Source: Paenibacillus mendelii (GTDB lineage: Bacteria; Bacillota; Bacilli; Paenibacillales; Paenibacillaceae). From it: 64,000 nt of DNA. The position numbers and the translations under genes are program-made. This document shows, piece by piece, positions 1 through 64,000 of this stretch (positions are counted from its first letter, which is position 1; each line of letters opens with the position of its first letter). Under the pieces are notes generated by a model, which did not search any database, was not told the DNA's origin, and was given only the letters and a program-made list of their open reading frames with translations. The stretch covers positions 434,001 through 498,000 of the forward strand of contig NZ_JANHOF010000003.1 in NCBI RefSeq assembly GCF_024498075.1, read 5' to 3'.

Positions 1-2
1 GC

Positions 3-293
3 CGTGCATATATGGTAGCCAAGGTAGCGGAGTGGCTTATGCGGGAGTCTCTCCCGATTTGGATCGAGGATTGTCCGAATGTGGGGCCGATTTATTATGA
101 AGGTGCGGACGGCGAGGGGCTCCTCGGGATCATTAGCGGCAATCTAGATGGACTGGATGTGAAGCTTCATACCGATTTGCAAGTATTCGATCTATTTACC
201 GGTGAAGCGATAAACGACTTGTGGATGGATCCGCTCTCTGTCCGATTCTTCCGCACGAAGAAGAGTATGGGAGCGCATAGAGTAATGTCATAG
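3..293 (+). CDS. C-terminal part of an unidentified protein (truncated by window edge)
   Basis: The frame is open from the first bases of the window, so the real start is probably upstream; an in-frame ATG at 12 has no ribosome binding site visible. About 93 residues remain. The sequence alternates short hydrophobic strands with turns (LLGIISGNLDG, LQVFDLFTGE, PLSVRFFRTKK), as in a small beta-sandwich at the end of a larger bacterial enzyme such as a glycosidase. That comparison is impression only; no catalytic motif is present and I do not recognise the family. Confidence 0.55.
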   Translation, partial: RAYMVAKVAEWLMRESLPIWIEDCPNVGPIYYEGADGEGLLGIISGNLDGLDVKLHTDLQVFDLFTGEAINDLWMDPLSVRFFRTKKSMGAHRVMS

Positions 294-317
294 CGTAGAA
301 AGACTCGACTCCAAGAA

Positions 318-357
318 AAACAGGTTCCCAAGACCTTTACGGCAAGGGCTTGGGAAC
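318..357 (-). terminator. Rho-independent terminator of the XRE/zinc-finger gene
   Basis: Stem GTTCCCAAG (324-332) pairs perfectly with CTTGGGAAC (349-357). Read on the minus strand the stem is followed by CCTGTTTTTC, a U-rich tail. It sits just downstream of the leftward gene ending at 392. It may also slow transcription from the rightward gene ending at 293. Confidence 0.7.
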
Positions 358-391
358 ATGAGTGTCTGCTCCCGCCAGGCTCCGTAACCTG

Positions 392-802
392 TCAGCGTGC
401 CTTCTGTTCCCCCTGTCTAATCTGTTCCAAAACATCCCCGCACATTGCGACGCATTCAGAGCATATACACACCCCAGGTCCAGCGATTATACGCCACACC
501 CGGTCTCGATGCTTCCCGCAAAATGAACAGTGCTGCCCTGTACATTTCTGGCTAGTGTGCATTGGAATAGACTCTGGTGAGCCTAATCTAGTCTCGATGC
601 CATAATATAATGAATCAATCGAACAGCTGAACAGCTCGGATAGCTTCGGCAGTAACGTAATGTCAGGTGTCGCCTGTCCAGTCTCCCATTTGGACACGGC
701 TTGAGCTGTAACCCCCAATAAATCCCCTACTTCCTGCTGCGTCCAATTCCTCTCAAGCCTCAGCGTTCTAATATGTTCATTCATCTTATACGTGTCCACC
801 AT
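392..802 (-). CDS. XRE-family regulator fused to a ClpX-type C4 zinc finger
   Basis: From the ATG at 802 the product has 136 residues. Residues 8-68 are a helix-turn-helix of the XRE/Cro type with the recognition-helix signature QAVSKWETG. Residues 92-121 match the zinc-binding domain at the N-terminus of the ClpX unfoldase: C92-x2-C95-x18-C114-x2-C117 with the conserved IAGPGV between the pairs. In ClpX this domain dimerises and docks adaptors and substrates; there is no AAA+ domain here. Inference: a DNA-binding repressor that dimerises through, or is recognised via, a ClpX-like finger. The frame is open to 877, but GGGTGAG before 802 favours the shorter start; an ATG at 784 is a further alternative. 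A 17-bp palindrome lies just upstream at 890-906. Confidence 0.85.
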   Translation of the reverse strand: MVDTYKMNEHIRTLRLERNWTQQEVGDLLGVTAQAVSKWETGQATPDITLLPKLSELFSCSIDSLYYGIETRLGSPESIPMHTSQKCTGQHCSFCGKHRDRVWRIIAGPGVCICSECVAMCGDVLEQIRQGEQKAR

Positions 803-889
803 TACACTCACCCGCCTTCGCAGAGGTTCTATAACACTCATGATGGCATAGAAGCGGTTCATCAACAACCTCGGCAAAGTTGAGAGAAA

Positions 890-906
890 TTCAACCGGCG
901 GTTGAA
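890..906. promoter_or_regulatory. Palindromic operator candidate TTCAACCGGCGGTTGAA
   Basis: The 17-bp sequence has perfect 8-bp arms (TTCAACCG/CGGTTGAA) around one base. It lies upstream of the leftward XRE gene, immediately downstream of a minus-strand TATAAT (915 to 910), so it would overlap the transcription start. A 15/17 match lies upstream of the second XRE gene at 7789-7805. Both proteins share the same recognition-helix core AVSKWE, so a shared operator is the simplest reading (inference). Confidence 0.6.
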
Positions 907-911
907 AGCAT

Positions 912-946
912 TATAGGTTTACGTTTCCAACCTATAGCATTAGAAT
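912..946 (+). promoter_or_regulatory. Promoter with overlapping inverted repeat for the dioxygenase gene
   Basis: TTTACG (918-923), 17 bases and TAGAAT (941-946) make a reasonable sigma-A promoter for the gene at 987. An inverted repeat TATAGGTT (912-919) N9 AACCTATA (929-936) straddles the -35 and spacer, a position suited to a repressor. The regulator is not identified. Confidence 0.5.
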
Positions 947-986
947 GAGGGTAAGCTTGTGAACCTAATTAAGTGGAGGTGTAATT

Positions 987-1745
987 ATGAACTTGCTTAC
1001 TTACGAACAGAAAAAATCCATGCTGGATAACGGGTATATTCATGTACCCGGCGTGGTTCCGGGAATTATGGTGGATCAGGCATTGCGCCATATTAATCAT
1101 TCGCTTGGACAAGGAATGAGTGCCGAAGATCTAATCAAATTTCGGTCCCAATCCTACTGTCCGGAGCTTCAAGGAAAAGAAGTGATTACGGATCTGTTTA
1201 ATAAAACACCTGTCAAGGATATGGTGGCGTCTCTGATCGGAGAAGGAAAGTCATACCCGATTAAGGACGGGCAAATTGCACTGCGCTTTCCCACGATGCA
1301 GGATCCGCCGCCAGCGCCAAGTCCCCACCTGGACGGAATGTACACGCCGACCAATGGCGTACCCAAAGGAACGATTGGCAATTTTACGATGTTAGTCGGC
1401 GTGCTGTTAAGTCCGGTCCGGCAATCCTACGCGGGTAACTTCACCGTATGGCCAGGCACGCACCGTTTGTATGAACAATATTTTCGAGAGCATGGACCCG
1501 AGGCGCTGTTGAATGGGATGCCTCCGGTATCCATGCCCCAGCCGCTCCAGACGACAGGAGAGCCGGGGGATGTCTTCCTCGTTCACTACCAGCTGGGCCA
1601 CGCAGCTGCTTCCAATTTGGCTTCATTAACGCGTTATGCACTATTTTTCCGGGTGAAGCATGTGGAGGTACAGCAGGATTGGAAAGCGCCGATGACGGAT
1701 ATTTGGCTGCATTGGCCGGGTATTCGAGACATAATGGGCGAATGA
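987..1745 (+). CDS. Phytanoyl-CoA dioxygenase (PhyH) family protein
   Basis: A 252-residue Fe(II)/2-oxoglutarate-dependent oxygenase-like protein. The facial-triad motif H114-x-D116 (SPHLDG) is present, with a distal His about 90 residues later (H200 or H205 in VHYQLGHAA) and R216 as candidate 2-oxoglutarate ligand. Families of this kind hydroxylate small aliphatic or antibiotic substrates; the substrate here cannot be read from sequence. GGAGGTG precedes the ATG at a good distance. It is followed after 61 bp by an SDR gene in the same direction, suggesting a two-gene oxidation unit. The divergent XRE gene and the operator-like repeats between them suggest local control. Confidence 0.85.
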   Translation: MNLLTYEQKKSMLDNGYIHVPGVVPGIMVDQALRHINHSLGQGMSAEDLIKFRSQSYCPELQGKEVITDLFNKTPVKDMVASLIGEGKSYPIKDGQIALRFPTMQDPPPAPSPHLDGMYTPTNGVPKGTIGNFTMLVGVLLSPVRQSYAGNFTVWPGTHRLYEQYFREHGPEALLNGMPPVSMPQPLQTTGEPGDVFLVHYQLGHAAASNLASLTRYALFFRVKHVEVQQDWKAPMTDIWLHWPGIRDIMGE

Positions 1746-1806
1746 TACAGGTATAAGAGAGCCGGGTATAATAAATAAGGGTATACAACATGAGGAGGAG
1801 ACGAGC

Positions 1807-2589
1807 ATGGAACTCGGAGTGAAAGGCAAGACAGCTATTATTACAGGCGGAAGCAAAGGCATCGGTCTTGCCACAGCGCTCGCTCTTGCGTCTGAAGGGG
1901 CTCAAGTAGCTCTGGTGGCACGCGGTATGGAGTCATTAAGCAAAGCGGCGGAGCTGATCGCAGAAAAGACCGGAGCCGAGGCACTGATTATCCAAGCCGA
2001 TGTGACGTCAGAGGAGGATGTTCGTCGTGCGGTGTCTCAGACAGTCGAACGCTTTGGCGGTGTACATATTCTCGTGAATAATGCGGGGACATCCGCTGCG
2101 CGGCCCTTCGAGGAGGTGGGGGCGGATGCATGGGATGCGGATCTGGATTTGAAGCTGTATGGCGCCATCCATTTTTCGCGTTTAGTTGTACCCCACATGC
2201 GTAAGAACGGAGGAGGCGCCATCGTCAACGTGACGGCAATCGGCGGGAAGGCACCATCTGCATCTTCGCTGCCGACCTCTGTCAGCCGCGCAGCTGGGTT
2301 GGCGCTGACCAAGGCGATGAGCCATGATTTGGCTTCATCCAATATTCGGGTGAATGCGGTCTGTATTGGATTAATTCGCAGCGATCAGATTGAACGAATG
2401 TGGCAATCCAGCGCTCCGGAGCTGACCTGGGAACAATTCGAAGTAGATCCGAAGTTCGGTATTCCGCTAGGCCGGATTGGACGAACAGAAGAGGCGGCGA
2501 AGGTCATATCGTTCCTCGTTTCTGAGGCGGCCTCCTATGTGACGGGAACCTCCGTTAATATCGATGGCGGCAAGTCAGCTGTGCTGTAG
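1807..2589 (+). CDS. SDR-family oxidoreductase with substituted catalytic residues
   Basis: A 260-residue Rossmann protein of the short-chain dehydrogenase superfamily, most like 3-oxoacyl-ACP-reductase relatives. The nucleotide-binding TGGSKGIG (residues 13-20) and NNAG (91-94) are normal. The usual Tyr-x3-Lys is replaced: the aligned segment reads P-T157-S-V-S-R161, and the catalytic Ser position reads T/A in NVTAIGG (141-147). A subgroup of SDR proteins with an imperfect catalytic tetrad is known, so this may be a family trait rather than decay. The ATG follows GAGGAGGAG. It is probably cotranscribed with the upstream dioxygenase and ends at a strong terminator. Confidence 0.88.
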   Translation: MELGVKGKTAIITGGSKGIGLATALALASEGAQVALVARGMESLSKAAELIAEKTGAEALIIQADVTSEEDVRRAVSQTVERFGGVHILVNNAGTSAARPFEEVGADAWDADLDLKLYGAIHFSRLVVPHMRKNGGGAIVNVTAIGGKAPSASSLPTSVSRAAGLALTKAMSHDLASSNIRVNAVCIGLIRSDQIERMWQSSAPELTWEQFEVDPKFGIPLGRIGRTEEAAKVISFLVSEAASYVTGTSVNIDGGKSAVL

Positions 2590-2604
2590 TTGGAGTGAAA
2601 TAGC

Positions 2605-2653
2605 AGAAGGCTTCTCCTCTACGTGCGATGAACGGTGGAGAAGCCTTCTTTTT
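2605..2653 (+). terminator. Rho-independent terminator after the SDR gene
   Basis: A perfect 13-bp stem, AGAAGGCTTCTCC (2605-2617) with its complement at 2637-2649, is followed by a run of T (2648-2653). Confidence 0.9.
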
Positions 2654-2710
2654 GCTGGGATGGCTTGCGACTGCAAGAAGGCTGGACGGGTAATAGAAGG
2701 GGGATTAGCC

Positions 2711-3265
2711 TTGGGAAGGTACACAGCAGGGATTCTCGCATTGGCAATGATCGCTGTCGTTGCATTGCTGGCTGGCTGTTCGAATCATGAAGCGGGCGAA
2801 TACGGGCGTGTAAGCGCAGCGGATGAAAGCGAGCTTCGAAACCGCACATACATTGATGTCCCGTATGATCAGCTGCTGTACACGAAGACATCCGCTGCGT
2901 TCTCGTGGGAACAGGACGAATCGGGGAAGGAAATCGGCCAAGATATTCGAGATCAGTATGGCAAGCTGAAGAATGCGGCTCCAGGCGGGTTTATCGTCAA
3001 GGAGACGGCTAATGAATATTACATATGTATAAGCGCGGAGGAGAAGTCATCTTCCCAAGAAGGGTTCAGCATTCAATCCCTTTCTTTATTAAATGATGAT
3101 GAGCGTGCAGTTGAATCACTAATCATTCAAATTGAGCCGACAAAGAATGAACAAGTATCGGGTCCCGATGCGGGCAAGGTATTTGTGACATCACTTGTTA
3201 GCATAGCCAAGAAGGATTTGCCCATGGATGCGAATATTAATGAAATCTCGATGACAGGCAGCTAG
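2711..3265 (+). CDS. Putative lipoprotein of unknown function
   Basis: The frame is open from 2564, but the stretch before 2711 contains the terminator of the previous gene. A TTG at 2711 preceded by AGAAGGGGG gives a 184-residue product with a lipoprotein signal: hydrophobic segment 8-21 and lipobox L20-A-G-C23. The remaining ~160 residues are polar and soluble, with no motif I recognise. It would be diacylglycerol-anchored on the outer face of the membrane. It lies 19 bp upstream of the YdbS-like gene and may be cotranscribed with it. Confidence 0.75.
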   Translation: MGRYTAGILALAMIAVVALLAGCSNHEAGEYGRVSAADESELRNRTYIDVPYDQLLYTKTSAAFSWEQDESGKEIGQDIRDQYGKLKNAAPGGFIVKETANEYYICISAEEKSSSQEGFSIQSLSLLNDDERAVESLIIQIEPTKNEQVSGPDAGKVFVTSLVSIAKKDLPMDANINEISMTGS

Positions 3266-3284
3266 GCGAACAGCACGTAGGGGG

Positions 3285-3779
3285 ATGAATGTAAGAATGG
3301 AGAATGAACGCTTGACTAGGCGGATCGACGAGAAAGCGCTGCGTGCATGGCGTCTGTCCGGATGGATATCAACGGGTGTCTATGCCGTCATCACGGTGGC
3401 TCTGTTGGTGGTGACACTGAAGTTCGATTGGCCGATATGGATTCCTGTGCTCGTCTTTATATTGGCCTGCATAGGCGCTTATTTGGAGGTCAATCTGATG
3501 CCTAGACTCAGGTATAAGCAGTGGCGTTACGCGATTACCGAGCATGAGATCGAGCTTCAGCACGGCATCTATTTCCGCAAACGCACGCTTATCCCGATGA
3601 TACGCGTCCAGCATGTCGACTCCAAGCAGGGACCGATTCTGCGCGCATTTGGTCTGGCTACCGTTACCTTCTCGACCGCAGCGGGCAGCCACGAGATTCC
3701 GGCGCTGACAGAGGGCAGAGCAGACGAGGTTCGCCGGCAAATTGCGCAGCTAGCGAGGTTATCCGATGAAGAAATCTGA
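3285..3779 (+). CDS. YdbS-like PH domain-containing membrane protein
   Basis: A 164-residue protein with two adjacent membrane segments (about residues 25-45 and 49-68) followed by one bacterial PH-like (bPH2) domain; the core Y-A-I-T-E-H-E-I-E-L-Q and R-V-Q-H-V-D motifs are typical. It overlaps the next gene by 14 bp, which indicates translational coupling. In Bacillus subtilis the equivalent pair is ydbS-ydbT, linked to resistance to antimicrobial compounds of related bacilli (family knowledge). The two products probably form a membrane complex. Confidence 0.85.
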   Translation: MNVRMENERLTRRIDEKALRAWRLSGWISTGVYAVITVALLVVTLKFDWPIWIPVLVFILACIGAYLEVNLMPRLRYKQWRYAITEHEIELQHGIYFRKRTLIPMIRVQHVDSKQGPILRAFGLATVTFSTAAGSHEIPALTEGRADEVRRQIAQLARLSDEEI

Positions 3780-5316
3780 GGAAGGGGTTCAGGGTGGAAA
3801 GCATCGCTTACATCCTGTTTCATTGGTGTTTTTCATCGCCAAGACGGCTAAAGACCTTGTCTACCCGCTGATTGCCTTCTTGGTTTCAACGGTCTTTCGG
3901 GATGGAGTCAACTGGCTGTGGGTAGCGGGTGGGGCGGGCTTGTTCTTACTGCTGCTGTTCCTGTTAGCTTGGCTGAACTGGTACCGCTTCGTCTACGTAA
4001 TAGATCGGGGCTCGTTGCTCGTCGAGCACGGCATCTGGGTGCGGAAGAAAGTGTGGATTTCGGGGGACCGTGTCCAGTCTGTCGATTCAACGGCAGGTCT
4101 TCTCCACCGGCCATTCGGCTTGGTTAAGCTGCAGGTGGAGACTGCGGGCGGCAAGAAACCGGAAGCCATTCTGACCGCGATCCCGATTGCGGAGGCCGAG
4201 AGAATTCGCTTGGCATTGACTTCACGCAAACCGGGGGTAATCACAGAAGAGCCAAGCATGGACCTCGCGATGGAGCCAAACAGCGGGCAAGAGAATCAAG
4301 GAGAGCAGGCGGCAGGTTCGTTAACCGTCCATGGGAATGCTTCTGCTGCGAGGGTTCCCGCAGAAGAACCTATCAAGGCCAAAGCCATACTGCCGATGAA
4401 GGATTTACTGATCTACAGTTCGACCTCAGGGCAAATTGGGATTGTGCTGGCTTTGCTCGGAACTGGATTTTCTCAGCTGGATAATATTCTGAAAAACTTC
4501 AATGTGTGGGAAGAGCTGGAACATTACTTAGGCGCAACCTGGTATGTGTGGGGGGCAATTATCGTATTGATTTTGGCCTGGCTGTTCGCCTTTCTCGGAA
4601 CGGTGCTGACCGAATACGGATTTACGCTTAAACTTGAGGACGATAAGCTTATTATCGAACGGGGGCTGCTTGAGCGCAAGCAGGTGACGATCTCGCTTGA
4701 TCGCATACAAGCGATCCATCTGGTCGAGAACGCGCTTCGGCGACCGTTTGGCCTAGTCAGCGTGCGTGTCGTAACTGCTGGTTACAGTGGAGGCAAGGAG
4801 GGGCAGACCGGACTGATGTTTCCCATCGTCCGTGCGGTAGAGCTGGAAGGGTTTCTGCAGCAGTTCGCACCGAAGTTCAGCGTACCTGCGGATTGGACGC
4901 CTCTTGAGCCGCGGGCGCTGCGCAGTTATTTATTCATACCGGTGCTGATAACCGCTGCAATGGCTATACTGGCAATGGTGTTGATTCCGTACCGGCTTGG
5001 CTGGATCGCATGGATTCTTCCTCTCGTGACGGCATGCTGGTGCTGGCTGAGCTTCAAGCAGGCGGGATGGTCGACCGGTGACCGGCAGATCGCCATCCGC
5101 TACGGCGGTCTCTCCCGGCAGCGTGCGCTCATTCCAAGGCAGCGCATTCAGTGGCATGAGGTGACTCAATCCCCCATACAGGCAAGGCGTGAATTGGCAA
5201 CGCTGCGAGTGGCGCTCACATCAGGTGCTGCACGCTCCCTGTTCAGCGTACGACACGCTTCTGCCAGCGCTGCACATCATTTATCGACTTGGATTTCTAC
5301 ACGTAAGGGGAAATAG
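3766..5316 (+). CDS. YdbT-like protein with three PH-like domains
   Basis: A 516-residue membrane protein built from three repeats of a membrane hairpin followed by a bPH2 domain. The conserved Arg/Val-Gln-x-Val/Ile core appears as DRVQSVDS, DRIQAIHLVEN and QRIQWHEVTQ. A charged linker of about 60 residues (about 155-210) separates the first and second units. It overlaps the upstream ydbS-like gene. The role in B. subtilis is protection against membrane-active compounds; here the role is inferred from the family and pairing. Confidence 0.87.
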   Translation: MKKSEEGVQGGKHRLHPVSLVFFIAKTAKDLVYPLIAFLVSTVFRDGVNWLWVAGGAGLFLLLLFLLAWLNWYRFVYVIDRGSLLVEHGIWVRKKVWISGDRVQSVDSTAGLLHRPFGLVKLQVETAGGKKPEAILTAIPIAEAERIRLALTSRKPGVITEEPSMDLAMEPNSGQENQGEQAAGSLTVHGNASAARVPAEEPIKAKAILPMKDLLIYSSTSGQIGIVLALLGTGFSQLDNILKNFNVWEELEHYLGATWYVWGAIIVLILAWLFAFLGTVLTEYGFTLKLEDDKLIIERGLLERKQVTISLDRIQAIHLVENALRRPFGLVSVRVVTAGYSGGKEGQTGLMFPIVRAVELEGFLQQFAPKFSVPADWTPLEPRALRSYLFIPVLITAAMAILAMVLIPYRLGWIAWILPLVTACWCWLSFKQAGWSTGDRQIAIRYGGLSRQRALIPRQRIQWHEVTQSPIQARRELATLRVALTSGAARSLFSVRHASASAAHHLSTWISTRKGK

Positions 5317-5346
5317 CCGAGGAGCTGGAATACGTTACGGAGAAAA

Positions 5347-5387
5347 GGGAGGCTGTCCGCAAGCGCTAATGCGGGCAGCCTCCTTTC
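5347..5387. terminator. Bidirectional terminator between converging genes
   Basis: GGAGGCTGTCCGC (5348-5360) pairs with GCGGGCAGCCTCC (5371-5383) with one G-T mismatch. TTT follows on the plus strand and a T-rich tail follows on the minus strand, so it can serve both the ydbT-like gene and the leftward LamG gene. Confidence 0.8.
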
Positions 5388-5417
5388 CCATTGTATGACT
5401 CCAGCAATGGAAGGGAA

Positions 5418-6584
5418 TTATGCTTCCTTACTGTTGCGATAAGCTTCGAGCAAGGCTTCGACGGAGATGCCGTCGATCGTCATTCCTTGCAGACTGCAGC
5501 TCTGAATCGAGACGCCGCGCAGGTTGCAGTCCCGGATTTCACTGCCATGAAGGTCGCAATTCTCGAAGAGCAGCGGCCTCTGCTGACTGCCTTCCACATA
5601 GGCAGGGTGGCCCTTCGGAGGCAAGCCGATATTATGTATGTATGCGCCGCCCAATTGAGCGCCATCGATTTCGAGATCGCTTAGATTGGCATCGCTGATT
5701 TTACTTTCACTGAAGTCCACGTTGTGAATTCGCGTCCGGTGAAGGTCGACACATTCCATCGATAAGCCCGGTAGCGATACTTCGTGGAATTTCATAGATT
5801 CGGCACGGCAATTCACGAATACGGAGTAAGCAATGTTGGAGTTCTCTACCCATAGCTTCTGATTGGGGTCCCGCTTATGCTTCAATTCGACCTGCTCGGA
5901 TCCGGTCTTAGCCTGTTGAGAGGCAGCGACCAGCTTGGGATTGCTCCAACCATTCTCCGTATAAAGAGCGACAATCTCATCATCCGTAATCGGCCGGTCA
6001 TAGATCCGGATATCATCGATCGCTCCCCGGAAGAAGAAGTAGGGCTCGTCTGTTGCTTTGCGTCCGATATAGAGCGGCTCATCATCGCTTGGCTCGAAGC
6101 CTCCCGTCTTCTCGGACATAAGAATGCCATTCCGGTAAAGCTTGTGCTTGCTTCCGTCATATACGGCTGCATAGTGATTCCATAGACCGGGGTTTACCGG
6201 CTCCTGAACGAATACTTCATCAGCTTGAAAGAAGCGGTGCCATGTCACCTGCTGCTGATGAGTACTGAGCTGGAACACGCGCCGTTCGTGATGGCCGTCC
6301 TGTGAAACGATCGCATTGTTCCAGCCGCTTAGGCTTGCATCGCGTCCGTAACGGGCCCAGACGGAGAGGGAGAAGGCTTCCCGGTTTAGTTTGGGTGCGG
6401 GCTGGACCACGATGTAATCGTTGATTCCGTTAAACTCATACGCGCCATCCGGATTGCCGAACCGATCGGCAGCCGGAACAGCACCATGCACTTGCCCTTC
6501 GTAAATTCCGGTATTGCCCGTGTCTCTGCATCCATCTTGAAATAAGTATTCGGCGATTAGCCCATTACGCAAGGAGTCGGCCAT
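5418..6584 (-). CDS. LamG-domain protein with C-terminal pentapeptide-like repeats
   Basis: A 388-residue protein with no signal peptide. Residues about 8-215 form a concanavalin-A-like LamG/laminin-G-3 jelly roll (GAYEFNGINDYI, FSLSVWARYG, FRGAIDDIRIYDRPITDDEI). After a linker, residues about 255-375 contain irregular pentapeptide-like units (VDLHRTRIHNVDFSESKISDA... and FENCDLHGSEIRDCNLRGV...), which usually build a right-handed beta-helix. AGGAGG lies ahead of the ATG. LamG domains bind glycans or proteins; the combination with a quadrilateral helix looks like a structural or binding protein. Export is not evident. It stands alone between terminators. Confidence 0.85.
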   Translation of the reverse strand: MADSLRNGLIAEYLFQDGCRDTGNTGIYEGQVHGAVPAADRFGNPDGAYEFNGINDYIVVQPAPKLNREAFSLSVWARYGRDASLSGWNNAIVSQDGHHERRVFQLSTHQQQVTWHRFFQADEVFVQEPVNPGLWNHYAAVYDGSKHKLYRNGILMSEKTGGFEPSDDEPLYIGRKATDEPYFFFRGAIDDIRIYDRPITDDEIVALYTENGWSNPKLVAASQQAKTGSEQVELKHKRDPNQKLWVENSNIAYSVFVNCRAESMKFHEVSLPGLSMECVDLHRTRIHNVDFSESKISDANLSDLEIDGAQLGGAYIHNIGLPPKGHPAYVEGSQQRPLLFENCDLHGSEIRDCNLRGVSIQSCSLQGMTIDGISVEALLEAYRNSKEA

Positions 6585-6700
6585 AGTATGTTATTACCTC
6601 CTAATATGGATAATAATAGAATATTAGTCTCATTATATCAAACGTATGTTCGTGTGTAAATATATGGGATGGAGTTAATTCATTATCCGGCAATTATAAT

Positions 6701-6747
6701 AAACAAGTGGTGGCGCACGGGTTATTCCCTTGCACCACCACTTGTTT
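6701..6747 (-). terminator. Terminator downstream of the LAPF-repeat regulator
   Basis: AAACAAGTGGTGG (6701-6713) pairs perfectly with CCACCACTTGTTT (6735-6747). On the minus strand it is followed by an A/T-rich ATTATAATTG, so it most likely ends the leftward XRE transcript. Confidence 0.65.
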
Positions 6748-6806
6748 GTGTAGATCTCAATATAACCGCACGGCCATCTATGAAGTAGTTTCAGCAGGTG
6801 GTCTTT

Positions 6807-7661
6807 TTAGAATTGGAGAACGAGCTTGTTCAGCTGCTCCTGCGGCAGGAAGGGTGCTAATCCCGGCAAAACCGCAGGGGACAATGAGCCTGGCTCGATT
6901 CGTTCGATGACTTGCAGCAATGCGGTCGGTTCAAGAAACGGCGCGAGTCCGACGATTGTCCAAGGATCGGGGGCTCCACCCGACACTTGCAGAATAAGCT
7001 GGGATAGCGTATGGCGTTCAACGAATGGGGCAAGTGCCGACAGGTCATCCCAGCCTATGCTGTCTCCTACTGCATGCATCAGCAGCCGTTCAAGCAGATC
7101 CTTGCCCAGGAAAGGGGCAATGCCGGTGATATCTCTGATGGGTATAGGGCCGTCCATCTTGCCTGCCAGTCGCTCTAGTGCAGGTCTTCCTGCAAAAGGG
7201 GCCAGCGCACTTAAAGCAGATACGCTTGGATCACCTTCGATCTGATCCATCATAGATTCTAATATTTCTTGACTTAGAAACGGCGCGAGACTGATCACAT
7301 GATCCCAGGTCAGCTGCTGCCGTACAGCTGAGTTCCCGTTCAGTCCCGAAGAAGAATCTGAAGATTCAGCTGATAACGGGACGGGAGGAGCGGCTGATTC
7401 TCCGGAGGATACCGCGGAACCGGGGATATCCGCATGACCTTCATCATTGCCTGCCATCTCGCCGTTCAACAGCTCATCGACGGTTGTTTCCAGCAGCTTG
7501 GCTAGGCCTGGCAGCATGCCGATATCCGGGAGCGATTCGCCGCGCTCCCATTTGGACACAGCCTGATGGCTGACGCTCAACAGCATGGCTAGCTCCGCTT
7601 GTGTATAGTCCCGATTCTTTCTCCGTTCCGAGATGAAAGCTCCGATTTTTCGTACATCCAT
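6807..7661 (-). CDS. XRE-family regulator with six LAPF tandem repeats
   Basis: A 284-residue protein. Residues 1-67 are an XRE helix-turn-helix (recognition helix HQAVSKWERG, dimer tail LPDIGML). A Ser/Pro-rich linker runs from about 68 to 115. Residues 118-284 hold six repeats of 28-29 residues, each with [LI]-A-P-F at 125, 153, 181, 210, 239 and 268 followed by an amphipathic helix. The array resembles an alpha-solenoid for peptide or protein recognition; that role is inference. Four TTCAAC-type half-sites lie between it and the upstream gene, suggesting autoregulation. Confidence 0.85.
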   Translation of the reverse strand: MDVRKIGAFISERRKNRDYTQAELAMLLSVSHQAVSKWERGESLPDIGMLPGLAKLLETTVDELLNGEMAGNDEGHADIPGSAVSSGESAAPPVPLSAESSDSSSGLNGNSAVRQQLTWDHVISLAPFLSQEILESMMDQIEGDPSVSALSALAPFAGRPALERLAGKMDGPIPIRDITGIAPFLGKDLLERLLMHAVGDSIGWDDLSALAPFVERHTLSQLILQVSGGAPDPWTIVGLAPFLEPTALLQVIERIEPGSLSPAVLPGLAPFLPQEQLNKLVLQF

Positions 7662-7713
7662 TTAGGCGTTGCCTCCTAAGAATGATTTTGCAAAACCGCG
7701 CGATTTGCTGCTT

Positions 7714-7805
7714 TCAACGTAACATAGGAGACTTGCGCAGCCAATCAGCCGTTAGTTGAATACATGCCTGCTGCGCTTCAACCGACGATTCAACCAGCGG
7801 TTGAG
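7714..7805. promoter_or_regulatory. Cluster of TTCAAC operator half-sites upstream of the LAPF regulator
   Basis: TTCAACCAGCGGTTGAG (7789-7805) differs from the 890-906 palindrome at two of 17 positions. Additional half-sites are TTCAACCG (7777-7784), AGTTGAA (7754-7760) and TTCAACG (near 7714). I could not place a convincing promoter in this 180-bp gap. Confidence 0.5.
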
Positions 7806-7841
7806 GATCTGCCTTCCCGGAACTTGAACAGCTGTTATTCC

Positions 7842-8906
7842 CTATTCCTTGGCCGCTGCCGCCTGAGATTGGAATGAAGAACGAGCGAGCTCCTTAATCT
7901 GGCTCCATTCGGCCAGCTGCTTCTGGAGATTCTCGATAAGCAGGTCAACCTCGTGATGGAAGCTCTCCCGATCGGTTGACTGGATCGCTTCATAGGTATG
8001 TATAATCTCCGCCGATAACGGACTGTGTGCCGTAAGTGAGGCCAGCAGCTGTTTGAGCGTGCCTTGAAGTGTGGGAACTGACTCCTGAGCTGGCGGCGCC
8101 ACCGCCACCACCGCCGCATTAGCCGCAGCCGCGGCTTGCGCCGGCTTCTTTTCTTTGCTGGCCGAGACCTTGGGAGCGGCTGGCTTGGCCCGTTCCGCGC
8201 GATTCTGTTCGTACACCGACCAGGTTTCTAGCAGGTCACGTCCTGATTTATAGAGCAGCTTGTCCTTCGTACCGCTTGAGATATCTTTATCTTTGAATAA
8301 GCGGGAAATCTTCTTGACGTCGCTCACGGGCATCTCGTCCCGGGCAATAATCATGGCCAGCGGATCCCGGTGCTCTACCGGCAAATCTTTGATCGGCAGA
8401 AGCTGCTCCTCCGTTAAGCGGTCCTTCTTGATTTCCGTTCCGCCGACAATCAGCTTCTTGACCGCCTGTCCGAACTTCAGAAGCTCGATTTTATTCTTAA
8501 TATAGGCTTCCGGCTTGCCTAGTTTACTGGAGAGATATTTGGTCGAGCTGGTAAACTTCGGATCGTTCAGAAGCTTGTTGAAGGCGTCCGCTTCTTCAAT
8601 CGGGGAGAAGCCTTCCCTCGTCAGATTCTCCGCGATCTGCTCCAAATAGATGTCCAGCTCATTGGTAACCGTCGAGACGATGCATGGAATCGTTCGGCGG
8701 CCCAGCGTCTTGCACGCTTTATAGCGGCGGTTCCCGTAGATGATTTTATATCGGCCGTTATCCATCGTTCTCACTTTGATCGGAGACAGCAAGCCGATTT
8801 CTTCAATGCTTTTCATTAACTCCTGCAGTGCTTCTTCATCAAATTGGTAGCGGGGCTGATCGGTATCTTCATCAATCAAGTCTGTTAATATTTCAATCAT
8901 GTCCAT
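7842..8906 (-). CDS. ParB/Spo0J-like partition-family protein, orphan
   Basis: A 354-residue protein. The N-terminal ParB/Srx-like domain (about 1-95) has the nucleotide-binding GNRRYKA and the ENLTREGFSPIEEA motif; a helix-turn-helix DNA-binding domain follows (about 100-190). A Lys/Ala/Pro-rich linker (about 235-275) joins a helical C-terminal domain of about 80 residues. Chromosomal ParB is normally next to parA near the origin; no parA or replication gene is here, so this is more likely a Noc-like or plasmid-derived paralog (inference). TAGGAGAATT precedes the ATG. Confidence 0.85.
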   Translation of the reverse strand: MDMIEILTDLIDEDTDQPRYQFDEEALQELMKSIEEIGLLSPIKVRTMDNGRYKIIYGNRRYKACKTLGRRTIPCIVSTVTNELDIYLEQIAENLTREGFSPIEEADAFNKLLNDPKFTSSTKYLSSKLGKPEAYIKNKIELLKFGQAVKKLIVGGTEIKKDRLTEEQLLPIKDLPVEHRDPLAMIIARDEMPVSDVKKISRLFKDKDISSGTKDKLLYKSGRDLLETWSVYEQNRAERAKPAAPKVSASKEKKPAQAAAAANAAVVAVAPPAQESVPTLQGTLKQLLASLTAHSPLSAEIIHTYEAIQSTDRESFHHEVDLLIENLQKQLAEWSQIKELARSSFQSQAAAAKE

Positions 8907-9207
8907 ATGAATTCTCCTAACGTTCGATATGATCGGCAGATCGAGCGGCCGGTGGGGACAACTCTATTATATAACACGGTGGCAAGCCATGAATATGGAG
9001 CCAGTAGTCCGATCGCGCCGATAGGTTCATTAAGCGAGAATCCTGTGCGCGAGAGCCGCAAATAAACCGTCTCTTTCTAGATTCGGTTCATTCTTCAACC
9101 CGATTCTAGAAAGAGACGGTCACCTGTCAGCTTCTATCGACAATCCTTGTGAGTGTTACGTTCTGCAGCCCTTTTGCTGGTACTGCATCCAAGTCTCCCG
9201 CCATGAC
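8907..9207. other. 301-bp intergenic region
   Basis: It holds a minus-strand TATAAT near 8970 that may be the -10 of the ParB-like gene (no good -35), and the long hairpin at 9066-9120. I see no gene or RNA motif in the rest. Confidence 0.5.
9066..9120 (-). terminator. Terminator of the diguanylate cyclase gene
   Basis: ACCGTCTCTTTCTAGA (9066-9081) pairs with its exact complement at 9105-9120 and the stem continues inward with one mismatch. On the minus strand TTTATTTG follows. It lies downstream of the leftward gene ending at 9208. Confidence 0.75.
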
Positions 9208-10827
9208 TTACATAACGAGTTCATGGACGGCGACGACCGTCCTGTTCCGGCCTTCATGCTTCGCCGCATATAACGCCGAGTCGGCAAGCTGGAACAGCTT
9301 CTCGGGGTTGTTGGCATGGAGCGGATATTCGGCAACGCCCAAGGATACGGTTACGGGCTCCCCGCAAGGGCTCATGGTCGACTCCATCGTCATGCGAATA
9401 TCCTCGGCGATCTTCATCGTTGTCTGGCTGGAAGCCTGCGGAAGGAGAATAACGAATTCTTCTCCTCCGAAGCGGCAGCAAACATCGCCTAGACGGACGC
9501 AATCGCTCATAATCCGGGCAAGATGCTTCAGAACCTCATCCCCGATCTGATGTCCATAGCGGTCGTTGACGGTTTTGAACCGATCGATGTCGAGTACGAT
9601 GATGGAATAGGGCGTGCCTTGTGCCAGCCACTTATTCATCATTTCTTCCAGCATTCTGCGATTATAGAGTCCGGTTAGTTGATCCGTCGACGCGGCCAGA
9701 GAGAGACTGGCTTTCTGCCGTTCAATGGAATCCACCGCTAGACTCATAACGTGGCTCAGCCGGTCCGCTTCCTTGTTCCAATGCGGAGTGAAATCGTTCT
9801 TCGACACCGCATCGCCCTCGGACAGCCGGGCAGCCAGTGCAGACAGTTTAACGAACGGCTTAGCCAGCTTCATGGCTACGAGTATAGCCCCGAGCATCAT
9901 AAGAAGTAAGGGGAGAAGCATGTTGAACAGCTGTTCCCGGACAAGTAAGTTCAGTTGACGGAAGACGGTCGATTCCGGCGTCTGCATGATGACCCCCCAG
10001 TCATTCTCCGCCACGGCCGAGAATCCGGCCAAATGCGAGATGCCTTGGGTGTTTACGACCTGCTCCATGCCGCTTTCTCCGCGGGACAGCTCCTGCACAA
10101 CGCGATTGCTGCTCACATCATCTCCCAGACGGGAACGGTCGGGATGGAAGATAAGATCCCCTTTGGGGCCTACGATGTAGAAATAGGAACCCGTTTCATT
10201 ACTGGCATTGGAGCCGAATATTTCATAGATGACATTCGCTTCCTGAAGGTAGATCGTTCCCCCGATAAGCCCGCGATAAGTGCCCTTCGAATCAAAGACC
10301 GGCTCCGTCATGAGTACGATTAACCGGTTTGTCGTCCCTGTGTATGGTGCGGATAGATAAGGCTGTTGCAGCGATAGGGCGGTCTTGGCAGCAGAGGTGG
10401 ACAAGATTTGGCCGGTTAATCCGATGGATTGGGGAGAAACGCTATGAATTAGACCGGTTTCGTCAGCCCAAAACAGGGAGTTGAAGTAATTGCTGCTTCC
10501 GCGGATCAAATCCAATTCCTCTTGAATCGATGATGCGGACTTATGTGTATTTGCCGACATATAGGAGGAGGTGGACTTCAGACTTTGCCTCATCGCTTTG
10601 AATAGTGAATTAATCGTATCACTCATTTTTGCCGCATTGGCATAATTGAGCTCGAGTGTCGTATTTATCAATGTTTTTTTCTCCGCTTCATAAGAAACGA
10701 AGATGAGGATAACCGTCGTTAAAAGGATAGAGAGTGTGACCAGAAGAGGAAGAATAACAGTTAGGCTGATTTTTCTCCCGTTCCTGCTTAAGAGCGAGCG
10801 CAGCATAGTAGAGTACCTGCTTTTCAT
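9208..10827 (-). CDS. Membrane diguanylate cyclase with dCache sensor and GGDEF domain
   Basis: A 539-residue receptor. Membrane segment 20-45, extracellular double-Cache-type sensor about 50-295, membrane segment 303-320, HAMP-like linker to about 375, GGDEF domain 380-535. The active-site loop is GGEEF (454-458), and the inhibitory I-site R445-x-x-D448 is intact, so an active, product-inhibited cyclic-di-GMP synthase is expected. The ATG at 10827 has no clear ribosome binding site; the ATG at 10806 with AGCAGG upstream is a plausible alternative start. The sensed ligand is unknown. Confidence 0.9.
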   Translation of the reverse strand: MKSRYSTMLRSLLSRNGRKISLTVILPLLVTLSILLTTVILIFVSYEAEKKTLINTTLELNYANAAKMSDTINSLFKAMRQSLKSTSSYMSANTHKSASSIQEELDLIRGSSNYFNSLFWADETGLIHSVSPQSIGLTGQILSTSAAKTALSLQQPYLSAPYTGTTNRLIVLMTEPVFDSKGTYRGLIGGTIYLQEANVIYEIFGSNASNETGSYFYIVGPKGDLIFHPDRSRLGDDVSSNRVVQELSRGESGMEQVVNTQGISHLAGFSAVAENDWGVIMQTPESTVFRQLNLLVREQLFNMLLPLLLMMLGAILVAMKLAKPFVKLSALAARLSEGDAVSKNDFTPHWNKEADRLSHVMSLAVDSIERQKASLSLAASTDQLTGLYNRRMLEEMMNKWLAQGTPYSIIVLDIDRFKTVNDRYGHQIGDEVLKHLARIMSDCVRLGDVCCRFGGEEFVILLPQASSQTTMKIAEDIRMTMESTMSPCGEPVTVSLGVAEYPLHANNPEKLFQLADSALYAAKHEGRNRTVVAVHELVM

Positions 10828-10933
10828 TATTTTGTCATTTCAAATTTCGACATTTAGTTACAAAATCCTCTTTCGAGGAGGAAAGGCTCGTCAGATTGCA
10901 AGGTTTGACCTGCGCGCCGGAGCTACATATAAA

Positions 10934-10962
10934 TTGACACGGTGGCGTGAAAGTGGTAAAAA
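10934..10962 (+). promoter_or_regulatory. Sigma-A promoter of tyrS
   Basis: Perfect TTGACA (10934-10939), 17-bp spacer, TAAAAA (10957-10962). The leader to the ATG at 11002 is only about 35 nt, too short for a T-box. Confidence 0.65.
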
Positions 10963-11001
10963 TGAATCAAATTTTATATCCGATGTGAGGAGCAATTTCT
11001 G

Positions 11002-12294
11002 ATGACGAATGACGCTGTGGACACAACCAATCTCGATTTACTAGATGACCTGGAGTATAGAGGGCTGATCTATCAAATTACGGACCGCGATGGACTCCAG
11101 AAGAAGCTTACCGAGGAGCGCGTCGTCCTTTACTGCGGCTTCGATCCGACGGCGGACAGCCTGCATATTGGCAGCCTGCTTCCGATTCTCTGCTTGCGCC
11201 GATTCCAGAAGGCTGGTCATATTCCGCTTGCCCTTGTCGGCGGCGGTACAGGGCTGATCGGCGATCCGAGCGGCCGCTCCACGGAACGCTCGCTGAATAC
11301 GACCGAGACCGTAGCGGCGTGGACAGACAGTCTAAAGCGTCAGTTATCCCGCTTTCTTGACTTTAATGTGGATGAGAATCCGGCCAAGCTGGTGAGCAAC
11401 TATGACTGGATTGCACCACTCGACGTTATTACATTTCTTCGGGATGTCGGGAAGAACTTTACCGTCAATTACATGCTGGCGAAGGATTCGGTCGATTCGC
11501 GGCTATCGCAAGGGATATCCTTTACGGAATTCAGTTACATGGTCCTGCAAGCCTACGACTTCCATAAGCTGCATGATCAATACGGATGCTCGCTGCAGAT
11601 CGGCGGAAGCGATCAATGGGGCAATATTACAGCCGGCCTGGATCTAATCGGCAAGATGGGCGGAGGCCATGCCGTCGGGTTGACGATGCCTCTTGTCACG
11701 AAGAGCGACGGGAAGAAGTTCGGCAAATCGGAGAGCGGCGCAATCTGGCTCGACCGCAGCAAGACATCCGCCTACCAATTCTATCAATTCTGGATTAACA
11801 CCGACGATAATGACGTCATTAAATTCCTCAAATATTTCACGTTCCTGACCCGCCACCAAATCGAGGAGCTGGAGGCGGAGGTCAGGCTCCAGCCTGAGAA
11901 GCGTGCCGCGCAGAGAGAGCTGGCCCGTGAAGTAACCAAGCTTGTACATGGCGAGGAAGCGGTCATCAGTGCTGAGAAAATTACACAAGCGCTGTTCTCC
12001 GGCGATGTGACGCAATTAAGCGAGGACGAGCTGGTTGAGGCGCTGCAGGATATGCCGAGCACCCTGCTTGAGGACCAAGAGGAGATAGGGTTAATCGATC
12101 TGCTTGTTGCTGTTCAGCTGGCACCTTCGCGCCGCCAGGCGAAGCAAGATATTGAGAGCGGGGCGGTGTATGTCAATGGCGATAAGCAGAGCGGGATCGA
12201 TACCGCCATCAAGGCGGATCAAAGGCTTCACGGCAAATATATCGTTTTGCGCCGCGGGAAGAAGAATTACTCCCTAGCACGCTTTGGATCGTAA
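11002..12294 (+). CDS. tyrS: Tyrosyl-tRNA synthetase
   Basis: A 430-residue class I aminoacyl-tRNA synthetase that charges tRNA-Tyr. The HIGH signature appears as HIGS (55-58), the KMSKS loop as KFGKS (239-243), and the tyrosine pocket as YCGFDPTADSLH. Residues about 360-430 are an S4-type RNA-binding domain. Length and domains are those of a bacterial TyrRS. TGAGGAG precedes the ATG. Unlike pheST in this window, its short leader contains no T-box motif. A strong terminator follows. Confidence 0.97.
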   Translation: MTNDAVDTTNLDLLDDLEYRGLIYQITDRDGLQKKLTEERVVLYCGFDPTADSLHIGSLLPILCLRRFQKAGHIPLALVGGGTGLIGDPSGRSTERSLNTTETVAAWTDSLKRQLSRFLDFNVDENPAKLVSNYDWIAPLDVITFLRDVGKNFTVNYMLAKDSVDSRLSQGISFTEFSYMVLQAYDFHKLHDQYGCSLQIGGSDQWGNITAGLDLIGKMGGGHAVGLTMPLVTKSDGKKFGKSESGAIWLDRSKTSAYQFYQFWINTDDNDVIKFLKYFTFLTRHQIEELEAEVRLQPEKRAAQRELAREVTKLVHGEEAVISAEKITQALFSGDVTQLSEDELVEALQDMPSTLLEDQEEIGLIDLLVAVQLAPSRRQAKQDIESGAVYVNGDKQSGIDTAIKADQRLHGKYIVLRRGKKNYSLARFGS

Positions 12295-12341
12295 TTTCCT
12301 CATCATCCGTGATGAAGGATAGCTGCAAGGTGCATAGCAAT

Positions 12342-12387
12342 GAAGAAGAGCCGTATTCCCTTCCAGAAGGGAATACGGCTCTTCTTC
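12342..12387 (+). terminator. Terminator after tyrS
   Basis: A perfect 22-bp inverted repeat (12342-12363 with 12366-12387) centred on CA; the 3' arm ends in CTCTTCTTCT. Confidence 0.8.
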
Positions 12388-12499
12388 TGCATTCATGGAG
12401 CAGTCCCAAGCTGCCTATGAACCCAGCTTCGCTTGGAAGGATTGAAGAATGAGCTCATAATTCATCTTCTAATTGGTGAAAATAGGAGCACTATCCAGC

Positions 12500-12680
12500 G
12501 GGGAGACAATCATCTTTCATGGCCACCTCATGACCGATAACAAACACTTCGTTCTGGCCCCAGAACAAGCGGCGGGGCACTTTCTCCTGAAGACTTGCTG
12601 CTGCGGCTGCTATATCGGCTCCGGCTGCCGAGATGACCATCGTGGTCGGACTCTGGCTCATTCCGTACGCCTTAATCGAG
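12500..12680 (-). pseudogene. Inverted fragment of a Ger(x)C spore germination gene (N-terminal part)
   Basis: Read leftward, about 60 residues match the first domain of GerAC/GerC lipoproteins: SPTTMVISAAG, then an amphipathic helix, then VPRRLFWGQNEVFVIGHE, which is the classic RRLxxGHxxVIxIGEE region. The signal peptide, lipobox and WDRREI region are missing, and the match stops at about 12505 in front of a TAG. The C-terminal domain of the same family lies immediately to the right in the opposite direction, so this piece was inverted. Endpoints are approximate. Confidence 0.7.
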
Positions 12681-13066
12681 GGGAGTCGAAGATAATTCCT
12701 ACGATTGCCGGGGATGACTGGGGAATAACGGTCAAAGCCGATGCTAAGTATATGCTTGTCCAAAACACGACAAAGCTGGACATAACCAGTCTGCAGGAGA
12801 ATCGAAGACTAGAGGATCAGCTGAACCGTGAGATCGAGCAGAGAATGAGGGAAGCGCTAATAGCCGTTCAGAAGTTGAAAGCGGATATAATCGGCTTCGC
12901 TGAAGCCTTTCATCGGAAGTATCCGAAGCAGTGGAATAAAGAGAAGGATCAAAGGAAAGAACGGTTTCCCCAGATAAAGGTAAAATACGAGATTTCTTCG
13001 CAAGTTATAAGTCCGGGCAAGCGTACGCTGCCGGCTGGATGGAATGAGGACGAGGTGGTGAAATGA
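12680..13066 (+). pseudogene. C-terminal domain remnant of a Ger(x)C spore germination gene
   Basis: Domain III of the GerC family is recognisable: RGESKIIPTIAGD, then the helix LEDQLNREIEQRMREAL, then KADIIGFAEAFHRKYPKQW. An open frame begins at 12473, but its first ~70 codons are the antisense of the inverted N-terminal fragment. There is no signal peptide or lipobox and no gerA/gerB partner nearby. In intact operons GerC is a lipoprotein subunit of a nutrient germinant receptor. This copy cannot be functional as such. The stop overlaps the next small gene (ATGA at 13063). Confidence 0.75.
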
Positions 13067-13280
13067 AACTAACCTATCTGCTTATGATAACGATCGTGAC
13101 GGTAATCATTATCCTAACGAACTGGCGGTCGATCAAGGGGGGAAGGAGGTAACGGCGTTCTTCGTTATTACGTCAGGAGGCTGGCTGATTGCCATCCTCC
13201 TGATTTGGTTTCCGCACTTGCCAGGTCCAACCCAGTGGGTCTCCTATGTCTTCAAGCCTTTAGAGAAGCTGCTTGATTAG
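13063..13280 (+). pseudogene. Frameshifted small membrane protein gene of a germination operon
   Basis: The ATG at 13063 opens 29 codons (MKLTYLLMITIVTVIIILTN...) ending at TAA 13150. The other frame continues from 13149 with VTAFFVITSGGWLIAILLI, then FPHLPGPTQW and FKPLEKLLD, ending at TAG 13278. Adding one G to the run of six G at 13137-13142 joins the two into one ~72-residue, two-helix membrane protein. Small proteins ending in PGPT...FKPxGKLLE often follow gerC in Paenibacillus-type operons (recollection, not searched). A sequencing error is possible. Confidence 0.65.
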
Positions 13281-13312
13281 CTTTGGAGCGTGGAGTGATA
13301 ACAAGGCTAGCA

Positions 13313-14230
13313 TCAAGTGCTGCGGTTGCGCCACTGCGTTGGGGTGACTCCCATGAATCGTTTGAATACGGTGGCAAAATGCTGGCTTGACGGATAACCG
13401 AGGCTGTGCGAAATGTCCGTAACCGAATCCCTGGTTTCGGCAAGTTTACGGCAGGCTTCCTTGATGCGAAGCCGCTCGATGAAGGTGATCGGGGGCTGAC
13501 CGGTGTATTCTTGGAAGGTATGGTAGAAGTGGGACTGGCTGACGCTGGCGGCATCGGCAAGCTCCTGTACGGAAGGCCTCCATTCCGGTTCCTGCTCCAT
13601 TCGGGCGATCAATAGATCGAACTTCCGGAGAAGGTCCTCCGCGATTACTGCCCGGGCTTCGGTCGGCTGGAGCAGCTGCAGCAGCAGGTTGTGGATAGCG
13701 TGACGCACCATCATGCCGCGCAGCGCCTCATTGGTCTTCTCAAGTCCCTTCCGCAGCTGCTTGAAGGATTCGACAGCCTTGAATCCGATCTGAACAACCC
13801 GTGGAAGGTCTTCGAGGGAATGCTCGATCCAGCGGCTTTCACCCGGAGGGAGCCGGAGCCATCCGTCGTGATGCGGTGCCGTGAGAATCATCCACCATAA
13901 TTTGCAGGGCTCAATAATGCTGAAGCCGCCGCGGTGCAGCTCACCCGGCCGGGCATGGAAGACATCTCCCGCCTGAGTTTTATATACCGTTCCCTCAAGC
14001 TCCCAGCTGGCGATTCCACGCTCGACGAACGCGAATTCGAAGCAGCCGTGATGGACATGATCATCAAGCGGGATCGCTTTACGAATATCATCGCTTCCTA
14101 ACATGACGAACTCGGGCACAAGCGGAATAGAACCATTATCCTCTGTCGTATAGGTCCAGCGGGCATCACGGAGGAAGTGATTGCCGTGAACGTCTTTGAC
14201 AACGGCATTCCTCTCCTGAGAATCCGGCAA
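13313..14230 (-). CDS. AraC-family regulator with cupin sensor domain
   Basis: About 305 residues. The N-terminal half (about 30-115) is an AraC-type cupin barrel (GDVFHARPGELHRGG). The C-terminal ~100 residues carry two helix-turn-helix motifs, with the second ending in SLGYPSSQHFATVFKRFMGVTPTQWR. The frame is open to GTG 14239, but that codon lies inside GGAGGTGAT; TTG 14230 fits the spacing. It is divergent from the dioxygenase gene at 14390 and is its likely regulator, in response to a small molecule such as a sugar or the dioxygenase substrate (inference). Confidence 0.88.
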   Translation of the reverse strand: MPDSQERNAVVKDVHGNHFLRDARWTYTTEDNGSIPLVPEFVMLGSDDIRKAIPLDDHVHHGCFEFAFVERGIASWELEGTVYKTQAGDVFHARPGELHRGGFSIIEPCKLWWMILTAPHHDGWLRLPPGESRWIEHSLEDLPRVVQIGFKAVESFKQLRKGLEKTNEALRGMMVRHAIHNLLLQLLQPTEARAVIAEDLLRKFDLLIARMEQEPEWRPSVQELADAASVSQSHFYHTFQEYTGQPPITFIERLRIKEACRKLAETRDSVTDISHSLGYPSSQHFATVFKRFMGVTPTQWRNRST

Positions 14231-14389
14231 AACGATCACCTCCAGTCTTGATTATGTTTCTTTATCTATTGTATGTTTCTCATACTCTTTCGTAAATAGA
14301 GAGACGCTTGGAAGTACATTCTGCGGTATTTTGAATAGGAGAAGACAACAAGTCGCCATTCGAATATTCACTATCGGGAGGAAAGAATA

Positions 14390-15226
14390 ATGAGCATACC
14401 AGCAGATCGTCAGTATAAAATTACACAGCAGGATAAGGACATCTTCGAGAGAGACGGGTACTGGATCAGTCCCAAGCTAATCGACGACGAGCAGATCGAA
14501 CGATTGCGCCGTGCGCATGACCGCATTTGGAGCGGGGACTATGATGGCGATGGAGAGCCCATGAACTATTTTCGCCTCCATCCGAACCCGGATGCATTGC
14601 GGAAGTTCGATAATGGCTGGTGGATCAACGACGAGATCCGTGCCGTTGTCACGGATCCATTCATTGGCGAATTGGCTGCCGACTTGCTGGATACGAATGA
14701 AATCCGGCTGTGGCATGATCAGGTTATCTACAAACCGGGTGTTGGCGATAAGCCGACAAGAGACGGCAATGTCGGATGGCACCAGGACTATGGCTATTGG
14801 CAGAGCTCCGACAACCCGAACATGGTGACCGTCTGGATCGCGCTGCAGGACACCGATTTAACGAACGGCGGGATGATGACCATCCTTGGCTCCAATCATT
14901 GGGGTCTCGTTCCAGACAGCGACAGCTTCTTCAATCAGAACATGGATGAGCTGAAGAACAAATATTCCGGAGGACGCGAGTGGGTGGAGGAGCCTTGCAT
15001 ATTGAAGGCTGGGCAGGCGAGCTTTCATCATGGCCTTACGTTTCATGGCTCTGGCGCCAATCGGACGAATGAGCCGCGGCTGTCGGTCGTTGCCCATCTC
15101 ATGCCGGGCGGAACCAGCTATAGCGGGCGCATTCAGCGGCATGAGAATGTTCGACTGCTCGGACCGCGCCCCGTCAAGGGACAGCCGTTTGCAAACGACT
15201 ATTTTCCAGTACTCATTCAACGTTAA
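14390..15226 (+). CDS. Phytanoyl-CoA dioxygenase (PhyH) family protein
   Basis: A 278-residue Fe(II)/2-oxoglutarate oxygenase. The metal triad is H131-x-D133 (GWHQDYG) with distal H219 in the TFHGSGAN motif, and R230 is the probable 2-oxoglutarate ligand. This matches the family better than the shorter relative at 987. GGAGG precedes the ATG. It is divergently arranged with an AraC-type regulator, which suggests inducible degradation or modification of a small organic compound. Substrate unknown. Confidence 0.9.
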   Translation: MSIPADRQYKITQQDKDIFERDGYWISPKLIDDEQIERLRRAHDRIWSGDYDGDGEPMNYFRLHPNPDALRKFDNGWWINDEIRAVVTDPFIGELAADLLDTNEIRLWHDQVIYKPGVGDKPTRDGNVGWHQDYGYWQSSDNPNMVTVWIALQDTDLTNGGMMTILGSNHWGLVPDSDSFFNQNMDELKNKYSGGREWVEEPCILKAGQASFHHGLTFHGSGANRTNEPRLSVVAHLMPGGTSYSGRIQRHENVRLLGPRPVKGQPFANDYFPVLIQR

Positions 15227-15230
15227 TTAG

Positions 15231-15287
15231 GAGTGCCATATCGAATTCTTACGAAGCAGGATGGGAAGCTGCGGGTGGCATTTTTTT
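15231..15287 (+). terminator. Probable terminator after the dioxygenase
   Basis: TGCCA (15234-15238) can pair with TGGCA (15276-15280), followed by seven T (15281-15287). The loop is long, so the call is moderate. Confidence 0.45.
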
Positions 15288-15359
15288 CACAAGGCGGTAA
15301 AGCCAAGCACTCTAAATTCCGTATTGGAATCGGAGTTCATATTTGTTAATATAGCTGAA

Positions 15360-15390
15360 AGGCCTCCTACACTCGGAGGCCTCTATTTCT
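15360..15390. terminator. Stem-loop AGGCCTCC/GGAGGCCT
   Basis: An 8-bp perfect stem (15360-15367 with 15375-15382) followed by CTATTTCT. It could be a second terminator or lie in the leader of the GreA-like gene. Confidence 0.4.
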
Positions 15391-15464
15391 ATGGGAGGGA
15401 TTCACAATGCGGTCGATAAGCAAAGTTGTTGGAAGGTTGCAGCGCATAGGAGGGGAGATCTACT

Positions 15465-15908
15465 ATGAGCCGTAGTTGGGCGGGTTCAAAGACACAGTTG
15501 ATCAACCAGCTCGTTTATTTTGACGAGGAGAAAGCGAAGTTTCTGGAGCAGTACTTCACAGATCAAAGTAAAGAAAGAACCGAGATGGAGAAGCTGCTGT
15601 CTTTATATTGCAAAACGCTCGAACAAATCGTGTCGGATGTCAACGAAACAACGCTGCAATCCACCGTTCTGATCGGGAGCCAGGTGAAGCTCCGTTATGA
15701 GGACGACGACTCTCTCGAGACGTACACCGTTGTCTTCCCCCATGAAGCGGAGCCTGAATATAATCGAATATCGTTCCTGTCCCCAATCGGGAGGAAATTA
15801 TTGATGTCCACCATGATGCAAAGTCATGAGCTCGATATTCCTTCCGGAGTCATTAAGATTCATGTGGAAGACATTAAATATATCCCGGCCAGCAGTGAGA
15901 GTAAATGA
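15465..15908 (+). CDS. GreA/GreB-family domain protein
   Basis: A 147-residue protein. Residues about 65-143 match the C-terminal FKBP-like domain of GreA/GreB (VLIGSQVKLRY, then ISFLSPIGRKLL, then IPSGVIKIHVEDIKYI). The N-terminal ~60 residues are helical and could form a shortened coiled coil for the RNA polymerase secondary channel, but the acidic tip of true GreA is not obvious. It may act on RNA polymerase like Rnk or Gfh factors rather than as a cleavage factor (inference). AGGAGGGGA precedes the ATG. Confidence 0.8.
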   Translation: MSRSWAGSKTQLINQLVYFDEEKAKFLEQYFTDQSKERTEMEKLLSLYCKTLEQIVSDVNETTLQSTVLIGSQVKLRYEDDDSLETYTVVFPHEAEPEYNRISFLSPIGRKLLMSTMMQSHELDIPSGVIKIHVEDIKYIPASSESK

Positions 15909-15923
15909 CATAGTTTATTAAGT

Positions 15924-15952
15924 TTGACATTGGTTACCTGTAATGGTACATT
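15924..15952 (+). promoter_or_regulatory. Sigma-A promoter upstream of a hairpin and cse60-like gene
   Basis: TTGACA (15924-15929), 17-bp spacer, TACATT (15947-15952). The predicted start falls next to the hairpin at 15963. Confidence 0.55.
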
Positions 15953-15962
15953 GATAATAATT

Positions 15963-16000
15963 AGGCATTCCGCTATTCTTGCGGGGTGCCTTGATCTATT
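15963..16000 (+). terminator. Hairpin AGGCATTCCGC/GCGGGGTGCCT
   Basis: Stem 15963-15973 with 15981-15991, two G-T pairs, followed by TGATCTATTTTT. It may end the GreA-like transcript or act as an attenuator for the promoter just upstream. Confidence 0.5.
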
Positions 16001-16050
16001 TTTGAAGTGTTTTTACAATTAATGGTATGAAAAAGATCGGAGGATGGTTA

Positions 16051-16239
16051 ATGATACAGGTGAAAGAATTTGTCGATACGGATAATTCCTATGCTGAGAA
16101 TAAGGTTAATCAATTTCTGGCAACCATGGATGAGAGTCAGATCATTAATATTTGCTACGGATCGGTCGTGAAATCGAGTCAGAACGGCGCGGGTCTGCAG
16201 AGAAGCACGATCCTGGTGGTTTACAGAACGAGCAGTTAG
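16051..16239 (+). CDS. cse60: Cse60-family sporulation protein
   Basis: A 62-residue protein from the ATG at 16051, chosen because GGAGG lies 7 bases upstream; the in-frame ATG at 16027 has none. It matches the small sporulation protein Cse60 in layout: MIQVKEF start, acidic D-x-D, KVNQFL, then a beta strand with QIINICYG, and a C-terminal ILVVYR. In B. subtilis Cse60 is made in the mother cell during sporulation; its function is unknown. Confidence 0.75.
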   Translation: MIQVKEFVDTDNSYAENKVNQFLATMDESQIINICYGSVVKSSQNGAGLQRSTILVVYRTSS

Positions 16240-16274
16240 TTTGCTCCATCATGCATAATGAAGGGGTGAGATCC

Positions 16275-16433
16275 ATGAAAGTCACCAAGCCTCCACCAAT
16301 TCAAGAGAATGAAGTATCCGCTGCTGAAATCAAGTACCGAAGATTCTTTATGTTCCTGTCTGCGATATCAACCGCCGCTATCGTCATATTCGCTATTTGT
16401 TATCTATTCTACTGGTTGTTTAAGCCGGAATGA
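16275..16433 (+). CDS. Small single-pass membrane protein
   Basis: A 52-residue protein from the ATG at 16275 preceded by AAGGGGTGA. Residues 1-22 are polar and contain PPPIQENE; residues 25-47 are one hydrophobic segment (FFMFLSAISTAAIVIFAICYLF). The same frame is open upstream to 16152, but that part overlaps the cse60-like gene out of frame. Function unknown; it probably shares the cse60-like transcript. Confidence 0.6.
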   Translation: MKVTKPPPIQENEVSAAEIKYRRFFMFLSAISTAAIVIFAICYLFYWLFKPE

Positions 16434-16462
16434 TGGCAGGTAGCCTATTGGCTGTATATAAC

Positions 16463-16499
16463 GAACAATGCCGCAAGCACTAAGCCTGCGGCATTGTTC
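16463..16499. terminator. Stem-loop between converging genes
   Basis: GAACAATGCCGCA (16463-16475) pairs perfectly with TGCGGCATTGTTC (16487-16499). It lies between the converging small membrane protein gene and the catalase gene and may serve both; the T tails are weak. Confidence 0.6.
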
Positions 16500-16509
16500 A
16501 TGAATTGCA

Positions 16510-18102
16510 TTAATACGGATCCGCTTCGTGTCCAAGGCGCTTCGACAAGTCGACAGCTTGTTCGGGATCCGTTTGCCCGCTGTCGATCTTGCGGTGTCCC
16601 CCTTGCGCTAACCCCTCCGCAACGCGCCGGCCATAGCCGGCATCTGCCTCCGTGAGGTGCCGGATCATTCGCTCCTGAATACCGCTGCTGCAGACACTTA
16701 ACGCATCGACTAGGTTATCGATCAATTCATCCCGCTCCCAATCTTCGAAGGCGCGGTACGTGTCGCCGGCTTGTTCGAAGTCATTCGCGCGGCCGATTTT
16801 CTGGCGGGTCAGGTCTGCATCATAATGAGGCCTATGCTCTTTGCCCCGTTCCGAGGCTTCATGCAAGCCGCCCAATGACGATGGCTCGTAGTTTACATGG
16901 GGATTCTGTCCTGGCGCGCGGTCTGGCCGGTACAGCATTTGCCCGCCGCTCTGATTGGTTGCCACATCTGTTTTCGGCGCGTTGATTGGAAGCTGTAAAT
17001 AGTTGGTTCCAACCCGGTAGCGCTGGGTATCCGAGTAGGAGAAGGTCCGTCCCTGCAGCAGCTTGTCATCGGAGAAATCGAGTCCGTCTACAAGCACCCC
17101 GGTTCCGAAGGAAACCTGCTCAACCTCCGTAAAATAATCCGCCGGATTGCGGTTCAAGGTCATCTTTCCAACGGGAAGGAAAGGAAACTGTTCTTGAGGC
17201 CACAGCTTAGTCGGATCCAGCGGGTCAAAATTCAGCTCGGGATGCTCGCCATCACTCATGATCTGCACGCACAATTCCCATTCTGGAAACTCGCCGCGCT
17301 CGATCGCTTCATAGAGATCCAAGGTGGCATGGTTGAAATTCAGCGCCTGAATCTCGTTTGCTTCTCGCTGCCTCAGGTTTTTAATCCCTTGCTTGAGAGG
17401 CTCCCAGTGATATTTCACGAGTACGGCCTCGCCGTTCTGATTCACCCATTTGTATGTATTGACGCCCGACCCTTGCATTTGCCGGTAATTCGCCGGTATT
17501 CCCCATGGGGAGAAGAGGAAGGTAATCATATGAGTGGCTTCCGGACTCATGGAGACAAAATCGAAGAAACGCTCCATATCCTGAACATTCGTGATGGGAT
17601 CAGGCTTGAATGCATGCACCATATCTGGGAATTTCAACGGGTCGCGAATAAAAAAGATTTTGAGGTTATTGCCGACCAAATCCCAGTTGCCGTCCTCCGT
17701 ATAAAATTTGATCGCAAAGCCTCGCGGATCCCGAAGAGTCTCCGGCGAATGCATGCCGTGAATAACGGTGGAGAACCGGGCAAACAGTGGGGTTTGCTTC
17801 CCGGCCTCCTGAAAGAGCCTTGCCCGCGTATAGGCAGAGACGGGCTCGCTGCCCACATGTCCATACGCTTCAAATATACCATGGGCACCCGCACCTCGCG
17901 CGTGAACAACGCGTTCTGGTATGCGTTCCCGGTCAAAATGCGTTATTTTTTCGATGAAGTGATAGTTTTCCAACGTGCTGGGCCCGCGGTCACCCACGGT
18001 TCTAATGTTCTGATTATCGGTGACAGGATGTCCCTGCCGAGTTGTAAGTGTTGGATTGGAATCGGATGACTGCCGGTCATCAGGTTGCCGTTCGTTATTC
18101 AT
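16510..18102 (-). CDS. Heme catalase (KatX/KatA type)
   Basis: A 530-residue monofunctional catalase that disproportionates hydrogen peroxide. The distal His is H67 in [12 protein letters not shown] and the proximal heme ligand is Y356 in R352-T-F-S-Y. The Asn in [10 protein letters not shown] is also present. The C-terminal ~65 residues form the usual helical extension. Its length is nearer the spore catalase KatX (about 547) than KatA (about 483), and a sigma-F-like -10 element lies upstream, so a forespore role is possible. GAAAGGCGG precedes the ATG. Confidence 0.95.
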
Positions 18103-18141
18103 TCGAATTTGCCGCCTTTCAAGTTGGTATTATTGACCTGT

Positions 18142-18169
18142 ATTGTACCCAGCAAAGGGAAAGTTACTC
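18142..18169 (-). promoter_or_regulatory. Possible sigma-F-type promoter of the catalase gene
   Basis: On the minus strand GGGTACAAT (18150 to 18142) fits the sigma-F -10 consensus GGnnAnAnT. GAGTA (18169 to 18165) is a partial -35 match at 14 bases. The predicted start leaves a leader of about 30 nt. Confidence 0.4.
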
Positions 18170-18289
18170 AGTTTCTCCTTCTTTTTGATACGGTTTGAAG
18201 CAATTTTATCCAATATTTTGTCAAATGGCTTTATTCCGGAAGTTTCATTCGATATAATGATGCATAAATAAGTGTACGGGAGGCAGACC

Positions 18290-19075
18290 ATGTATAAGTT
18301 GCTTGCAAAGTTACTATTGGTGGCCGCAGTCCTGACACTAGGGATAGGCTCGGAAGTCCGCGTTACGCAGGTCCAGGCGCTGTCAACCGAGATCTCTCCC
18401 ATGGAATCATTGAAAAGCGAAATCATATCCCAGCTTGCCCAGCAGCAGACTGAAATCAATGTGACCTACGACGGGGATAAGTCGGAGCTGTCGAAAGGGA
18501 TCGCCGAGCTGCTCCGTCAAGCTGTATCGGCCGATGATTATATCGCGTATATTGTGGATTCTTATTTCTATACGGTACGAACATGGGGCGCATCCGCTAA
18601 GATCAAGCTGGCGGTGGCTTACCGCGAGACGGCGGAGCAATCCAGGCTGGTTGAGGAACGGATCGAACGGGTCTTGTCAGCTATTATTAATCCGGGAATG
18701 ACGGTCCGCGAGAAGGTGAGGCAGATTCACGATTGGGTGGTTACGAACGTGGAATATGATCTTTCCCTTTCACGCTACACAGCCTATGAAGCGCTAACCG
18801 AAGGCAGCGCGGTCTGTCAGGGCTACACGCTGCTCATGTACCGAATGCTCAAGATGGCCGGCATCGAGAACCGTATTATCGAAGGCGAGGTTGATACGGG
18901 AAGCCATGTCTGGAACTTGGTTAAAATTGATGGACAGTGGTATCACCTGGATGCGACATGGGATGACCCCACGCCAAACCGAGCAGGTGCCGTCAGCTAT
19001 AACTATTACTTGAAGAATGATGAGCAGATGAGGAAAGATCATACATGGGTGAAACCTTACCCGGCTTCTAATTAA
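18290..19075 (+). CDS. Exported transglutaminase-like protease-fold protein
   Basis: A 261-residue protein with an N-terminal signal peptide (hydrophobic 5-18, cleavage probably after VQA near residue 30). The C-terminal half is a transglutaminase-core domain with triad C176 (GSAVCQGY), H206 (GSHVWNLV) and D221 (YHLDATWDD). Such secreted proteins act on cell-wall peptides or are cross-linking enzymes; substrate unknown. The ATG at 18290 has GGGAGG upstream; a GTG at 18272 is less likely. TATAAT at 18253-18258 may be its -10. A terminator follows directly. Confidence 0.85.
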   Translation: MYKLLAKLLLVAAVLTLGIGSEVRVTQVQALSTEISPMESLKSEIISQLAQQQTEINVTYDGDKSELSKGIAELLRQAVSADDYIAYIVDSYFYTVRTWGASAKIKLAVAYRETAEQSRLVEERIERVLSAIINPGMTVREKVRQIHDWVVTNVEYDLSLSRYTAYEALTEGSAVCQGYTLLMYRMLKMAGIENRIIEGEVDTGSHVWNLVKIDGQWYHLDATWDDPTPNRAGAVSYNYYLKNDEQMRKDHTWVKPYPASN

Positions 19076-19080
19076 ACGGA

Positions 19081-19117
19081 GGGCTCCCGAACGATTTTCG
19101 TTCGGGCAGCCCTTTTT
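19081..19117 (+). terminator. Terminator after the transglutaminase-like gene
   Basis: GGGCTCCCGAACG pairs with CGTTCGGGCAGCCC with one bulged base, followed by TTTTT. Confidence 0.9.
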
Positions 19118-19197
19118 GCCGTTGGCGGTCTCGATTTCCCTCTGCAGCCGATTTATGCGAAGATGGAAGGATTATATAAGTTGTAAGGGGCGTTTGA

Positions 19198-20355
19198 ATG
19201 ATGAGTGTGCGCACGCTTGTATCGGCTGCAATCTTTCTTGGTTTATTCCTTGGTCTTAATCTCTTGATCGGCTGGAACGGCTCTTTATTCTGGGGAGCGG
19301 TTCTCCCACCGGCCTTCATGACTCTCTATTGGATCCTGTACGGTATCATTGCATTATCGTATTTGGCGGCCATGATTCTACGCCGCGTGCTTCCGTACCA
19401 GCTCTACACATGGTTTAAGCTGATCGGAGCTTACGGAATGGCGTTCCTCTTCTATTCTCTTCTGCTCGTTCCGGCAGGGAATCTGGCAGCATGGCTGCTA
19501 CGCCTGGCGGGCATGGATGCAGAGGCTACCGTCCTGTTGGTTGGCTGGTTCGTAGTGTCGCTCCTCCTGCTGCTTCTGCTGCGGGGATCCGCCAACGCGT
19601 GGCGTCCGATTGTCCGGAGGTATGACATTACAATCGACAAGCAGGCCGGGGCGTTCCGGGAGCTGCGAATCGCTGCCGCTTCGGATTTGCACTTGGGGAC
19701 GATTGTCGGCAAGCGTCACCTGAGACGGCTGGTTCATATCGTCGATGAGCTGAGCCCGGATCTTGTTTTGCTGCCGGGCGACGTGCTCGACGACAGCATC
19801 GAGCCGTTCGTCCGTGAGAATATGGCGGAGGTCATGCAAGAGCTGAAGGCACCGCTGGGCGTTTACGCATCGCTTGGCAATCACGAGTACTACGGCGGAC
19901 ATATTACAGAATATATCGAGCGTATGCGGGCGATCGGAATCGAGGTGTTGGTTGATCGAACGGTTCATGTGGATGACAGCTTCTACGTCGCGGGCCGTGC
20001 GGACAAGGCAGCTGAAGGGTTGGAGCCGGGCAGGCTTCCTATCGCTTCGCTGCTCCATGATCTAGACCGTTCGCAGCCTGTCATCGTGCTCGATCATCAG
20101 CCGTATGGCTATCGGCTGGCGGCTGAGGCCGGCGCCGATCTCATCCTCTCCGGACATACGCATCGGGGGCAGATGGCCCCGAACCATTGGATTACCCGGC
20201 GGCTGTTCGACCTCGACTGGGGGTACCTCCAAATAAACAAGCTGCACGCAATCGTTTCCTCAGGCTTCGGAACGTGGGGGCCGCCGATCCGTATCGGGAG
20301 CCGCAGCGAAGTGCTGGATATTCATATCACGTTTCGATCTCCGGCAGAGGGGTAA
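19198..20355 (+). CDS. Membrane-bound metallophosphoesterase (YkuE/YaeI type)
   Basis: A 385-residue protein. The N-terminal ~135 residues contain four membrane segments. The calcineurin-like phosphoesterase domain (about 155-380) has the full metal-site set: ASDLHLG, PGDVLDD, LGNHEYYGG, LDHQP and SGHTHRGQ. Related proteins hydrolyse phosphodiesters or UDP-diacylglucosamine-type lipids at the membrane; the substrate is not predictable. AAGGGG lies before the ATG. It is a single gene between tgl-like and fumC. Confidence 0.9.
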   Translation: MMSVRTLVSAAIFLGLFLGLNLLIGWNGSLFWGAVLPPAFMTLYWILYGIIALSYLAAMILRRVLPYQLYTWFKLIGAYGMAFLFYSLLLVPAGNLAAWLLRLAGMDAEATVLLVGWFVVSLLLLLLLRGSANAWRPIVRRYDITIDKQAGAFRELRIAAASDLHLGTIVGKRHLRRLVHIVDELSPDLVLLPGDVLDDSIEPFVRENMAEVMQELKAPLGVYASLGNHEYYGGHITEYIERMRAIGIEVLVDRTVHVDDSFYVAGRADKAAEGLEPGRLPIASLLHDLDRSQPVIVLDHQPYGYRLAAEAGADLILSGHTHRGQMAPNHWITRRLFDLDWGYLQINKLHAIVSSGFGTWGPPIRIGSRSEVLDIHITFRSPAEG

Positions 20356-20474
20356 TGGAAACGATGGTTAATGTTTCATGAATCACCCGATTGGAAACGG
20401 ATGAACCGGGCACAATGAGTGAAGCTGCCAACTGTTGGATGCCAGAGTGACAATAGGAATGGAGGATTATGGAT

Positions 20475-21863
20475 ATGAACTTTCGCATCGAGAAGGATTC
20501 CATGGGGGAAATAGAGGTCCCAGGCGACCGTCTATGGGGGGCGCAGACTCAGCGGAGCCTGCAAAATTTCAAAATTGGGACGGAGAAAATGCCGGTTGAG
20601 CTGATCCGAGGATTTGCCTACCTGAAGAAAAGCGCCGCGTTGGTCAATGAAAGCCTTGGCAAGCTTGATGCTGCTAAGGCGGGCGCAATCGCAAAGGCGG
20701 CCGATGAGATTCTGGCAGGCCGTTGGGATAACGAGTTTCCGCTGGCAGTCTGGCAGACGGGCAGCGGAACCCAGTCCAACATGAACGTGAATGAGGTAAT
20801 CGCCCGGCGTGCGGGACAGCTCATGAAGGAAGCGGGGGACGAAGGCACGGTTCATCCCAATGACGATGTGAACCGTTCGCAAAGCTCGAATGATACCTTC
20901 CCGACGGCTATGCATATCGCCGCGCTTAACAGTGTGGAAGAGCTGGTTCTGCCGGCTGTCGCCCAGCTAAAGAAGACGCTCCAAGGCAAGAGCGAAGCCT
21001 TTGCAAGTATCGTTAAGATCGGCCGCACTCATCTTCAGGATGCAACACCGCTTACGCTGGGACAAGAGATTAGCGGATGGGTCCGGATGCTGGAGAAGGC
21101 CGAGCGGAATATCGGAAACAGCCGTGAAGAGCTGCGGGAGCTGGCTATTGGGGGGACGGCGGTTGGCACCGGACTGAACGCCCACCCGGAATTTGGCGAA
21201 CGGGCCGCTGATGAGATCAGCAGGCTGACGGGTTTATCCTTCAAGAGTGCCGCCAATAAGTTTCATGCGCTGACAAGTCATGATGAGCTCGTTTTCGTAC
21301 ATGGCGCCTTTAAGGCCCTTGCCGCGGACTTGATGAAGATTGCCAATGATGTGCGCTGGCTCGCCAGCGGACCGCGCTCTGGGATTGGTGAAATCCGGAT
21401 TCCGGAGAATGAGCCTGGCAGCTCGATCATGCCGGGCAAAGTGAACCCGACGCAGTGCGAGGCGCTCACTATGGTCGTCTGTCAGGTTATGGGCAACGAT
21501 GCAACGATCGGATTTGCGGCCAGCCAAGGCAATTTTGAGCTGAACGTGTTTAAGCCTGTGATCATTCATAGCTTCCTGCAGTCTGCCAGACTGTTGTCGG
21601 ACGCCATGCGCTCCTTCGATGAGCATTGCGCGTCAGGCATTGAAGCCAATCAGGAAGTGATTCAGCGTCATCTGAAAGATTCATTAATGCTTGTGACCGC
21701 CCTTAATCCGCACATCGGCTACGAGAATGCGGCCACGATTGCCAAGACGGCGCATAAGCTGGGGATTACATTGAGGGAAGCTGCCGTGCAGAGCGGGCTG
21801 ATCACATCGGAGAAGTTCGACGAGGTCGTACGCGCAGAGGATATGATTCACCCCAAAGCTTGA
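20475..21863 (+). CDS. fumC: Class II fumarate hydratase
   Basis: A 462-residue enzyme of the fumarase/aspartase superfamily that interconverts fumarate and malate in the citric acid cycle. The start region [14 protein letters not shown], then WGAQTQRS, and the superfamily signature [11 protein letters not shown] are diagnostic; THLQDATPL with H is the fumarase form. GGAGG at 20461 favours the ATG at 20475 over the ATG at 20469. The following thioesterase gene begins 45 bp downstream. Confidence 0.97.
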
Positions 21864-21908
21864 AGAGGCGGTTGTGATTCGAGAACGGAAGGAAATGGGG
21901 AACCCGAG

Positions 21909-22304
21909 ATGGAAGCGGCAATCGATATCGTGGTTCGTTCCACGGAAATCGATGTGAACGGCCACGTCAACAATGCGAAATATTTAGAATACTTGGAGTG
22001 GGGGCGGGAAGCGTGGTATGAGGAAGCCGGGCTTCACTACGACGTGTTTCTGAGGATGGGGATACAAACCGTGACCGTCAACATTAATATCAATTACCGG
22101 AAGGAATGCCGGCAAGGCGACCGTCTCACGATTGTGACGCTGCCAGAACGGGCAGGCCGGAGCAGCTATGTGTTAAAGCAGGAGATCGTTAACGACCGAG
22201 GCGAACAATGTGCGGATGCGCTGGTTACCTGCGTTACGATGGGATCTGAGTCCCGCCAGAGCATATCGCTGCCCGACACCTTGCGCGCCTTATTCCCCGT
22301 ATAA
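21909..22304 (+). CDS. Acyl-CoA thioesterase, hotdog fold (4HBT)
   Basis: A 131-residue single hotdog domain of the YbgC/4-hydroxybenzoyl-CoA thioesterase group. The core motif is EIDVNGHVNNAKYLEYLEWGREAW, where the Asp/Asn-GHVNN loop holds the catalytic region. It would hydrolyse an acyl-CoA in the cytoplasm; the acyl group is unknown. It follows fumC and may be cotranscribed with it. Confidence 0.87.
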   Translation: MEAAIDIVVRSTEIDVNGHVNNAKYLEYLEWGREAWYEEAGLHYDVFLRMGIQTVTVNININYRKECRQGDRLTIVTLPERAGRSSYVLKQEIVNDRGEQCADALVTCVTMGSESRQSISLPDTLRALFPV

Positions 22305-22319
22305 TCCATAAATGTATCC

Positions 22320-22368
22320 GCGAGCCAGCACGAGCTGCCTTCCTGTAAGGGGGCTCGTGCTGGCTCGC
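22320..22368. terminator. Bidirectional stem-loop between converging genes
   Basis: GCGAGCCAGCACGAGC (22320-22335) pairs perfectly with its complement at 22353-22368. No T run, but it lies between converging genes. Confidence 0.6.
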
Positions 22369-22377
22369 CTTGTATAA

Positions 22378-22941
22378 TTAGGCTGTTTTAACGAATGCGG
22401 TTTCACTCATGATCCGGCTGGTATATTGGCGGAGCTCTCCGATGTATTCCAATTCAAGTGATTTCGATTGCCCGATATCGCCGGGTGTAATGAGTCCGGC
22501 CGTCTTATCCGCCAGCGCGAGGCCATTCTGCTCAAATACGGAGGCCACGAACTGAGAGCAGAAATAAGCGTTCGTCCGTTCGATTTCTTTATTGAAGACG
22601 ACACCAAACAAGCCTAGCAGGTTGTATTTGTACAGAGCTTGATTACGTTCATACCATTCCATTTGCTCTTGCATCCGATAATAGACGCTGGAGTCGACCG
22701 TGCAGCTGAAGACGGCGCAATCGACATTATCGAACCATTCATCGTATACATTTTCCTTCACGAACCCGCCAATCAGCGGATTGTGGGGGTTTTTGCGTCC
22801 AAAGCTGTAAACCTCCCGTAAATCGCGGTCAAATGCGATAGAAGCGTGATTGAGTGGAAAACGGGTTACCATACGAATCATTTTCGTAAACAGCGTCCCT
22901 GTATCGGTTAATAGAACGTAAATCCTTCTCTCATGGGTCAT
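22378..22941 (-). CDS. Permuted papain-like (YiiX/C92-type) hydrolase
   Basis: A 187-residue protein from the ATG at 22941, where GGAGGAAT is well placed; the frame is open to 23028. The order is that of circularly permuted NlpC/papain enzymes: an early His in RFPLNHASIAFD and a later Cys in NAYFCSQFVASVFEQNG. There is no signal peptide, so it is likely cytoplasmic. Related proteins cleave amide or ester bonds of lipids or peptides. The substrate cannot be inferred. A central tract DNVDCAVFSCTVD fits the fold. Confidence 0.75.
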   Translation of the reverse strand: MTHERRIYVLLTDTGTLFTKMIRMVTRFPLNHASIAFDRDLREVYSFGRKNPHNPLIGGFVKENVYDEWFDNVDCAVFSCTVDSSVYYRMQEQMEWYERNQALYKYNLLGLFGVVFNKEIERTNAYFCSQFVASVFEQNGLALADKTAGLITPGDIGQSKSLELEYIGELRQYTSRIMSETAFVKTA

Positions 22942-23297
22942 TGTAAGATTCCTCCGTACATTGAATAAATAAAAGCCGTCCAATAATTGACTACTTTCAG
23001 CATACGTCAGAGATTGCTTGCCCGACACGTACCAGAGTTGGATGTCATACTAGACTTAGGACCGGTCTATTCTTTGGAAAGACAACTTCCTCATGACCGG
23101 CTTCGTGGAAATATATCCCTAGTTACATAATAAATGAAAATGGTTACTCCGTCTTCATAATAAAAATAAGTTTTTTTGTGAAGTGAAAGCTCCAGATTTG
23201 GGTAAGATAATTCTACTGACATAAAAAGCCTTAACGGGAATATAACTTAGCATCAATACTATAAGTATATAGATTGGAATTAAAGGAGATGGTCGCG
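22942..23297. other. Divergent intergenic region, 356 bp
   Basis: It separates the permuted-papain gene from the symporter gene. A promoter for the symporter is plausible: CTGACA (23216-23221) with TATAAC (23241-23246) at 19 bp. ATTGGAATT at 23274-23282 recalls the 3' end of CymR cysteine-regulon boxes, but it abuts the ribosome binding site and may be chance. No riboswitch fold was recognised. Confidence 0.4.
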
Positions 23298-24653
23298 TTG
23301 GAGAATAATCTGGTGCATGCGTTTCAAACAAATTGGATCAGCCTGCTTATATCCGTGATCGTTATCGGTTTTTTATTCTGGCTGGCACGTAAACGCGTCA
23401 ATTTTGGTTACAGAGTCCTGCTCGCGCTCGGCATTGGACTCGTAGTCGGGATTATTCTCAATTCGACGAAGACGGATGCGACAAGCATCGGTACGATCGG
23501 TTCCATTTACGTTAATTTGATTAAAATGCTTGTCATTCCGCTGGTAGCCGTATTGGTCATCTCGAGTATTACGTCCATATCGAGCCTAGGCCAGCTTCGT
23601 AAAATCGGAGTCAAGACGATCGCCCTCTTTCTTGCGACGACCGGGGTTGCCGCTCTTATCGGTCTGCTGGTGGCGCTGGCAATCAATCCAGGCTTAGGTA
23701 TTGAACAGGCTGTTCCCGAAAATTTCGAGGCTCGTGAAATACCGACCTTCTCGCAGGTTATTCTCGACTTAGTGCCGGCTAATCCGGTCAATGAGATGGC
23801 GAACGGGAAAGTCGTGCCCGTTCTCATATTCTCCATCTTCCTCGCCATTGCCATCGTGCATATCGGAGGGAAGAAGCCTGAAGCTGTCGAGCCGGTGAAG
23901 AAGTTCATTGACTCCTTCTCGCAGGTGATGCATCAGGTGACCAAATACGTCATTCGATTAACGCCATACGGGGTCTATGCCTTGATTGGCTCGATGGCTG
24001 CAAGGTACGGCTGGGAGACGCTTAAGCCGCTCGTCGCCCTTATCGTGGCCACTTACATCGCACTGGCTCTCCATTTTATTATTACGTTCTTCGGGCTGGT
24101 GACGTTCGTCGCGAAGGTCAATCCGCTGCGCTTCCTGCGCAAGGCTTATCCTACGATCGCCGTCGCATTCACGACGCGCAGCAGCTACGCTACGCTTCCT
24201 ATTAACCTCGAGGTAATTACGAAAAGAATGAAGGTATCGCCGCGCATCGCAAGCTTCGTTGCGCCTCTTGGGGCTACGATGAACATGAACGGCTGCGGCG
24301 GTGTCTGGCCAGCGATGGTCGCGATTTTCGTCGCGCAGGTTTTCGGCATCGCGCTCAATGTATCTGATTATATTCTCATCGTAGTCGTCAGTATGATATC
24401 TTCGATCGGTGTAGCCGGCGTTCCGGGTCCGGCTTCAATTGCCACGACGGTTGTGCTGACGGCGCTTGGCTTGCCGCTGGAAGGGTTGGGGCTCGTACTT
24501 GCGATCGATGCGATCGTCGATATGGGGCGTACGGCGGTCAACGCTACGGGAACGACTGTCTGCGCACTGCTCGTGGGTCAGTCTGAAGGCGAATTTGACC
24601 GGGAAGCATTCAATCGCGAGGATGATGACCAATTGGAGCTGAATGCGACTTAA
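23298..24653 (+). CDS. tcyP: L-cystine-type dicarboxylate/amino acid:cation symporter (DAACS)
   Basis: About 451 residues from TTG 23298, chosen because AAAGGAGATGG lies directly upstream; an earlier in-frame TTG at 23274 would overlap it. Eight or more membrane segments are visible with the DAACS signatures TRSSYATLP (substrate loop), GATMNMNGCGG (segment 7) and AIDAIVDMGRTAVNATG (segment 8). In Bacillus the closest functional type is TcyP, a sodium- or proton-coupled cystine importer. The N-terminal HAFQTNWISLLISVIVIGF lacks a signal peptide. A terminator follows at 24729. Confidence 0.8.
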   Translation: MENNLVHAFQTNWISLLISVIVIGFLFWLARKRVNFGYRVLLALGIGLVVGIILNSTKTDATSIGTIGSIYVNLIKMLVIPLVAVLVISSITSISSLGQLRKIGVKTIALFLATTGVAALIGLLVALAINPGLGIEQAVPENFEAREIPTFSQVILDLVPANPVNEMANGKVVPVLIFSIFLAIAIVHIGGKKPEAVEPVKKFIDSFSQVMHQVTKYVIRLTPYGVYALIGSMAARYGWETLKPLVALIVATYIALALHFIITFFGLVTFVAKVNPLRFLRKAYPTIAVAFTTRSSYATLPINLEVITKRMKVSPRIASFVAPLGATMNMNGCGGVWPAMVAIFVAQVFGIALNVSDYILIVVVSMISSIGVAGVPGPASIATTVVLTALGLPLEGLGLVLAIDAIVDMGRTAVNATGTTVCALLVGQSEGEFDREAFNREDDDQLELNAT

Positions 24654-24728
24654 TGGCCGGTCATGCCTTCTGTGTTCATTTGTTGCTTAAATGTCACATC
24701 TGCAAAGCGATGCCGCTGACGATCAGGA

Positions 24729-24752
24729 GACCGCCGATTTGGTGGTCTTTTG
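24729..24752 (+). terminator. Terminator after the symporter gene
   Basis: GACCGCC (24729-24735) pairs with GGTGGTC (24741-24747), then TTTTGTTT. Confidence 0.7.
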
Positions 24753-24820
24753 TTTGATTTTGGCCTATATATTTCGACCTATTCGAACGTGTCGATCTCT
24801 GTTTATCCGACAAGAAAGCT

Positions 24821-24849
24821 TTGCGTTCGGGGCGTATTTCAAGTATGAT
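24821..24849 (+). promoter_or_regulatory. Sigma-A promoter of the aldolase-family gene
   Basis: TTGCGT (24821-24826), 17-bp spacer, TATGAT (24844-24849), with the ribosome binding site AAGGAG at 24878. Confidence 0.55.
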
Positions 24850-24894
24850 GATGAGAAAAAGAAAAATGGCTATTCAGAAGGAGCAATCATTCGC

Positions 24895-25857
24895 ATGAAT
24901 TCGAAAACTACACATTGCAAGATTGTCGACTGTACGATTCGCGACGGCGGGCTCGTCAATAACTGGGATTTTAGCGTGGAGTTCGTTCAGCATCTCTATA
25001 ACACCTTGAACGAAGCTGGCGTCGATTATATGGAAATCGGTTATAAAAATTCACCTAAGCTGTTGAAAGGCGCCGAGTCTGCGGGACCATGGCGTTTCCT
25101 GGATGACGATTTCCTGCGTACTGTCATTCCTCAGAAGCTGAACACGAAGCTTTCCGCGCTTGTTGATATCGGACGCGTCGATGAGAACGACATTCTGCCG
25201 CGCGATCAAAGTATGATCGACCTGATCCGCGTTGCTTGCTATATTCAGGACGTAGAGAAAGCACTTGAGCTGGTTCAAGTTTTCCATGACCGCGGTTACG
25301 AAACAACGATTAACATCATGGCGCTCTCCAACGTTATGGATAACCAGCTTCTTGAAGCATTCAAGCTTATCAATGACAGTGTCGTTGATGTGGTTTATAT
25401 TGTTGACTCGTACGGCAGCCTGGACCCGAACGACTTTATCTATCTGGTGGACAAGTTCAAGACGCATCTGCCGAACAAGCGCTTAGGCGTTCATACGCAC
25501 AACAATATGCAGCTGGCCTTTGCTAACACGCTCATTGCCGCCGAGAATGGCGTCGAGCTGCTTGACGCATCGGTATATGGCATGGGTCGTGCAGCGGGCA
25601 ATTGCTGCACGGAGCTTCTTGCAGCACACCTGAAGAGCACGAAGTACAACGTCCGCCCTGTGCTCGACATGATCGAGAAGTATATGATTCCGCTTCGCGA
25701 GAAGGAAGAATGGGGCTACATCATTCCTTACATGATTACAGGAATGCTTGATGAGCATCCACGCTCGGCAATGGCGCTGCGTAATTCCGCTGATAAGGAC
25801 AAGGCCGTTGACTTCTATGATAAATTAACGACCCCTGAGATGCTCCACAGCACGTAA
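24895..25857 (+). CDS. DRE-TIM aldolase-family protein
   Basis: A 320-residue TIM barrel of the HMGL/isopropylmalate synthase superfamily. The signature DCTIRDGG (residues 11-18) replaces the usual DTTLRDG; metal-binding HTHNN lies in the C-terminal half, followed by GMGRAAGNCCTE. It aligns best with aldolase catalytic domains (4-hydroxy-2-oxovalerate aldolase/homocitrate synthase-like) but lacks a partner dehydrogenase or regulatory domain. Some relatives are found in cell-surface sugar clusters. Reaction unknown. The frame is open upstream to 24691, but AGAAGGAG supports ATG 24895. Confidence 0.8.
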   Translation: MNSKTTHCKIVDCTIRDGGLVNNWDFSVEFVQHLYNTLNEAGVDYMEIGYKNSPKLLKGAESAGPWRFLDDDFLRTVIPQKLNTKLSALVDIGRVDENDILPRDQSMIDLIRVACYIQDVEKALELVQVFHDRGYETTINIMALSNVMDNQLLEAFKLINDSVVDVVYIVDSYGSLDPNDFIYLVDKFKTHLPNKRLGVHTHNNMQLAFANTLIAAENGVELLDASVYGMGRAAGNCCTELLAAHLKSTKYNVRPVLDMIEKYMIPLREKEEWGYIIPYMITGMLDEHPRSAMALRNSADKDKAVDFYDKLTTPEMLHST

Positions 25858-25919
25858 TTATAGCACCAATACACATTTGGTTGAACATATGGCTGTTCCG
25901 ACCGAGCAGAGCCGAAGAA

Positions 25920-25945
25920 GGCTGCTCCGCCGGAGCAGCTTTTTT
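25920..25945 (+). terminator. Terminator after the aldolase-family gene
   Basis: GCTGCTCCG and CGGAGCAGC around one base, followed by six T (25940-25945). Confidence 0.9.
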
Positions 25946-26046
25946 CAAACACGGCCATGGAATATAATAAAGGCAGGAATGATAAGCCGGTGTCATGAAT
26001 AATCGGCTAAAGGATACGTTATTTGAGGAACGGGGAGGGAAGCCGG

Positions 26047-26763
26047 GTGGCTTTCTCGAAAATTTCGACGCGCAAAATTTATGAACAAATCGCGGATCAG
26101 ATGAAGCAGCATATTGTGGATGGCGGATGGAAGAGCGGTGATAAGCTTCCATCGACGAAGGAGCTATCGGAACAATTTCAAGTGGGGCGCTCTACGATGC
26201 GCGAGGCGCTCAGCGCATTGAAGGCGATGGGACTGATTGAAATTCGGCATGGGGAAGGCTGCTTTGTGCGATCCGTTGAATCATCCGATATCCGGATGCC
26301 AAGCTTCGATACGCTCCTGCTGAGCCGCGAAGCGATCTTCGAACTGATGGAGGCCCGCATTGCACTGGAAGCATCCAATGCGGCAATCGCGTCGAATCGC
26401 CGGACAGAAGAGGATCTTGCCGCTTTCCGCGAGCTGCTCCAGTCGATGCAGGAACGATTGGGAGACGAGGCCTACGGCGAAGCGGCGGACATCGAGTTTC
26501 ATCGTTTGCTGGCGAAGGCAACACATAATTCCATTATGGTCCGGCTTCTGGATACGATCTCCTCTCAGATGGAGGCGGCGATACGCGAGGCACGGCGAAT
26601 TCAAATCTATGGCAACAAGCAGGTGTCGATCAGGCTGTGGGAAGAGCATGAAGCGATTTATCAAGCGGTAGCTAACCGTGATCCGGTAAGCGCAGAGACA
26701 AGTATGCGTGCCCATCTGACGCATGTCGAGCAGGTGCTGCGCGCCTATCTGGTCGATTCATAG
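26047..26763 (+). CDS. GntR-family regulator, FadR subfamily
   Basis: A 238-residue repressor from GTG 26047 with GGGAGGGAAG upstream. The N-terminal winged helix (about 5-70) has IYEQIADQMKQHIVDGGWKSGDKLPSTKELSEQFQVGRSTMREAL; the C-terminal FCD domain (about 85-235) is all-helical and normally binds a metal plus a carboxylate effector (candidate ligands include H residues in EFHRLLAKATHN). Effector and targets are unknown; the upstream aldolase-family gene is the nearest candidate. Confidence 0.9.
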   Translation: MAFSKISTRKIYEQIADQMKQHIVDGGWKSGDKLPSTKELSEQFQVGRSTMREALSALKAMGLIEIRHGEGCFVRSVESSDIRMPSFDTLLLSREAIFELMEARIALEASNAAIASNRRTEEDLAAFRELLQSMQERLGDEAYGEAADIEFHRLLAKATHNSIMVRLLDTISSQMEAAIREARRIQIYGNKQVSIRLWEEHEAIYQAVANRDPVSAETSMRAHLTHVEQVLRAYLVDS

Positions 26764-26848
26764 AAGGCAGGAACACTACGCGCAAATGACTGTCTGCGGC
26801 TTATTTATAGCTGTAGGTTGTCTGATCACATGATGATCTACACCGATA

Positions 26849-26888
26849 CCGCCATGCCTTGGCAGAGCTAAGGTATGACGGTTTTTTT
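26849..26888 (+). terminator. Terminator after the GntR gene
   Basis: CCGCCATGCCTT (26849-26860) pairs with AAGGTATGACGG (26870-26881) with two G-T pairs, then seven T. Confidence 0.85.
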
Positions 26889-27024
26889 GCATCCCCGAAC
26901 CAACCTTTTACCCGTGTGAAAACGCTCTGAATCGCGATTTAGCTGCATTTTTAGCGTTATTAGAATATTTTTATTTAATCGTCCATTTCTAGATTCAATC
27001 CGATAATCCCGGTTTAAATCCATA

Positions 27025-27054
27025 TTGTTAAGATATGGTTACATAACATATACC
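27025..27054 (+). promoter_or_regulatory. Possible promoter of the copper-amine-oxidase-N gene
   Basis: TTGTTA (27025-27030), 18-bp spacer, TATACC (27049-27054), about 20 bp before the ribosome binding site. Confidence 0.4.
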
Positions 27055-27075
27055 ACACAAAAGGGAGAGATGGAA

Positions 27076-27585
27076 ATGAAGGGTATGGGCAAAAAAATGT
27101 TGGGTTTGGTTCTGGGATTGTCACTGTTGGTACCGGCAATCGTTCAAGCAGAAGAGGGGGATCCATCGGCTGAGGTCAAGCCGGTCGTGGAAACCGTTAC
27201 GATTATGATGAAGGTCGGCGGGATGGAAATGGACGTCGATGGAAGTAAAACCACGATGGATGTAGCTCCAGTGATTATGAATGGTACGACCTATATCCCA
27301 CTGCGTTATTTTGCCCAAGGGATTGGCGGAGTCCTGGACTGGGATCAGAAGGAGATGTCGGCAACATTGAAAACAACCGATATGCTGGCTACCTTTCGCC
27401 CGGGCAACAGTAAAATCATGCTGAATGGGGCAGCTATCGAGCTTGGTATTTATATTAGCAGCCAGAACGACCGCACGCTCGTTCCCGTACGTGCTGTCGG
27501 AGAGATGTTCGGTTGGACGGTTCAATTCAAAGACAACGGCATCATTTACATGACGAAGTCGATGGAACCCGCTGTCGCTTCATAA
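27076..27585 (+). CDS. Secreted copper-amine-oxidase N-terminal domain protein
   Basis: A 169-residue protein from the ATG at 27076 (AAGGGAGAG upstream). A signal peptide (hydrophobic 8-20, probable cut after VQA) precedes an acidic stretch. The rest is a Cu_amine_oxidN1 domain with two typical halves: VAPVIMNGTTYIPLRYFAQGIGG and DRTLVPVRAVGEMFGWTV. In Paenibacillaceae this domain is widespread on cell-surface proteins and has no oxidase activity. Probably binds the cell wall; specific role unknown. A short terminator follows at 27603-27626. Confidence 0.87.
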   Translation: MKGMGKKMLGLVLGLSLLVPAIVQAEEGDPSAEVKPVVETVTIMMKVGGMEMDVDGSKTTMDVAPVIMNGTTYIPLRYFAQGIGGVLDWDQKEMSATLKTTDMLATFRPGNSKIMLNGAAIELGIYISSQNDRTLVPVRAVGEMFGWTVQFKDNGIIYMTKSMEPAVAS

Positions 27586-27602
27586 TATCGAATAATAGAA
27601 GG

Positions 27603-27626
27603 CGCCTGTACGAACAGGCGTCTTTT
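27603..27626 (+). terminator. Terminator after the copper-amine-oxidase-N gene
   Basis: CGCCTGT (27603-27609) pairs with ACAGGCG (27614-27620), then TCTTTT. Confidence 0.75.
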
Positions 27627-27695
27627 CAATGTTTACAAAGAAATGAGGTTTAAGTAGACTGGCAGTATAGAAGTCGAATAAGGAGTGGATATTGG

Positions 27696-28292
27696 ATGAA
27701 TGAATCTATCATGCAAATTATCGAACGGTTGAAGTCGCGGAGGCCGCTGCAGCAGCTGGCGCCTGAGCGGATTTGGGACGAGGCTCTTGATGCGGAAATC
27801 GCTGCGATCAGCTTGGCCAATCCCGATGCTCCCGAGGGAATCGCACTTAAGGCAGGTCTTCATCTGTGGAACGATAGCCTGGACCGCTCTCATTCTTATG
27901 CTCAATTAATTGAGGACAATCCAACGGGCGGATATTGGCATGGCCTGATGCACCGAATGGAACGCGACTATTCGAACGCTAAATATTGGTTCTATCAAGC
28001 CGGTGCTCATCCGGTTATGGACAGCCTGCAGAAGCGTGCCAGCGAATGGCTGCTTCATGAGATTGACTTCAAGCAGCTTCCTGAAGGGGAGATACGGGAT
28101 ATGCTGTACGAAGTGACGAAGCAGCCGCGCTGGAATCCGGCAGCTTTCACAGACAGCATTGCGCTGCAGGGAAGAGGACTCGGCTGCGAAGCGTTAAGAC
28201 AGGTGCTGGAGGAGCTGCAGCATATCGAGTTATTGGAGCTTATAGCCTATACGTTACGAGCAGCGGAAGAGAGCGAGCGGGTTTCCCGTTAA
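27696..28292 (+). CDS. Conserved protein of unknown function
   Basis: A 198-residue soluble, mostly helical protein. A distinctive block, GGYWHGLMHRMERDYSNAKYWFYQAGAHP, with invariant-looking WH, HR and E-x-D-x-x-NAKYW, spans residues about 79-107 and looks like an active or binding site. I recall this block from uncharacterised proteins of several bacterial phyla, but cannot name a family. GGAGTGG precedes the ATG weakly. It stands alone between terminators. Confidence 0.75.
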   Translation: MNESIMQIIERLKSRRPLQQLAPERIWDEALDAEIAAISLANPDAPEGIALKAGLHLWNDSLDRSHSYAQLIEDNPTGGYWHGLMHRMERDYSNAKYWFYQAGAHPVMDSLQKRASEWLLHEIDFKQLPEGEIRDMLYEVTKQPRWNPAAFTDSIALQGRGLGCEALRQVLEELQHIELLELIAYTLRAAEESERVSR

Positions 28293-28335
28293 CATAAGCA
28301 AAGGAATTGCATCGAGTTGAGCAAATATCAGCTGC

Positions 28336-28391
28336 AAAAAGGCTGTTTTCGAGTAGGCAGATGGCATCTGTCTATCGGAAACAGCCTTTCT
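28336..28391. terminator. Bidirectional terminator between converging genes
   Basis: AAAGGCTGTTTTCGA (28338-28352) pairs with TCGGAAACAGCCTTT (28375-28389); an inner GGCAGAT/ATCTGTC stem extends it. It ends both the rightward unknown gene and the leftward MMPL gene. Confidence 0.8.
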
Positions 28392-28400
28392 TGATAAGGA

Positions 28401-31313
28401 TTAAGATTCTATCGCCGGTACCTCTTTGGCATTATAATCTTGCTTCGCGGGCTCACTCTGACGCTTGTTGAACGGCCACCAATTGGCCTCCCCGATCAAA
28501 TTTGCCATCGCGGGCACGACGAGCCCCATAAATACGGTTGAGTACAGCACCAGTCCGATGACGATGCCGGCACCAATCTGCAGCAGCGTATTTACACCGG
28601 ACATCATGAGAGCAGCAAAGGTACCGCCCATGATAACCGCGGCGGATATAATGACGCCGCCTGTTGTGGTCATTGCCTTGGACATCGCATATACGATGCC
28701 TCCCGGACGATACTCCTCCTTGAACCTCGCCATGAGAAAGATGCTGTAGTCAACGCCGAGAGCTACGATAATGAGGAAGACGAAGAACGACGCGCTCCAG
28801 GATAGTCCAGGCTTCCCGAGAAGATGTACGAATATAAATTCCACGATCCCCATCGTAACGAGATAATTGAAGCCCAGCGATAAGAGGACATAGAGCGGCG
28901 CCAGTATCGACCGCAGCAATAGCATGAGAACGATGAAAATTCCGACCAGAACCAGCGTGCCCGTACGTGTGAAGTCATTGCGTGAAATATCCTTGAGCTC
29001 ACCGATCTGTGCGGTCGTCCCACTGAAGTTCAACTCGGGCTTACCGATCGATGAACCAGCCAGGCTCTGCTTCAGCATCTCGCGTATTTGGCCGACTGTA
29101 GTGAGCGCTTCTGCAGAATATGGATTCTCAGCCAGAATGACTTCCAGCTTCACGGTCAAACCGTCCTTGGACATGTAATAATCGATCGCCTGCTGCAGCT
29201 TTGGATCATCCAGCGCTTCCTTCGGCAAGTACCAGCCGGGAATCTGGCCTTCTCCGCTGCCTGCGATGCCTTGCTGAGCCTCATTCACCGCCGACAATCC
29301 GCCAGAGATATCTGCGAGGCCCTTCGCACCTTCCTTGAGACCGCCGGTCAGCTCTACTAAACCGCTGCTCAGCTTATTGGCGCCATCCGCAGCCTGCTGC
29401 TGTCCACTTGCCAATTGGCCTAGACCAGCAGCAGCCTGTGAGATCGCTGGGGTGATTTGGCCGAGTCCCTGCTTGAGTCCGGATGCGCCTTGTTCCAGCT
29501 TTGCCAATCCATCGGCCAAGCCCTTCTGCTTGCCGAGCAGCATCTGCATATTGATATCATCCTTAAGCTCCGGATGTGCCTCCAGCAGCTTATGCAAATC
29601 GGCGCCGAGTGACGCGGAGACGTCTGCGCTTTGCGATAAGCCGGCAGCAAGCTGCCCGGCCCCTTTGGAACTTTGCTGCAGGCCGCTGTGAATTTGCTTT
29701 AAGCCCTCTTGAGCCTTCACGGTCTGAGTCGACATCATACGAAGACCGTTCGTAAGCTTGCCGATATCTCCTTCGCCAAGGGCGATCTCGTTGCTAGCAG
29801 CGGTAAGTCCGCCGCCGATTTGATCTACGCCGCTTTTCAGCTGCTCCAGAACGCTGGAGGTTTTCGTCAGCTGACTGGTCACTGTCAGGTCGGTTAACTG
29901 TTCCCCGAGAGGCCGGACAGGGCTGCGCACCTCCTGGACGCCTTCTAGGCGGGCCAGATTCGCGCTAGCGATCTCCAGTGCAGCGAGCGCCTCTGGCGTC
30001 CGCATAGACGATTCGGAAGTAAGGGAGATCGATAGCGGAAACACTTCCCCGGAGCCAAACGAACGCTCTACTTGACGGAAGCCTTGAACTGAGCCATGAC
30101 TGGGATCGATTTCTGCGAGATCATCGAAGGAGCGTTTCCCTTCGAACAGCAGCGTGACTGGTGCCAGCAGAATGACAGTCACTAGCAATACGGCTACTGG
30201 CCGCCGCGCGGCCAATGAAGCCATTCCGGCCCATAGCTTGGATTCTCCGTGGCCCTGACCGCTTTGAACCTTTGTCGGCCAGAAGGTAGCCTTGCCGAAG
30301 ATCATGAGCAGGGCGGGTGTCAGCGTGAGTCCCGCAGCAAGCGTAACCGCTACGCCAATCGAGACGCCGACCGCGGATTGGTATAAGCCGAACTGGGCGA
30401 AGCCGATTAGGAAGAAGGCTACGAACACGGTGCTGGCGGAGAACACGACCGTCTTCCCGACATTGCGCATTGTTCGAACGAGCGCATCTTCTTTACTGCC
30501 GCCTTGACTGAGCTCCTCCCGGTAACGCTGGATGAGGAGGATGCAGTAATCGGTTCCAGCCCCGAACAGAACCGCGATAAGAAAGGATTCGGTAAATGAA
30601 GATACCGGCATGCCGTATTCCGTCGCCAACGCGACGAGACCACGCGTAATGACGAGGGAGATTCCAATCGTTACCAACGGTATGAAAGGAGCGATCGGCG
30701 AACGGAAGACGATAAGCAGAATAATAAGCACAAGTGCAACCGTGAGCAGCTCAGTCTTGCGAAGTCCTTCCTCGGAGCTGCTTTGAAAATCTTTGCTGAT
30801 CGGAGCGCTTCCGGTTAGATAAACATCGCTGCCTGAGGGAGCCCCGCTCAGAGCCCCGCCCAGCTTCTCCACGGCCTCCTGGGTTACCGTGTCATTCTCC
30901 GGCCGCTCAAACCCGATCATAACAAGCTCAGTAGTTCCATCCTTGCTCCTGAACTTGACGGCAAGGTCGGGGTTGTCGTAAGCGGACGTGACAGACTTAA
31001 TGCCTTCGCCGCCTTTCTCTGCGGACAACTCGGATGCTTTGTCTTTCAGCCATGAACGGTCGCTGTCCGTCAACCCTTCTGCTCGTGAATAGACGATGAT
31101 TGCACTGGATTTAGGCGTACTCTCCGGGTCAATTCGTTCGAGCAGCTGCTTGGCAACGACGGACTCTGAATCTGCAGGTATAAATTTCTGTTCTGTTTGT
31201 CGCACAATGCCCTGCAAATCCGGCAGGCCGAACATTGCGGCTGCTGTAACAGCCAACCAGATGATTAATACGACCCATTTTGCTCGGGCGAGTCCTCTCA
31301 CAAACCGCTCCAT
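28401..31313 (-). CDS. MMPL-family RND transporter
   Basis: A 970-residue exporter from the ATG at 31313, which has GGGAGGAA upstream. It has two MMPL modules, each with about six membrane segments (N-terminal 10-30 and about 190-390; C-terminal about 760-950), and a large external region between them. The middle of that region (about 500-680) carries repeated GL-x-Q-LAxG and GAxKLxxGL heptads like those of YhgE/Pip proteins, forming an extended coiled coil. It probably exports lipids or hydrophobic drugs. It is divergent from a TetR gene, with operator-like repeats between. Confidence 0.93.
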   Translation of the reverse strand: MERFVRGLARAKWVVLIIWLAVTAAAMFGLPDLQGIVRQTEQKFIPADSESVVAKQLLERIDPESTPKSSAIIVYSRAEGLTDSDRSWLKDKASELSAEKGGEGIKSVTSAYDNPDLAVKFRSKDGTTELVMIGFERPENDTVTQEAVEKLGGALSGAPSGSDVYLTGSAPISKDFQSSSEEGLRKTELLTVALVLIILLIVFRSPIAPFIPLVTIGISLVITRGLVALATEYGMPVSSFTESFLIAVLFGAGTDYCILLIQRYREELSQGGSKEDALVRTMRNVGKTVVFSASTVFVAFFLIGFAQFGLYQSAVGVSIGVAVTLAAGLTLTPALLMIFGKATFWPTKVQSGQGHGESKLWAGMASLAARRPVAVLLVTVILLAPVTLLFEGKRSFDDLAEIDPSHGSVQGFRQVERSFGSGEVFPLSISLTSESSMRTPEALAALEIASANLARLEGVQEVRSPVRPLGEQLTDLTVTSQLTKTSSVLEQLKSGVDQIGGGLTAASNEIALGEGDIGKLTNGLRMMSTQTVKAQEGLKQIHSGLQQSSKGAGQLAAGLSQSADVSASLGADLHKLLEAHPELKDDINMQMLLGKQKGLADGLAKLEQGASGLKQGLGQITPAISQAAAGLGQLASGQQQAADGANKLSSGLVELTGGLKEGAKGLADISGGLSAVNEAQQGIAGSGEGQIPGWYLPKEALDDPKLQQAIDYYMSKDGLTVKLEVILAENPYSAEALTTVGQIREMLKQSLAGSSIGKPELNFSGTTAQIGELKDISRNDFTRTGTLVLVGIFIVLMLLLRSILAPLYVLLSLGFNYLVTMGIVEFIFVHLLGKPGLSWSASFFVFLIIVALGVDYSIFLMARFKEEYRPGGIVYAMSKAMTTTGGVIISAAVIMGGTFAALMMSGVNTLLQIGAGIVIGLVLYSTVFMGLVVPAMANLIGEANWWPFNKRQSEPAKQDYNAKEVPAIES

Positions 31314-31412
31314 AGTACGTTCCTCCCTTAATTCAATCATCAGCAAATGTTGCCGTGAAGATATCCATATGAATAGTTATAGTCGATCACAAACAGAAAA
31401 TCAATAATTTTA

Positions 31413-31524
31413 TACCGTCGGTCATAATTATTTTGAGACAATTAATCATTGTAGAATCATTGTTCCATGAAGAAGATGTCTATGTAATGAGGTTCCTTAG
31501 TGTCATTTAATGACTAACGGTCAT
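31413..31524. promoter_or_regulatory. TetR-type operator candidates between MMPL and TetR genes
   Basis: Overlapping palindromes GTCATTTAATGAC (31502-31514) and ATGACTAACGGTCAT (31510-31524) lie before the TetR gene. A related site with CGGTCATAAT lies at 31419-31428 near the MMPL side. Together they suggest that the TetR protein controls both divergent genes. Confidence 0.5.
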
Positions 31525-31601
31525 AATCATTTACTCCATCCATGTCTTGTGCTACAATGTAACGAAAGTGAAAACCGTTCGCCGGGAGGGAGGTGACTTT
31601 G

Positions 31602-32180
31602 GTGAACCGTGAGCAGAAGAAACAGCAAACACGCATACAGATCAAGGATGCAGCGTTATCGCTGTTTGCCGAGCAGGGATACGAGGCTACCTCGATCGAG
31701 CAGATTGTGAAGCAGGTTGGTGTTGCCAAAGGCACCTTCTTCAACTATTTCTCGTCGAAGGACGAGCTGATCTGCGATTTATTAAGCATGTTCGTCATGG
31801 GGGAAGCCAAGAAGCTCAAAGACAAGCCGGGTCCCATCATTCCTCGTATGAGAATGATCCTCTTTCAGCTTGTTCAGCGGTTTCCACTGAATAAGCAGCT
31901 GGGGAGAGCGCTGTTTCAAGCTACGCTTGGGAGCAGCAAGGCACTCGAAGCCCACAATGCCGCCATGCATGAACTGATAGAAGCACTGATCCCGATCATC
32001 CGGCAGGCACAAGAAAGCGGTGAGCTGCGTAAGGATATGCCGCCGGAGATGATTGCCGGGCTCGCTTACCAAACATACTTCGGCGCTCTTATTGTATGGT
32101 CGATGAATGATGAGCAAGAACCGATTGATGAACAAATGGCGATTACCTTCGACCTTTTTTTCAGAGGCATTCAAGCGTAG
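31602..32180 (+). CDS. TetR/AcrR-family regulator
   Basis: A 192-residue repressor from GTG 31602 (GGGAGGGAGGTGA upstream; the GTG at 31593 lies within it). The N-terminal helix-turn-helix has IKDAALSLFAEQGYEATSIEQIVKQVGVAKGTFFNYFSSKDEL; the C-terminal ligand domain is helical. It is divergent from the MMPL exporter and is its probable local repressor, released by an exported compound (inference from arrangement). Confidence 0.92.
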   Translation: MNREQKKQQTRIQIKDAALSLFAEQGYEATSIEQIVKQVGVAKGTFFNYFSSKDELICDLLSMFVMGEAKKLKDKPGPIIPRMRMILFQLVQRFPLNKQLGRALFQATLGSSKALEAHNAAMHELIEALIPIIRQAQESGELRKDMPPEMIAGLAYQTYFGALIVWSMNDEQEPIDEQMAITFDLFFRGIQA

Positions 32181-32199
32181 GACGCATCTGAATATAGTA

Positions 32200-32240
32200 A
32201 AGAAAGCTCCAGCGGCATTAGCCGCTGGAGCTTTCTTCAT
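32200..32240. terminator. Bidirectional terminator between TetR and the ABC operon
   Basis: AAGAAAGCTCCAGCGGC (32200-32216) and its exact complement (32221-32237) flank ATTA. Confidence 0.85.
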
Positions 32241-32377
32241 GAACTTCTGGAGGAATGGATCCATTTCACAACTACCGATTTCCTGTAAGGTCTAGGGGAA
32301 GTAAACGGGCTTCGCCGCCATAGAGTGGCGAGAGCCGCTTGTTCTTGATCGCCCCGCGCTGAATCCTAATGCATACT

Positions 32378-32680
32378 TTAAAAACCCATAAGCTCTCCAT
32401 CGCCGCGGATCGCCGCCGCGTGGTGCTGGACATTCGGATGCAAATACCCGGTTCCTTCGAATGTCCTCCCGCCCGCTGTGATGGCCTTCAGCTCGACGCG
32501 GATATTCTCGCTTTCGTTAAAGGCTCGAAGCAATGAGGTTTGTGTCATGCCATCGATATCGATATACCATAACCGAGAGCCGGTGTCGGTAACGATCACG
32601 AGCTGAGCGCCAGCGAAAACGAGCTTGGTCGTCTCTTCGGATTGGCGGATGGTGAGCTCCGCCAATAAATAAGTATCCAC
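32378..32680 (-). CDS. Small protein of unknown function
   Basis: A 100-residue protein from GTG 32680, with GAAGGAGG about 10 bases upstream; the frame is open to 32707. Predicted to be mostly beta strand (LAELTIRQ, TKLVFAGAQLVIVTD, IRVELKAITAGG), with a C-terminal His-rich stretch NVQHHAAA. No signal peptide or membrane segment. It lies 112 bp after the second ABC ATPase and could be the last gene of that operon, but a link is unproven. Confidence 0.55.
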   Translation of the reverse strand: MDTYLLAELTIRQSEETTKLVFAGAQLVIVTDTGSRLWYIDIDGMTQTSLLRAFNESENIRVELKAITAGGRTFEGTGYLHPNVQHHAAAIRGDGELMGF

Positions 32681-32791
32681 AGCCGCAAGGCCTCCTTCAC
32701 ATGTCAATGAATCAGGGATTCAGTAGCCCCGTTATGAGTTCTGTTACGATTGTAATAGCGGGTCGTTATCATTGCAACTATCAGACACAAG

Positions 32792-33667
32792 TTAACGAAC
32801 GTTGCCGGGCTGGGTGATAGAACGGCAGCGAATGTAGTAAGCGTCCTCCGTTGTGACCGGCTGCTTCTCGAACTGCGGGGATGGGGGTACTTCACTGCCA
32901 AGGATGCGTACCTGGAAGGAATCGCCTTCAGGCCGGACAGTCAGAATGCGTGCCGGATCAAGCAGCCGATACGTATCGGCATCGATTGTGCCGCTCCACA
33001 CTGACAGAGACAAGCCTTCGCTCCACTCTCGAATGGTGCCGTGATACTGCGGCTTTCCTTCATCGACCCAGAGCACGCGGTCAGCCCAGGCTTCCCATTC
33101 GTTGAGCTCATGCGTCGAGATGATGATCGTACGTCCGCGCGAATGCGAGGCCGCGAATCGGGTGAAGTGAAGCCGTTCCAGGGAATCAAGCGCATTAAGC
33201 GGCTCGTCCAAAAAGATATAAGCCGGAGAAGCGATCCAAGCTTGCGCGAGGGCGATTCGTTGGCGGACCCCCTGAGCAAGCGTCTTGATCTTAGATGTAC
33301 GGTAAGCGGTAAGATGGAAAGCCTCCATGAGCTGCTCAAGCTCGCCCTGGGCAGCCCCCCCCTTGAGCTCGGCTAAGTAATGAAGCAGCTTAACCGTTTT
33401 CATCTGCTCGTAAAGCTCGATCCCAGTCGGCACGAAACCGATCTGGGATCGTATGGAAGGCAAATCGCGATCCACGGTTAACCCGTCATATCTGATCTCG
33501 CCCTCGGTGGGGAACTGAGCTGTCGCCAGCAGCTGCAGCAAGGATGATTTCCCTGCCCCATTACGTCCAACGAGCAGTGTAATCCCCGGCTTCAGAACAA
33601 GCCGGGGGACGAAGAGGCGGAAGTCGGAACCGCCTCTTCGCCATTGAACCTTATGAAGCTCAAGCAT
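32792..33667 (-). CDS. ABC transporter ATP-binding protein
   Basis: A 291-residue ATPase from the ATG at 33667. Walker A is GRNGAGKSS (about 33-41), the LSGGQ-equivalent is LAQGVRQRI, Walker B is YIFLDEPLNALD and the switch His is in STHELNEW. The signature motif is non-standard, as in many drug or antimicrobial-peptide exporters. A C-terminal ~60-residue extension follows. It lies 43 bp after the 272-residue membrane protein, with which it could form a transporter; otherwise it would need the permease at 35110. Confidence 0.88.
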   Translation of the reverse strand: MLELHKVQWRRGGSDFRLFVPRLVLKPGITLLVGRNGAGKSSLLQLLATAQFPTEGEIRYDGLTVDRDLPSIRSQIGFVPTGIELYEQMKTVKLLHYLAELKGGAAQGELEQLMEAFHLTAYRTSKIKTLAQGVRQRIALAQAWIASPAYIFLDEPLNALDSLERLHFTRFAASHSRGRTIIISTHELNEWEAWADRVLWVDEGKPQYHGTIREWSEGLSLSVWSGTIDADTYRLLDPARILTVRPEGDSFQVRILGSEVPPSPQFEKQPVTTEDAYYIRCRSITQPGNVR

Positions 33668-33710
33668 GTATAACAACCCTCTCCTTCATATCCGACAGCC
33701 AGATCCGCGG

Positions 33711-34529
33711 CTAAGGCAGCAGACGCGTTCCAAAGCTGCGCTTGTAGGCGAGTGCAAGAAGCACTAAGCCAGCAATGACGGCTGACAGCTGCAGCTCGGC
33801 CAGATGTCTGCTGTACGACATCTCCCACAGCGGAATTACACGCTGCATCAACCCGTTCCAACCGATCCAGAATACAGCGGCGAAGGTGAATGCAAGCTTG
33901 AAGCCTTTCCACATGAGGACATACGCAGTAATTCCGCTTACGAGCAGCAGCAGTGAGAGCCACTGGAGCACGAACGGAAGCATTGGGAACGCGGTTACCT
34001 TCACATTCATATAGATGGAGCCGGCAATGCCGAACACAAGGTTAAGACTGATCACAATCATGGTGCGGACGATGAGCAGGAGGGCCGGCGGGTAAGGCGT
34101 GATCGTCTCGATCATGCGCATCTCCTTGTTCCAAGACCGGAAGCTGTAAGCCAGCGAGGCAAGGAGAAGCGCCGGCAGCACAATGGAAAACATCGTGCCC
34201 ACGCTGAAGGCGGAGACCCCTTGGCTTGTCGGCAGAACGAGCAGCAGCATCCCGAATATGAGAAGGCTGGCTAACCAGTACATCCGTGAATAAGACGACA
34301 ACTGAGAACGAATTAAACGGAAGATCGAAGGCCGTTTTACTTTGACTGTATTCCGGTTCACAAAACGATCTTCTTCGCTCGCCTGCTGCAGTTCATCGAA
34401 GGCGGGCTGCAGCGCACGGATAAGTCGGGCCGTATCATATGACGAGGCGGTTCCCGTAAGCAGCTGGGACAGAGGCGTACGCAGCTCATCCTCCAGCATC
34501 TGAAGCTCAGTATCTTTTGGTACACTCAA
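33711..34529 (-). CDS. Six-helix membrane protein coupled to the ECF sigma factor
   Basis: A 272-residue protein. The first ~75 residues are soluble and charged; six hydrophobic segments follow (about 88-105, 112-132, 150-172, 182-200, 205-222, 240-262). Its start overlaps the sigma factor stop by 4 bp (ATGA), the position usual for an anti-sigma factor. No zinc anti-sigma motif is visible. It could be an unconventional anti-sigma factor, as in the B. subtilis sigY operon, or the permease partner of the ATPase downstream. Both are inference. Confidence 0.8.
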   Translation of the reverse strand: MSVPKDTELQMLEDELRTPLSQLLTGTASSYDTARLIRALQPAFDELQQASEEDRFVNRNTVKVKRPSIFRLIRSQLSSYSRMYWLASLLIFGMLLLVLPTSQGVSAFSVGTMFSIVLPALLLASLAYSFRSWNKEMRMIETITPYPPALLLIVRTMIVISLNLVFGIAGSIYMNVKVTAFPMLPFVLQWLSLLLLVSGITAYVLMWKGFKLAFTFAAVFWIGWNGLMQRVIPLWEMSYSRHLAELQLSAVIAGLVLLALAYKRSFGTRLLP

Positions 34530-35113
34530 TTTCGTCCACCTCCTTTGGCATCTGCTACGACAATGTTGTCGGGGTGCAGCCGAGATTTTAACTTGCGCAA
34601 TCCGTTATATAAATGGGTCTTAACCGAACCGAGCGGCAGACTGACAATATCTGCGATATCCTGCAGCTTCAAATCTTGATAGAAGCGAAGCGTAATAATT
34701 TCCTTCTGCACATCGGGCAGCGAATCAAGCGATTGCTGCACTTCCTTGCGCGTTTCCTGGCGTTCGGCCAGCTCAACGACCGAGGGGGTCATATCGCGCT
34801 GCTCCGGAGGTTCGGCGAACGAGGTCTGTACATTGCGATTATGTGCGCTCTTCCAGTAATCCCGGCACAGATTAAGCGCTACACGGTAAAGCCATGCCTG
34901 GACGTTATCAGGCGGTCTGCGTTCCTTCAGCTGCCTGATCAGCCGCAGGAACGTTTCTTGCACAAAATCCTCAGCCCGCCCGGAGTCCTTCAATTGTCTT
35001 TGCAAGAAACCGTACAGCGGGGCATTGTACCGATGCACGAGTGCTTCGAAGCTCGCCTGATCGCCGGCGGCCATGCCTTCCAGAAGCTCCTCATCCGTCA
35101 TGTCGATGCTCAC
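34526..35113 (-). CDS. ECF-type RNA polymerase sigma factor
   Basis: A 195-residue extracytoplasmic-function sigma factor. Region 2 (about 20-90) contains YGFLQRQLKDSGRAEDFVQETFLRLIRQL; region 4 (about 125-180) ends in LQDIADIVSLPLGSVKTHLYNGLRKLKSRL. It is embedded between an ABC permease (overlap 4 bp upstream) and a membrane protein (overlap 4 bp downstream), so it is made with the transporter. An ECF-like promoter (AAC-N17-CGTCTA) precedes the first gene of the operon, suggesting autoregulation. Confidence 0.93.
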   Translation of the reverse strand: MSIDMTDEELLEGMAAGDQASFEALVHRYNAPLYGFLQRQLKDSGRAEDFVQETFLRLIRQLKERRPPDNVQAWLYRVALNLCRDYWKSAHNRNVQTSFAEPPEQRDMTPSVVELAERQETRKEVQQSLDSLPDVQKEIITLRFYQDLKLQDIADIVSLPLGSVKTHLYNGLRKLKSRLHPDNIVVADAKGGGRN

Positions 35114-37344
35114 CTGCCCTTCTCTTCATTCCATACCTTCAGCCACTGATTCCATGTAATGAGCGGGAACGTGAACCGGGTCACGTTGTCATTGAATTGG
35201 ATCGGTTGGAACCGGGCTGAGTACAGATCATTGATATATAGACCTTCATTTAAAAAATGTAGCAGCACTCGTCTTACGAGCTCCTGCTTTCCTTCCGTAT
35301 AGGCATGATCGATCATATCCATCAACGGCTTGCTAAGCGGGGACATGCTGTGCGGATCCTGATTCACGGCATCCGGATTCGTTTCTTTCAGCCAAACATA
35401 AGGAGCAATGGCGCGCCTGATCTCTTGCACAATGGAGTAGGTTTCCGCCATCTTCTTATTCTGATCGTCCCATTCGTCGACAGGCATCGTTGTATTGACG
35501 GTATCGCCGAACAACATGTAGTTCATTACCTGTTGAAGTCTATAGTCATCTAGATTATTATGCTGCATCTCGCTAATAAACATCATGTTATCTTCAATGA
35601 GAATGTTAGTGCCATAGCTCGGTCTAATCGTATCATCCATAGGAAAATAAACGATTTGCTTCAAGCGGCTCAGCGGCTTGCCGAGCCAACGCTCATAGAA
35701 TAGGCGCTGCTCGTGTAGTCTTTCCAAAAACAGCTTACTTTCCTTCACGTTGCCGGGTGTTGTTACAATAGAGATGGGTTCTCCGCTTATACTTACGTTT
35801 TCGAAGCGGCCCCCGAAGATCGTCACACCGCTCGCGGAACTCTGTGACCAATGTCTCGAGTTCGGCCGGTCATCCGGCGCAGGCGATATTGATGCATAAA
35901 GATCGCCTGGGAACCCGGTCAGTCTCACATCGATATCGGCCTGCATGTACTTAAGCGTGTCGGTCCGGTTCAACGCGAAACGGTAGTTGGAATAGAGCAA
36001 GCTATCGCCTCCCGGGATCGGAAACCAACCGATATGGCTGGGCAGGTAGACTTGGGCTCCATCAACGAATGCCCGGTAATACTGGGTTGAGTATTCACTC
36101 TCCCATTCATTCAAGCTTCCGGAATAGGTGATGACCAGAGTATGGACCCCATCACCGGGTCCAAGAAGGGAGCGATCGAATGATAGAAGGTCGCGTTCCT
36201 GCTTAAAGGGAATCGATCTGCCGTCGACCGTGAAGGACTGTACGATCAATCGCGGGTACAACAGAAAGGATACCCGGCCTTCTTCGTGCTCCTTCACCTT
36301 CGTTATGCCTGGAGCAGCCGGAATGAGCGCACCGTCTTGAACGGGCAGGTTGATGGTGGCTTTCATATCGAGAATATCGTCTTGGCTGCGGCTTACTTCA
36401 AGGGCCAGGCGATCGATCCGGAACATAAACGGTTCCTGGGGCTGTGCCTGCTCGGAAGGTGGTGCAGCGGCCTTGACCGCGTTGATCCGATCGTAACGGT
36501 CTCCCCAAAATCCGGCGTAGGGAACAAGAGATGCCAAGGCTGTAAGCAGGGCGGTCCACATGATCAGATTAGGTATCTTCGGGCGCATGACAGGTCTGGA
36601 GCGGGCGAGCAAGGCCCCGGAAGCTGCGAGCATAAAAAGGGTGAATGCCGCATTAATGACAATCTGAAGCCCATACTCCTGCGCCTTCAGTTGAAAGGTC
36701 CATGTCTCATTAACCGTATTGTTGCTCATATTCATCAGCGGACTGAGACTAAAGACATTGGCGGGATACCAGTAATACGTATCGACGAGAAACATTGGGA
36801 CGAAGATCGTACCGAACACCCACCCGCAGAATGCGATTGCCAGCGAGAAACGCATCGGCATCAATGCGCCGAGAACCATTCCAAGCGCCACGCTTAAGGC
36901 AAAGGTCGTTTCGTATATCGTCGTATAGAACATAAGCTGGCTCATTGCGGATTGCCACGCTAGCTCATGCTTCCATGCCGAGAATAAATAGGCGGCTTGA
37001 ATGCACAGGGTGAACATGCTGCTATATAGAAAGCCGGCTATCCATTTACTTGTGATGAAGACCCGATTCGATACAGGAAGCGCAAGACTCCATTCGTAGG
37101 AGGCATTCAACGTATCGCGGCGCATGAGAAGAACGCCGAACAGGATCGGGATGATCGGGGTGAAAATCATCAACATGTTATGGGCATCCGCAGCATACAG
37201 GTTGACATCCATCGAAGCGGGCAGACCGTTAGAGTACGTCTGTACAATCATCCAAGCGCCGGCGACCGGCGGCAGCAGCAGCGGCCATCGCAATCTAAAC
37301 AACAGACGAAGCTCCATCACGATCTGCAGAGCTAACGCGCGCAT
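35110..37344 (-). CDS. ABC-2 permease fused to an M1-peptidase-like ectodomain
   Basis: A 744-residue protein from the ATG at 37344, which overlaps the upstream ATPase gene by 13 bp; the frame is open to 37542 only inside that gene. The N-terminal half has six ABC-2-type membrane segments plus one more near 305-325. The remaining ~400 residues are extracytoplasmic: a beta-rich domain then a helical domain reminiscent of M1 aminopeptidases (QIVYFPMDD, DNMMFISEMQ). No HExxH zinc site is present where it would fall (LQQVMNYMLFG), so it is probably a non-catalytic binding domain. Confidence 0.8.
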   Translation of the reverse strand: MRALALQIVMELRLLFRLRWPLLLPPVAGAWMIVQTYSNGLPASMDVNLYAADAHNMLMIFTPIIPILFGVLLMRRDTLNASYEWSLALPVSNRVFITSKWIAGFLYSSMFTLCIQAAYLFSAWKHELAWQSAMSQLMFYTTIYETTFALSVALGMVLGALMPMRFSLAIAFCGWVFGTIFVPMFLVDTYYWYPANVFSLSPLMNMSNNTVNETWTFQLKAQEYGLQIVINAAFTLFMLAASGALLARSRPVMRPKIPNLIMWTALLTALASLVPYAGFWGDRYDRINAVKAAAPPSEQAQPQEPFMFRIDRLALEVSRSQDDILDMKATINLPVQDGALIPAAPGITKVKEHEEGRVSFLLYPRLIVQSFTVDGRSIPFKQERDLLSFDRSLLGPGDGVHTLVITYSGSLNEWESEYSTQYYRAFVDGAQVYLPSHIGWFPIPGGDSLLYSNYRFALNRTDTLKYMQADIDVRLTGFPGDLYASISPAPDDRPNSRHWSQSSASGVTIFGGRFENVSISGEPISIVTTPGNVKESKLFLERLHEQRLFYERWLGKPLSRLKQIVYFPMDDTIRPSYGTNILIEDNMMFISEMQHNNLDDYRLQQVMNYMLFGDTVNTTMPVDEWDDQNKKMAETYSIVQEIRRAIAPYVWLKETNPDAVNQDPHSMSPLSKPLMDMIDHAYTEGKQELVRRVLLHFLNEGLYINDLYSARFQPIQFNDNVTRFTFPLITWNQWLKVWNEEKGR

Positions 37345-38216
37345 TCGTGTAACCTGGCCTCTCGATCGGTAATGAGAGCCAAATAGCCTTCCTCCATCGA
37401 GGGCTCGGCAAGCTGCGCATAAGGCGTGGGCGGCGCATCGGCGATCGTTCTGCAGAGCACGCCATCTGCCGTGCGGCGTGCGGCCAGCAGCCGCTCTTGT
37501 GCCATTGAGCGCCATTCCAGCTCGGATGCTTCCCACTGCCACAACCGTCCTTGCGCATATCGGGAAAGCCCGTTCAGCGGTCCATTGTAGCGAAGCTTAC
37601 CATTGGTTAATACGATGGCCTCCTTGCAGCTGGTCTCCACATCGCTCAGGATATGGGTAGACAACAATATAACGCTGCGCATGGCCACTTCCGCCAAGAG
37701 ATTGCGTAGACGGAGGCGCTCCTCGGGATCGAGGCCGGTGGTCGGTTCATCCACGATAATGACGTCGGGACTGCCGACCAGTGCTTGGGCAATGCCGAGA
37801 CGCTTCACCATGCCGCTGGAATACGTGCGTGTCGGGCGGTCTGCCTTGGCTTCAAGATTCACTGAGCAGAGCAAACGCTCGACCTCCTTCTCCTGCTCGG
37901 CATGCGAGGCGCCGCCTTTCAAGCGGGCCGTATGGCGGAGAAGCTCGCGGGCGGTTAAATTCGGATACAGCTGAAACGTCTGCGGGACGTAGCCGATGCG
38001 GCTCCGTGCATGGACGCCGTTGCGAACCGAGACCCCTTGAATGGTAGCCTCGCCCGTGGATGGCGTCATTAGACCGGCAAGCAGGCGCATCAGCGTCGAC
38101 TTCCCGGCGCCATTGGGCCCGAGCAGTCCGTAGATGCCTCTTTCAAGCCGGAAGGATAAGGGCTCGAGCGCCCAGATTTGTTTGTATTTTTTTCCTATAT
38201 TATAGGCTGCTAGCAT
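37332..38216 (-). CDS. ABC transporter ATP-binding protein, first gene of the sigma/ABC operon
   Basis: A 294-residue ATPase. Walker A is GPNGAGKST (34-42), the signature is TYSSGMVKRLGIAQALVG, Walker B is VIIVDEPTTGLDPEERLRLR and the switch is LSTHILSDVET. It matches ABC-2 export ATPases (YxlF/BcrA type). Its stop overlaps the permease start by 13 bp, so the two are translationally coupled. GGAGGAAA precedes the ATG. A putative ECF promoter lies 25-50 bp upstream. Confidence 0.93.
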   Translation of the reverse strand: MLAAYNIGKKYKQIWALEPLSFRLERGIYGLLGPNGAGKSTLMRLLAGLMTPSTGEATIQGVSVRNGVHARSRIGYVPQTFQLYPNLTARELLRHTARLKGGASHAEQEKEVERLLCSVNLEAKADRPTRTYSSGMVKRLGIAQALVGSPDVIIVDEPTTGLDPEERLRLRNLLAEVAMRSVILLSTHILSDVETSCKEAIVLTNGKLRYNGPLNGLSRYAQGRLWQWEASELEWRSMAQERLLAARRTADGVLCRTIADAPPTPYAQLAEPSMEEGYLALITDREARLHECAR

Positions 38217-38539
38217 CGGATTTTTTCCTCCTGTGGTCTAGACGAAAGGCTGCAGAAAAAAGTTTTTGTGAAGCAGGACAAAGGTGCTGGACAAAAACCG
38301 TGCAAATGGTACAAACTAGGTAGTAATTAGGGTTGCCAGTTAACGTGTTCCGATTCGCTTATAAGATGAAGCGGAATGCAGCGACACGAACTATTTTACC
38401 ACCTGAACCGGCATATAGCGATGCATGTCTTGGAAGAGAGGGCGAGGAAGCCCGGTGCCATCTAAGCACGCAGCGCAAGGCTCTCTTGCTACGGATAAGC
38501 AAGCAGCAAAGGCCGGTCAGGGCAGATGGGAGTGACGGC
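38217..38539. other. Divergent intergenic region, 323 bp
   Basis: It separates the sigma/ABC operon from pxpB. Besides the candidate ECF promoter it has a near-direct repeat GCAGGACAAA/GCTGGACAAA at 38273-38297. I recognised no riboswitch or small RNA. The pxpB frame is open through much of it, but without a ribosome binding site. Confidence 0.4.
38239..38267 (-). promoter_or_regulatory. Candidate ECF-sigma promoter of the sigma/ABC operon
   Basis: On the minus strand AAAAAC (38267 to 38262), 17 bases, CGTCTA (38244 to 38239), the general pattern of ECF promoters (AAC, then CGTC). It would give a leader of under 20 nt, which is short but workable. Confidence 0.4.
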
Positions 38540-39346
38540 ATGCCGCCGCAAATTGCCATTGAGCCGTTAGGCGACCGGGCACTCGTCGTGAAGCGTGTGG
38601 AAGTCTCCGATCATTCGGACACGAAAGCGATGGCCGATATGGCCGAGCTGCTGAGGGCAGCCGAGGCGTCTTGGCTGATAGATATTATTCCTGCCATGGA
38701 TACGTTAACCGTCGTGTATGATCCCCTTGCGATCTTACAGCGGGTTTCTGACGGCTTGATGGTGTCGAACGCTGGCGAAGCGATCGCGGAAGACCGTCGA
38801 ACGATGAGAAGGTCTGGTGCAGAAGCAGGAATAGGAGATGGGTGGGGATCTCCATATGTCGCAGCAGAATTGGAAATCCGTAGATTGCTGGCGGCCGCGG
38901 CGGGCAATCGAACCCTGAAGCCGCGAACGGTGGAGGTCCCTGTTCATTATGGCGGCATTGACGGACCTGACCTGCAACAAGCCGCTAAGCGGAGCGGCTT
39001 AAGCGAAGAGGCTTTCATCGAGCTGCATACATCGGTTGAATATGAAGTGGCGATGATCGGGTTCATGCCCGGGTTCCCCTACTTGACGGGGCTGCCCCGG
39101 GAGCTCTTCCAACCGCGCCTGATTTCGCCGCGCCACCGTGTACCCGCCGGCTCGGTCGGAATCGGGGGGGGCCAGACCGGTGTCTACCCGCTGGAAACTC
39201 CGGGCGGCTGGAGGCTGATCGGGCGGACGCAGGTGCGGCTATTTGATCCGGCACGCAATGAGCCCTCGCTGCTCCGGGCAGGAGATAAGCTGCGCTTCGT
39301 GCGGATTGACCGAAGGGATCTGGAAGCGGAGGAAGATATGTCATGA
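38540..39346 (+). CDS. pxpB: 5-oxoprolinase subunit PxpB (KipI type)
   Basis: A 268-residue protein from the ATG at 38540 (GGGAGTGA upstream). Start [17 protein letters not shown] and the motif [12 protein letters not shown] with [28 protein letters not shown] are diagnostic of PxpB/KipI cyclophilin-like proteins. With PxpC and PxpA it forms the ATP-dependent 5-oxoprolinase that recycles 5-oxoproline to glutamate. KipI in B. subtilis also inhibits the sporulation kinase KinA. An insert of about 35 residues near 95-130 ([20 protein letters not shown]) is unusual. It overlaps pxpC by 4 bp. Confidence 0.92.
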
Positions 39347-40359
39347 GTCTGCGCGTAGAGAAGCCCGGGCTTCATACGACCGTCCAAGATCTGGGGCGAG
39401 CCGGATGGCGCAAGGATGCGCTCGCCGAAGGCGGTGCCATGGACCGTTATGCCTTGCGTGTGGCGAACCTGCTGGTAGGCAATGATGAAGGGGCCGCAGG
39501 ACTGGAGCTGACGCTGGTCGGCCCGGTTCTCGTGGCCGAGACGGATATGCTGCTTGCTGTATGCGGCGCCTATATGACGCCACAAGTGAATGGAGATGAG
39601 CTGCCGATGTGGCGGCCCTTCTGGGTGGCCGCGGGCGCACGCCTCTCATTCGGCGCGGCGGTGGATGGCTGCCGCGCGTATGTGGCGGTTGCCGGCGGCG
39701 GGATCCTGACCGCGCCCGTGCTGGGCAGCCGCAGCACGGATACGCGTGCCGGCATCGGCGGTATCGCGGGCCGCGCGCTTCGCGCGGCGGATGTGCTGCC
39801 ATGCGGCAGCAGGGATGCGGCGCCGGCTTGGCGCGCCGCAACGCCCTCGTGGAGCCGCCGCAATGGCTGGGCGGCTCCGGGCTGGTTCGCGCCGCCGGTC
39901 GCCTATGGCGGCGGCGCAGCGGACGGCATCGAACTGCGCGCGATGCCGGGCGCCGAGTTCGGGCGGCTGCGCGAAGCGGCCCGATCGGCGCTCTTCCGGG
40001 AGCGGTTCACCGTCGCTCCCGCATCGGACCGGATGGGGGTCCGCCTAACCGGACCCCCGGTGGAGTTCGAGGACGTTGCGGAGATGCTATCGCATGGCGT
40101 CGTCCCGGGCACCGTTCAAGTGCCGCATGGCGGCGCGCCGATCGTGTTGGCCGCGGATTGCCAGACGACCGGCGGCTATCCGAAGGCCGCCCAAGTGATT
40201 ACGGCAGACCTGGCGCTGCTTGCACAAGCGAAGCCTGGCGATATCATCCGATTCCGCGAAGTCTCACTCTCAGAGGCGCAGCGGATTTACATCGCACTGG
40301 AACGCTCCATGACGGAGCTTGCCGCTGGGATCCAACTGCGGCTTACTCAGAACCGGTAG
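39343..40359 (+). CDS. pxpC: 5-oxoprolinase subunit PxpC (KipA type)
   Basis: A 338-residue protein with the family start [21 protein letters not shown] and the later motifs [10 protein letters not shown] and [16 protein letters not shown]. It pairs with PxpB to couple ATP hydrolysis to 5-oxoproline ring opening. The ATG overlaps the pxpB stop (ATGA). Its middle third (about 39600-40100) is noticeably richer in G and C than neighbouring genes. An open frame in another register there is a composition artefact. Confidence 0.93.
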
Positions 40360-40429
40360 AGTCGGTAACGATACATATCACAGCTCAAGCAGCAAGTTCC
40401 ATAGGCGAAGGGGGAATAAGCTGTCAATC

Positions 40430-41215
40430 ATGATATCGAATGCGGAGGCTTCATTCCAGAGTAAGGTTGATTTGAATTGTGATTTCGGAGAAGGCTACGG
40501 AATTTATACATTCGGGCAGGACGAGAAGCTGTTGCAGTATGTGACGTCCGTCAATATCGCCTGCGGCTTTCATGCAGGCGACCCCAAAGCGATACGTCAG
40601 GCGGTAGCCAGCGCGGCCGAAGCGGGAGTGGCGATTGGCGCTCATCCCGGCTTGCCTGACCGCCTTGGCTTCGGCCGCCGGGAGATGGCCGTCGAACCTG
40701 ATGATGTGTATGATGACACGCTCTATCAGATCGGGGCACTCGGCGCTTTCGTCCGCGCGGCCGGGACCGAGCTTCGCCATCTTAAACCCCATGGCGCCTT
40801 GTACCATATGGCGGGCCGCAGCGAAGCTATCGCAGATGCCATCATTCGCGCCGCGAAGGCATACGATCCTAAGCTTCGCATCTATGGCCAGCATGGCAGC
40901 CTGCTGCTCAGGGCGGCAGAGCTTCATGGGCTGCGGGCGGTTTCCGAAGTGTTTGCGGACCGTACCTATATGGCGGATGGAACTCTGACGCCGCGCATAC
41001 TACCGGGTGCAATGATACAATCACGTAATGCCGCATTGGATCAGGCGCTTCGCATGGTAATCCAAGGCGTGGTCTTAACACCGAGCGGCGATGTGACAGC
41101 CGTTCAAGCCGATACGATTTGCCTGCATGGGGACGGGCCTCATGCGGCGTCGTTTGCGGCAGCCATCCACGATGGCTTGACCGGGGCAGGCATCAGGCTG
41201 GAGCGGCCAGAATGA
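40430..41215 (+). CDS. pxpA: 5-oxoprolinase subunit PxpA (LamB/YcsF)
   Basis: A 261-residue protein of the LamB/YcsF family, the catalytic partner of PxpBC. The conserved start VDLNCDFGEGYGIY, NIACGFHAGDP, IGAHPGLPDR and LKPHGALY are all present with their likely metal or catalytic His/Asp residues. AAGGGGG lies 14 bases before the ATG at 40430, a long spacing; no better start is apparent. The gene lies 70 bp after pxpC and belongs to the same operon. Confidence 0.93.
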   Translation: MISNAEASFQSKVDLNCDFGEGYGIYTFGQDEKLLQYVTSVNIACGFHAGDPKAIRQAVASAAEAGVAIGAHPGLPDRLGFGRREMAVEPDDVYDDTLYQIGALGAFVRAAGTELRHLKPHGALYHMAGRSEAIADAIIRAAKAYDPKLRIYGQHGSLLLRAAELHGLRAVSEVFADRTYMADGTLTPRILPGAMIQSRNAALDQALRMVIQGVVLTPSGDVTAVQADTICLHGDGPHAASFAAAIHDGLTGAGIRLERPE

Positions 41216-41293
41216 ATCACCGCATATTGCTTCGCGAAGCAAGCATTAGTCAGCATAAGACCTTGTTTGGCTATCCTTCTGAAGGGGGACACC

Positions 41294-43417
41294 ATGTCAA
41301 TTAACCGGGCGGACAAAAGGACATTAAGGACAGCCATCATTGCTTTTATTAGTTTTATCGTCGTGCGTGTGCTCGCAAATGGGAGTTCCGAGATCTTGGA
41401 TGATCGCATTTTCCTGCTGCTCCACTCCGGCATCGAAATCATAAACGGTGCGATTTGCTTTTCAATGCTCGCAATAGCCTGGCTATTCTTCACGGATTCG
41501 CTGACGGCCCAGCGGTTATATACGGCGGTTCTATTCATCGTCGTCGGTCTGTTCGATACGCTCCATGCGCTAACGTCCGATGGAATGCCATTCTTCCGTT
41601 TGGTCGGGGACACATCGCTTACGGTGCTTTACGGTCTTACCGGACAGGTGATTGCGGCGTTCGGTTTGTTCATGATATTCAGCACGCATGATCGGCCCAT
41701 TCAGGCAAGCAAACGCATACCCGCCGGTATTGTAGTAATCGGCGCAGGCAGTCTGCTGGCTGCTGCATACATGTTAATGGCGCAGTGGAATGTCTCGATT
41801 CCTGCTTTAGGCGGGGGAGTACAGCAGATTTTCCGCGGAGCGGCAGAGACGTCGGTGCTGCTCACGTATTTGGTTACAATCGGGGTGATCGTTCACCGCC
41901 ACCGCAGCCATCGCCCGCAGGCACTGCTCATGATCGTACAGGCAATTCTATTCTTCGTATTGGCTAACATTCAATTCATGCTCAGCTTCGGTTTTCATGA
42001 CACGGATATGCTGGTCGGCCATGTGTACAAGCTCGTCGGTTACTTGTATTTGATGAAAGCCGTCTATTTCTTGACGGTCGATGAGCCGATCAAGAAGCAG
42101 CAGCGTATGGAAGCTCGTATTCACGATCTGGCGGATCACGACGAGCTGACGGGCCTTTCTAACCGTCGTCATTGGAGAGCAAGCCTGGCTGCCGAGCTGG
42201 AGCGCTCAGCCAAGCTAAGCAGCAGGGTTGCCATCCTGCTGCTTGATATTGACCGGTTCAAGACGGTTAACGATGCGCTTGGGCATACCCTTGGCGACAC
42301 TCTGCTTCAGAAGATTGCGGATCGGCTGCAGCTGGCGGCGGCAAAGCCGGATCATGTATTCCGGATGGGGGGCGACGAATTTGCTGTGCTTATGCCGGAT
42401 CTTGATCTGTATGATACAGCCGAGAAGCTGGCTCAGCGGATCATGGGAATGATCGACAAGCCGATCATGCTAGGAGAAGCGGAATACCATGTTACGATCA
42501 GTCTGGGTATATCATTCTATCCGCAGGATGGGGACAGCGTGGACGTTCTCATGAAGAACGCGGATACAGCGATGTATCATGCGAAGAGGAACCGCAACGA
42601 ATACCAGAGCTATAAGCCGGAGATGAATCAGGAAGCGTATGACCGGCTTCGCCTGGAAAGCGATTTGCGTCAAGGCTTGGAGCAGGAGCAATTTACGCTG
42701 GCTTACCAGCCGCTGGTTAATTTGAGCTCGGGGAAAATCGTCGGCGTAGAAGCGCTGGTTCGCTGGCAGCATCCGCAGCGCGGCCTGCTGCCGCCGGGTG
42801 AATTTATTCCGTTAACGGAAGATAACGGGCTCATTCTGCCGCTGGGCGAGTGGGTGCTCCGCGCCGCTTGCAAACAGAATAAAGCGTGGCAGGATGCAGG
42901 ATTGCCGCCTATGATCATGGCGGTCAATTTATCGATGCGGCAATTTCGTCAGCATAAGCTTGCAGACCGCATTAAGAGTATACTGGAGCAGACCGGTATG
43001 ACGCCCGAATATTTAGAGCTGGAGATTACGGAGAGCATGACGAGCGACTTCGAAGCTGCGAGTGAAATCTTATCGGAACTGAAAGCCATTGGCGTGCAAA
43101 TCAGCATTGATGACTTCGGCACCGGATACAGCTCGCTGGGCAATTTGAAGAAGTTCCCTGTTGATAAGCTTAAGATCGATCGATCGTTCGTTACCGATAT
43201 TACGAAGGATGGGAGCGACGCAGCCATTGTCACGACCATTACGTCCATGGCTCGCCATTTGAATCTGAAGGTTACCGCCGAAGGTGTCGAGACCGACGAG
43301 CAAATTCGTCTTCTGCGCGAGGGGAACTGCGAGGAAGCGCAGGGCTTCTACTTCTCCAAGCCGATCCCGGGCAATATGTTCGAGAATTGGTACCGGCATC
43401 GCTGCCAATCCGCTTGA
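41294..43417 (+). CDS. MASE3-GGDEF-EAL cyclic-di-GMP enzyme
   Basis: A 707-residue membrane protein from the ATG at 41294 (AAGGGGGA upstream). Residues 1-255 hold about eight membrane segments in a MASE3-type sensor (FDTLHALTSDGMPF). The GGDEF domain has MGGDEF but its I-site reads A-x-x-D, so product inhibition is probably lost. The EAL domain is complete (VGVEALVRW, NLSMRQF, EITES, DDFGTGYSSL, KIDRSFV, AEGVET, QGFYFSKP). It could make or degrade cyclic di-GMP; the sensed signal is unknown. Confidence 0.92.
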   Translation: MSINRADKRTLRTAIIAFISFIVVRVLANGSSEILDDRIFLLLHSGIEIINGAICFSMLAIAWLFFTDSLTAQRLYTAVLFIVVGLFDTLHALTSDGMPFFRLVGDTSLTVLYGLTGQVIAAFGLFMIFSTHDRPIQASKRIPAGIVVIGAGSLLAAAYMLMAQWNVSIPALGGGVQQIFRGAAETSVLLTYLVTIGVIVHRHRSHRPQALLMIVQAILFFVLANIQFMLSFGFHDTDMLVGHVYKLVGYLYLMKAVYFLTVDEPIKKQQRMEARIHDLADHDELTGLSNRRHWRASLAAELERSAKLSSRVAILLLDIDRFKTVNDALGHTLGDTLLQKIADRLQLAAAKPDHVFRMGGDEFAVLMPDLDLYDTAEKLAQRIMGMIDKPIMLGEAEYHVTISLGISFYPQDGDSVDVLMKNADTAMYHAKRNRNEYQSYKPEMNQEAYDRLRLESDLRQGLEQEQFTLAYQPLVNLSSGKIVGVEALVRWQHPQRGLLPPGEFIPLTEDNGLILPLGEWVLRAACKQNKAWQDAGLPPMIMAVNLSMRQFRQHKLADRIKSILEQTGMTPEYLELEITESMTSDFEAASEILSELKAIGVQISIDDFGTGYSSLGNLKKFPVDKLKIDRSFVTDITKDGSDAAIVTTITSMARHLNLKVTAEGVETDEQIRLLREGNCEEAQGFYFSKPIPGNMFENWYRHRCQSA

Positions 43418-43453
43418 ATGAACATCGGTTACATAAGCCATTAGAGTATGAAG

Positions 43454-43496
43454 AAGGACCGTCCGCGTTTCAATAAACGCGGACGGTCCTTTTTTG
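43454..43496 (+). terminator. Terminator after the GGDEF-EAL gene
   Basis: AAGGACCGTCCGCGTTT (43454-43470) and its exact complement (43475-43491) flank CAAT, followed by more T. It may also serve the converging gene. Confidence 0.95.
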
Positions 43497-43508
43497 GCAG
43501 ATTCGATT

Positions 43509-44360
43509 TTACCGCCCAAAGCCGCCTTGCTTGACTTGGAGGTCAAATTGGAACGGTGCGCCGGTTTGTTCGATCATGATGGGAGCAGCAGAGTCGCCGT
43601 CTTCCTTGGAAGGTTGATCGTTGTTGGTCATAATTGGCGCTTCGGTCTGGACCTGCTCGTTCCCGGCTCGAATATTCTGAGCTTCAATGACGGTATAGGT
43701 CAACCCGTAGGGCAGGAGGACAAACGCAGCCATGACAAGGCCGATTCGCTTCATGCGGTGGATGACTGATAACCCGTCATCGCGGTGGATTCGTTTACGC
43801 TTCACGGTCTGGCGAAGACCGAGCAGGGCGATCACCGACAAGTATGCGAGTCCAAGAAGGCTAAGCTCGTTATAGATATGGATCTCCAGCGGGTACAGCA
43901 GCTTGTACGTATACAGCATGGTGCCGACGGTTAAGGCTTGCACGGGAACAACTAACCACGGATTGGCTGCGGCGCGGCGCTTGACCCGGCTTGCCGGCTG
44001 CTGCCGGTAATCGGCATGGATGAGGGCAAGCTCAATTAGTCTGGGAACCGCGAACAGAATACTAGCGGCGTATGGAAGTGCAATAAACAAGGTAAACAAT
44101 AAGACCTCATTCCGGACATACAACCAGCCTGATGAGCTGCTATAAACCATTAGCAATACTTCGCTTATCGCCAGTATACCGATAGATGCCTGAAGCGCAA
44201 GAATAATCCGCGCCGTTCTCCGTATGGACTCGATTGTCTTCCGGTAGGCGAGCGCTCCCGCCCCATACCCGGCTAACAAGGTGAAAAGCAGTATAACCAT
44301 TGCGAGCACTGTATCCATTCCGATCAGCGCTTGAAACATGAATAACGCCCCCGCTTCCAT
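43509..44360 (-). CDS. Multi-pass membrane protein of unknown function
   Basis: A 283-residue protein with about seven hydrophobic segments (the first at 10-33, then about 45-66, 88-110, 135-155, 160-180 and 205-228) and a polar C-terminal tail of about 55 residues with repeated APIM motifs (TEAPIMTNN, SAAPIMIEQ). The ATG at 44360 has no good ribosome binding site; ATG 44339 with GCGGGGGCG upstream is an alternative. I do not recognise the family. Confidence 0.7.
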   Translation of the reverse strand: MEAGALFMFQALIGMDTVLAMVILLFTLLAGYGAGALAYRKTIESIRRTARIILALQASIGILAISEVLLMVYSSSSGWLYVRNEVLLFTLFIALPYAASILFAVPRLIELALIHADYRQQPASRVKRRAAANPWLVVPVQALTVGTMLYTYKLLYPLEIHIYNELSLLGLAYLSVIALLGLRQTVKRKRIHRDDGLSVIHRMKRIGLVMAAFVLLPYGLTYTVIEAQNIRAGNEQVQTEAPIMTNNDQPSKEDGDSAAPIMIEQTGAPFQFDLQVKQGGFGR

Positions 44361-44420
44361 TCAACTGTTCTCATCTTACCGTGGAATCGAGAAGGGTTAA
44401 ATTGGCCGGAGTCCAGTTTT

Positions 44421-44444
44421 GATGCACGACTTAAGTCGTGCATC
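44421..44444. repeat. 24-bp perfect palindrome
   Basis: GATGCACGACTT followed directly by its complement. It lies 40 bp after the MetE-like gene on the minus strand and before the membrane protein gene. It could be a terminator stem without a T tail or an operator. Confidence 0.6.
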
Positions 44445-44484
44445 CGTCTAAAACCGAAGATGGACATACTTCAGTCAGTGCCGA

Positions 44485-46332
44485 TCAGATGACCCTTACC
44501 TCGGCAGCAAAGCCATGCTGCTGAAGCTTCTTATGGGATAGCTTCGAATCCCTCTTGTCAGACGAGTCTTGCAGGAAGGCTTCTGCACCCCAGTGCAGAT
44601 AAGTGTCCCAGTTGCCAAGCTTTATGGAGGTAACTCCACGAGGCTTTGGTTCATCGGCCCGCATGCTGCCGTACGAGTCGAACTGCTTCACGATGCTGTG
44701 GATGGCGATAGCCAGCTGTATAGCCGTCTCGTGCTGGGGAATGTCGGTTCGCGTGAATGCGCCCCGAAGCATGGTAAGCGGACCTGTAAGCATTCCTTTG
44801 AATAGGGTACTCGTTAATGCAGGGGGCGTATTGGTTTCGAGCGTATCTGTTGGTGCGATGCGCACGATGTCACCATAGATGATGGGCTGCTTCACGCAGG
44901 AGGCGCCTGTACGTTGCGTCCAACCATTGGCGGTGAACAGATAGCCGTCAAGCTGTCTTCCCAGCCATTCCAGCAGGCTGCCGCTGTCCAAAGCCTCCTG
45001 TCCATCCGCTGCCCGTGCCAGGCGCCCGAAATACTGGCCGGTCATTTCCTGTGCGTGCTGCTGCTCCTCGAAGAGACGGCTTGGAATAGATCCGATGCCA
45101 ATATGTTGAGATGCATCCTCAAGCCCGCTGGCTATCCGGTTGCGTGAAGGACTCTCGGCGAGTGCTTGCAAGGTTAACGCATTGTCGGACATGTCCAGGG
45201 CGATCGACCTTCTCCCTTCACGCAGTCCGCGGGAGAGGACCGCAAGCTCTGCCAGCTTTTCATCGGCGAATGCTAGTGACAGACGTACCAGATGGGGCAG
45301 CTTCGATTCATTCCTTAACGTAACGGGGACGTGGAGCAGACTGCATGAAGGCTGCAGAAGGAGCCGCTCAGCCGGAACCGTCCGGATCAGACCATCAAGC
45401 ACAGCCCAAGCTACAGACAGGTCAGTCCGCCAAATGTTGCTGCCGTCCACGATACCGACACCGAGCACTTTGTCCTGCGGAAAGCCAAGCTCCGCTATCG
45501 CCTTCCCATGCACGCCTTGGTCATGAACGAAATCGAGACCGATCCCGTCAACTGGCAGCTGGAATAACCGGGCAGGCTCAGAGGCAGCTCCAAAATAAGT
45601 CTGAAGCATCAGCTTGATCCCCCGTGTGCTGCTTCCAAGGGCGCCATATATGTCCTGCAACAGCTCGTAATCTACACGGTTCATATTCTGACTAAGGGCA
45701 GGCTCATCAATTTGAACCCATTCGATACCAGATGTGGACAGCTGGTCCAGCAGCTCTGCGTATACGGGAATAAACGAACGAAGAACGGATTCGAATTGAC
45801 CGCCAGGAAGGCCCTTGATCAGCTTGGTGAACGAATAAGGCCCGATCATGACAGGTCTAAGCGCTGCACGCAGAGGAGCAGGTGCTTCCTGGATATGTTC
45901 AAGCCAATGATTGCGGCACAACTGAGGCGTGAAGCCCTTCACCCATTCCGGAACGACATAATGGTAGTTCGTATCGAACCAAGAGGCTGTTTCGCATGCA
46001 GCCGAGTGCTCAGTCCCCTTCGCCATTGCATAATAAAGATGCAGGCTGTCAGCTCCGCGAAGGGAAGAATAACGCTCCGGTATAAGTCCGAAGGCGATCG
46101 AATGATCCAATACATGGTCATATAATGAAAAATCCCCAACCGGAATAATGCCTACGCCGGCCGCGGCCTGTTTGTTGATATGTTGAAGACGTAAGGCTCT
46201 CATTGTCCGATGAAGCTCCGACTGGCTGATGTGGCCGGCCCAGAATTGCTCCAGTACTTCTTTCCACTGACAATGCTCACCGATTCGTGGATAACCGAGG
46301 TTAGCGACCACGCCTTTGTTTCCGACGGACAT
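44485..46332 (-). CDS. Shortened MetE-like protein lacking the zinc site
   Basis: A 615-residue relative of cobalamin-independent methionine synthase (normally ~755). The N-terminal barrel is well kept: NLGYPRIGEHCQWK, IPVGDFSLYDHVLD, WFDTNYHYVVPEW, EWVQIDEPAL, GSNIWRTDL, SCSLLHVPV. The catalytic barrel is reduced: the TTTIGSFPQT linker is gone, GDIVRIAPT and KGMLTGPLTML remain, then GSMRADEPKPRG is a damaged form of the usual IDEPALREG. The chain ends before the HxC, Glu and Cys zinc ligands that bind homocysteine. It cannot be a normal methionine synthase. The frame has no stops, so recent decay or a new role are both possible. Confidence 0.8.
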   Translation of the reverse strand: MSVGNKGVVANLGYPRIGEHCQWKEVLEQFWAGHISQSELHRTMRALRLQHINKQAAAGVGIIPVGDFSLYDHVLDHSIAFGLIPERYSSLRGADSLHLYYAMAKGTEHSAACETASWFDTNYHYVVPEWVKGFTPQLCRNHWLEHIQEAPAPLRAALRPVMIGPYSFTKLIKGLPGGQFESVLRSFIPVYAELLDQLSTSGIEWVQIDEPALSQNMNRVDYELLQDIYGALGSSTRGIKLMLQTYFGAASEPARLFQLPVDGIGLDFVHDQGVHGKAIAELGFPQDKVLGVGIVDGSNIWRTDLSVAWAVLDGLIRTVPAERLLLQPSCSLLHVPVTLRNESKLPHLVRLSLAFADEKLAELAVLSRGLREGRRSIALDMSDNALTLQALAESPSRNRIASGLEDASQHIGIGSIPSRLFEEQQHAQEMTGQYFGRLARAADGQEALDSGSLLEWLGRQLDGYLFTANGWTQRTGASCVKQPIIYGDIVRIAPTDTLETNTPPALTSTLFKGMLTGPLTMLRGAFTRTDIPQHETAIQLAIAIHSIVKQFDSYGSMRADEPKPRGVTSIKLGNWDTYLHWGAEAFLQDSSDKRDSKLSHKKLQQHGFAAEVRVI

Positions 46333-46446
46333 AGTTACAATTCCCCCTATACGATTTCATACCATTGATTTGCTTCATGAAAAGGATATTTATAAATATA
46401 CATTAAAATGAATATAAATACAATGGACGATAGGGAAGGGAAACAA

Positions 46447-46490
46447 AAAAAGCGGGCGGACATTATTATTCATGTCCAAGCCCGCTTCGT
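46447..46490 (-). terminator. Terminator after the ribonucleotide reductase operon
   Basis: AGCGGGCGGACAT (46451-46463) pairs with ATGTCCAAGCCCGCT (46472-46486) with a two-base bulge. On the minus strand seven T follow. Confidence 0.9.
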
Positions 46491-46508
46491 TATAGGTTAG
46501 AGCCTACA

Positions 46509-47546
46509 TTACAGATCGCCCCAGTTAAGATTGGACGCTTTGCTGTAGTTCGTTACTTTCTGTTCGAAGAAATCAGTCTTCATGCCGTTCATGTTGCTGA
46601 AGCTCTCTACCCATTTCATCGGATGCTCGACAACCTCCGGATAGAGGATATCCAGGTTGAGCTTACGAAGCCGTTCATTCGATAAATATTTGATGTATTG
46701 ATCGATAATTTCGTTCGTAATGCCTGGAATTTGATTGTTCGTAATATATTGTCCCCATTCGATTTCATGCTCTACGGCGGTCTTCATCATCTGACGAAGC
46801 TCTTCGACCAGTACAGGGGTGAATAGCTCAGGGTTTTCCTTGCGGATTTCACGGAAGATGCCTTGAAATAGCGCAAGGTGAGTAAGCTCATCGCGTTGGA
46901 TATATTTAATTTCGGACACGGTTCCGAGCATTTTCCCTTGGCGTCCCAATGCGTAGAAGAAGCTGAAGCCGCTGTAGAAATAGATGCCCTCAAGAATGAA
47001 GTTCGCCATGATCGTCTTGATCAGGTTCTGTGAAGATGGATTGGCGATGAAGTTCTCATAGAGATCGGTGATGAACCGGTTTCGCTTCAGCAGGTTTTTG
47101 TCCTCGCGCCAGAGGTTATAGATTTGGTCGCGAACCTCGGCAGAGCAGACGCTATCGAGAATATAGGAATAGGACTGGCTGTGGACCGCTTCTTGGAACG
47201 TGTGAACCGTCAGGCAGAGGTTGACCTCCGGTGCTGTTATATACTCATTCACGTTCGGCAGGTTGGCCGTTTGCAGCGAATCGAGGAAGATAAGGAAGCT
47301 GAGAATTTTATCGTAACTGTTGCGCTCGGAGAGCGACAGGTTGCGGTAGTCTTTGGCATCCTGAGCCAGCGGTATTTCTTCAGGTATCCAGAAGTTGTTC
47401 ATCATGTTCCGGTACATCTTGGTCGACCAGTCGTATTTAACATTATTGAGTTCGATCAGGTTGGTAGTGTTGCCCCCGATCATGCGGCGTTTGCCCCAAT
47501 CGCGGTCGCCATCCTCATTGAACAATTTTTTCTTTTGAAGTTCCAT
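46509..47546 (-). CDS. nrdB: Class I ribonucleotide reductase beta subunit
   Basis: A 345-residue radical-generating subunit. Metal ligands align with E. coli NrdB: D89, E119, H122, E186, E220 and H223, and the radical Tyr is Y126 in HSQSY. It supplies the tyrosyl radical (diiron or dimanganese) for deoxynucleotide synthesis with the alpha subunit. It lies 70 bp after the alpha gene in the same transcript. Whether it is subclass Ia or Ib cannot be settled here: no nrdI or nrdH gene is adjacent, which leans away from Ib. Confidence 0.96.
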   Translation of the reverse strand: MELQKKKLFNEDGDRDWGKRRMIGGNTTNLIELNNVKYDWSTKMYRNMMNNFWIPEEIPLAQDAKDYRNLSLSERNSYDKILSFLIFLDSLQTANLPNVNEYITAPEVNLCLTVHTFQEAVHSQSYSYILDSVCSAEVRDQIYNLWREDKNLLKRNRFITDLYENFIANPSSQNLIKTIMANFILEGIYFYSGFSFFYALGRQGKMLGTVSEIKYIQRDELTHLALFQGIFREIRKENPELFTPVLVEELRQMMKTAVEHEIEWGQYITNNQIPGITNEIIDQYIKYLSNERLRKLNLDILYPEVVEHPMKWVESFSNMNGMKTDFFEQKVTNYSKASNLNWGDL

Positions 47547-47616
47547 TGTTGTTGCCTCCTTCGTTACTTGGTGAAGCGATGCCGCAGTTATGCCGAGACA
47601 AGAAGACTGCAGCTCA

Positions 47617-49842
47617 TTAAGAGCTGCAGCTTACACAATCTTCGACTTCCAAGCTCTTATTGCGGCAGTAGTACACCGTCTTCAAGCCGTTCTCCCATGC
47701 AGCCATGTAGAGGTCAAGAAACTCCTTGGCTGAGTATTCCGGCGTAATGTAAAGGTTAAAGGACTGCGCCTGATCGATATGACGCTGACGACGTCCGGCA
47801 GCCTTAATACTCCAGTTCTGATCAATATGATGAGCTTCCTTGTAATACCAGAAGGTCTCTTCGCTTAGGTTTGGAGCTGTCTGAGGAATGACCGCGTTCT
47901 TCTTCTCTTCGACGAAGAATTTACTGAAGATGGGGTCGATCCCTGCCGTGGAGCCGGCTATCAACGACGTCGAGGCCGTCGGTGCGATTGCAAACATCCA
48001 AGCGTTACGAACGCCATGCTCAGCAACGTCTTTCCTTAATTGTTGCCACATCTCGCTGTCATATCCACGACGGTCGAAGTACTCGCCTGTATGCCATTCG
48101 CTGCCTTCAAATACGCGATAGCTGCCTTTTTCCTTGGAGATCTCCATGGAGGCTTTCACTGCACAATAGTTGATCCACTCATAGAGCTCATCGGCCTTGT
48201 CCAGGTGATCCTCGGACTCCCACGATATTTGGTTAAGCGCCAGCCATTGATGGTAGCCGCTTGTTCCAAGGCCGACAGCGCGGTACTTCTGGTTCGTAAT
48301 TTCCGCTTGCGGAATCGGATAATGGTTCAGGTCGATGACATTGTCCATCATGCGCATTTGGCAGGCCACGACTTCTTGGATTTCTTCCTTCGTCCGGCTG
48401 CGTCCAAGATTCAGTGACGACAGATTGCAGACGACATAGTCGCCGCTCTTAATTTGCGTTGTAATGATTCCGTCCTCGTGTGTTGTGGACACGTATTCGG
48501 TCGGACTCATGTTTTGGCAAATTTCGGTGCAAAGGTTGGAGCAATATACAATGCCTTTATGCTTGTTCGGGTTCGCACGGTTAACCGTATCACGGTAGAA
48601 GACGAAAGGTGTGCCGGTCTCGAACGAGCTTGTCAGAATACGCTTCATGATATCGATCGCCGGAACTTCATCGCGGGACAGCGTCGGGTGGTTGATACAC
48701 TCCTCATAACGGCTTTCCCATTCCTCGCCCCATGAGTCTTCGATCGCCCAGCCCATCACCGTACGGACCTCGTGAGGATCGAATAAATACCATGAATCGC
48801 GCTCTTGAACTTTCTTCATGAACAGGTCCGGTATGCACACGCCTGGGAAAATATCATGTGCCTTCATCCGGTCATCGCCGTTATTGGTCTTCAGATTGAG
48901 GAAGTCAAGAACGTCCTTGTGCCAGATGTCGAGGTAGACGGCAACGGCACCCGAGCGTACACCCAGCTGGTCAACGGCAACCGCCGTGTTATTGTAGTTC
49001 TTGATCCAAGGTACAACGCCGCCTGCGACGCCCTTGTATCCGCGAATATTGGAACCGCGGCTGCGTACCTTACCGACATAGATACCCATTCCGCCGCCGA
49101 ATTTGGATACTTGGGCGAAGCTGGAATCAACATGATAGATGCCCCACAGATTGTCGGGTACAGTATCGATGAAGCAGCTCGACAGCTGATGGAACGGCTT
49201 GCGGGCATTGGCGAGCGTAGGGGTGGCAACCGTCATCTGCAGACGGCTCAGCACGTCGTAGAACTTGCGGGCCCATCCAAGCTTGTCGGATTCATTCATC
49301 GCCAGATGCATGGCAACGCCCATGAACAGCTCTTGCGGCAGTTCAAGCACTTCGCCGTTGAAGCCTTTTATGAGGTAACGGTCCGCTAATGTCTTCAGAC
49401 CGATATAATTAAACAGGTAGTCGCGCTCCGGAGCAATATAATTGCCTAGCTCACGGATTTCATCGCGGGTGTAATGCTCTAATATGTATTTGCCATAAAA
49501 GCCCTTCTCGGTCAAATACGTGATCAGGGAATAGAAATCGCCGTAGCCGAAGTAGCCGTATTTGCGGTTGATCGCGGATTCTTTATATAGATCGTATACA
49601 AGAAGCTTAGCGGCAACGTACTGCCAGTTTGGCTGCTCGATGCTTGTTTTCTCGACCGCCACTTGCGTGAGGGTGCGTTGGATTTCTTTGGTTGTAATGT
49701 TGTTGCGGAAGTATGGTAGAAGGGCTGTTTCCAACTCAAGGGGATCGCAGTCGGCATAACCGACGCATGAGAAATCGATAACCTTTTTCAGTTTCGAAAA
49801 TATGAGTTCTTCTTTCTGTCCGTTGCGCTTAATAATGTCCAC
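47617..49842 (-). CDS. nrdA: Class I ribonucleotide reductase alpha subunit
   Basis: A 741-residue catalytic subunit that reduces ribonucleoside diphosphates. Residues 1-90 form an ATP cone (IKRNGQKEELIFSKLKKVI), giving overall activity control. The active-site region has SSCFID and NLCTEI...CNLSSLNL; the C-terminus carries the Cys pair DCVSCSS that re-reduces the active site. The presence of an ATP cone fits subclass Ia-type NrdA. Two NrdR boxes lie upstream. The ATG has GGAGTGA 8 bases away. Confidence 0.97.
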   Translation of the reverse strand: MDIIKRNGQKEELIFSKLKKVIDFSCVGYADCDPLELETALLPYFRNNITTKEIQRTLTQVAVEKTSIEQPNWQYVAAKLLVYDLYKESAINRKYGYFGYGDFYSLITYLTEKGFYGKYILEHYTRDEIRELGNYIAPERDYLFNYIGLKTLADRYLIKGFNGEVLELPQELFMGVAMHLAMNESDKLGWARKFYDVLSRLQMTVATPTLANARKPFHQLSSCFIDTVPDNLWGIYHVDSSFAQVSKFGGGMGIYVGKVRSRGSNIRGYKGVAGGVVPWIKNYNNTAVAVDQLGVRSGAVAVYLDIWHKDVLDFLNLKTNNGDDRMKAHDIFPGVCIPDLFMKKVQERDSWYLFDPHEVRTVMGWAIEDSWGEEWESRYEECINHPTLSRDEVPAIDIMKRILTSSFETGTPFVFYRDTVNRANPNKHKGIVYCSNLCTEICQNMSPTEYVSTTHEDGIITTQIKSGDYVVCNLSSLNLGRSRTKEEIQEVVACQMRMMDNVIDLNHYPIPQAEITNQKYRAVGLGTSGYHQWLALNQISWESEDHLDKADELYEWINYCAVKASMEISKEKGSYRVFEGSEWHTGEYFDRRGYDSEMWQQLRKDVAEHGVRNAWMFAIAPTASTSLIAGSTAGIDPIFSKFFVEEKKNAVIPQTAPNLSEETFWYYKEAHHIDQNWSIKAAGRRQRHIDQAQSFNLYITPEYSAKEFLDLYMAAWENGLKTVYYCRNKSLEVEDCVSCSS

Positions 49843-49890
49843 GAGCGTGAATCACTCCTTGTCGAAGGGCGTCGGTTCCGAGCCCTAAAT

Positions 49891-49945
49891 ACACAATATG
49901 TTGATACCGTAAACCAAAGTTACACCAATATGTAGTGCAAGTCAA
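49891..49945 (-). promoter_or_regulatory. Two NrdR boxes and promoter of nrdAB
   Basis: ACACAATATGTTGATA (49891-49906) and CACCAATATGTAGTGC (49923-49938) both match the NrdR box; their AATATGT cores are 32 bp apart, three helical turns, as usual. A minus-strand -35 TTGACT (49945 to 49940) with TAACTT (49922 to 49917) puts the second box in the spacer. NrdR with ATP/dATP would repress nrdAB. Confidence 0.8.
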
Positions 49946-50247
49946 GTTATAACATTCGACAAAACCGATGCGGCTAAGAGGCGTAAATCCGGTGTGAAAA
50001 AGGAATGAAAACTTGCTGCGGCGGGTTTTTTTAACTAGATTACTATACTACTTTTGATAGATAAGGGACAGTGGGAAATAGTTGTCGATTCGAAAAAAAC
50101 TCAATTTCGCAACATTTGTAAAGTGACAGAAAGCGTTCAAGAAAATCGGAAATTTTCGATTGACCGTTGTGGTAAACTAGTGCTGAAGCAGGGTAACGGA
50201 AGGGACGTGTAGTTCGATTGACGACTTTATTCAAAAGAGGGATCACC

Positions 50248-51876
50248 GTGAAATCCGGTGCTTCTATGATCACTGTATTATTTTTGATGCTAACCACGCT
50301 ATTGGTCTCGCCGGGACTTGCCTTAGCACATGCGGAACTGGAGCGTGCCGTTCCTGAGCCGAACACGCGGATGAATGAGGGGCCCGCCGCAATCGAGCTT
50401 TACTTTAACGAACCGATTGAGTCCAAGGTTGGGGCGCTCGATGTGCTCGATAAGAATTCGAAGGCTGTCACCGGCGAAGCTCCAACCGCGGGCACTGACC
50501 GCAAATCGTTAAAGCTGCCTTTGCCAAAGCTGGGTGAAGGGGTCTACACGGTTTCTTACAGTATCGTATCGAGCGACGGTCATCCGATTAGCGGATCATA
50601 CGTGTTTGTCGTCGGCAATCCGCCAGAGGCGGTTGACGCCTCCTCGTTCGATCTCCATAAACAGCTCGGACATGAAGGGCATGGCGATGTTTCGTCATTC
50701 AGTTGGAAAACCATCATTCTCTATATCGTGCGGTTCCTCTATTACAGTGCGATCCTGCTTGCGGCAGGTGTGATGCTCTGGTCACTGCTGTATAAGGGCG
50801 GCGGCGATGCGATGAACCTTGTACGGCGGAAGTGGGAGCTGCAGATCATGCGGTTCCTGCTTGTAGCGGCTATCATCTATGTATTTATGCATGCATCGGA
50901 GATGATGCAGGGCTATCCGGCAAGTGAGTATATGAAGCTGTTTGGCGAGACAGCGGTCGGGCGGAGCTGGATCGCGCTCATTGCCTTGGCTGCCGCGGGA
51001 TTCCCTATCCTGAAGCTAGGACGGATAGCGCGGGTTGTATGGGCGGCTGTTCTGCTAGGAGTAGAAAGCTGGAGCGGACATGCCGTTGTCTTTGAACCGA
51101 AGGCTGTCTCTGTTCTATTCGACTGGCTCCACCTCGCCTCTGCGGCCGTGTGGATAGGCGGCTTGGTGCTGCTGCTCGCGTTATGGTTCGAAGACCGCAA
51201 GGAAGCGGGGAGGTTCGCGATTGTTTTCTCCAGGGCTGCTCTGGCCTCCATCGCACTCCTTATTCTGACAGGCGTCGCGATGACACTAATCTTCATGCCG
51301 TCGCTGAGGTATTTATTCTATACGAACTGGGGTATCATGCTGCTCGTGAAGACAGGAGCCGTCCTGCTAGTTCTGGTCGTCGGCGCCATGCTGCGGAGCC
51401 GTGTACGGCGCGGCGATCTGCCGAATTTCTCGATGCTGCGGCTGGATCTTGGGCTGATGGTCATCATTATAGCTATCGTAGGCATCTTTACGTACATCAG
51501 TCCGCTTCCGAGCAACACTCCGGTTGTCTATCATAAGATGGGCACAGATATGCATCTGACCCTGCGCATATCGCCGAACAAGCCCGGGATGGATAACAAG
51601 TTTACGGTTAAGATATGGCTTCCCGAGAAGACCGGGGCTCCGAAGGACGTCGTGCTTCGCTTGAATTCGCTGGACCGCAAGGAGCTTGGCGCGATCGACG
51701 TGCCGCTCCAGACATACGAGGACGATGAACTTACGAGCTTCGAAGGGTTTGTTAAATCTGCTTATCAAGCGGAAGGACCCTACATGCCATTCGCAGGCAA
51801 ATGGAGTGCGGAACTGCGCGTCATGGATCAGGATGACAATGAAAAAGTGGAGAAATACGAATTCCGCAACTATTAG
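50248..51876 (+). CDS. ycnJ: Copper transport protein, CopC-CopD fusion (YcnJ)
   Basis: A 542-residue protein from GTG 50248 (AGAGGGAT upstream; the frame is open from TTG 50218). A signal peptide ends at LALA so that the mature chain begins HAELERAVPEPN, the CopC copper site with its N-terminal His; a second His is in DGHPISGSY. The CopD part follows with about eight membrane segments, then a ~110-residue extracytoplasmic C-terminal domain. It imports or handles copper in B. subtilis, where it sits with ycnI and ycnK. Here a two-component pair follows instead of ycnK. Confidence 0.92.
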   Translation: MKSGASMITVLFLMLTTLLVSPGLALAHAELERAVPEPNTRMNEGPAAIELYFNEPIESKVGALDVLDKNSKAVTGEAPTAGTDRKSLKLPLPKLGEGVYTVSYSIVSSDGHPISGSYVFVVGNPPEAVDASSFDLHKQLGHEGHGDVSSFSWKTIILYIVRFLYYSAILLAAGVMLWSLLYKGGGDAMNLVRRKWELQIMRFLLVAAIIYVFMHASEMMQGYPASEYMKLFGETAVGRSWIALIALAAAGFPILKLGRIARVVWAAVLLGVESWSGHAVVFEPKAVSVLFDWLHLASAAVWIGGLVLLLALWFEDRKEAGRFAIVFSRAALASIALLILTGVAMTLIFMPSLRYLFYTNWGIMLLVKTGAVLLVLVVGAMLRSRVRRGDLPNFSMLRLDLGLMVIIIAIVGIFTYISPLPSNTPVVYHKMGTDMHLTLRISPNKPGMDNKFTVKIWLPEKTGAPKDVVLRLNSLDRKELGAIDVPLQTYEDDELTSFEGFVKSAYQAEGPYMPFAGKWSAELRVMDQDDNEKVEKYEFRNY

Positions 51877-51903
51877 AGACATTCATCCGGGGAGGGAAGG
51901 CCG

Positions 51904-52752
51904 GTGCCGTACAATCGGATCAAATGGCTCATTCTGTCGATTCCCACCATTACCATCGCATTGTGGGAATATGTAAGGCATGCGTTTCTGCTGCCCTATA
52001 TCTCCATGGACCTTGGGAATTTATTGGCGCCGATCATTGTCCTTCTGGTTACGGTTACGCTTGTCCGCATGCTGATGGGAATGCTTGAAAAGGTGCATAA
52101 GTCGCTCCAGCAGGAACGGGCCGTGAAGGCAGGCCTTATGGAACGGGAGCAGCTGGCTCGAGAGCTGCATGACGGTATCTCGCAATCGTTGTTTCTGCTG
52201 TCTGTCAAGCTCGACAGGCTGGAGCAGGAAACGGCGGGCGGGCAGGCAGCAGAGACCGTGACTCAATTAAGAAGCACGGTTCGGCATGTCTACGAGGATG
52301 TGCGGCAATCGATAGCCAGCCTACGCACCGAGCCCGCTGTGGCGGATGTGCAGTGGATACAGGCGGTGAAACAGATGGCGGACGACTTTGCGCGAATCGG
52401 GCTTCCGGTTCAAGTGGACTGGCGGCTGCCTGATGCGATGCTTACCAATAAGGAGAAGGTCGAGCTGCTCGCGATCATTCGGGAAGCCATGTTCAATGTG
52501 CAGAAGCATGCTAGAGCCAGCCGCATGAAGGTTCGTGCGGCAGCCGAAGACGGCGGATTCCGATGCTCGGTGGTGGATGATGGCATTGGCGCGAATCTAA
52601 CGGAGCTTGGAGCTAAGGGGCGTTACGGCGTCCGCATGATGAAGGACCGGGCGTCAGCTATGGGCTGGCGGCTGGATATCGCGCCGGCTTCCGGGGAAGA
52701 CGGGATGAACGGGCTGGCCGTTGAGGTGACGAAGGAGGGAAGCGGGAGATGA
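51904..52752 (+). CDS. Sensor histidine kinase (HisKA_3, NarX/DesK type)
   Basis: A 282-residue kinase with GTG start (GGGGAGGGAAGG upstream). Two membrane segments at about 8-24 and 40-60 are joined by a very short external loop, so it senses within the membrane. The HisKA_3 box has phospho-acceptor H89 in RELHDGISQ; the ATPase domain has NVQKHA (N box) and DDGIG (G1). It overlaps the regulator gene by 4 bp. Its location between ycnJ and ycnI suggests copper or envelope-stress sensing (inference). Confidence 0.92.
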   Translation: MPYNRIKWLILSIPTITIALWEYVRHAFLLPYISMDLGNLLAPIIVLLVTVTLVRMLMGMLEKVHKSLQQERAVKAGLMEREQLARELHDGISQSLFLLSVKLDRLEQETAGGQAAETVTQLRSTVRHVYEDVRQSIASLRTEPAVADVQWIQAVKQMADDFARIGLPVQVDWRLPDAMLTNKEKVELLAIIREAMFNVQKHARASRMKVRAAAEDGGFRCSVVDDGIGANLTELGAKGRYGVRMMKDRASAMGWRLDIAPASGEDGMNGLAVEVTKEGSGR

Positions 52753-53498
52753 GCATAGAGCAGCCGATACGTGTCTTGATCGCCGATGATCATCCGCACG
52801 GACGTGAAGGCATGCGTGAGATTCTGAGCCGGGATCCTTCTTTTCAAATCGTCGGGGAAGCGCTGCACGGCGAACAGGCCGTTACGCTTGCCGCCGAACT
52901 AGGGCCGGATCTAGTGCTGATGGATATCAACATGCCCGTCATGAACGGGATGGAGGCTACTCAGCTTATTAAGACGATCGATCCGCGGATCAAGATCGTT
53001 ATGGTCACCGTGTCGGACGATATCGTTGATTTGTTCGAGGCGGTCAAACGCGGGGCTCAGGGGTATCTGCTCAAAAACCTGTCCCCTTCCTCGTGGCTGG
53101 AATATTTGCGTGGGGTGGCGATGGACGAAGCTCCAATGTCCAAGGAGCTGGCGTTCCGTCTCCTGCAGGAGTTCAATGGCGGAGGAAGGATGAACGCCTC
53201 CAATTCGGACGCAGCCGCCAACATCCCCTCCCCGCCATCGCGTTCCGTTGAGCGAACGCGGGAAGCAGCCGGCGGGGGAACCGCCGGGCAGGGGACAACG
53301 CCGCTTACCCAGCGCGAGCATGATATATTGGAGCGGGTCGCACTCGGCGATTCCAACCGCCAGATTGCGGAGACGTTCGGCATATCCGAGCATACGGTGA
53401 AGAACCATCTGAAAAATATTTTGCAGAAGCTTCATCTCGACAACCGCGTGCAGCTGACGCGCTATGCGCTGGAGAAGGGACTGTTCGGGGGAAGATAA
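52749..53498 (+). CDS. NarL/LuxR-type response regulator
   Basis: A 249-residue regulator. The receiver has D59 (LVLMDINMP) as phosphorylation site, acidic pocket D13/D14 and a conserved K at KNLSP. A ~45-residue Ser/Pro/Gly-rich linker, longer than usual, leads to a LuxR-type helix-turn-helix (LTQREHDILERVALGDSNRQIAETFGISEHTVKNHLKNIL). It partners the upstream histidine kinase, and ycnJ and ycnI are the nearest candidate targets. Confidence 0.93.
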   Translation: MSIEQPIRVLIADDHPHGREGMREILSRDPSFQIVGEALHGEQAVTLAAELGPDLVLMDINMPVMNGMEATQLIKTIDPRIKIVMVTVSDDIVDLFEAVKRGAQGYLLKNLSPSSWLEYLRGVAMDEAPMSKELAFRLLQEFNGGGRMNASNSDAAANIPSPPSRSVERTREAAGGGTAGQGTTPLTQREHDILERVALGDSNRQIAETFGISEHTVKNHLKNILQKLHLDNRVQLTRYALEKGLFGGR

Positions 53499-53606
53499 AT
53501 CGGACACTTTTTATTCACAGTCATAGCCCTTTCGAGTCATGTCCTTGGGGGTGCATGGATTTATAATTAATTCTCGTAATCCGATGAACGAGGAGGGTTT
53601 ATTTCT

Positions 53607-54248
53607 GTGAAATCCATGAAGAGATTGTCCATGATCAGCATGGCGATGCTGTCGATGCTGCTGTTTGCAAGCGTGGCTAGCGCTCATGTGACGGTTATGC
53701 CGAAGCAAGCGGCTCAAGGCAGCTATGAAGTGTTTACCGTGCGCGTTCCAAGCGAGAAGGAAAGCGTAACGACCAAGAGCATCAAGGTAACGATAGCGGA
53801 AGGGGCTGCTGTGAGCCGCGTTGAGCCTAAGCCTGGCTGGAAGTACGAGCTGGAGAAAGGTGCCGACGAAGCGATTAAGTCGGTCACGTGGACGGCGGAG
53901 GGAGACGGGCTTGCCCAGACGGAATTCACCGAGTTCAGGATGTCCGGCAAAGTGGCCGACGACGCCAAGGATCTGGTCTGGAAGGCTTATCAGACCTACA
54001 GCGACAACGAGGTCGTGGAATGGATCGGTGCTGACGATAATGCGAAATACCCGGCATCCGTTACGACCATTACAGCTGGAACCGCCAATAGCGACGGTCA
54101 CGGCGCCCCGGCTGCGGAAGCTGGTTCGGAGACCGAAGCTGAGGCAGATGAGGAAAGCGGTTCTTCTGCCGTGCAGCTTGTGCTCTCGATTGCCGCACTT
54201 GTTGTAGCTGCTGCTGCACTGATCGCGGCGCTTACCCGCCGGAAATAG
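53607..54248 (+). CDS. ycnI: YcnI-family copper-binding protein (DUF1775)
   Basis: A 213-residue protein with GTG start (GAGGAGG upstream). The signal peptide ends at ASA so the mature N-terminus is HVTVMPKQAAQGSYEVFTVRVPSEKE, the YcnI Cu(II) site with an N-terminal His. The DUF1775 domain runs to about residue 150; a Glu/Ala-rich linker precedes a C-terminal membrane helix (187-208) and a short positive tail. It anchors a copper-binding domain outside the membrane and belongs functionally with YcnJ. Confidence 0.92.
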   Translation: MKSMKRLSMISMAMLSMLLFASVASAHVTVMPKQAAQGSYEVFTVRVPSEKESVTTKSIKVTIAEGAAVSRVEPKPGWKYELEKGADEAIKSVTWTAEGDGLAQTEFTEFRMSGKVADDAKDLVWKAYQTYSDNEVVEWIGADDNAKYPASVTTITAGTANSDGHGAPAAEAGSETEAEADEESGSSAVQLVLSIAALVVAAAALIAALTRRK

Positions 54249-54280
54249 GTTTGCGACAGGTAGTATCCAGCAGATATAGA

Positions 54281-54317
54281 ACCGCCGCGCAAGCTTGATG
54301 CTTGCGGGCGGTTTTTT
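54281..54317 (+). terminator. Terminator after ycnI
   Basis: ACCGCCGCGCAAGC pairs with GCTTGCGGGCGGT (one bulged base), followed by six T. Confidence 0.9.
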
Positions 54318-54412
54318 CGTGCTTGTATGGATGAGAATTGCCGGTTGATGAAGTCCTTATTCTCGTAAACGGGCGATTGTTGGCGTTTTTTTTCGATTCT
54401 TGCGGGGAACGC

Positions 54413-54442
54413 TTGCTTATGGTATGCCATTATATATATAAT
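54413..54442 (+). promoter_or_regulatory. Sigma-A promoter of the pheST T-box leader
   Basis: TTGCTT (54413-54418), 18-bp spacer, TATAAT (54437-54442); the start would fall near 54449. Confidence 0.6.
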
Positions 54443-54454
54443 TAAGCTATAGTG

Positions 54455-54745
54455 TAACGCGATGAGGGAGAAGAGTACGCAGTGCCTTCGTACAGGGATA
54501 AGACGCCGTAGATTGAGAGCGTCTTAATGAAACCAGGCTGCCGAAGTTCGCTCCTGAGCAGGCTCTTGAACTTGCACCGGCATGTCCGGGCGATTGTAGG
54601 GAGACCCGGTTTACCGGCCGATATCCGGATGCTGAAGGAATTGCAGGGAAGGTGCCGCCGTATTCGGGGTAAGCCGACGATGCAGTTCGAATTAGGGTGG
54701 TACCACGGTCCTTTCGTCCCTTATGGGGAGGAAGGGCTTTTTTTA
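54455..54745 (+). ncRNA. T-box leader of pheST, phenylalanine specifier
   Basis: A 290-nt leader with T-box hallmarks. The 5' AGTA (54474-54477) and the later GAA (54543-54545) make the loop-E motif, followed by the candidate specifier TTC (54547-54549), a Phe codon. The antiterminator bulge AGGGTGGTACCACGG lies at 54694-54708. The terminator GTCC...GGGC with seven T ends at 54744. Uncharged tRNA-Phe would stabilise the antiterminator and allow pheST transcription. Confidence 0.93.
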
Positions 54746-54767
54746 TTTTGTTTAGGAGGCGAAGGGA

Positions 54768-55802
54768 ATGAAAGAGCGATTAGAGGCTTTGCGGACCGAG
54801 GCTTTGCAGGAGCTGCAGCAGGTAACGGATCCGCAGCAATTGAACGACTTGCGCGTCAAGTACCTCGGCAAAAAAGGTGCCTTGACAGAAATATCGCGCG
54901 GCATGGGCGGATTAAGCGCAGAAGAGCGTCCGATCATCGGCCAGGTGGCCAATGATGTCCGGGGAGCTATAGAGGAAGTTATCGCAGCCAAGCAGGCTGC
55001 ATTCCAGCAAGCGGAAACGGAAGGCCGCCTGCGCGCGGAGACCATTGACGTGTCGCTGCCGGGCAAGAAGCTGGCCGCTGGCGCCGTTCACCCGCTCAAT
55101 AAAATTGTTCAGGAAATCGAAGATATCTTCATCGGACTCGGTTACACCGTAGCAGAGGGTCCGGAAGTCGAAACAGACTACTATAACTTCGAGGCATTGA
55201 ATCTGCCCAAGGATCACCCGGCACGGGATATGCAGGATTCCTTCTACGTGACAGACGAGCTGCTGATGCGTACGCAGACGTCCCCCGTACAAATTCGGAC
55301 GATGAAGGCGATGAACGGCAAGACGCCCGTTAAAGTCATCTGTCCCGGCAAAGTGTACCGCCGCGATGACGACGACGCGACGCATTCGTTCCAATTCAAT
55401 CAAATCGAGGGCCTTGTCGTTGGTCCGAACATCCGGATGAGCGACTTGAAAGGGACGCTCCTGCAGTTCGTGCAGCTGATGTTCGGCAAGCAAGCGCAAA
55501 TCCGTCTTCGTCCGAGCTTCTTCCCGTTCACGGAACCAAGCGCAGAGGTCGATGTAACGTGTTCCCAGTGCGGCGGGCATGGCTGCCGGATGTGCAAACA
55601 GACGGGATGGCTGGAAATTCTCGGATGCGGCATGGTGCATCCGCGCGTGCTGGAGATGGGCGGCTATGATCCGGACGAGGTGAGCGGCTTTGCGTTCGGT
55701 ATGGGTGTTGAGCGGATCGCGTTACTGAAATACGGCATTGACGATATCCGTCATTTTTATACGAACGATCTGCGCTTCCTGAGCCAGTTTGTCCGAATGT
55801 AA
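54768..55802 (+). CDS. pheS: Phenylalanyl-tRNA synthetase alpha subunit
   Basis: A 344-residue class II synthetase subunit. An N-terminal coiled coil (1-90) binds tRNA; the catalytic core has the class II motifs [25 protein letters not shown] and [19 protein letters not shown]. It joins with PheT in an alpha2beta2 enzyme that charges tRNA-Phe. TAGGAGG lies before the ATG. It is directly downstream of a T-box and 18 bp upstream of pheT. Confidence 0.97.
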
Positions 55803-55820
55803 ATAGGGGAGGCGAATACA

Positions 55821-58262
55821 ATGAATGTATCCTATAAATGGTTAAGCGAATATATCGATTTGAACGGCTATACCGGTGAAGAGCTGGCGGAGCTGATGAC
55901 AGGCGGCGGGATTGAAATCGACGTCGTGGAATCGCGTAATAAAGGGGTAACCGGCGTTGTCGTCGGGCTTGTACTGACGCGGGAGAAGCATCCGGATGCC
56001 GACAAGCTGTCCGTCTGCACGGTCGATGTCGGCCAAGCGGAACCGCTGCAGATTGTGTGCGGGGCGAAGAATGTTGAAGCGGGCCAGCTTGTGCCTGTTG
56101 CTACGATTGGCGCCAAGCTGCCTGGCGATTTTGCCATTAAACGCGCAAAGCTGCGCGGTGTCGAATCGCAAGGCATGATCTGCTCGGCGAAGGAGCTGGG
56201 GATCAACGACAAGCTGCTGCCGAAGGATCAGCAGGAGGGAATTCTCGTGCTGCCGGAAGGAAACGCAATCGGCCGTTCGATCCTGGACGTTCTCGCCCTG
56301 GACGACGAGGTGCTTGAGCTTGATCTGACTCCGAACCGTTCGGATTGTCTGAGCATGCTGGGCGTCGCCTATGAAGTGGCTGCCCTGACAGGCCGTCAGG
56401 TGAAGCTTCCGGATAACCGCGTGAATGATGCGGCTGAAGCGGCTAGCGATTATGTGAGCGTCGTGATCGAAGCGAAGGAACAATGCACCCGCTACTCGGC
56501 GCGCTATATTAAGGGCATCCAAGTCGGACCGGCGCCTCTCTGGATGCAGAACCGACTAATCGCAGCAGGCATACGCCCGATCAACAATGTTGTGGACATT
56601 ACGAACTTCGTCATGCTTGAATACGGCCAGCCGCTTCATGCCTTCGATGCCGACAAGGTAAGCGGCGGCAATATCGTCGTTCGTCAGGCACGAGAAGGCG
56701 AGACGCTGGTTACGCTCGACGATCAAGAGCGTAAGCTTGAGCCGCATAATCTTCTTATCACGGATGGGGAGAGACCGCTTGCTCTTGCCGGCGTAATGGG
56801 AGGAGCGGATTCAGAAGTAACCGCAGCGACCGTTAATATTTTGCTGGAATCGGCTCACTTCGAAGGAAGCTTGGTACGGAAGACTTCACGTCAAGTCGGT
56901 CTGCGTTCGGAATCCAGCATTCGTTTCGAGAAGGGGGCAGACCCCGCACGCGTTCTTCCGGCCTTGGACCGGGCTGCTTCGCTTATGGCGAAGCATGCGA
57001 GCGGACTCGTGCTGGATGGCGTCGTAGAGGCGATCGCTTCCGCGCATAGCGAAGCGGTAGTTGAGGTATCGCTGGATAAAATCAACCGTTACCTCGGGAC
57101 AACACTTTCCCGGCTGGAAGTGGAGACCATTCTGGGCCGCCTGCAGTTCCCGTTCGAGCTGTCGCTGGAGGGGGTATTTATCGTAAATGTACCGACACGC
57201 CGCGGAGATATTAGCCGGGATGTCGACCTCATCGAAGAAGTGGCAAGGCTGTACGGTTATGACAACATCCCTACGACTCCCATTGAAGGCGAGACGACAC
57301 CAGGGGCACTCACGAAGCCGCAAGCGATCCGCCGCGAGCTCCGCAAGCGCTTGACGGATGCCGGGCTTCATGAGGTAATCAGTTACTCATTCACGCATCC
57401 TGAGCGGACGAAGCTCTTTCCATCCCTCACGAACGGAGCACAGCCCGTACGTCTGGCGCTGCCGATGAGCGAAGACCGCAGCGTGCTTCGGACAAGTCTG
57501 CTGCCGCAGCTGATCGAGACGGCTACGTACAACCACAACAGGAAGAATCACGATGTTGCGATCTTTGAAATCGGCACGGTGTTTCACACGGAAGAATCGG
57601 AGCTTACGAGACTGCCGTCGGAGAAGCACCGACTGGCTGTTCTGCTTACGGGCAGTAAGGCTGCAGCGCAGTGGAATCGCAAAGCAGTGCCGGTCGATTT
57701 CTATGATGCCAAGGGCGTATTGGAGACAATTGCGGATGTTCTGGGCGTAAGCGGTCTAATCTCCTATGAAGCGGCTCAGCCGGAGGATATGCATCCGGGC
57801 CGGACGGCAGCCGTAGTAATGGAGACAGAGAGAGGATCGCAAACAATCGGATATCTCGGTCAGCTGCACCCGCAGGTTCAGCTCGATCACGACCTGGCCG
57901 ACACGTACGTGCTCGAAATTGAACTGGCTCCATTGTACGATAAGGCTGATTTCGATATCGTCTACAAAACGCTTCCGCGCTACCCGGCGATGCAGCGCGA
58001 TATTGCCGTCGTGCTTGGAGCTGATGTCGGAGCAGGCAAGCTGATCGCATCCGTACGCGAGACGGCTGGCGGGCTGCTGGAATCGGTAAACGTGTTTGAT
58101 GTATTCACGGGTGAGAAGCTCGGAGCCGATAAGAAGAGCGTGGCGTTATCGCTTGTCTACCGTCATGCTGAGCGGACATTGACGGATGAAGAGGTCTCGG
58201 AGCTGCATAACCGCGTTGTTACAGAATTGGAACAATCTTTTGCCGCTGAATTGCGGAAATAG
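55821..58262 (+). CDS. pheT: Phenylalanyl-tRNA synthetase beta subunit
   Basis: An 813-residue subunit of normal length. The tRNA-binding EMAP-II-like domain (about 40-150) precedes B3/B4 editing domains, B5 domain (about 405-475), catalytic-like module and a C-terminal anticodon-binding FDX domain (about 715-810). GGGAGGCG lies before the ATG. The editing domain removes Tyr-tRNA-Phe. The gene closes the T-box-controlled pheST operon. Confidence 0.97.
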   Translation: MNVSYKWLSEYIDLNGYTGEELAELMTGGGIEIDVVESRNKGVTGVVVGLVLTREKHPDADKLSVCTVDVGQAEPLQIVCGAKNVEAGQLVPVATIGAKLPGDFAIKRAKLRGVESQGMICSAKELGINDKLLPKDQQEGILVLPEGNAIGRSILDVLALDDEVLELDLTPNRSDCLSMLGVAYEVAALTGRQVKLPDNRVNDAAEAASDYVSVVIEAKEQCTRYSARYIKGIQVGPAPLWMQNRLIAAGIRPINNVVDITNFVMLEYGQPLHAFDADKVSGGNIVVRQAREGETLVTLDDQERKLEPHNLLITDGERPLALAGVMGGADSEVTAATVNILLESAHFEGSLVRKTSRQVGLRSESSIRFEKGADPARVLPALDRAASLMAKHASGLVLDGVVEAIASAHSEAVVEVSLDKINRYLGTTLSRLEVETILGRLQFPFELSLEGVFIVNVPTRRGDISRDVDLIEEVARLYGYDNIPTTPIEGETTPGALTKPQAIRRELRKRLTDAGLHEVISYSFTHPERTKLFPSLTNGAQPVRLALPMSEDRSVLRTSLLPQLIETATYNHNRKNHDVAIFEIGTVFHTEESELTRLPSEKHRLAVLLTGSKAAAQWNRKAVPVDFYDAKGVLETIADVLGVSGLISYEAAQPEDMHPGRTAAVVMETERGSQTIGYLGQLHPQVQLDHDLADTYVLEIELAPLYDKADFDIVYKTLPRYPAMQRDIAVVLGADVGAGKLIASVRETAGGLLESVNVFDVFTGEKLGADKKSVALSLVYRHAERTLTDEEVSELHNRVVTELEQSFAAELRK

Positions 58263-58275
58263 GCAGGAGATGTTC

Positions 58276-58323
58276 GAAGCCGTATCGAATTAGTTCTTTG
58301 CGAACCAATTTCGATGCGGCTTC
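58276..58323 (+). terminator. Probable terminator after pheT
   Basis: GAAGCCGTATCGAAT pairs with ATTTCGATGCGGCTTC (one G-T pair, one bulge); the T tail TTCTTC is weak. Confidence 0.6.
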
Positions 58324-58544
58324 TTCATGCTGTCAGCTTTAGTGGACGACTCGCAGACCGTTAAGTAGTGGAATTGGACGAATATTCGATGAGAATCTGC
58401 TCATCCGCTTGCATGGCCGTATTTGAATCGGTTATGCTGCGTTAAAGAAAAAATGGGCGTTATTGGCGAATACCCGACAACGTACCCGGATTCATAAACA
58501 CTTACTATTGAAAATGAAATATTTGGCGAGGAGGAACTGCCTTT

Positions 58545-61500
58545 ATGGATACTGCCGGACGGACACGCGTAACGGTTGATATATATGGAAATCAATTTCG
58601 ATTGTCAGGCCACTCAAACCCCGAGTACATCAAGCGGGTAGCGGCCGTGGTCGATGAAAATATGCATAAGCTGGCGAAGGGGTACCCCCGTCTGGATGTA
58701 CCGAAAATTGCCATGCTGGCAGCTGTACAGATGGCGGAAGATGTTTTCAGGCTGAGCCGGGAAAACGAACGGCTGCATGAAACGGAAACGCGCGCAGAGG
58801 GTCTTGCGGCAGATCTTGAACGCGCTGAGCTTACTGTAACCTCGCTGCAGGGTGAACTGGAGGCGCAGCTAGCGGACGCGGTTGCCGAGCTGGATCGGCA
58901 GCGCGAAGCTGCCGAATTGAAGCTGGCGGGGCTAAGCGAGCAGAAGGACGCAGAGCTCACACGTCTGCGGGAGCTGCAGCAGGCTGAGCTGGAACGACTC
59001 CAAGCTGAGCGTCAGTCGGAAGTTGATCGGTTGCAGGCCGAACTCGAGGCGGAGGTAGAGCGGCTGGAGGCCGAGCGTCAATCCGAGGTGGGACGACTGG
59101 AGGCTGAACGCCAATCGGAAGTCGATCGACTGCAGGCTGAGCTGCAGTCCGAGGTTGAGCGGTTGGAGACGCAGCGGTTGTCCGAGGTGGGACGACTGGA
59201 GGCTGATCGGCAAACGGAAGTCGATCGACTGCAGGCCGAGCTCAAGGCAGAGGTAGAGCGGCTGGAGGCTGAGCGTCAATCGCAAGTGGAACGGCTGAAG
59301 GGTGAACATCAGTCACTGCTTGAACGACTGGAAGCGGAACGGCAAACGGATGTTGAGCGTCTGAAGGCAGAACTGGATCGTCTCCAAGATGAGCAGCTTA
59401 TCGAGCTGGAACGTCTTGAATCAGAGCGGCAAACGGAGCTGCAATTCGAGCGTGAAGCAGCTAAAGAGGCGCTTGAGGTTGTACGGACAGCTCTAACAAC
59501 GGAGCTGGAGCAGCTGCGCGAAACGAGCCAAGCCGAGCTGCAGCGAGTGAACGAGGAATTGGAACAGACGGTTATTCTGTATAACGAAGAGGCTGCCGCC
59601 TCGGCCGAGAAGCTGGAGCGTGTACGCGAGGAAGCTCGCGGTCAGCTGGAGCGGGCGCGGGAATCCGCCCGTCTGGGCCTGGAGGGCGAACGGGAAGCGG
59701 CTAAGGCTCAACTGGAGCGGGAACAAGAGCGGGCGAGTGCGGAGCTTGCCCAGCTGCGTGAAGAGCTGGAGACAGAGCATGAACGTGTCCGTAAAGAGAT
59801 GCAAGCCGAGCACGAGCGCGCCCGTGATGAGCTGCAGCTCGAGCTGGAGCTGGAGCGTGAAGTCCATACCGAGTCGGCCGCTGCTGCCATTGAAGAGCTG
59901 GTTCGGCTGCGTACGGATTCCGAAGCCCAATTGGAACAAGTGCGAGAATCGGCCAAGAACGAGCTTGAAAGCGAGCGCCAAGCGGCAAGAGCCCGGCTCG
60001 AGCAGGCGCAGAAGGCAGCTTCGGAGGAACTAAGCCGCGAACGTGAAGCAGCCCGTGCGGAGCTTAAGCGGGTACAGGCCGAACTGGAAGGCGAGCGCGA
60101 GGCTGTTGATATAGAGCTCGCTGGCGTAAGATCCGAGCTCGAGCGTGAACGTCAAGCGGCCCGCGAGGAGCAGGATAAGCTTCGCAAGGAAATGGAAGAA
60201 GAGCGGGAGACTGCAGGTTTGCAGCTGGAACGCTTGCGCACGGAATTAAAGGCCGAACGCGAAGCAGCTAGAGTGGATCTGGAGCTGGCAGGCACTGAAT
60301 TAAACAAGCTGCGAGAAGAAGCCGCTTATGAGCTGGAGCTCGCTCAGACCGAAGCTGAGGCAGAGCTTGAACAAGCGAAGAAAGACGCCGAGGCAGAGCT
60401 TGCGCGTCTTCGTGAAGAACACGCCGCTGCAAGCACCGAAGCTTCGAATGCGTTGGAGCAGGCGATGGCCGCCGCCAAGCGGAAGCTGGAAGAGGAACGC
60501 GCCTTGGCGTCGGCGGAGCTTGAGCGGGTGAGAGCTGAGCATGCGCTGCAGCTGGAGCAAGCAAGTGAAGCTGCGAGCGGCGAGCTGGCGAAGGAGCGAG
60601 AAGCGGCAGCCCGTAAGCTGGTTCAAGAGCAGGAAGCGGCTCAAGCGATGCTGGAGCAAGCTTTGGTCGAGAGCGAAGAGCAGGCGGGCGCGCTTAAAGC
60701 CCAATTCGCCATCGAGCGGCAGGCGCTTGAGAAAGCGCAGCAGAAGGCGGCGGAAGAGCTTGAGCGCGCTCATCGCGAGGAGCTTGAACGTCAAAGCGCT
60801 GCCTGGCAGGCTGAGCTTGATCAATTAGCTGATCAGCTTAAGCAGACGCGCTATGAGCAGGAGACAACAGCCGCAGCGCTCGTCGAGCAGCAGCAGGAAG
60901 CGGACAGGCTGGCTATGGATACAGCCGAGAATGAGAAGGCTCTCCGTGCGAGCATTGAACACTTCGAGCTGGCATTGGCGGAACGCGAGGATGCGGTTGC
61001 CGAGCTGCAGCGTCAGTTAGCCGAGTTGAAGCAGAAGGAGAACAGACGCAGTCAAGCGCTGCAGCAGCAGGAAAAACAACTGATGAAGCAGCGTGACCAG
61101 CTGACGGCTTCACAGCGTCATACCGATGATGTCGAGACTCAGGTGCGACAGCTCACGGAGGTTCGCGACCGCTTGAAATCGGAGCTGGAGCAGCATGCTG
61201 CCCGGGAGCGGGAGCTTCGTCGTAAGCTCGAGCAGGCTGATCAACGGGCATCGGAAGAGACTAGACGGAATGAAACCGCATTGGCCGAAGCGAAGCAGCG
61301 GGTCGAGGAGCTCGAGCAGCGCGTTGAGCAGGCTGCGGATCAGAGCTCAGCCATATTGGCTGAAGCGCGGCGCAGGGCACTTGAGCTTGAGGGCGAAGCG
61401 GCGGAAGCTGCTAAGCTGAACGAGTCGGCGCTCGGCAGAGCGAATGCGAAGGTAGCGCAGCTGGAGAAGCAAGCGGCGGAAGCGGCGAGGTCGCAAGAAG

Positions 61501-62252
61501 CGGCGCTGAGCGAGGCGAATGCGAAGGTAGCGCAGCTGGAGAAGCAAGCGGCGGAAGCGGCGAGGTCGCAAGAAGCGGCGCTGAGCGAGGCGAATGCGAA
61601 GGTAGCGCAGCTGGAGAAGCAAGCGGCGGAAGCGGCGAGGTCGCAAGAAGCGGCGCTGAGTGAAGCGAATGCGAAGGTAGCGCAGCTGGAGAAGCAAGCG
61701 GCGGAAGCAGCGAGGTCGCAGGCAGCGGCGCTGAGCGAGGCGAATGCGAAGGTGGCGCGGCTGGAGAAGCAAGCGGCGGAAGCAGCGAGGTTGAAGGAAG
61801 CCGCGCTGAACGAAGCGAATGCGAAGGTGTCGCAGCTGGAGAAGCAAGCGGCGGAAGCGGCGAGGTTAAAGGAAGCGGCGCTGAGTGAAGCGAATGCGAA
61901 GGTGTCGCAGCTGGAGAAGCAAGCGGCGGAAGCGCTGAGGGCTAAAGAAGCGGCCCGCAGCGAGTTTGAAGCGGCACAGCTTGAAGCAGCTGCTTTTACA
62001 GAAACGGAGAGTGAGCTTCGGGAGCAGCTCTTGATCACGGAGCAGGAAGCGGATCGAACCAGCGCGCGAGTACAACAGCTAAGCTTACGTCTGGCGGAGC
62101 TGGAGTCCGTGCTTGCCGATTCGAACCGGGACGGCAATAAGCTGCGTTTGGCCCATGAACGGCTGCAGACGGATCATTCCAAGCTGCAGATCGAGTATTC
62201 TAAGCTGCAAACCGAATATAACGAGTGGATTGAGCTTATCGAAGAGAGCTAA
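58545..62252 (+). CDS. zapA: ZapA domain fused to a giant coiled coil
   Basis: A 1235-residue protein. Residues 6-75 are a complete ZapA domain (VTVDIYGNQFRLSGHSNPEYIKRVAAVVDENM, then the dimer helix), normally a ~85-residue protein that cross-links FtsZ filaments. From about 75 to 1230 the chain is a continuous Glu/Ala/Arg/Leu/Gln-rich coiled coil: hendecads at 151-300, irregular segments to 960, seven 25-residue repeats at 961-1135, then a heptad end with LQxxYSK. A helix of this length would be roughly 165 nm. GAGGAGG precedes the ATG. It follows pheT, the usual zapA position in Firmicutes, which supports orthology. No signal peptide or membrane helix. Confidence 0.9.
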   Translation: MDTAGRTRVTVDIYGNQFRLSGHSNPEYIKRVAAVVDENMHKLAKGYPRLDVPKIAMLAAVQMAEDVFRLSRENERLHETETRAEGLAADLERAELTVTSLQGELEAQLADAVAELDRQREAAELKLAGLSEQKDAELTRLRELQQAELERLQAERQSEVDRLQAELEAEVERLEAERQSEVGRLEAERQSEVDRLQAELQSEVERLETQRLSEVGRLEADRQTEVDRLQAELKAEVERLEAERQSQVERLKGEHQSLLERLEAERQTDVERLKAELDRLQDEQLIELERLESERQTELQFEREAAKEALEVVRTALTTELEQLRETSQAELQRVNEELEQTVILYNEEAAASAEKLERVREEARGQLERARESARLGLEGEREAAKAQLEREQERASAELAQLREELETEHERVRKEMQAEHERARDELQLELELEREVHTESAAAAIEELVRLRTDSEAQLEQVRESAKNELESERQAARARLEQAQKAASEELSREREAARAELKRVQAELEGEREAVDIELAGVRSELERERQAAREEQDKLRKEMEEERETAGLQLERLRTELKAEREAARVDLELAGTELNKLREEAAYELELAQTEAEAELEQAKKDAEAELARLREEHAAASTEASNALEQAMAAAKRKLEEERALASAELERVRAEHALQLEQASEAASGELAKEREAAARKLVQEQEAAQAMLEQALVESEEQAGALKAQFAIERQALEKAQQKAAEELERAHREELERQSAAWQAELDQLADQLKQTRYEQETTAAALVEQQQEADRLAMDTAENEKALRASIEHFELALAEREDAVAELQRQLAELKQKENRRSQALQQQEKQLMKQRDQLTASQRHTDDVETQVRQLTEVRDRLKSELEQHAARERELRRKLEQADQRASEETRRNETALAEAKQRVEELEQRVEQAADQSSAILAEARRRALELEGEAAEAAKLNESALGRANAKVAQLEKQAAEAARSQEAALSEANAKVAQLEKQAAEAARSQEAALSEANAKVAQLEKQAAEAARSQEAALSEANAKVAQLEKQAAEAARSQAAALSEANAKVARLEKQAAEAARLKEAALNEANAKVSQLEKQAAEAARLKEAALSEANAKVSQLEKQAAEALRAKEAARSEFEAAQLEAAAFTETESELREQLLITEQEADRTSARVQQLSLRLAELESVLADSNRDGNKLRLAHERLQTDHSKLQIEYSKLQTEYNEWIELIEES
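58995..59444 (+). repeat. Eleven-residue hendecad repeats in the ZapA-like protein
   Basis: Residues 151-300. Eleven consecutive 11-residue units of the pattern RL[QE]AE[RL]Q[SA]EV[DEG] (151-271), then a 7-residue unit and two more 11-mers. Eleven-residue periodicity predicts a straight or right-handed coiled coil rather than the usual left-handed heptad form. Confidence 0.85.
61425..61949 (+). repeat. Seven 75-bp tandem repeats (25 residues each)
   Basis: Residues 961-1135. Unit AALSEANAKV followed by [AS][QR]LEKQAAEA and [AL]R[SLA][QK]E. The first four copies are nearly identical in DNA and later copies drift. Twenty-five residues equals 11+7+7, a standard coiled-coil register. Confidence 0.92.
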
Positions 62253-62266
62253 CAACAGCCACGTAG

Positions 62267-62316
62267 AGACGCACCTGTTACCGGATCATGATCCAGTAAC
62301 AGGTGCGTCTTGTTCT
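62267..62316 (+). terminator. Terminator after the ZapA-like gene
   Basis: AGACGCACCTGTTAC (62267-62281) pairs perfectly with its complement at 62296-62310; an inner GGATCATGATCC extends it. TGTTCTTT follows. Confidence 0.8.
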
Positions 62317-62413
62317 TTCATTAATAAGTTACGCTTGTACCTGTAATACGGTCTTGAGGAAGCGTAACTAATCTGAGGATATCCAGTGTTATTTGTACAG
62401 TCACATAACGACA

Positions 62414-62450
62414 AGAAGCCGCCTTGTCCCATCGGGAGAAGGCGGCTTCT
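62414..62450 (-). terminator. Terminator after the CuA lipoprotein gene
   Basis: AGAAGCCGCCTT (62414-62425) pairs perfectly with AAGGCGGCTTCT (62439-62450). It lies just downstream of the leftward gene ending at 62465, and the minus-strand tail is TGTCGTTATG, so the T run is weak. Confidence 0.65.
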
Positions 62451-62464
62451 GCTCATATATTCGT

Positions 62465-62863
62465 TTATTCTACTACAAGCTTGGCGACCATTTTTTTGTG
62501 GCCTGTGCCGCATTGGATATTGCAATGGAATTCATATTCGCCGGCATCATTGATCGTGATGACCTTAGAGTCTCCCGAGCCCAATTTAACATCCAGATCA
62601 GAAACTTCAATACCATGTACGCCGCTTACGGATTCAAGCGTTAGCTTGACAGGCTCACCCTTTTTGATGGTGTATTCCTGTTTGTCGAATTTCCAGCTGG
62701 ATGCCTTGATCACGACTTCTTGTGAAGAAGCCGATCCCGTTGTTTCTACCCCGTTGCCCGCATTCTCCGGTGACTTATCGTTATTTTTGTTGTTCGAACC
62801 GCAGGCTGCGATAACCATAACGAATGCAGCAAGCATACACATGAACAATGCTTTTTTCATCAT
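62465..62863 (-). CDS. Stand-alone CuA (cytochrome oxidase II-like) lipoprotein
   Basis: A 132-residue protein from the ATG at 62863 (GGGAGG upstream). Lipobox A-A-C21 follows a hydrophobic segment; an Asn/Gly/Ser linker runs to about 45. The rest is a cupredoxin domain with binuclear copper ligands H83, C114, C118, H122 and M125 (HCNIQCGTGHKKM). This is the CuA motif of cytochrome c oxidase subunit II, but the two membrane helices of that subunit are missing. It could shuttle electrons or copper on the outer membrane face. The Q117 position replaces the usual Glu, whose ligand is a backbone carbonyl. Confidence 0.88.
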   Translation of the reverse strand: MMKKALFMCMLAAFVMVIAACGSNNKNNDKSPENAGNGVETTGSASSQEVVIKASSWKFDKQEYTIKKGEPVKLTLESVSGVHGIEVSDLDVKLGSGDSKVITINDAGEYEFHCNIQCGTGHKKMVAKLVVE

Positions 62864-63014
62864 TAGTAATAACCCTCCCATTTCTCTGAACTGTTATTTT
62901 GACGTACCTATACTAGTATAGCGTCATTCGGACAAAATGTTAGTGTGCAGCCATGGTGCTCCTTTGAACATTTGATGAACAAATTGTAGCAGATTTGTTA
63001 TGGATGAACGAAAA

Positions 63015-63059
63015 ACCGAGCCTCGCCAAGAAGGAGTGATCCTTCTGATGAGACTCGGT
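63015..63059 (-). terminator. Terminator after the YvlD-like gene
   Basis: ACCGAG (63015-63020) pairs with CTCGGT (63054-63059) with an inner AAGAAGGA/TCCTTCT stem. On the minus strand GGTTTTTCG follows. Confidence 0.7.
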
Positions 63060-63097
63060 CTTCTGTTTGGCAGTTATGGTGCGGCAATGCCCGCCGG

Positions 63098-63463
63098 TTA
63101 CTTCCGGCTTTCCTGTTTTCGTCCGGCTTCATATGGTGAGCTGACTGGTATAAACAGGTCGATGATACCGATCACCAACGCAGCCAGAATCGCTCCAAGC
63201 CAAGTGACCGATACGCCACCGACGATAAACTGTGCAATCCAGATGACGACGGCGCTTGCCAGGAACCCGACAATGCCTCTGCCGAACGGAGTGACTCGTT
63301 TACCAAAGATGCCTTCGATGATCCAGCCGAGTAGCGCGATTACGACTGCCAGGAACAGTGCGCTCCAGAAACCGCCTACGCTGAATTGGGGCACGATATA
63401 ACCGACGATCATAAGGACGATCGCGGATACGACGAAGCGAACAATATGTCCCAGAAAGTGCAT
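63098..63463 (-). CDS. YvlD-like four-helix membrane protein (phage holin superfamily IV)
   Basis: A 121-residue protein from the ATG at 63463 (AGGAGGG upstream; the frame is open to 63535). Four closely packed membrane helices (about 5-25, 32-52, 60-82, 90-108) with short loops and the family pattern GGFWSALFLAVVIALL...FIVGGVSVTWLGAILAALVIGIIDLF. The family, known as mycobacterial four-TMS phage holin IV, is mostly chromosomal and has no proven holin function. YvlD is linked to cell envelope stress in Bacillus. The C-terminus is short and charged. Confidence 0.87.
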   Translation of the reverse strand: MHFLGHIVRFVVSAIVLMIVGYIVPQFSVGGFWSALFLAVVIALLGWIIEGIFGKRVTPFGRGIVGFLASAVVIWIAQFIVGGVSVTWLGAILAALVIGIIDLFIPVSSPYEAGRKQESRK

Positions 63464-63608
63464 TCGGAACCCTCCTATTCGTATTTGTAAAAGTTTCGAT
63501 GCAACAATTAGTGTTTCCGCGATTACGCCAGACATGCATGGTAGCTTACGTCATGGCATACGTTGTCAGCTTCGGCTATAATAAGGAACGAGAGGGGTTG
63601 TGCTCAAG

Positions 63609-64000
63609 TTGGATACCAAAATACTACAAACACTCGAGTTTTCAAAAATCGTACATAAATTAATGCAGCATGCGGCTACATCGCTTGGCAAGGCGGCGGC
63701 GGAAGCCGTGCAGCCAAGCTCGGACCTGGAGGAAGTGAAGCTGCTGCTTCAAGCGACGGACGAAGCATACAAAGCCGATAGGCTAAAGGGATCAGCTCCC
63801 TTCGGCGGCGTTGTCGATATCCGCGCGGCACTGCTGCGTTCACGAATCGGCGGCATGCTTAACCCGGCGGAGCTGCTGGAAATCGCGGAGACGATACGCG
63901 GCTCCAGGCGGGTAAAGCGTCATATCATGCAGCTGCATGATGATGACCCCATCCCGTTGCTCGCGGCGCAAGCAGAGCAGCTCACGGAGCATAAAGCGCT
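63609..64000 (+). CDS. mutS2: Endonuclease MutS2, N-terminal part (cut by window end)
   Basis: About 130 residues before the window ends. From TTG 63609 the start DTKILQTLEFSKIVHKLMQHAATSLGK and the following SSDLEEVKLLLQATDEA match the conserved MutS2 N-terminus, here fitting a ~780-residue protein. AGAGGGG lies 11 bases upstream; GTG 63600 is too close to it. A TATAAT at 63577-63582 could be its -10. MutS2 splits collided ribosomes or suppresses recombination in Firmicutes. In Bacillus it lies close to zapA, and the link is kept here. Confidence 0.93.
   Translation, partial: MDTKILQTLEFSKIVHKLMQHAATSLGKAAAEAVQPSSDLEEVKLLLQATDEAYKADRLKGSAPFGGVVDIRAALLRSRIGGMLNPAELLEIAETIRGSRRVKRHIMQLHDDDPIPLLAAQAEQLTEHKA

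Follow-up and report, generated by a model that had tools for sequence, protein, structure and literature searches.

In Paenibacillus mendelii, ZapA, ordinarily a small FtsZ cross-linker, is a giant protein of 1235 residues in which a ZapA head and a conserved C-terminal tip are joined by a coil that seems, from sequence comparison, to have expanded between duplicates of the terminal helix of ZapA itself, and the length of which is neither conserved nor quantised across the order.

The giant zapA gene and its genomic context

Within the analysed stretch of DNA (the window, 64 kb), reading of the open reading frames (ORFs) placed the giant zapA at 58545..62252 on the + strand, with an ATG start preceded at a distance of 10 bases by AGGAGG (58529..58534, +), likely its ribosome-binding site. 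The end of pheT (55821..58262, +; NCBIfam TIGR00472, 890 bits) lies 282 bases upstream of the gene. Orthologues likewise follow pheT, which was found upstream of zapA in 168 of the 169 loci compared, with gaps of 12 to 1010 bases; at the sole locus without a pheT match (G589) the sequence covers 1491 upstream bases. Given its ZapA domain and this shared neighbourhood, the ORF is, as judged from sequence, the orthologous, syntenic zapA of a Paenibacillus-type bacterium, in agreement with an initial sequence-only reading of this DNA, which had placed a syntenic zapA after pheT. An assembly artefact, a concern raised in that reading, was ruled out, since relatives, several of them with single-contig genomes, share the same architecture. 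An Rfam search of the window returned no match.

A conserved ZapA head and a proline-free coil

The head comprises residues 1-85 (58545..58799, +), which on their own match the Pfam ZapA family PF05164 with 59.2 bits (cut-off 23.8), upholding the ZapA identity originally proposed; all 43 heads of alignment A1 also match this family, and head conservation across 20 genus members is 0.82-0.92. The full-length protein scores 63.9 bits against NCBIfam ZapA NF010724, under the cut-off of 80, and matches no Pfam family at E≤1e-3, including the EzrA profile PF06160; in practice, a Pfam search at this threshold misses full-length giant ZapA. Fusion with a second known domain was also considered, and none was detected in the Pfam or NCBIfam searches. 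A protein database search with the head yielded 111 candidates, none at E≤0.001, and a search with a 426-residue relative gave one match. PDB 2mmv, a ZapA of 86 residues, scores 98.6 bits with the head profile, a figure that compares sequences only. Alignment with KpZapA pairs the invariant Gly15 with Gly12, Arg19 with Arg16 and Gln62 with Asn60, and aligns Pro48-Asp51 with KpZapA residues 46-49; at FtsZ-contact positions the majority of residues differ between the two proteins.

Beyond the head, approximately 1150 residues are helix-compatible and follow mostly heptad or hendecad patterns. The variable coil (residues 86-1215; 58800..62189, +) was delimited by its lack of proline, its periodicity and the dN/dS values of relatives. 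The last proline of the protein is residue 53, and residues 91-1235 contain 0 prolines versus 48.5 expected from six neighbouring proteins. Hydrophobic periodicities of 3.66 (hendecad, residues 141-300), 3.50 (heptad, 751-900) and 3.56 (25/7, 961-1140) were not equalled in any of 500 shuffles, and those at residues 76-150, 301-450, 451-600 and 601-750 were matched by 4, 4, 1 and 6 of 500, respectively; periodicity is weak at 901-960 (reached by 36 of 500 shuffles) and 1141-1235 (109 of 500). Because the signal is strong in some segments and weak in others, an unbroken coiled coil along the whole length is well supported by the sequence, short of proof of end-to-end continuity. The giant coil described in the initial reading is confirmed.

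Two tandem arrays lie in the coil. One, with a period of 33/99 bases, encodes a hendecad repeat of 11 residues (58986..59307, +) and was recognised by repeat analysis and periodicity; the other, recent and lineage-specific, has 6.9 copies of a 75-base unit coding a 25-residue repeat (61439..61954, +), and among 20 aligned genus members P. mendelii is the only one to fill most of its columns. A similar tandem array is present in one relative (G010). A practical consideration is that assembly breaks fall at ZapA coil repeats (G020, G022, L172). Among the 20 genus members, both ends of the protein are conserved and the middle far less so: conservation in mid-coil bins is 0.05-0.73, and conserved islands occur near the C-terminus only, among them residues 1141-1170 (61965..62054, +; conservation 0.81 and 0.75 for its two bins of 15 residues).

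The C-terminal tip and its origin

The tip (residues 1216-1233, IEYSKLQTEYNEWIELIE; 62190..62243, +), identified by order-wide conservation and profile comparisons, consists of 18 conserved residues (EYxKLQTEYNEWIELIE) common to short and giant forms; the tip and the order-wide distribution are additional to the earlier observation. It is present in the genomes of 59 of 59 relatives, with a single match in each except for one weak extra match (G057), and 143 of 149 order ORFs reach the conserved tip end. The last helix of ordinary ZapA (Bacillus/Geobacillus type) follows the pattern DEYxRLxxEYxELLxL, and a profile built exclusively from 15 non-order ZapA last helices ranks the tip above all coil windows in 60 of 62 long ZapAs, versus 111 of 2850 random coil blocks in the control; in a larger set the tip beats every coil window in 114 of 119. 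Profile-profile comparison of the tip with residues 65-82 of ordinary ZapA, a protein of 85 residues, gave a gapless match with a score of 23.4 (probability 63%, 50% identity; best of 55 control coil windows, 13.5), although the match is short and its score is partly aided by the scarcity of tyrosine in the coil. On these comparisons, common descent of the tip and the ordinary last helix is likely, if not proven. Residues 65-82 of the giant protein (58737..58790, +) form a helix at the place homologous to the last helix of ordinary ZapA. In 67 of 119 long ZapAs the window at this place scores higher than every coil window, and in 65 of 119 both copies do so, which points to a duplication. The apparent growth of the coil between helix copies rests on this partial retention beside the head together with the tip match.

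Length variation across the order

All 59 relatives and all 296 order-level genomes have a ZapA, which in almost every order member examined is intact and, for the most part, long. The 143 order ORFs with the conserved end represent 129 distinct proteins of 138-1892 residues, 109 of them of at least 400, so that the predicted rod is up to ~20 times the length of ordinary ZapA. Complete ORFs from 20 same-genus genomes encode ZapAs of 767-1495 residues, an approximately two-fold range, and none of them has the zapA of ~100 residues that, according to the sequence-only reading, would have spoken against a giant form if found in close relatives. Lengths differ even within close pairs of genomes, coil length shows no phase coherence with 7, 11, 18 or 25 residues (n=123), and within long-ZapA clades of the PheT tree there are few reversions to short forms. 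The fixed spacing once proposed for the Z-ring is not borne out by lengths so variable and without phase; the accompanying tether role is plausible, and is strengthened by the conservation of both ends. The membrane, peptidoglycan synthase or chromosome put forward with it as distant partners are conjectural; the far end resembles ZapA itself.

Giant ZapAs elsewhere in the phylum were sought. Among the matches listed, non-order Bacillota ZapA frames measure 82-171 residues, except for four of one family (f75), whose frames of 248-354 residues stop to stop are the only non-order ones above 171; counted from the chosen start codon these are 151-187 residues long, with coil-free, Gly/Pro/Ala-rich tails. 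Loss of EzrA as the cause of giant ZapA was not supported. In the class sample, EzrA was detected at E≤1e-20 in 73 of 121 genomes, and the 48 without such a match include the 10 order members listed. Among the matches listed, the ZapA frames of six non-order genomes without EzrA are just 82-133 residues. An EzrA search of the P. mendelii genome gave no match. Among the 59 relatives none reached E≤1e-20, 20 matched at E≤1e-3 and 6 passed the Pfam cut-off (45.6-71.9 bits), none of the same genus; the weak matches resemble those of archaeal controls, but the controls stay below the Pfam cut-off, and the six relatives above it may carry a divergent EzrA.

Possible roles of the giant ZapA

The reading favoured here, held at a little below even confidence, is that this ZapA orthologue cross-links FtsZ over a very long reach and that its tip retains the ancestral ZapA self-association contact. 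The heads would form dimers and, like those of known ZapA, bind the N-terminal tail of FtsZ, the coils would pair as parallel dimers, and the tip, as a displaced ancestral self-association helix, would join two dimers, most simply tail to tail and otherwise by antiparallel overlap. Fully extended, this two-headed cross-linker would span ~340 nm in the tail-to-tail arrangement and ~170 nm in the antiparallel one, compared with a short helical bundle in ordinary ZapA. Since its length is not conserved, which is also expected under drift, it would serve not as a ruler but as a long tether of loose specification that draws separated FtsZ filaments together. FtsZ begins with MLEFDF in 18 of the 20 relatives examined, P. 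mendelii among them, and FtsZ Phe4 is the ZapA hook proposed for Gram-positives in PMC12216130; according to PMC6917738, FtsZ bundling by E. coli-type ZapA needs tetramers formed by C-terminal helices. In B. subtilis, losing zapA has severe effects only when FtsZ is low or when ezrA, divIVA or whiA is missing (PMC6126333). A literature search found no structure, localisation or binding data on any giant ZapA.

A wider and rather unlikely extension is that the Z-ring of the whole order uses self-assembling two-headed ZapA rods that arose by last-helix duplication and expansion between the copies. If so, rods would measure up to ~270 nm per coil, doubled if tail to tail; cross-link reach would be a freely evolving variable, because the sequence between the helix copies expanded; and one chain may cover work split elsewhere among ZapA and layers like ZapB or EzrA.

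It is improbable that the tip instead folds onto its own or its partner's head and competes for the groove with the N-terminal tail of FtsZ, which would make the coil a hairpin arm or antiparallel rod and the arrangement a regulatory latch more than a cross-link. In crystals of ZapA from K. pneumoniae and E. coli, the C-terminal tail covers part of the head surface where the FtsZ N-terminal tail sits (PMC12216130), and Pro/Gly-containing breaks immediately precede the tip helix in several short order members (G044, G048, G056), but the mid-coil has neither proline nor a conserved hinge. Some of the top head-tip covariation pairs (199 rows, Neff 82; best z 4.8 versus 6.0 for the best head-head pair), computed with relatedness not removed, involve position 62, the counterpart of the FtsZ-contacting Asn60; an antiparallel charge-register scan (best offset z -3.7, worst +4.0) is not clearly above controls (-2.2 to 2.8).

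We likewise give a low probability to an inner scaffold, in which coil and tip would bind a further partner, such as the nucleoid, a peptidoglycan synthase or some unknown protein, and a single chain would do the job of E. coli ZapA, ZapB and MatP. E. coli ZapB is placed ~40 nm inside FtsZ/ZapA and MatP 30 nm further in (PMC4388696), ZapJ is a partner particular to ZapA in the pneumococcus (PMC8687745), and the tip and the island at 1141-1170 might be docking sites; against this, the tip is like ZapA's own helix and unlike known partner motifs, and the coil sequence diverges fast. Tolerated repeat expansion, whereby slippage lengthens a coil that selection merely keeps helical and soluble, its length being functionless, agrees with the patternless lengths, the differences within close pairs and the recent tandem arrays, but is very unlikely in view of a coil dN/dS of 0.10-0.20 in pairs of relatives (purifying selection acts on head, coil and tip alike in 26 pairs), the mostly long, intact ORFs and the few short reversions.

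The order offers a natural length series of one cross-linker, spanning 138-1892 residues, in which head and tip persist. It bears on how cross-linkers shape the Z-ring, and it allows a test of what counts in ring condensation: the reach of ZapA, its stiffness or simply its being bivalent. PMC6917738 takes the tetramer of ZapA to be highly rigid. The protein also presents an apparent lengthening between duplicated copies of a protein's own helix.

Comparison with known systems

ZapA of the Bacillus/Geobacillus type (PF05164; PDB 2mmv) shares the head, the position after pheT and the last-helix pattern with the giant form, but stops soon after that helix, with neither coil nor second helix copy as tip; small size is a habit of ZapA rather than its definition, and 1235 residues depart from it. 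Enteric ZapA (PDB 9isj, 4p1m) belongs to the same head family and cross-links via bundled C-terminal helices, but its sequence similarity to the giant is marginal (14-15 bits) and its coil short; E. coli has ZapB as a separate coiled-coil partner of ZapA, described as restricted to Gammaproteobacteria in PMC8687745. EzrA (PF06160) is likewise a long, helical Gram-positive FtsZ regulator, but is membrane-anchored and spectrin-like and lacks a ZapA head. SMC arms also link functional parts of one protein by a long coiled coil; their lengths are periodic (PMC5344682), whereas those of giant ZapA are aperiodic (n=123), and the mid-coil of 20 genus members has no conserved counterpart of the SMC mid-arm hinge. 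Coiled-coil molecular spacers, as reviewed in PMC5082667, resemble giant ZapA in keeping their ends while the coil sequence diverges; spacers typically keep their length as well, with length variation in coiled coils 3.6 times lower than elsewhere, and it is from this rule that giant ZapA, at 138-1892 residues for the whole protein, departs.

The giant zapA and its locus

The giant zapA is a single open frame of 1235 codons (window 58545-62252, + strand), with an AGGAGG just 5' of its ATG start and pheT ending 282 bases upstream on the same strand. Residues 1-85, the head, match ZapA with 59.2 bits in Pfam; this match and the pheT neighbour bear out the ZapA identity proposed in the sequence-only reading. 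The giant protein scores 63.9 bits against NCBIfam ZapA, below the cut-off of 80, and a Pfam scan at full length returned no family at E<=1e-3. Upstream of pheS (window 50218-54248, + strand) lie genes for a CopC-CopD fusion, a histidine kinase, a LuxR-type regulator and a DUF1775 protein. The interval from zapA to mutS2 (window 62253-63599), occupied in B. subtilis by cvpA and polX, holds cupredoxin-like (62465-62881) and phage-holin-4-like genes, both on the minus strand; it is possible that a copper-handling gene set flanks the pheST-zapA block.

Beyond the head the sequence is repetitive yet patterned. The same reading had described it as a continuous coil. The last proline is residue 53, and residues 91-1235 contain none, against 48.5 expected from the composition of six neighbouring proteins. 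Hydrophobic periodicities of 11/3 at residues 141-300, 3.5 at 751-900 and 25/7 at 961-1140 were each matched by 0 of 500 shuffles, and those of four further segments by 1-6 of 500. Continuity is less secure at residues 901-960 (36/500) and 1141-1235 (109/500), where the periodicity is weak. Complementarity of charges at i and i+4, with a mean autocorrelation of -0.16 over 109 proteins, is like that of coiled coils and single alpha-helices.

Across the 109 long forms, the coil contains 12 prolines in 94,859 residues, and 99 of the proteins have none. Of 57 pairs compared, the 26 closest gave a dN/dS of 0.10-0.20 for the coil, some of whose alignments are uncertain owing to repeats, 0-0.09 for the head and 0-0.23 for the tip (residues 1216-1233). 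The low dN/dS of the coil, together with the near absence of proline, therefore indicates that it is under selection as protein and kept compatible with a helix. Within the genus, conservation was 0.82-0.92 in head bins, 0.88 in the tip and mostly 0.3-0.7 in the coil, with an island of 0.75-0.81 at residues 1141-1170.

Long ZapA proteins across the order

The size recurs in relatives. A head search found ZapA in 59/59 related genomes, and in the 20 complete genus members the ORF spans 767-1495 aa from start codon to end, none being of about 100 residues; over all 59 the range is 123-1663 aa, three ORFs being incomplete. ZapA was matched in 296/296 genomes of an order-wide sample, the longest among the order loci fetched having 1892 aa. 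Class-wide (366/398 genomes), the matches listed comprise 38 order members of 528-1343 aa and others of 82-157 aa; phylum-wide (266/299 genomes), the non-order frames among the matches listed measure 83-171 aa save four, all from family f75. The f75 proteins, from another Bacillota family, were rejected as giant coil forms, since their extra residues are rich in Gly, Pro and Ala; at these four loci (L109-L112) ZapA has 151-187 aa, with an independent, non-coil extension.

PheT is encoded upstream of zapA in 168/169 loci, in and out of the order, and these zapA genes are therefore orthologues. In a PheT tree of 93 rows, built with a quick method that gave long-branch warnings and left many forks unresolved, the 73 order rows group together (SH-aLRT 98). 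Forms of at least 400 aa and shorter ones require 6 changes on this tree (shuffled mean 29.9), of which the starred branches force at least 2. Many early branches carry ZapA of intermediate length (123-384 aa), a placement suggesting that a moderate extension preceded the giant forms.

A conserved tip, probably derived from the last helix of ZapA

Order forms share a near-universal ending, EYxKLQTEYNEWIELIE, present in 143/149 ORFs. With duplicates merged, these 143 reduce to 129 proteins whose lengths run from 138 to 1892 aa with a median of 902; 109 reach 400 aa or more and 54 reach 1000 aa or more. A search with the head of this protein retrieved 70 named loci, 68 under the label Paenibacillus and two under Bacillus sp.; the ending is intact in 68 of the 70. 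Among the six ORFs lacking the pattern, those of G020 and L129 enter a gap of N (the G020 tip was recovered past it), that of G022 is broken by a contig end, with its tip on a separate contig, that of L172 meets a contig end, that of G037 encodes 123 aa with a divergent end, and the sixth belongs to G010, the nearest relative. A profile covering the C-terminal 60 residues, with rows from 56/59 genomes, matched all 59, including the three that gave no row (G010, G020, G022), and did so once in each except G057; the tip is therefore a ZapA element in these genomes and not a general coiled-coil motif. The weak second match in G057 (C3:93079-93210, - strand, E 1.2e-4) lies inside a 1057-aa open frame.

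Ordinary Bacillota ZapA ends in ...DEYFRLRQEYEELLKLLQ. A profile of this last helix, built solely from 15 non-order ZapA helices, gives the tip a higher score than any coil window in 60/62 long ZapAs and in 114/119 of a larger set, three of whose ORFs are truncated; an equal-size random coil block wins in 111/2850 draws, and in a few proteins certain head windows outscore the tip. Profile-profile comparison aligns the tip without gaps to residues 65-82 of ordinary ZapA (50% identity, score 23.4, probability 63%), the top score among 55 coil windows being 13.5; the match spans a short 18 residues, and tyrosine, rare in the coil, biases it toward the tip. The head-adjacent helix (about 65-82) beats all coil windows in 67/119 proteins, and both copies do so in 65. 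This likeness makes it probable that the tip is the last helix of ZapA itself, and the simplest history would be duplication of this terminal helix followed by tandem-repeat growth between the copies.

Two tandem arrays within the gene show the mode of coil growth: one of 33/99-base units encoding an 11-residue repeat (58986-59307, + strand), and one of 6.9 copies of a 75-base unit encoding a 25-residue repeat (61439-61954, + strand). When 20 genus members were aligned without G010, this genome alone filled most columns of the 75-base array, and conservation across this private array was 0.05. The G010 zapA carries a similar array, within which a frame shift puts the tip in the next frame; the change may reflect sequencing error, decay or slippage. 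Assembly gaps of N (L061/L129) or contig ends (G022, L172) coincide with zapA repeats elsewhere. Opposite the 75-base array, a Ser/Ala-rich antisense frame of 265 aa (61340-62137, - strand) probably arises as a side effect of the codons that make up the repeat.

A possible long-reach cross-linker

In E. coli-type ZapA, according to PMC6917738, a C-terminal helix bundle joins two dimer heads, and the I83E variant, in which this bundle cannot assemble, leaves FtsZ bundles no thicker; PMC12216130 describes only sparse binding by I83E, and the FtsZ N-terminal tail as the hook for ZapA, with Phe4 proposed in Gram-positives. The FtsZ N-terminus is MLEFDF in 18 of the 20 read, this genome among them. 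Giants would carry a copy of the would-be bundle helix at the far end of the coil, and could act as long-reach FtsZ cross-linkers. At 1145 residues x 0.15 nm, tips meeting tail to tail would place heads about 340 nm apart, and coils overlapping antiparallel about 170 nm. Docking of the tip onto a ZapA head is a real rival, because in enteric ZapA crystals the C-terminal tail overlaps the FtsZ-tail groove (PMC12216130). Fixed spacing, the other role first suggested besides a tether, is not supported: coil length is not conserved and, with n=123 and near-copies retained, shows no phase at 7, 11, 18 or 25 residues, and this drift makes a precise spacing function unlikely. For a cross-linking ZapA, a loose tether condensing filaments fits better.

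EzrA as context, and comparison with known ZapA

EzrA had no match in this genome and none at E<=1e-20 among the 59 relatives. Six relatives, none from this genus (G027, G029, G039, G040, G047, G055), exceed the Pfam EzrA cut-off with 45.6-71.9 bits, in open frames of 554-904 aa that are possibly divergent EzrA or other coiled-coil proteins. In a class sample, EzrA was found at E<=1e-20 in 73/121 genomes and, among those listed, in 0/10 order members. Six EzrA-less Bacilli outside the order, among those listed, have a ZapA of 82-133 aa, and EzrA absence was rejected on these grounds as the cause of giant ZapA; it is context. In B. subtilis, loss of zapA shows itself only when FtsZ is low or when ezrA, divIVA or whiA is absent (PMC6126333), and ZapA may therefore matter more in this genome.

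In databases the label 'cell division protein ZapA' is already attached to some mid-length members, so that the gene name is known; of the architecture we found no account, long ZapA being absent from the titles and abstract openings of the papers listed by searches of the open-licence PMC literature, which leaves most subscription papers outside. By domain, place and likeness to a solved ZapA the protein is a ZapA, and its size and anatomy make it a new variant.
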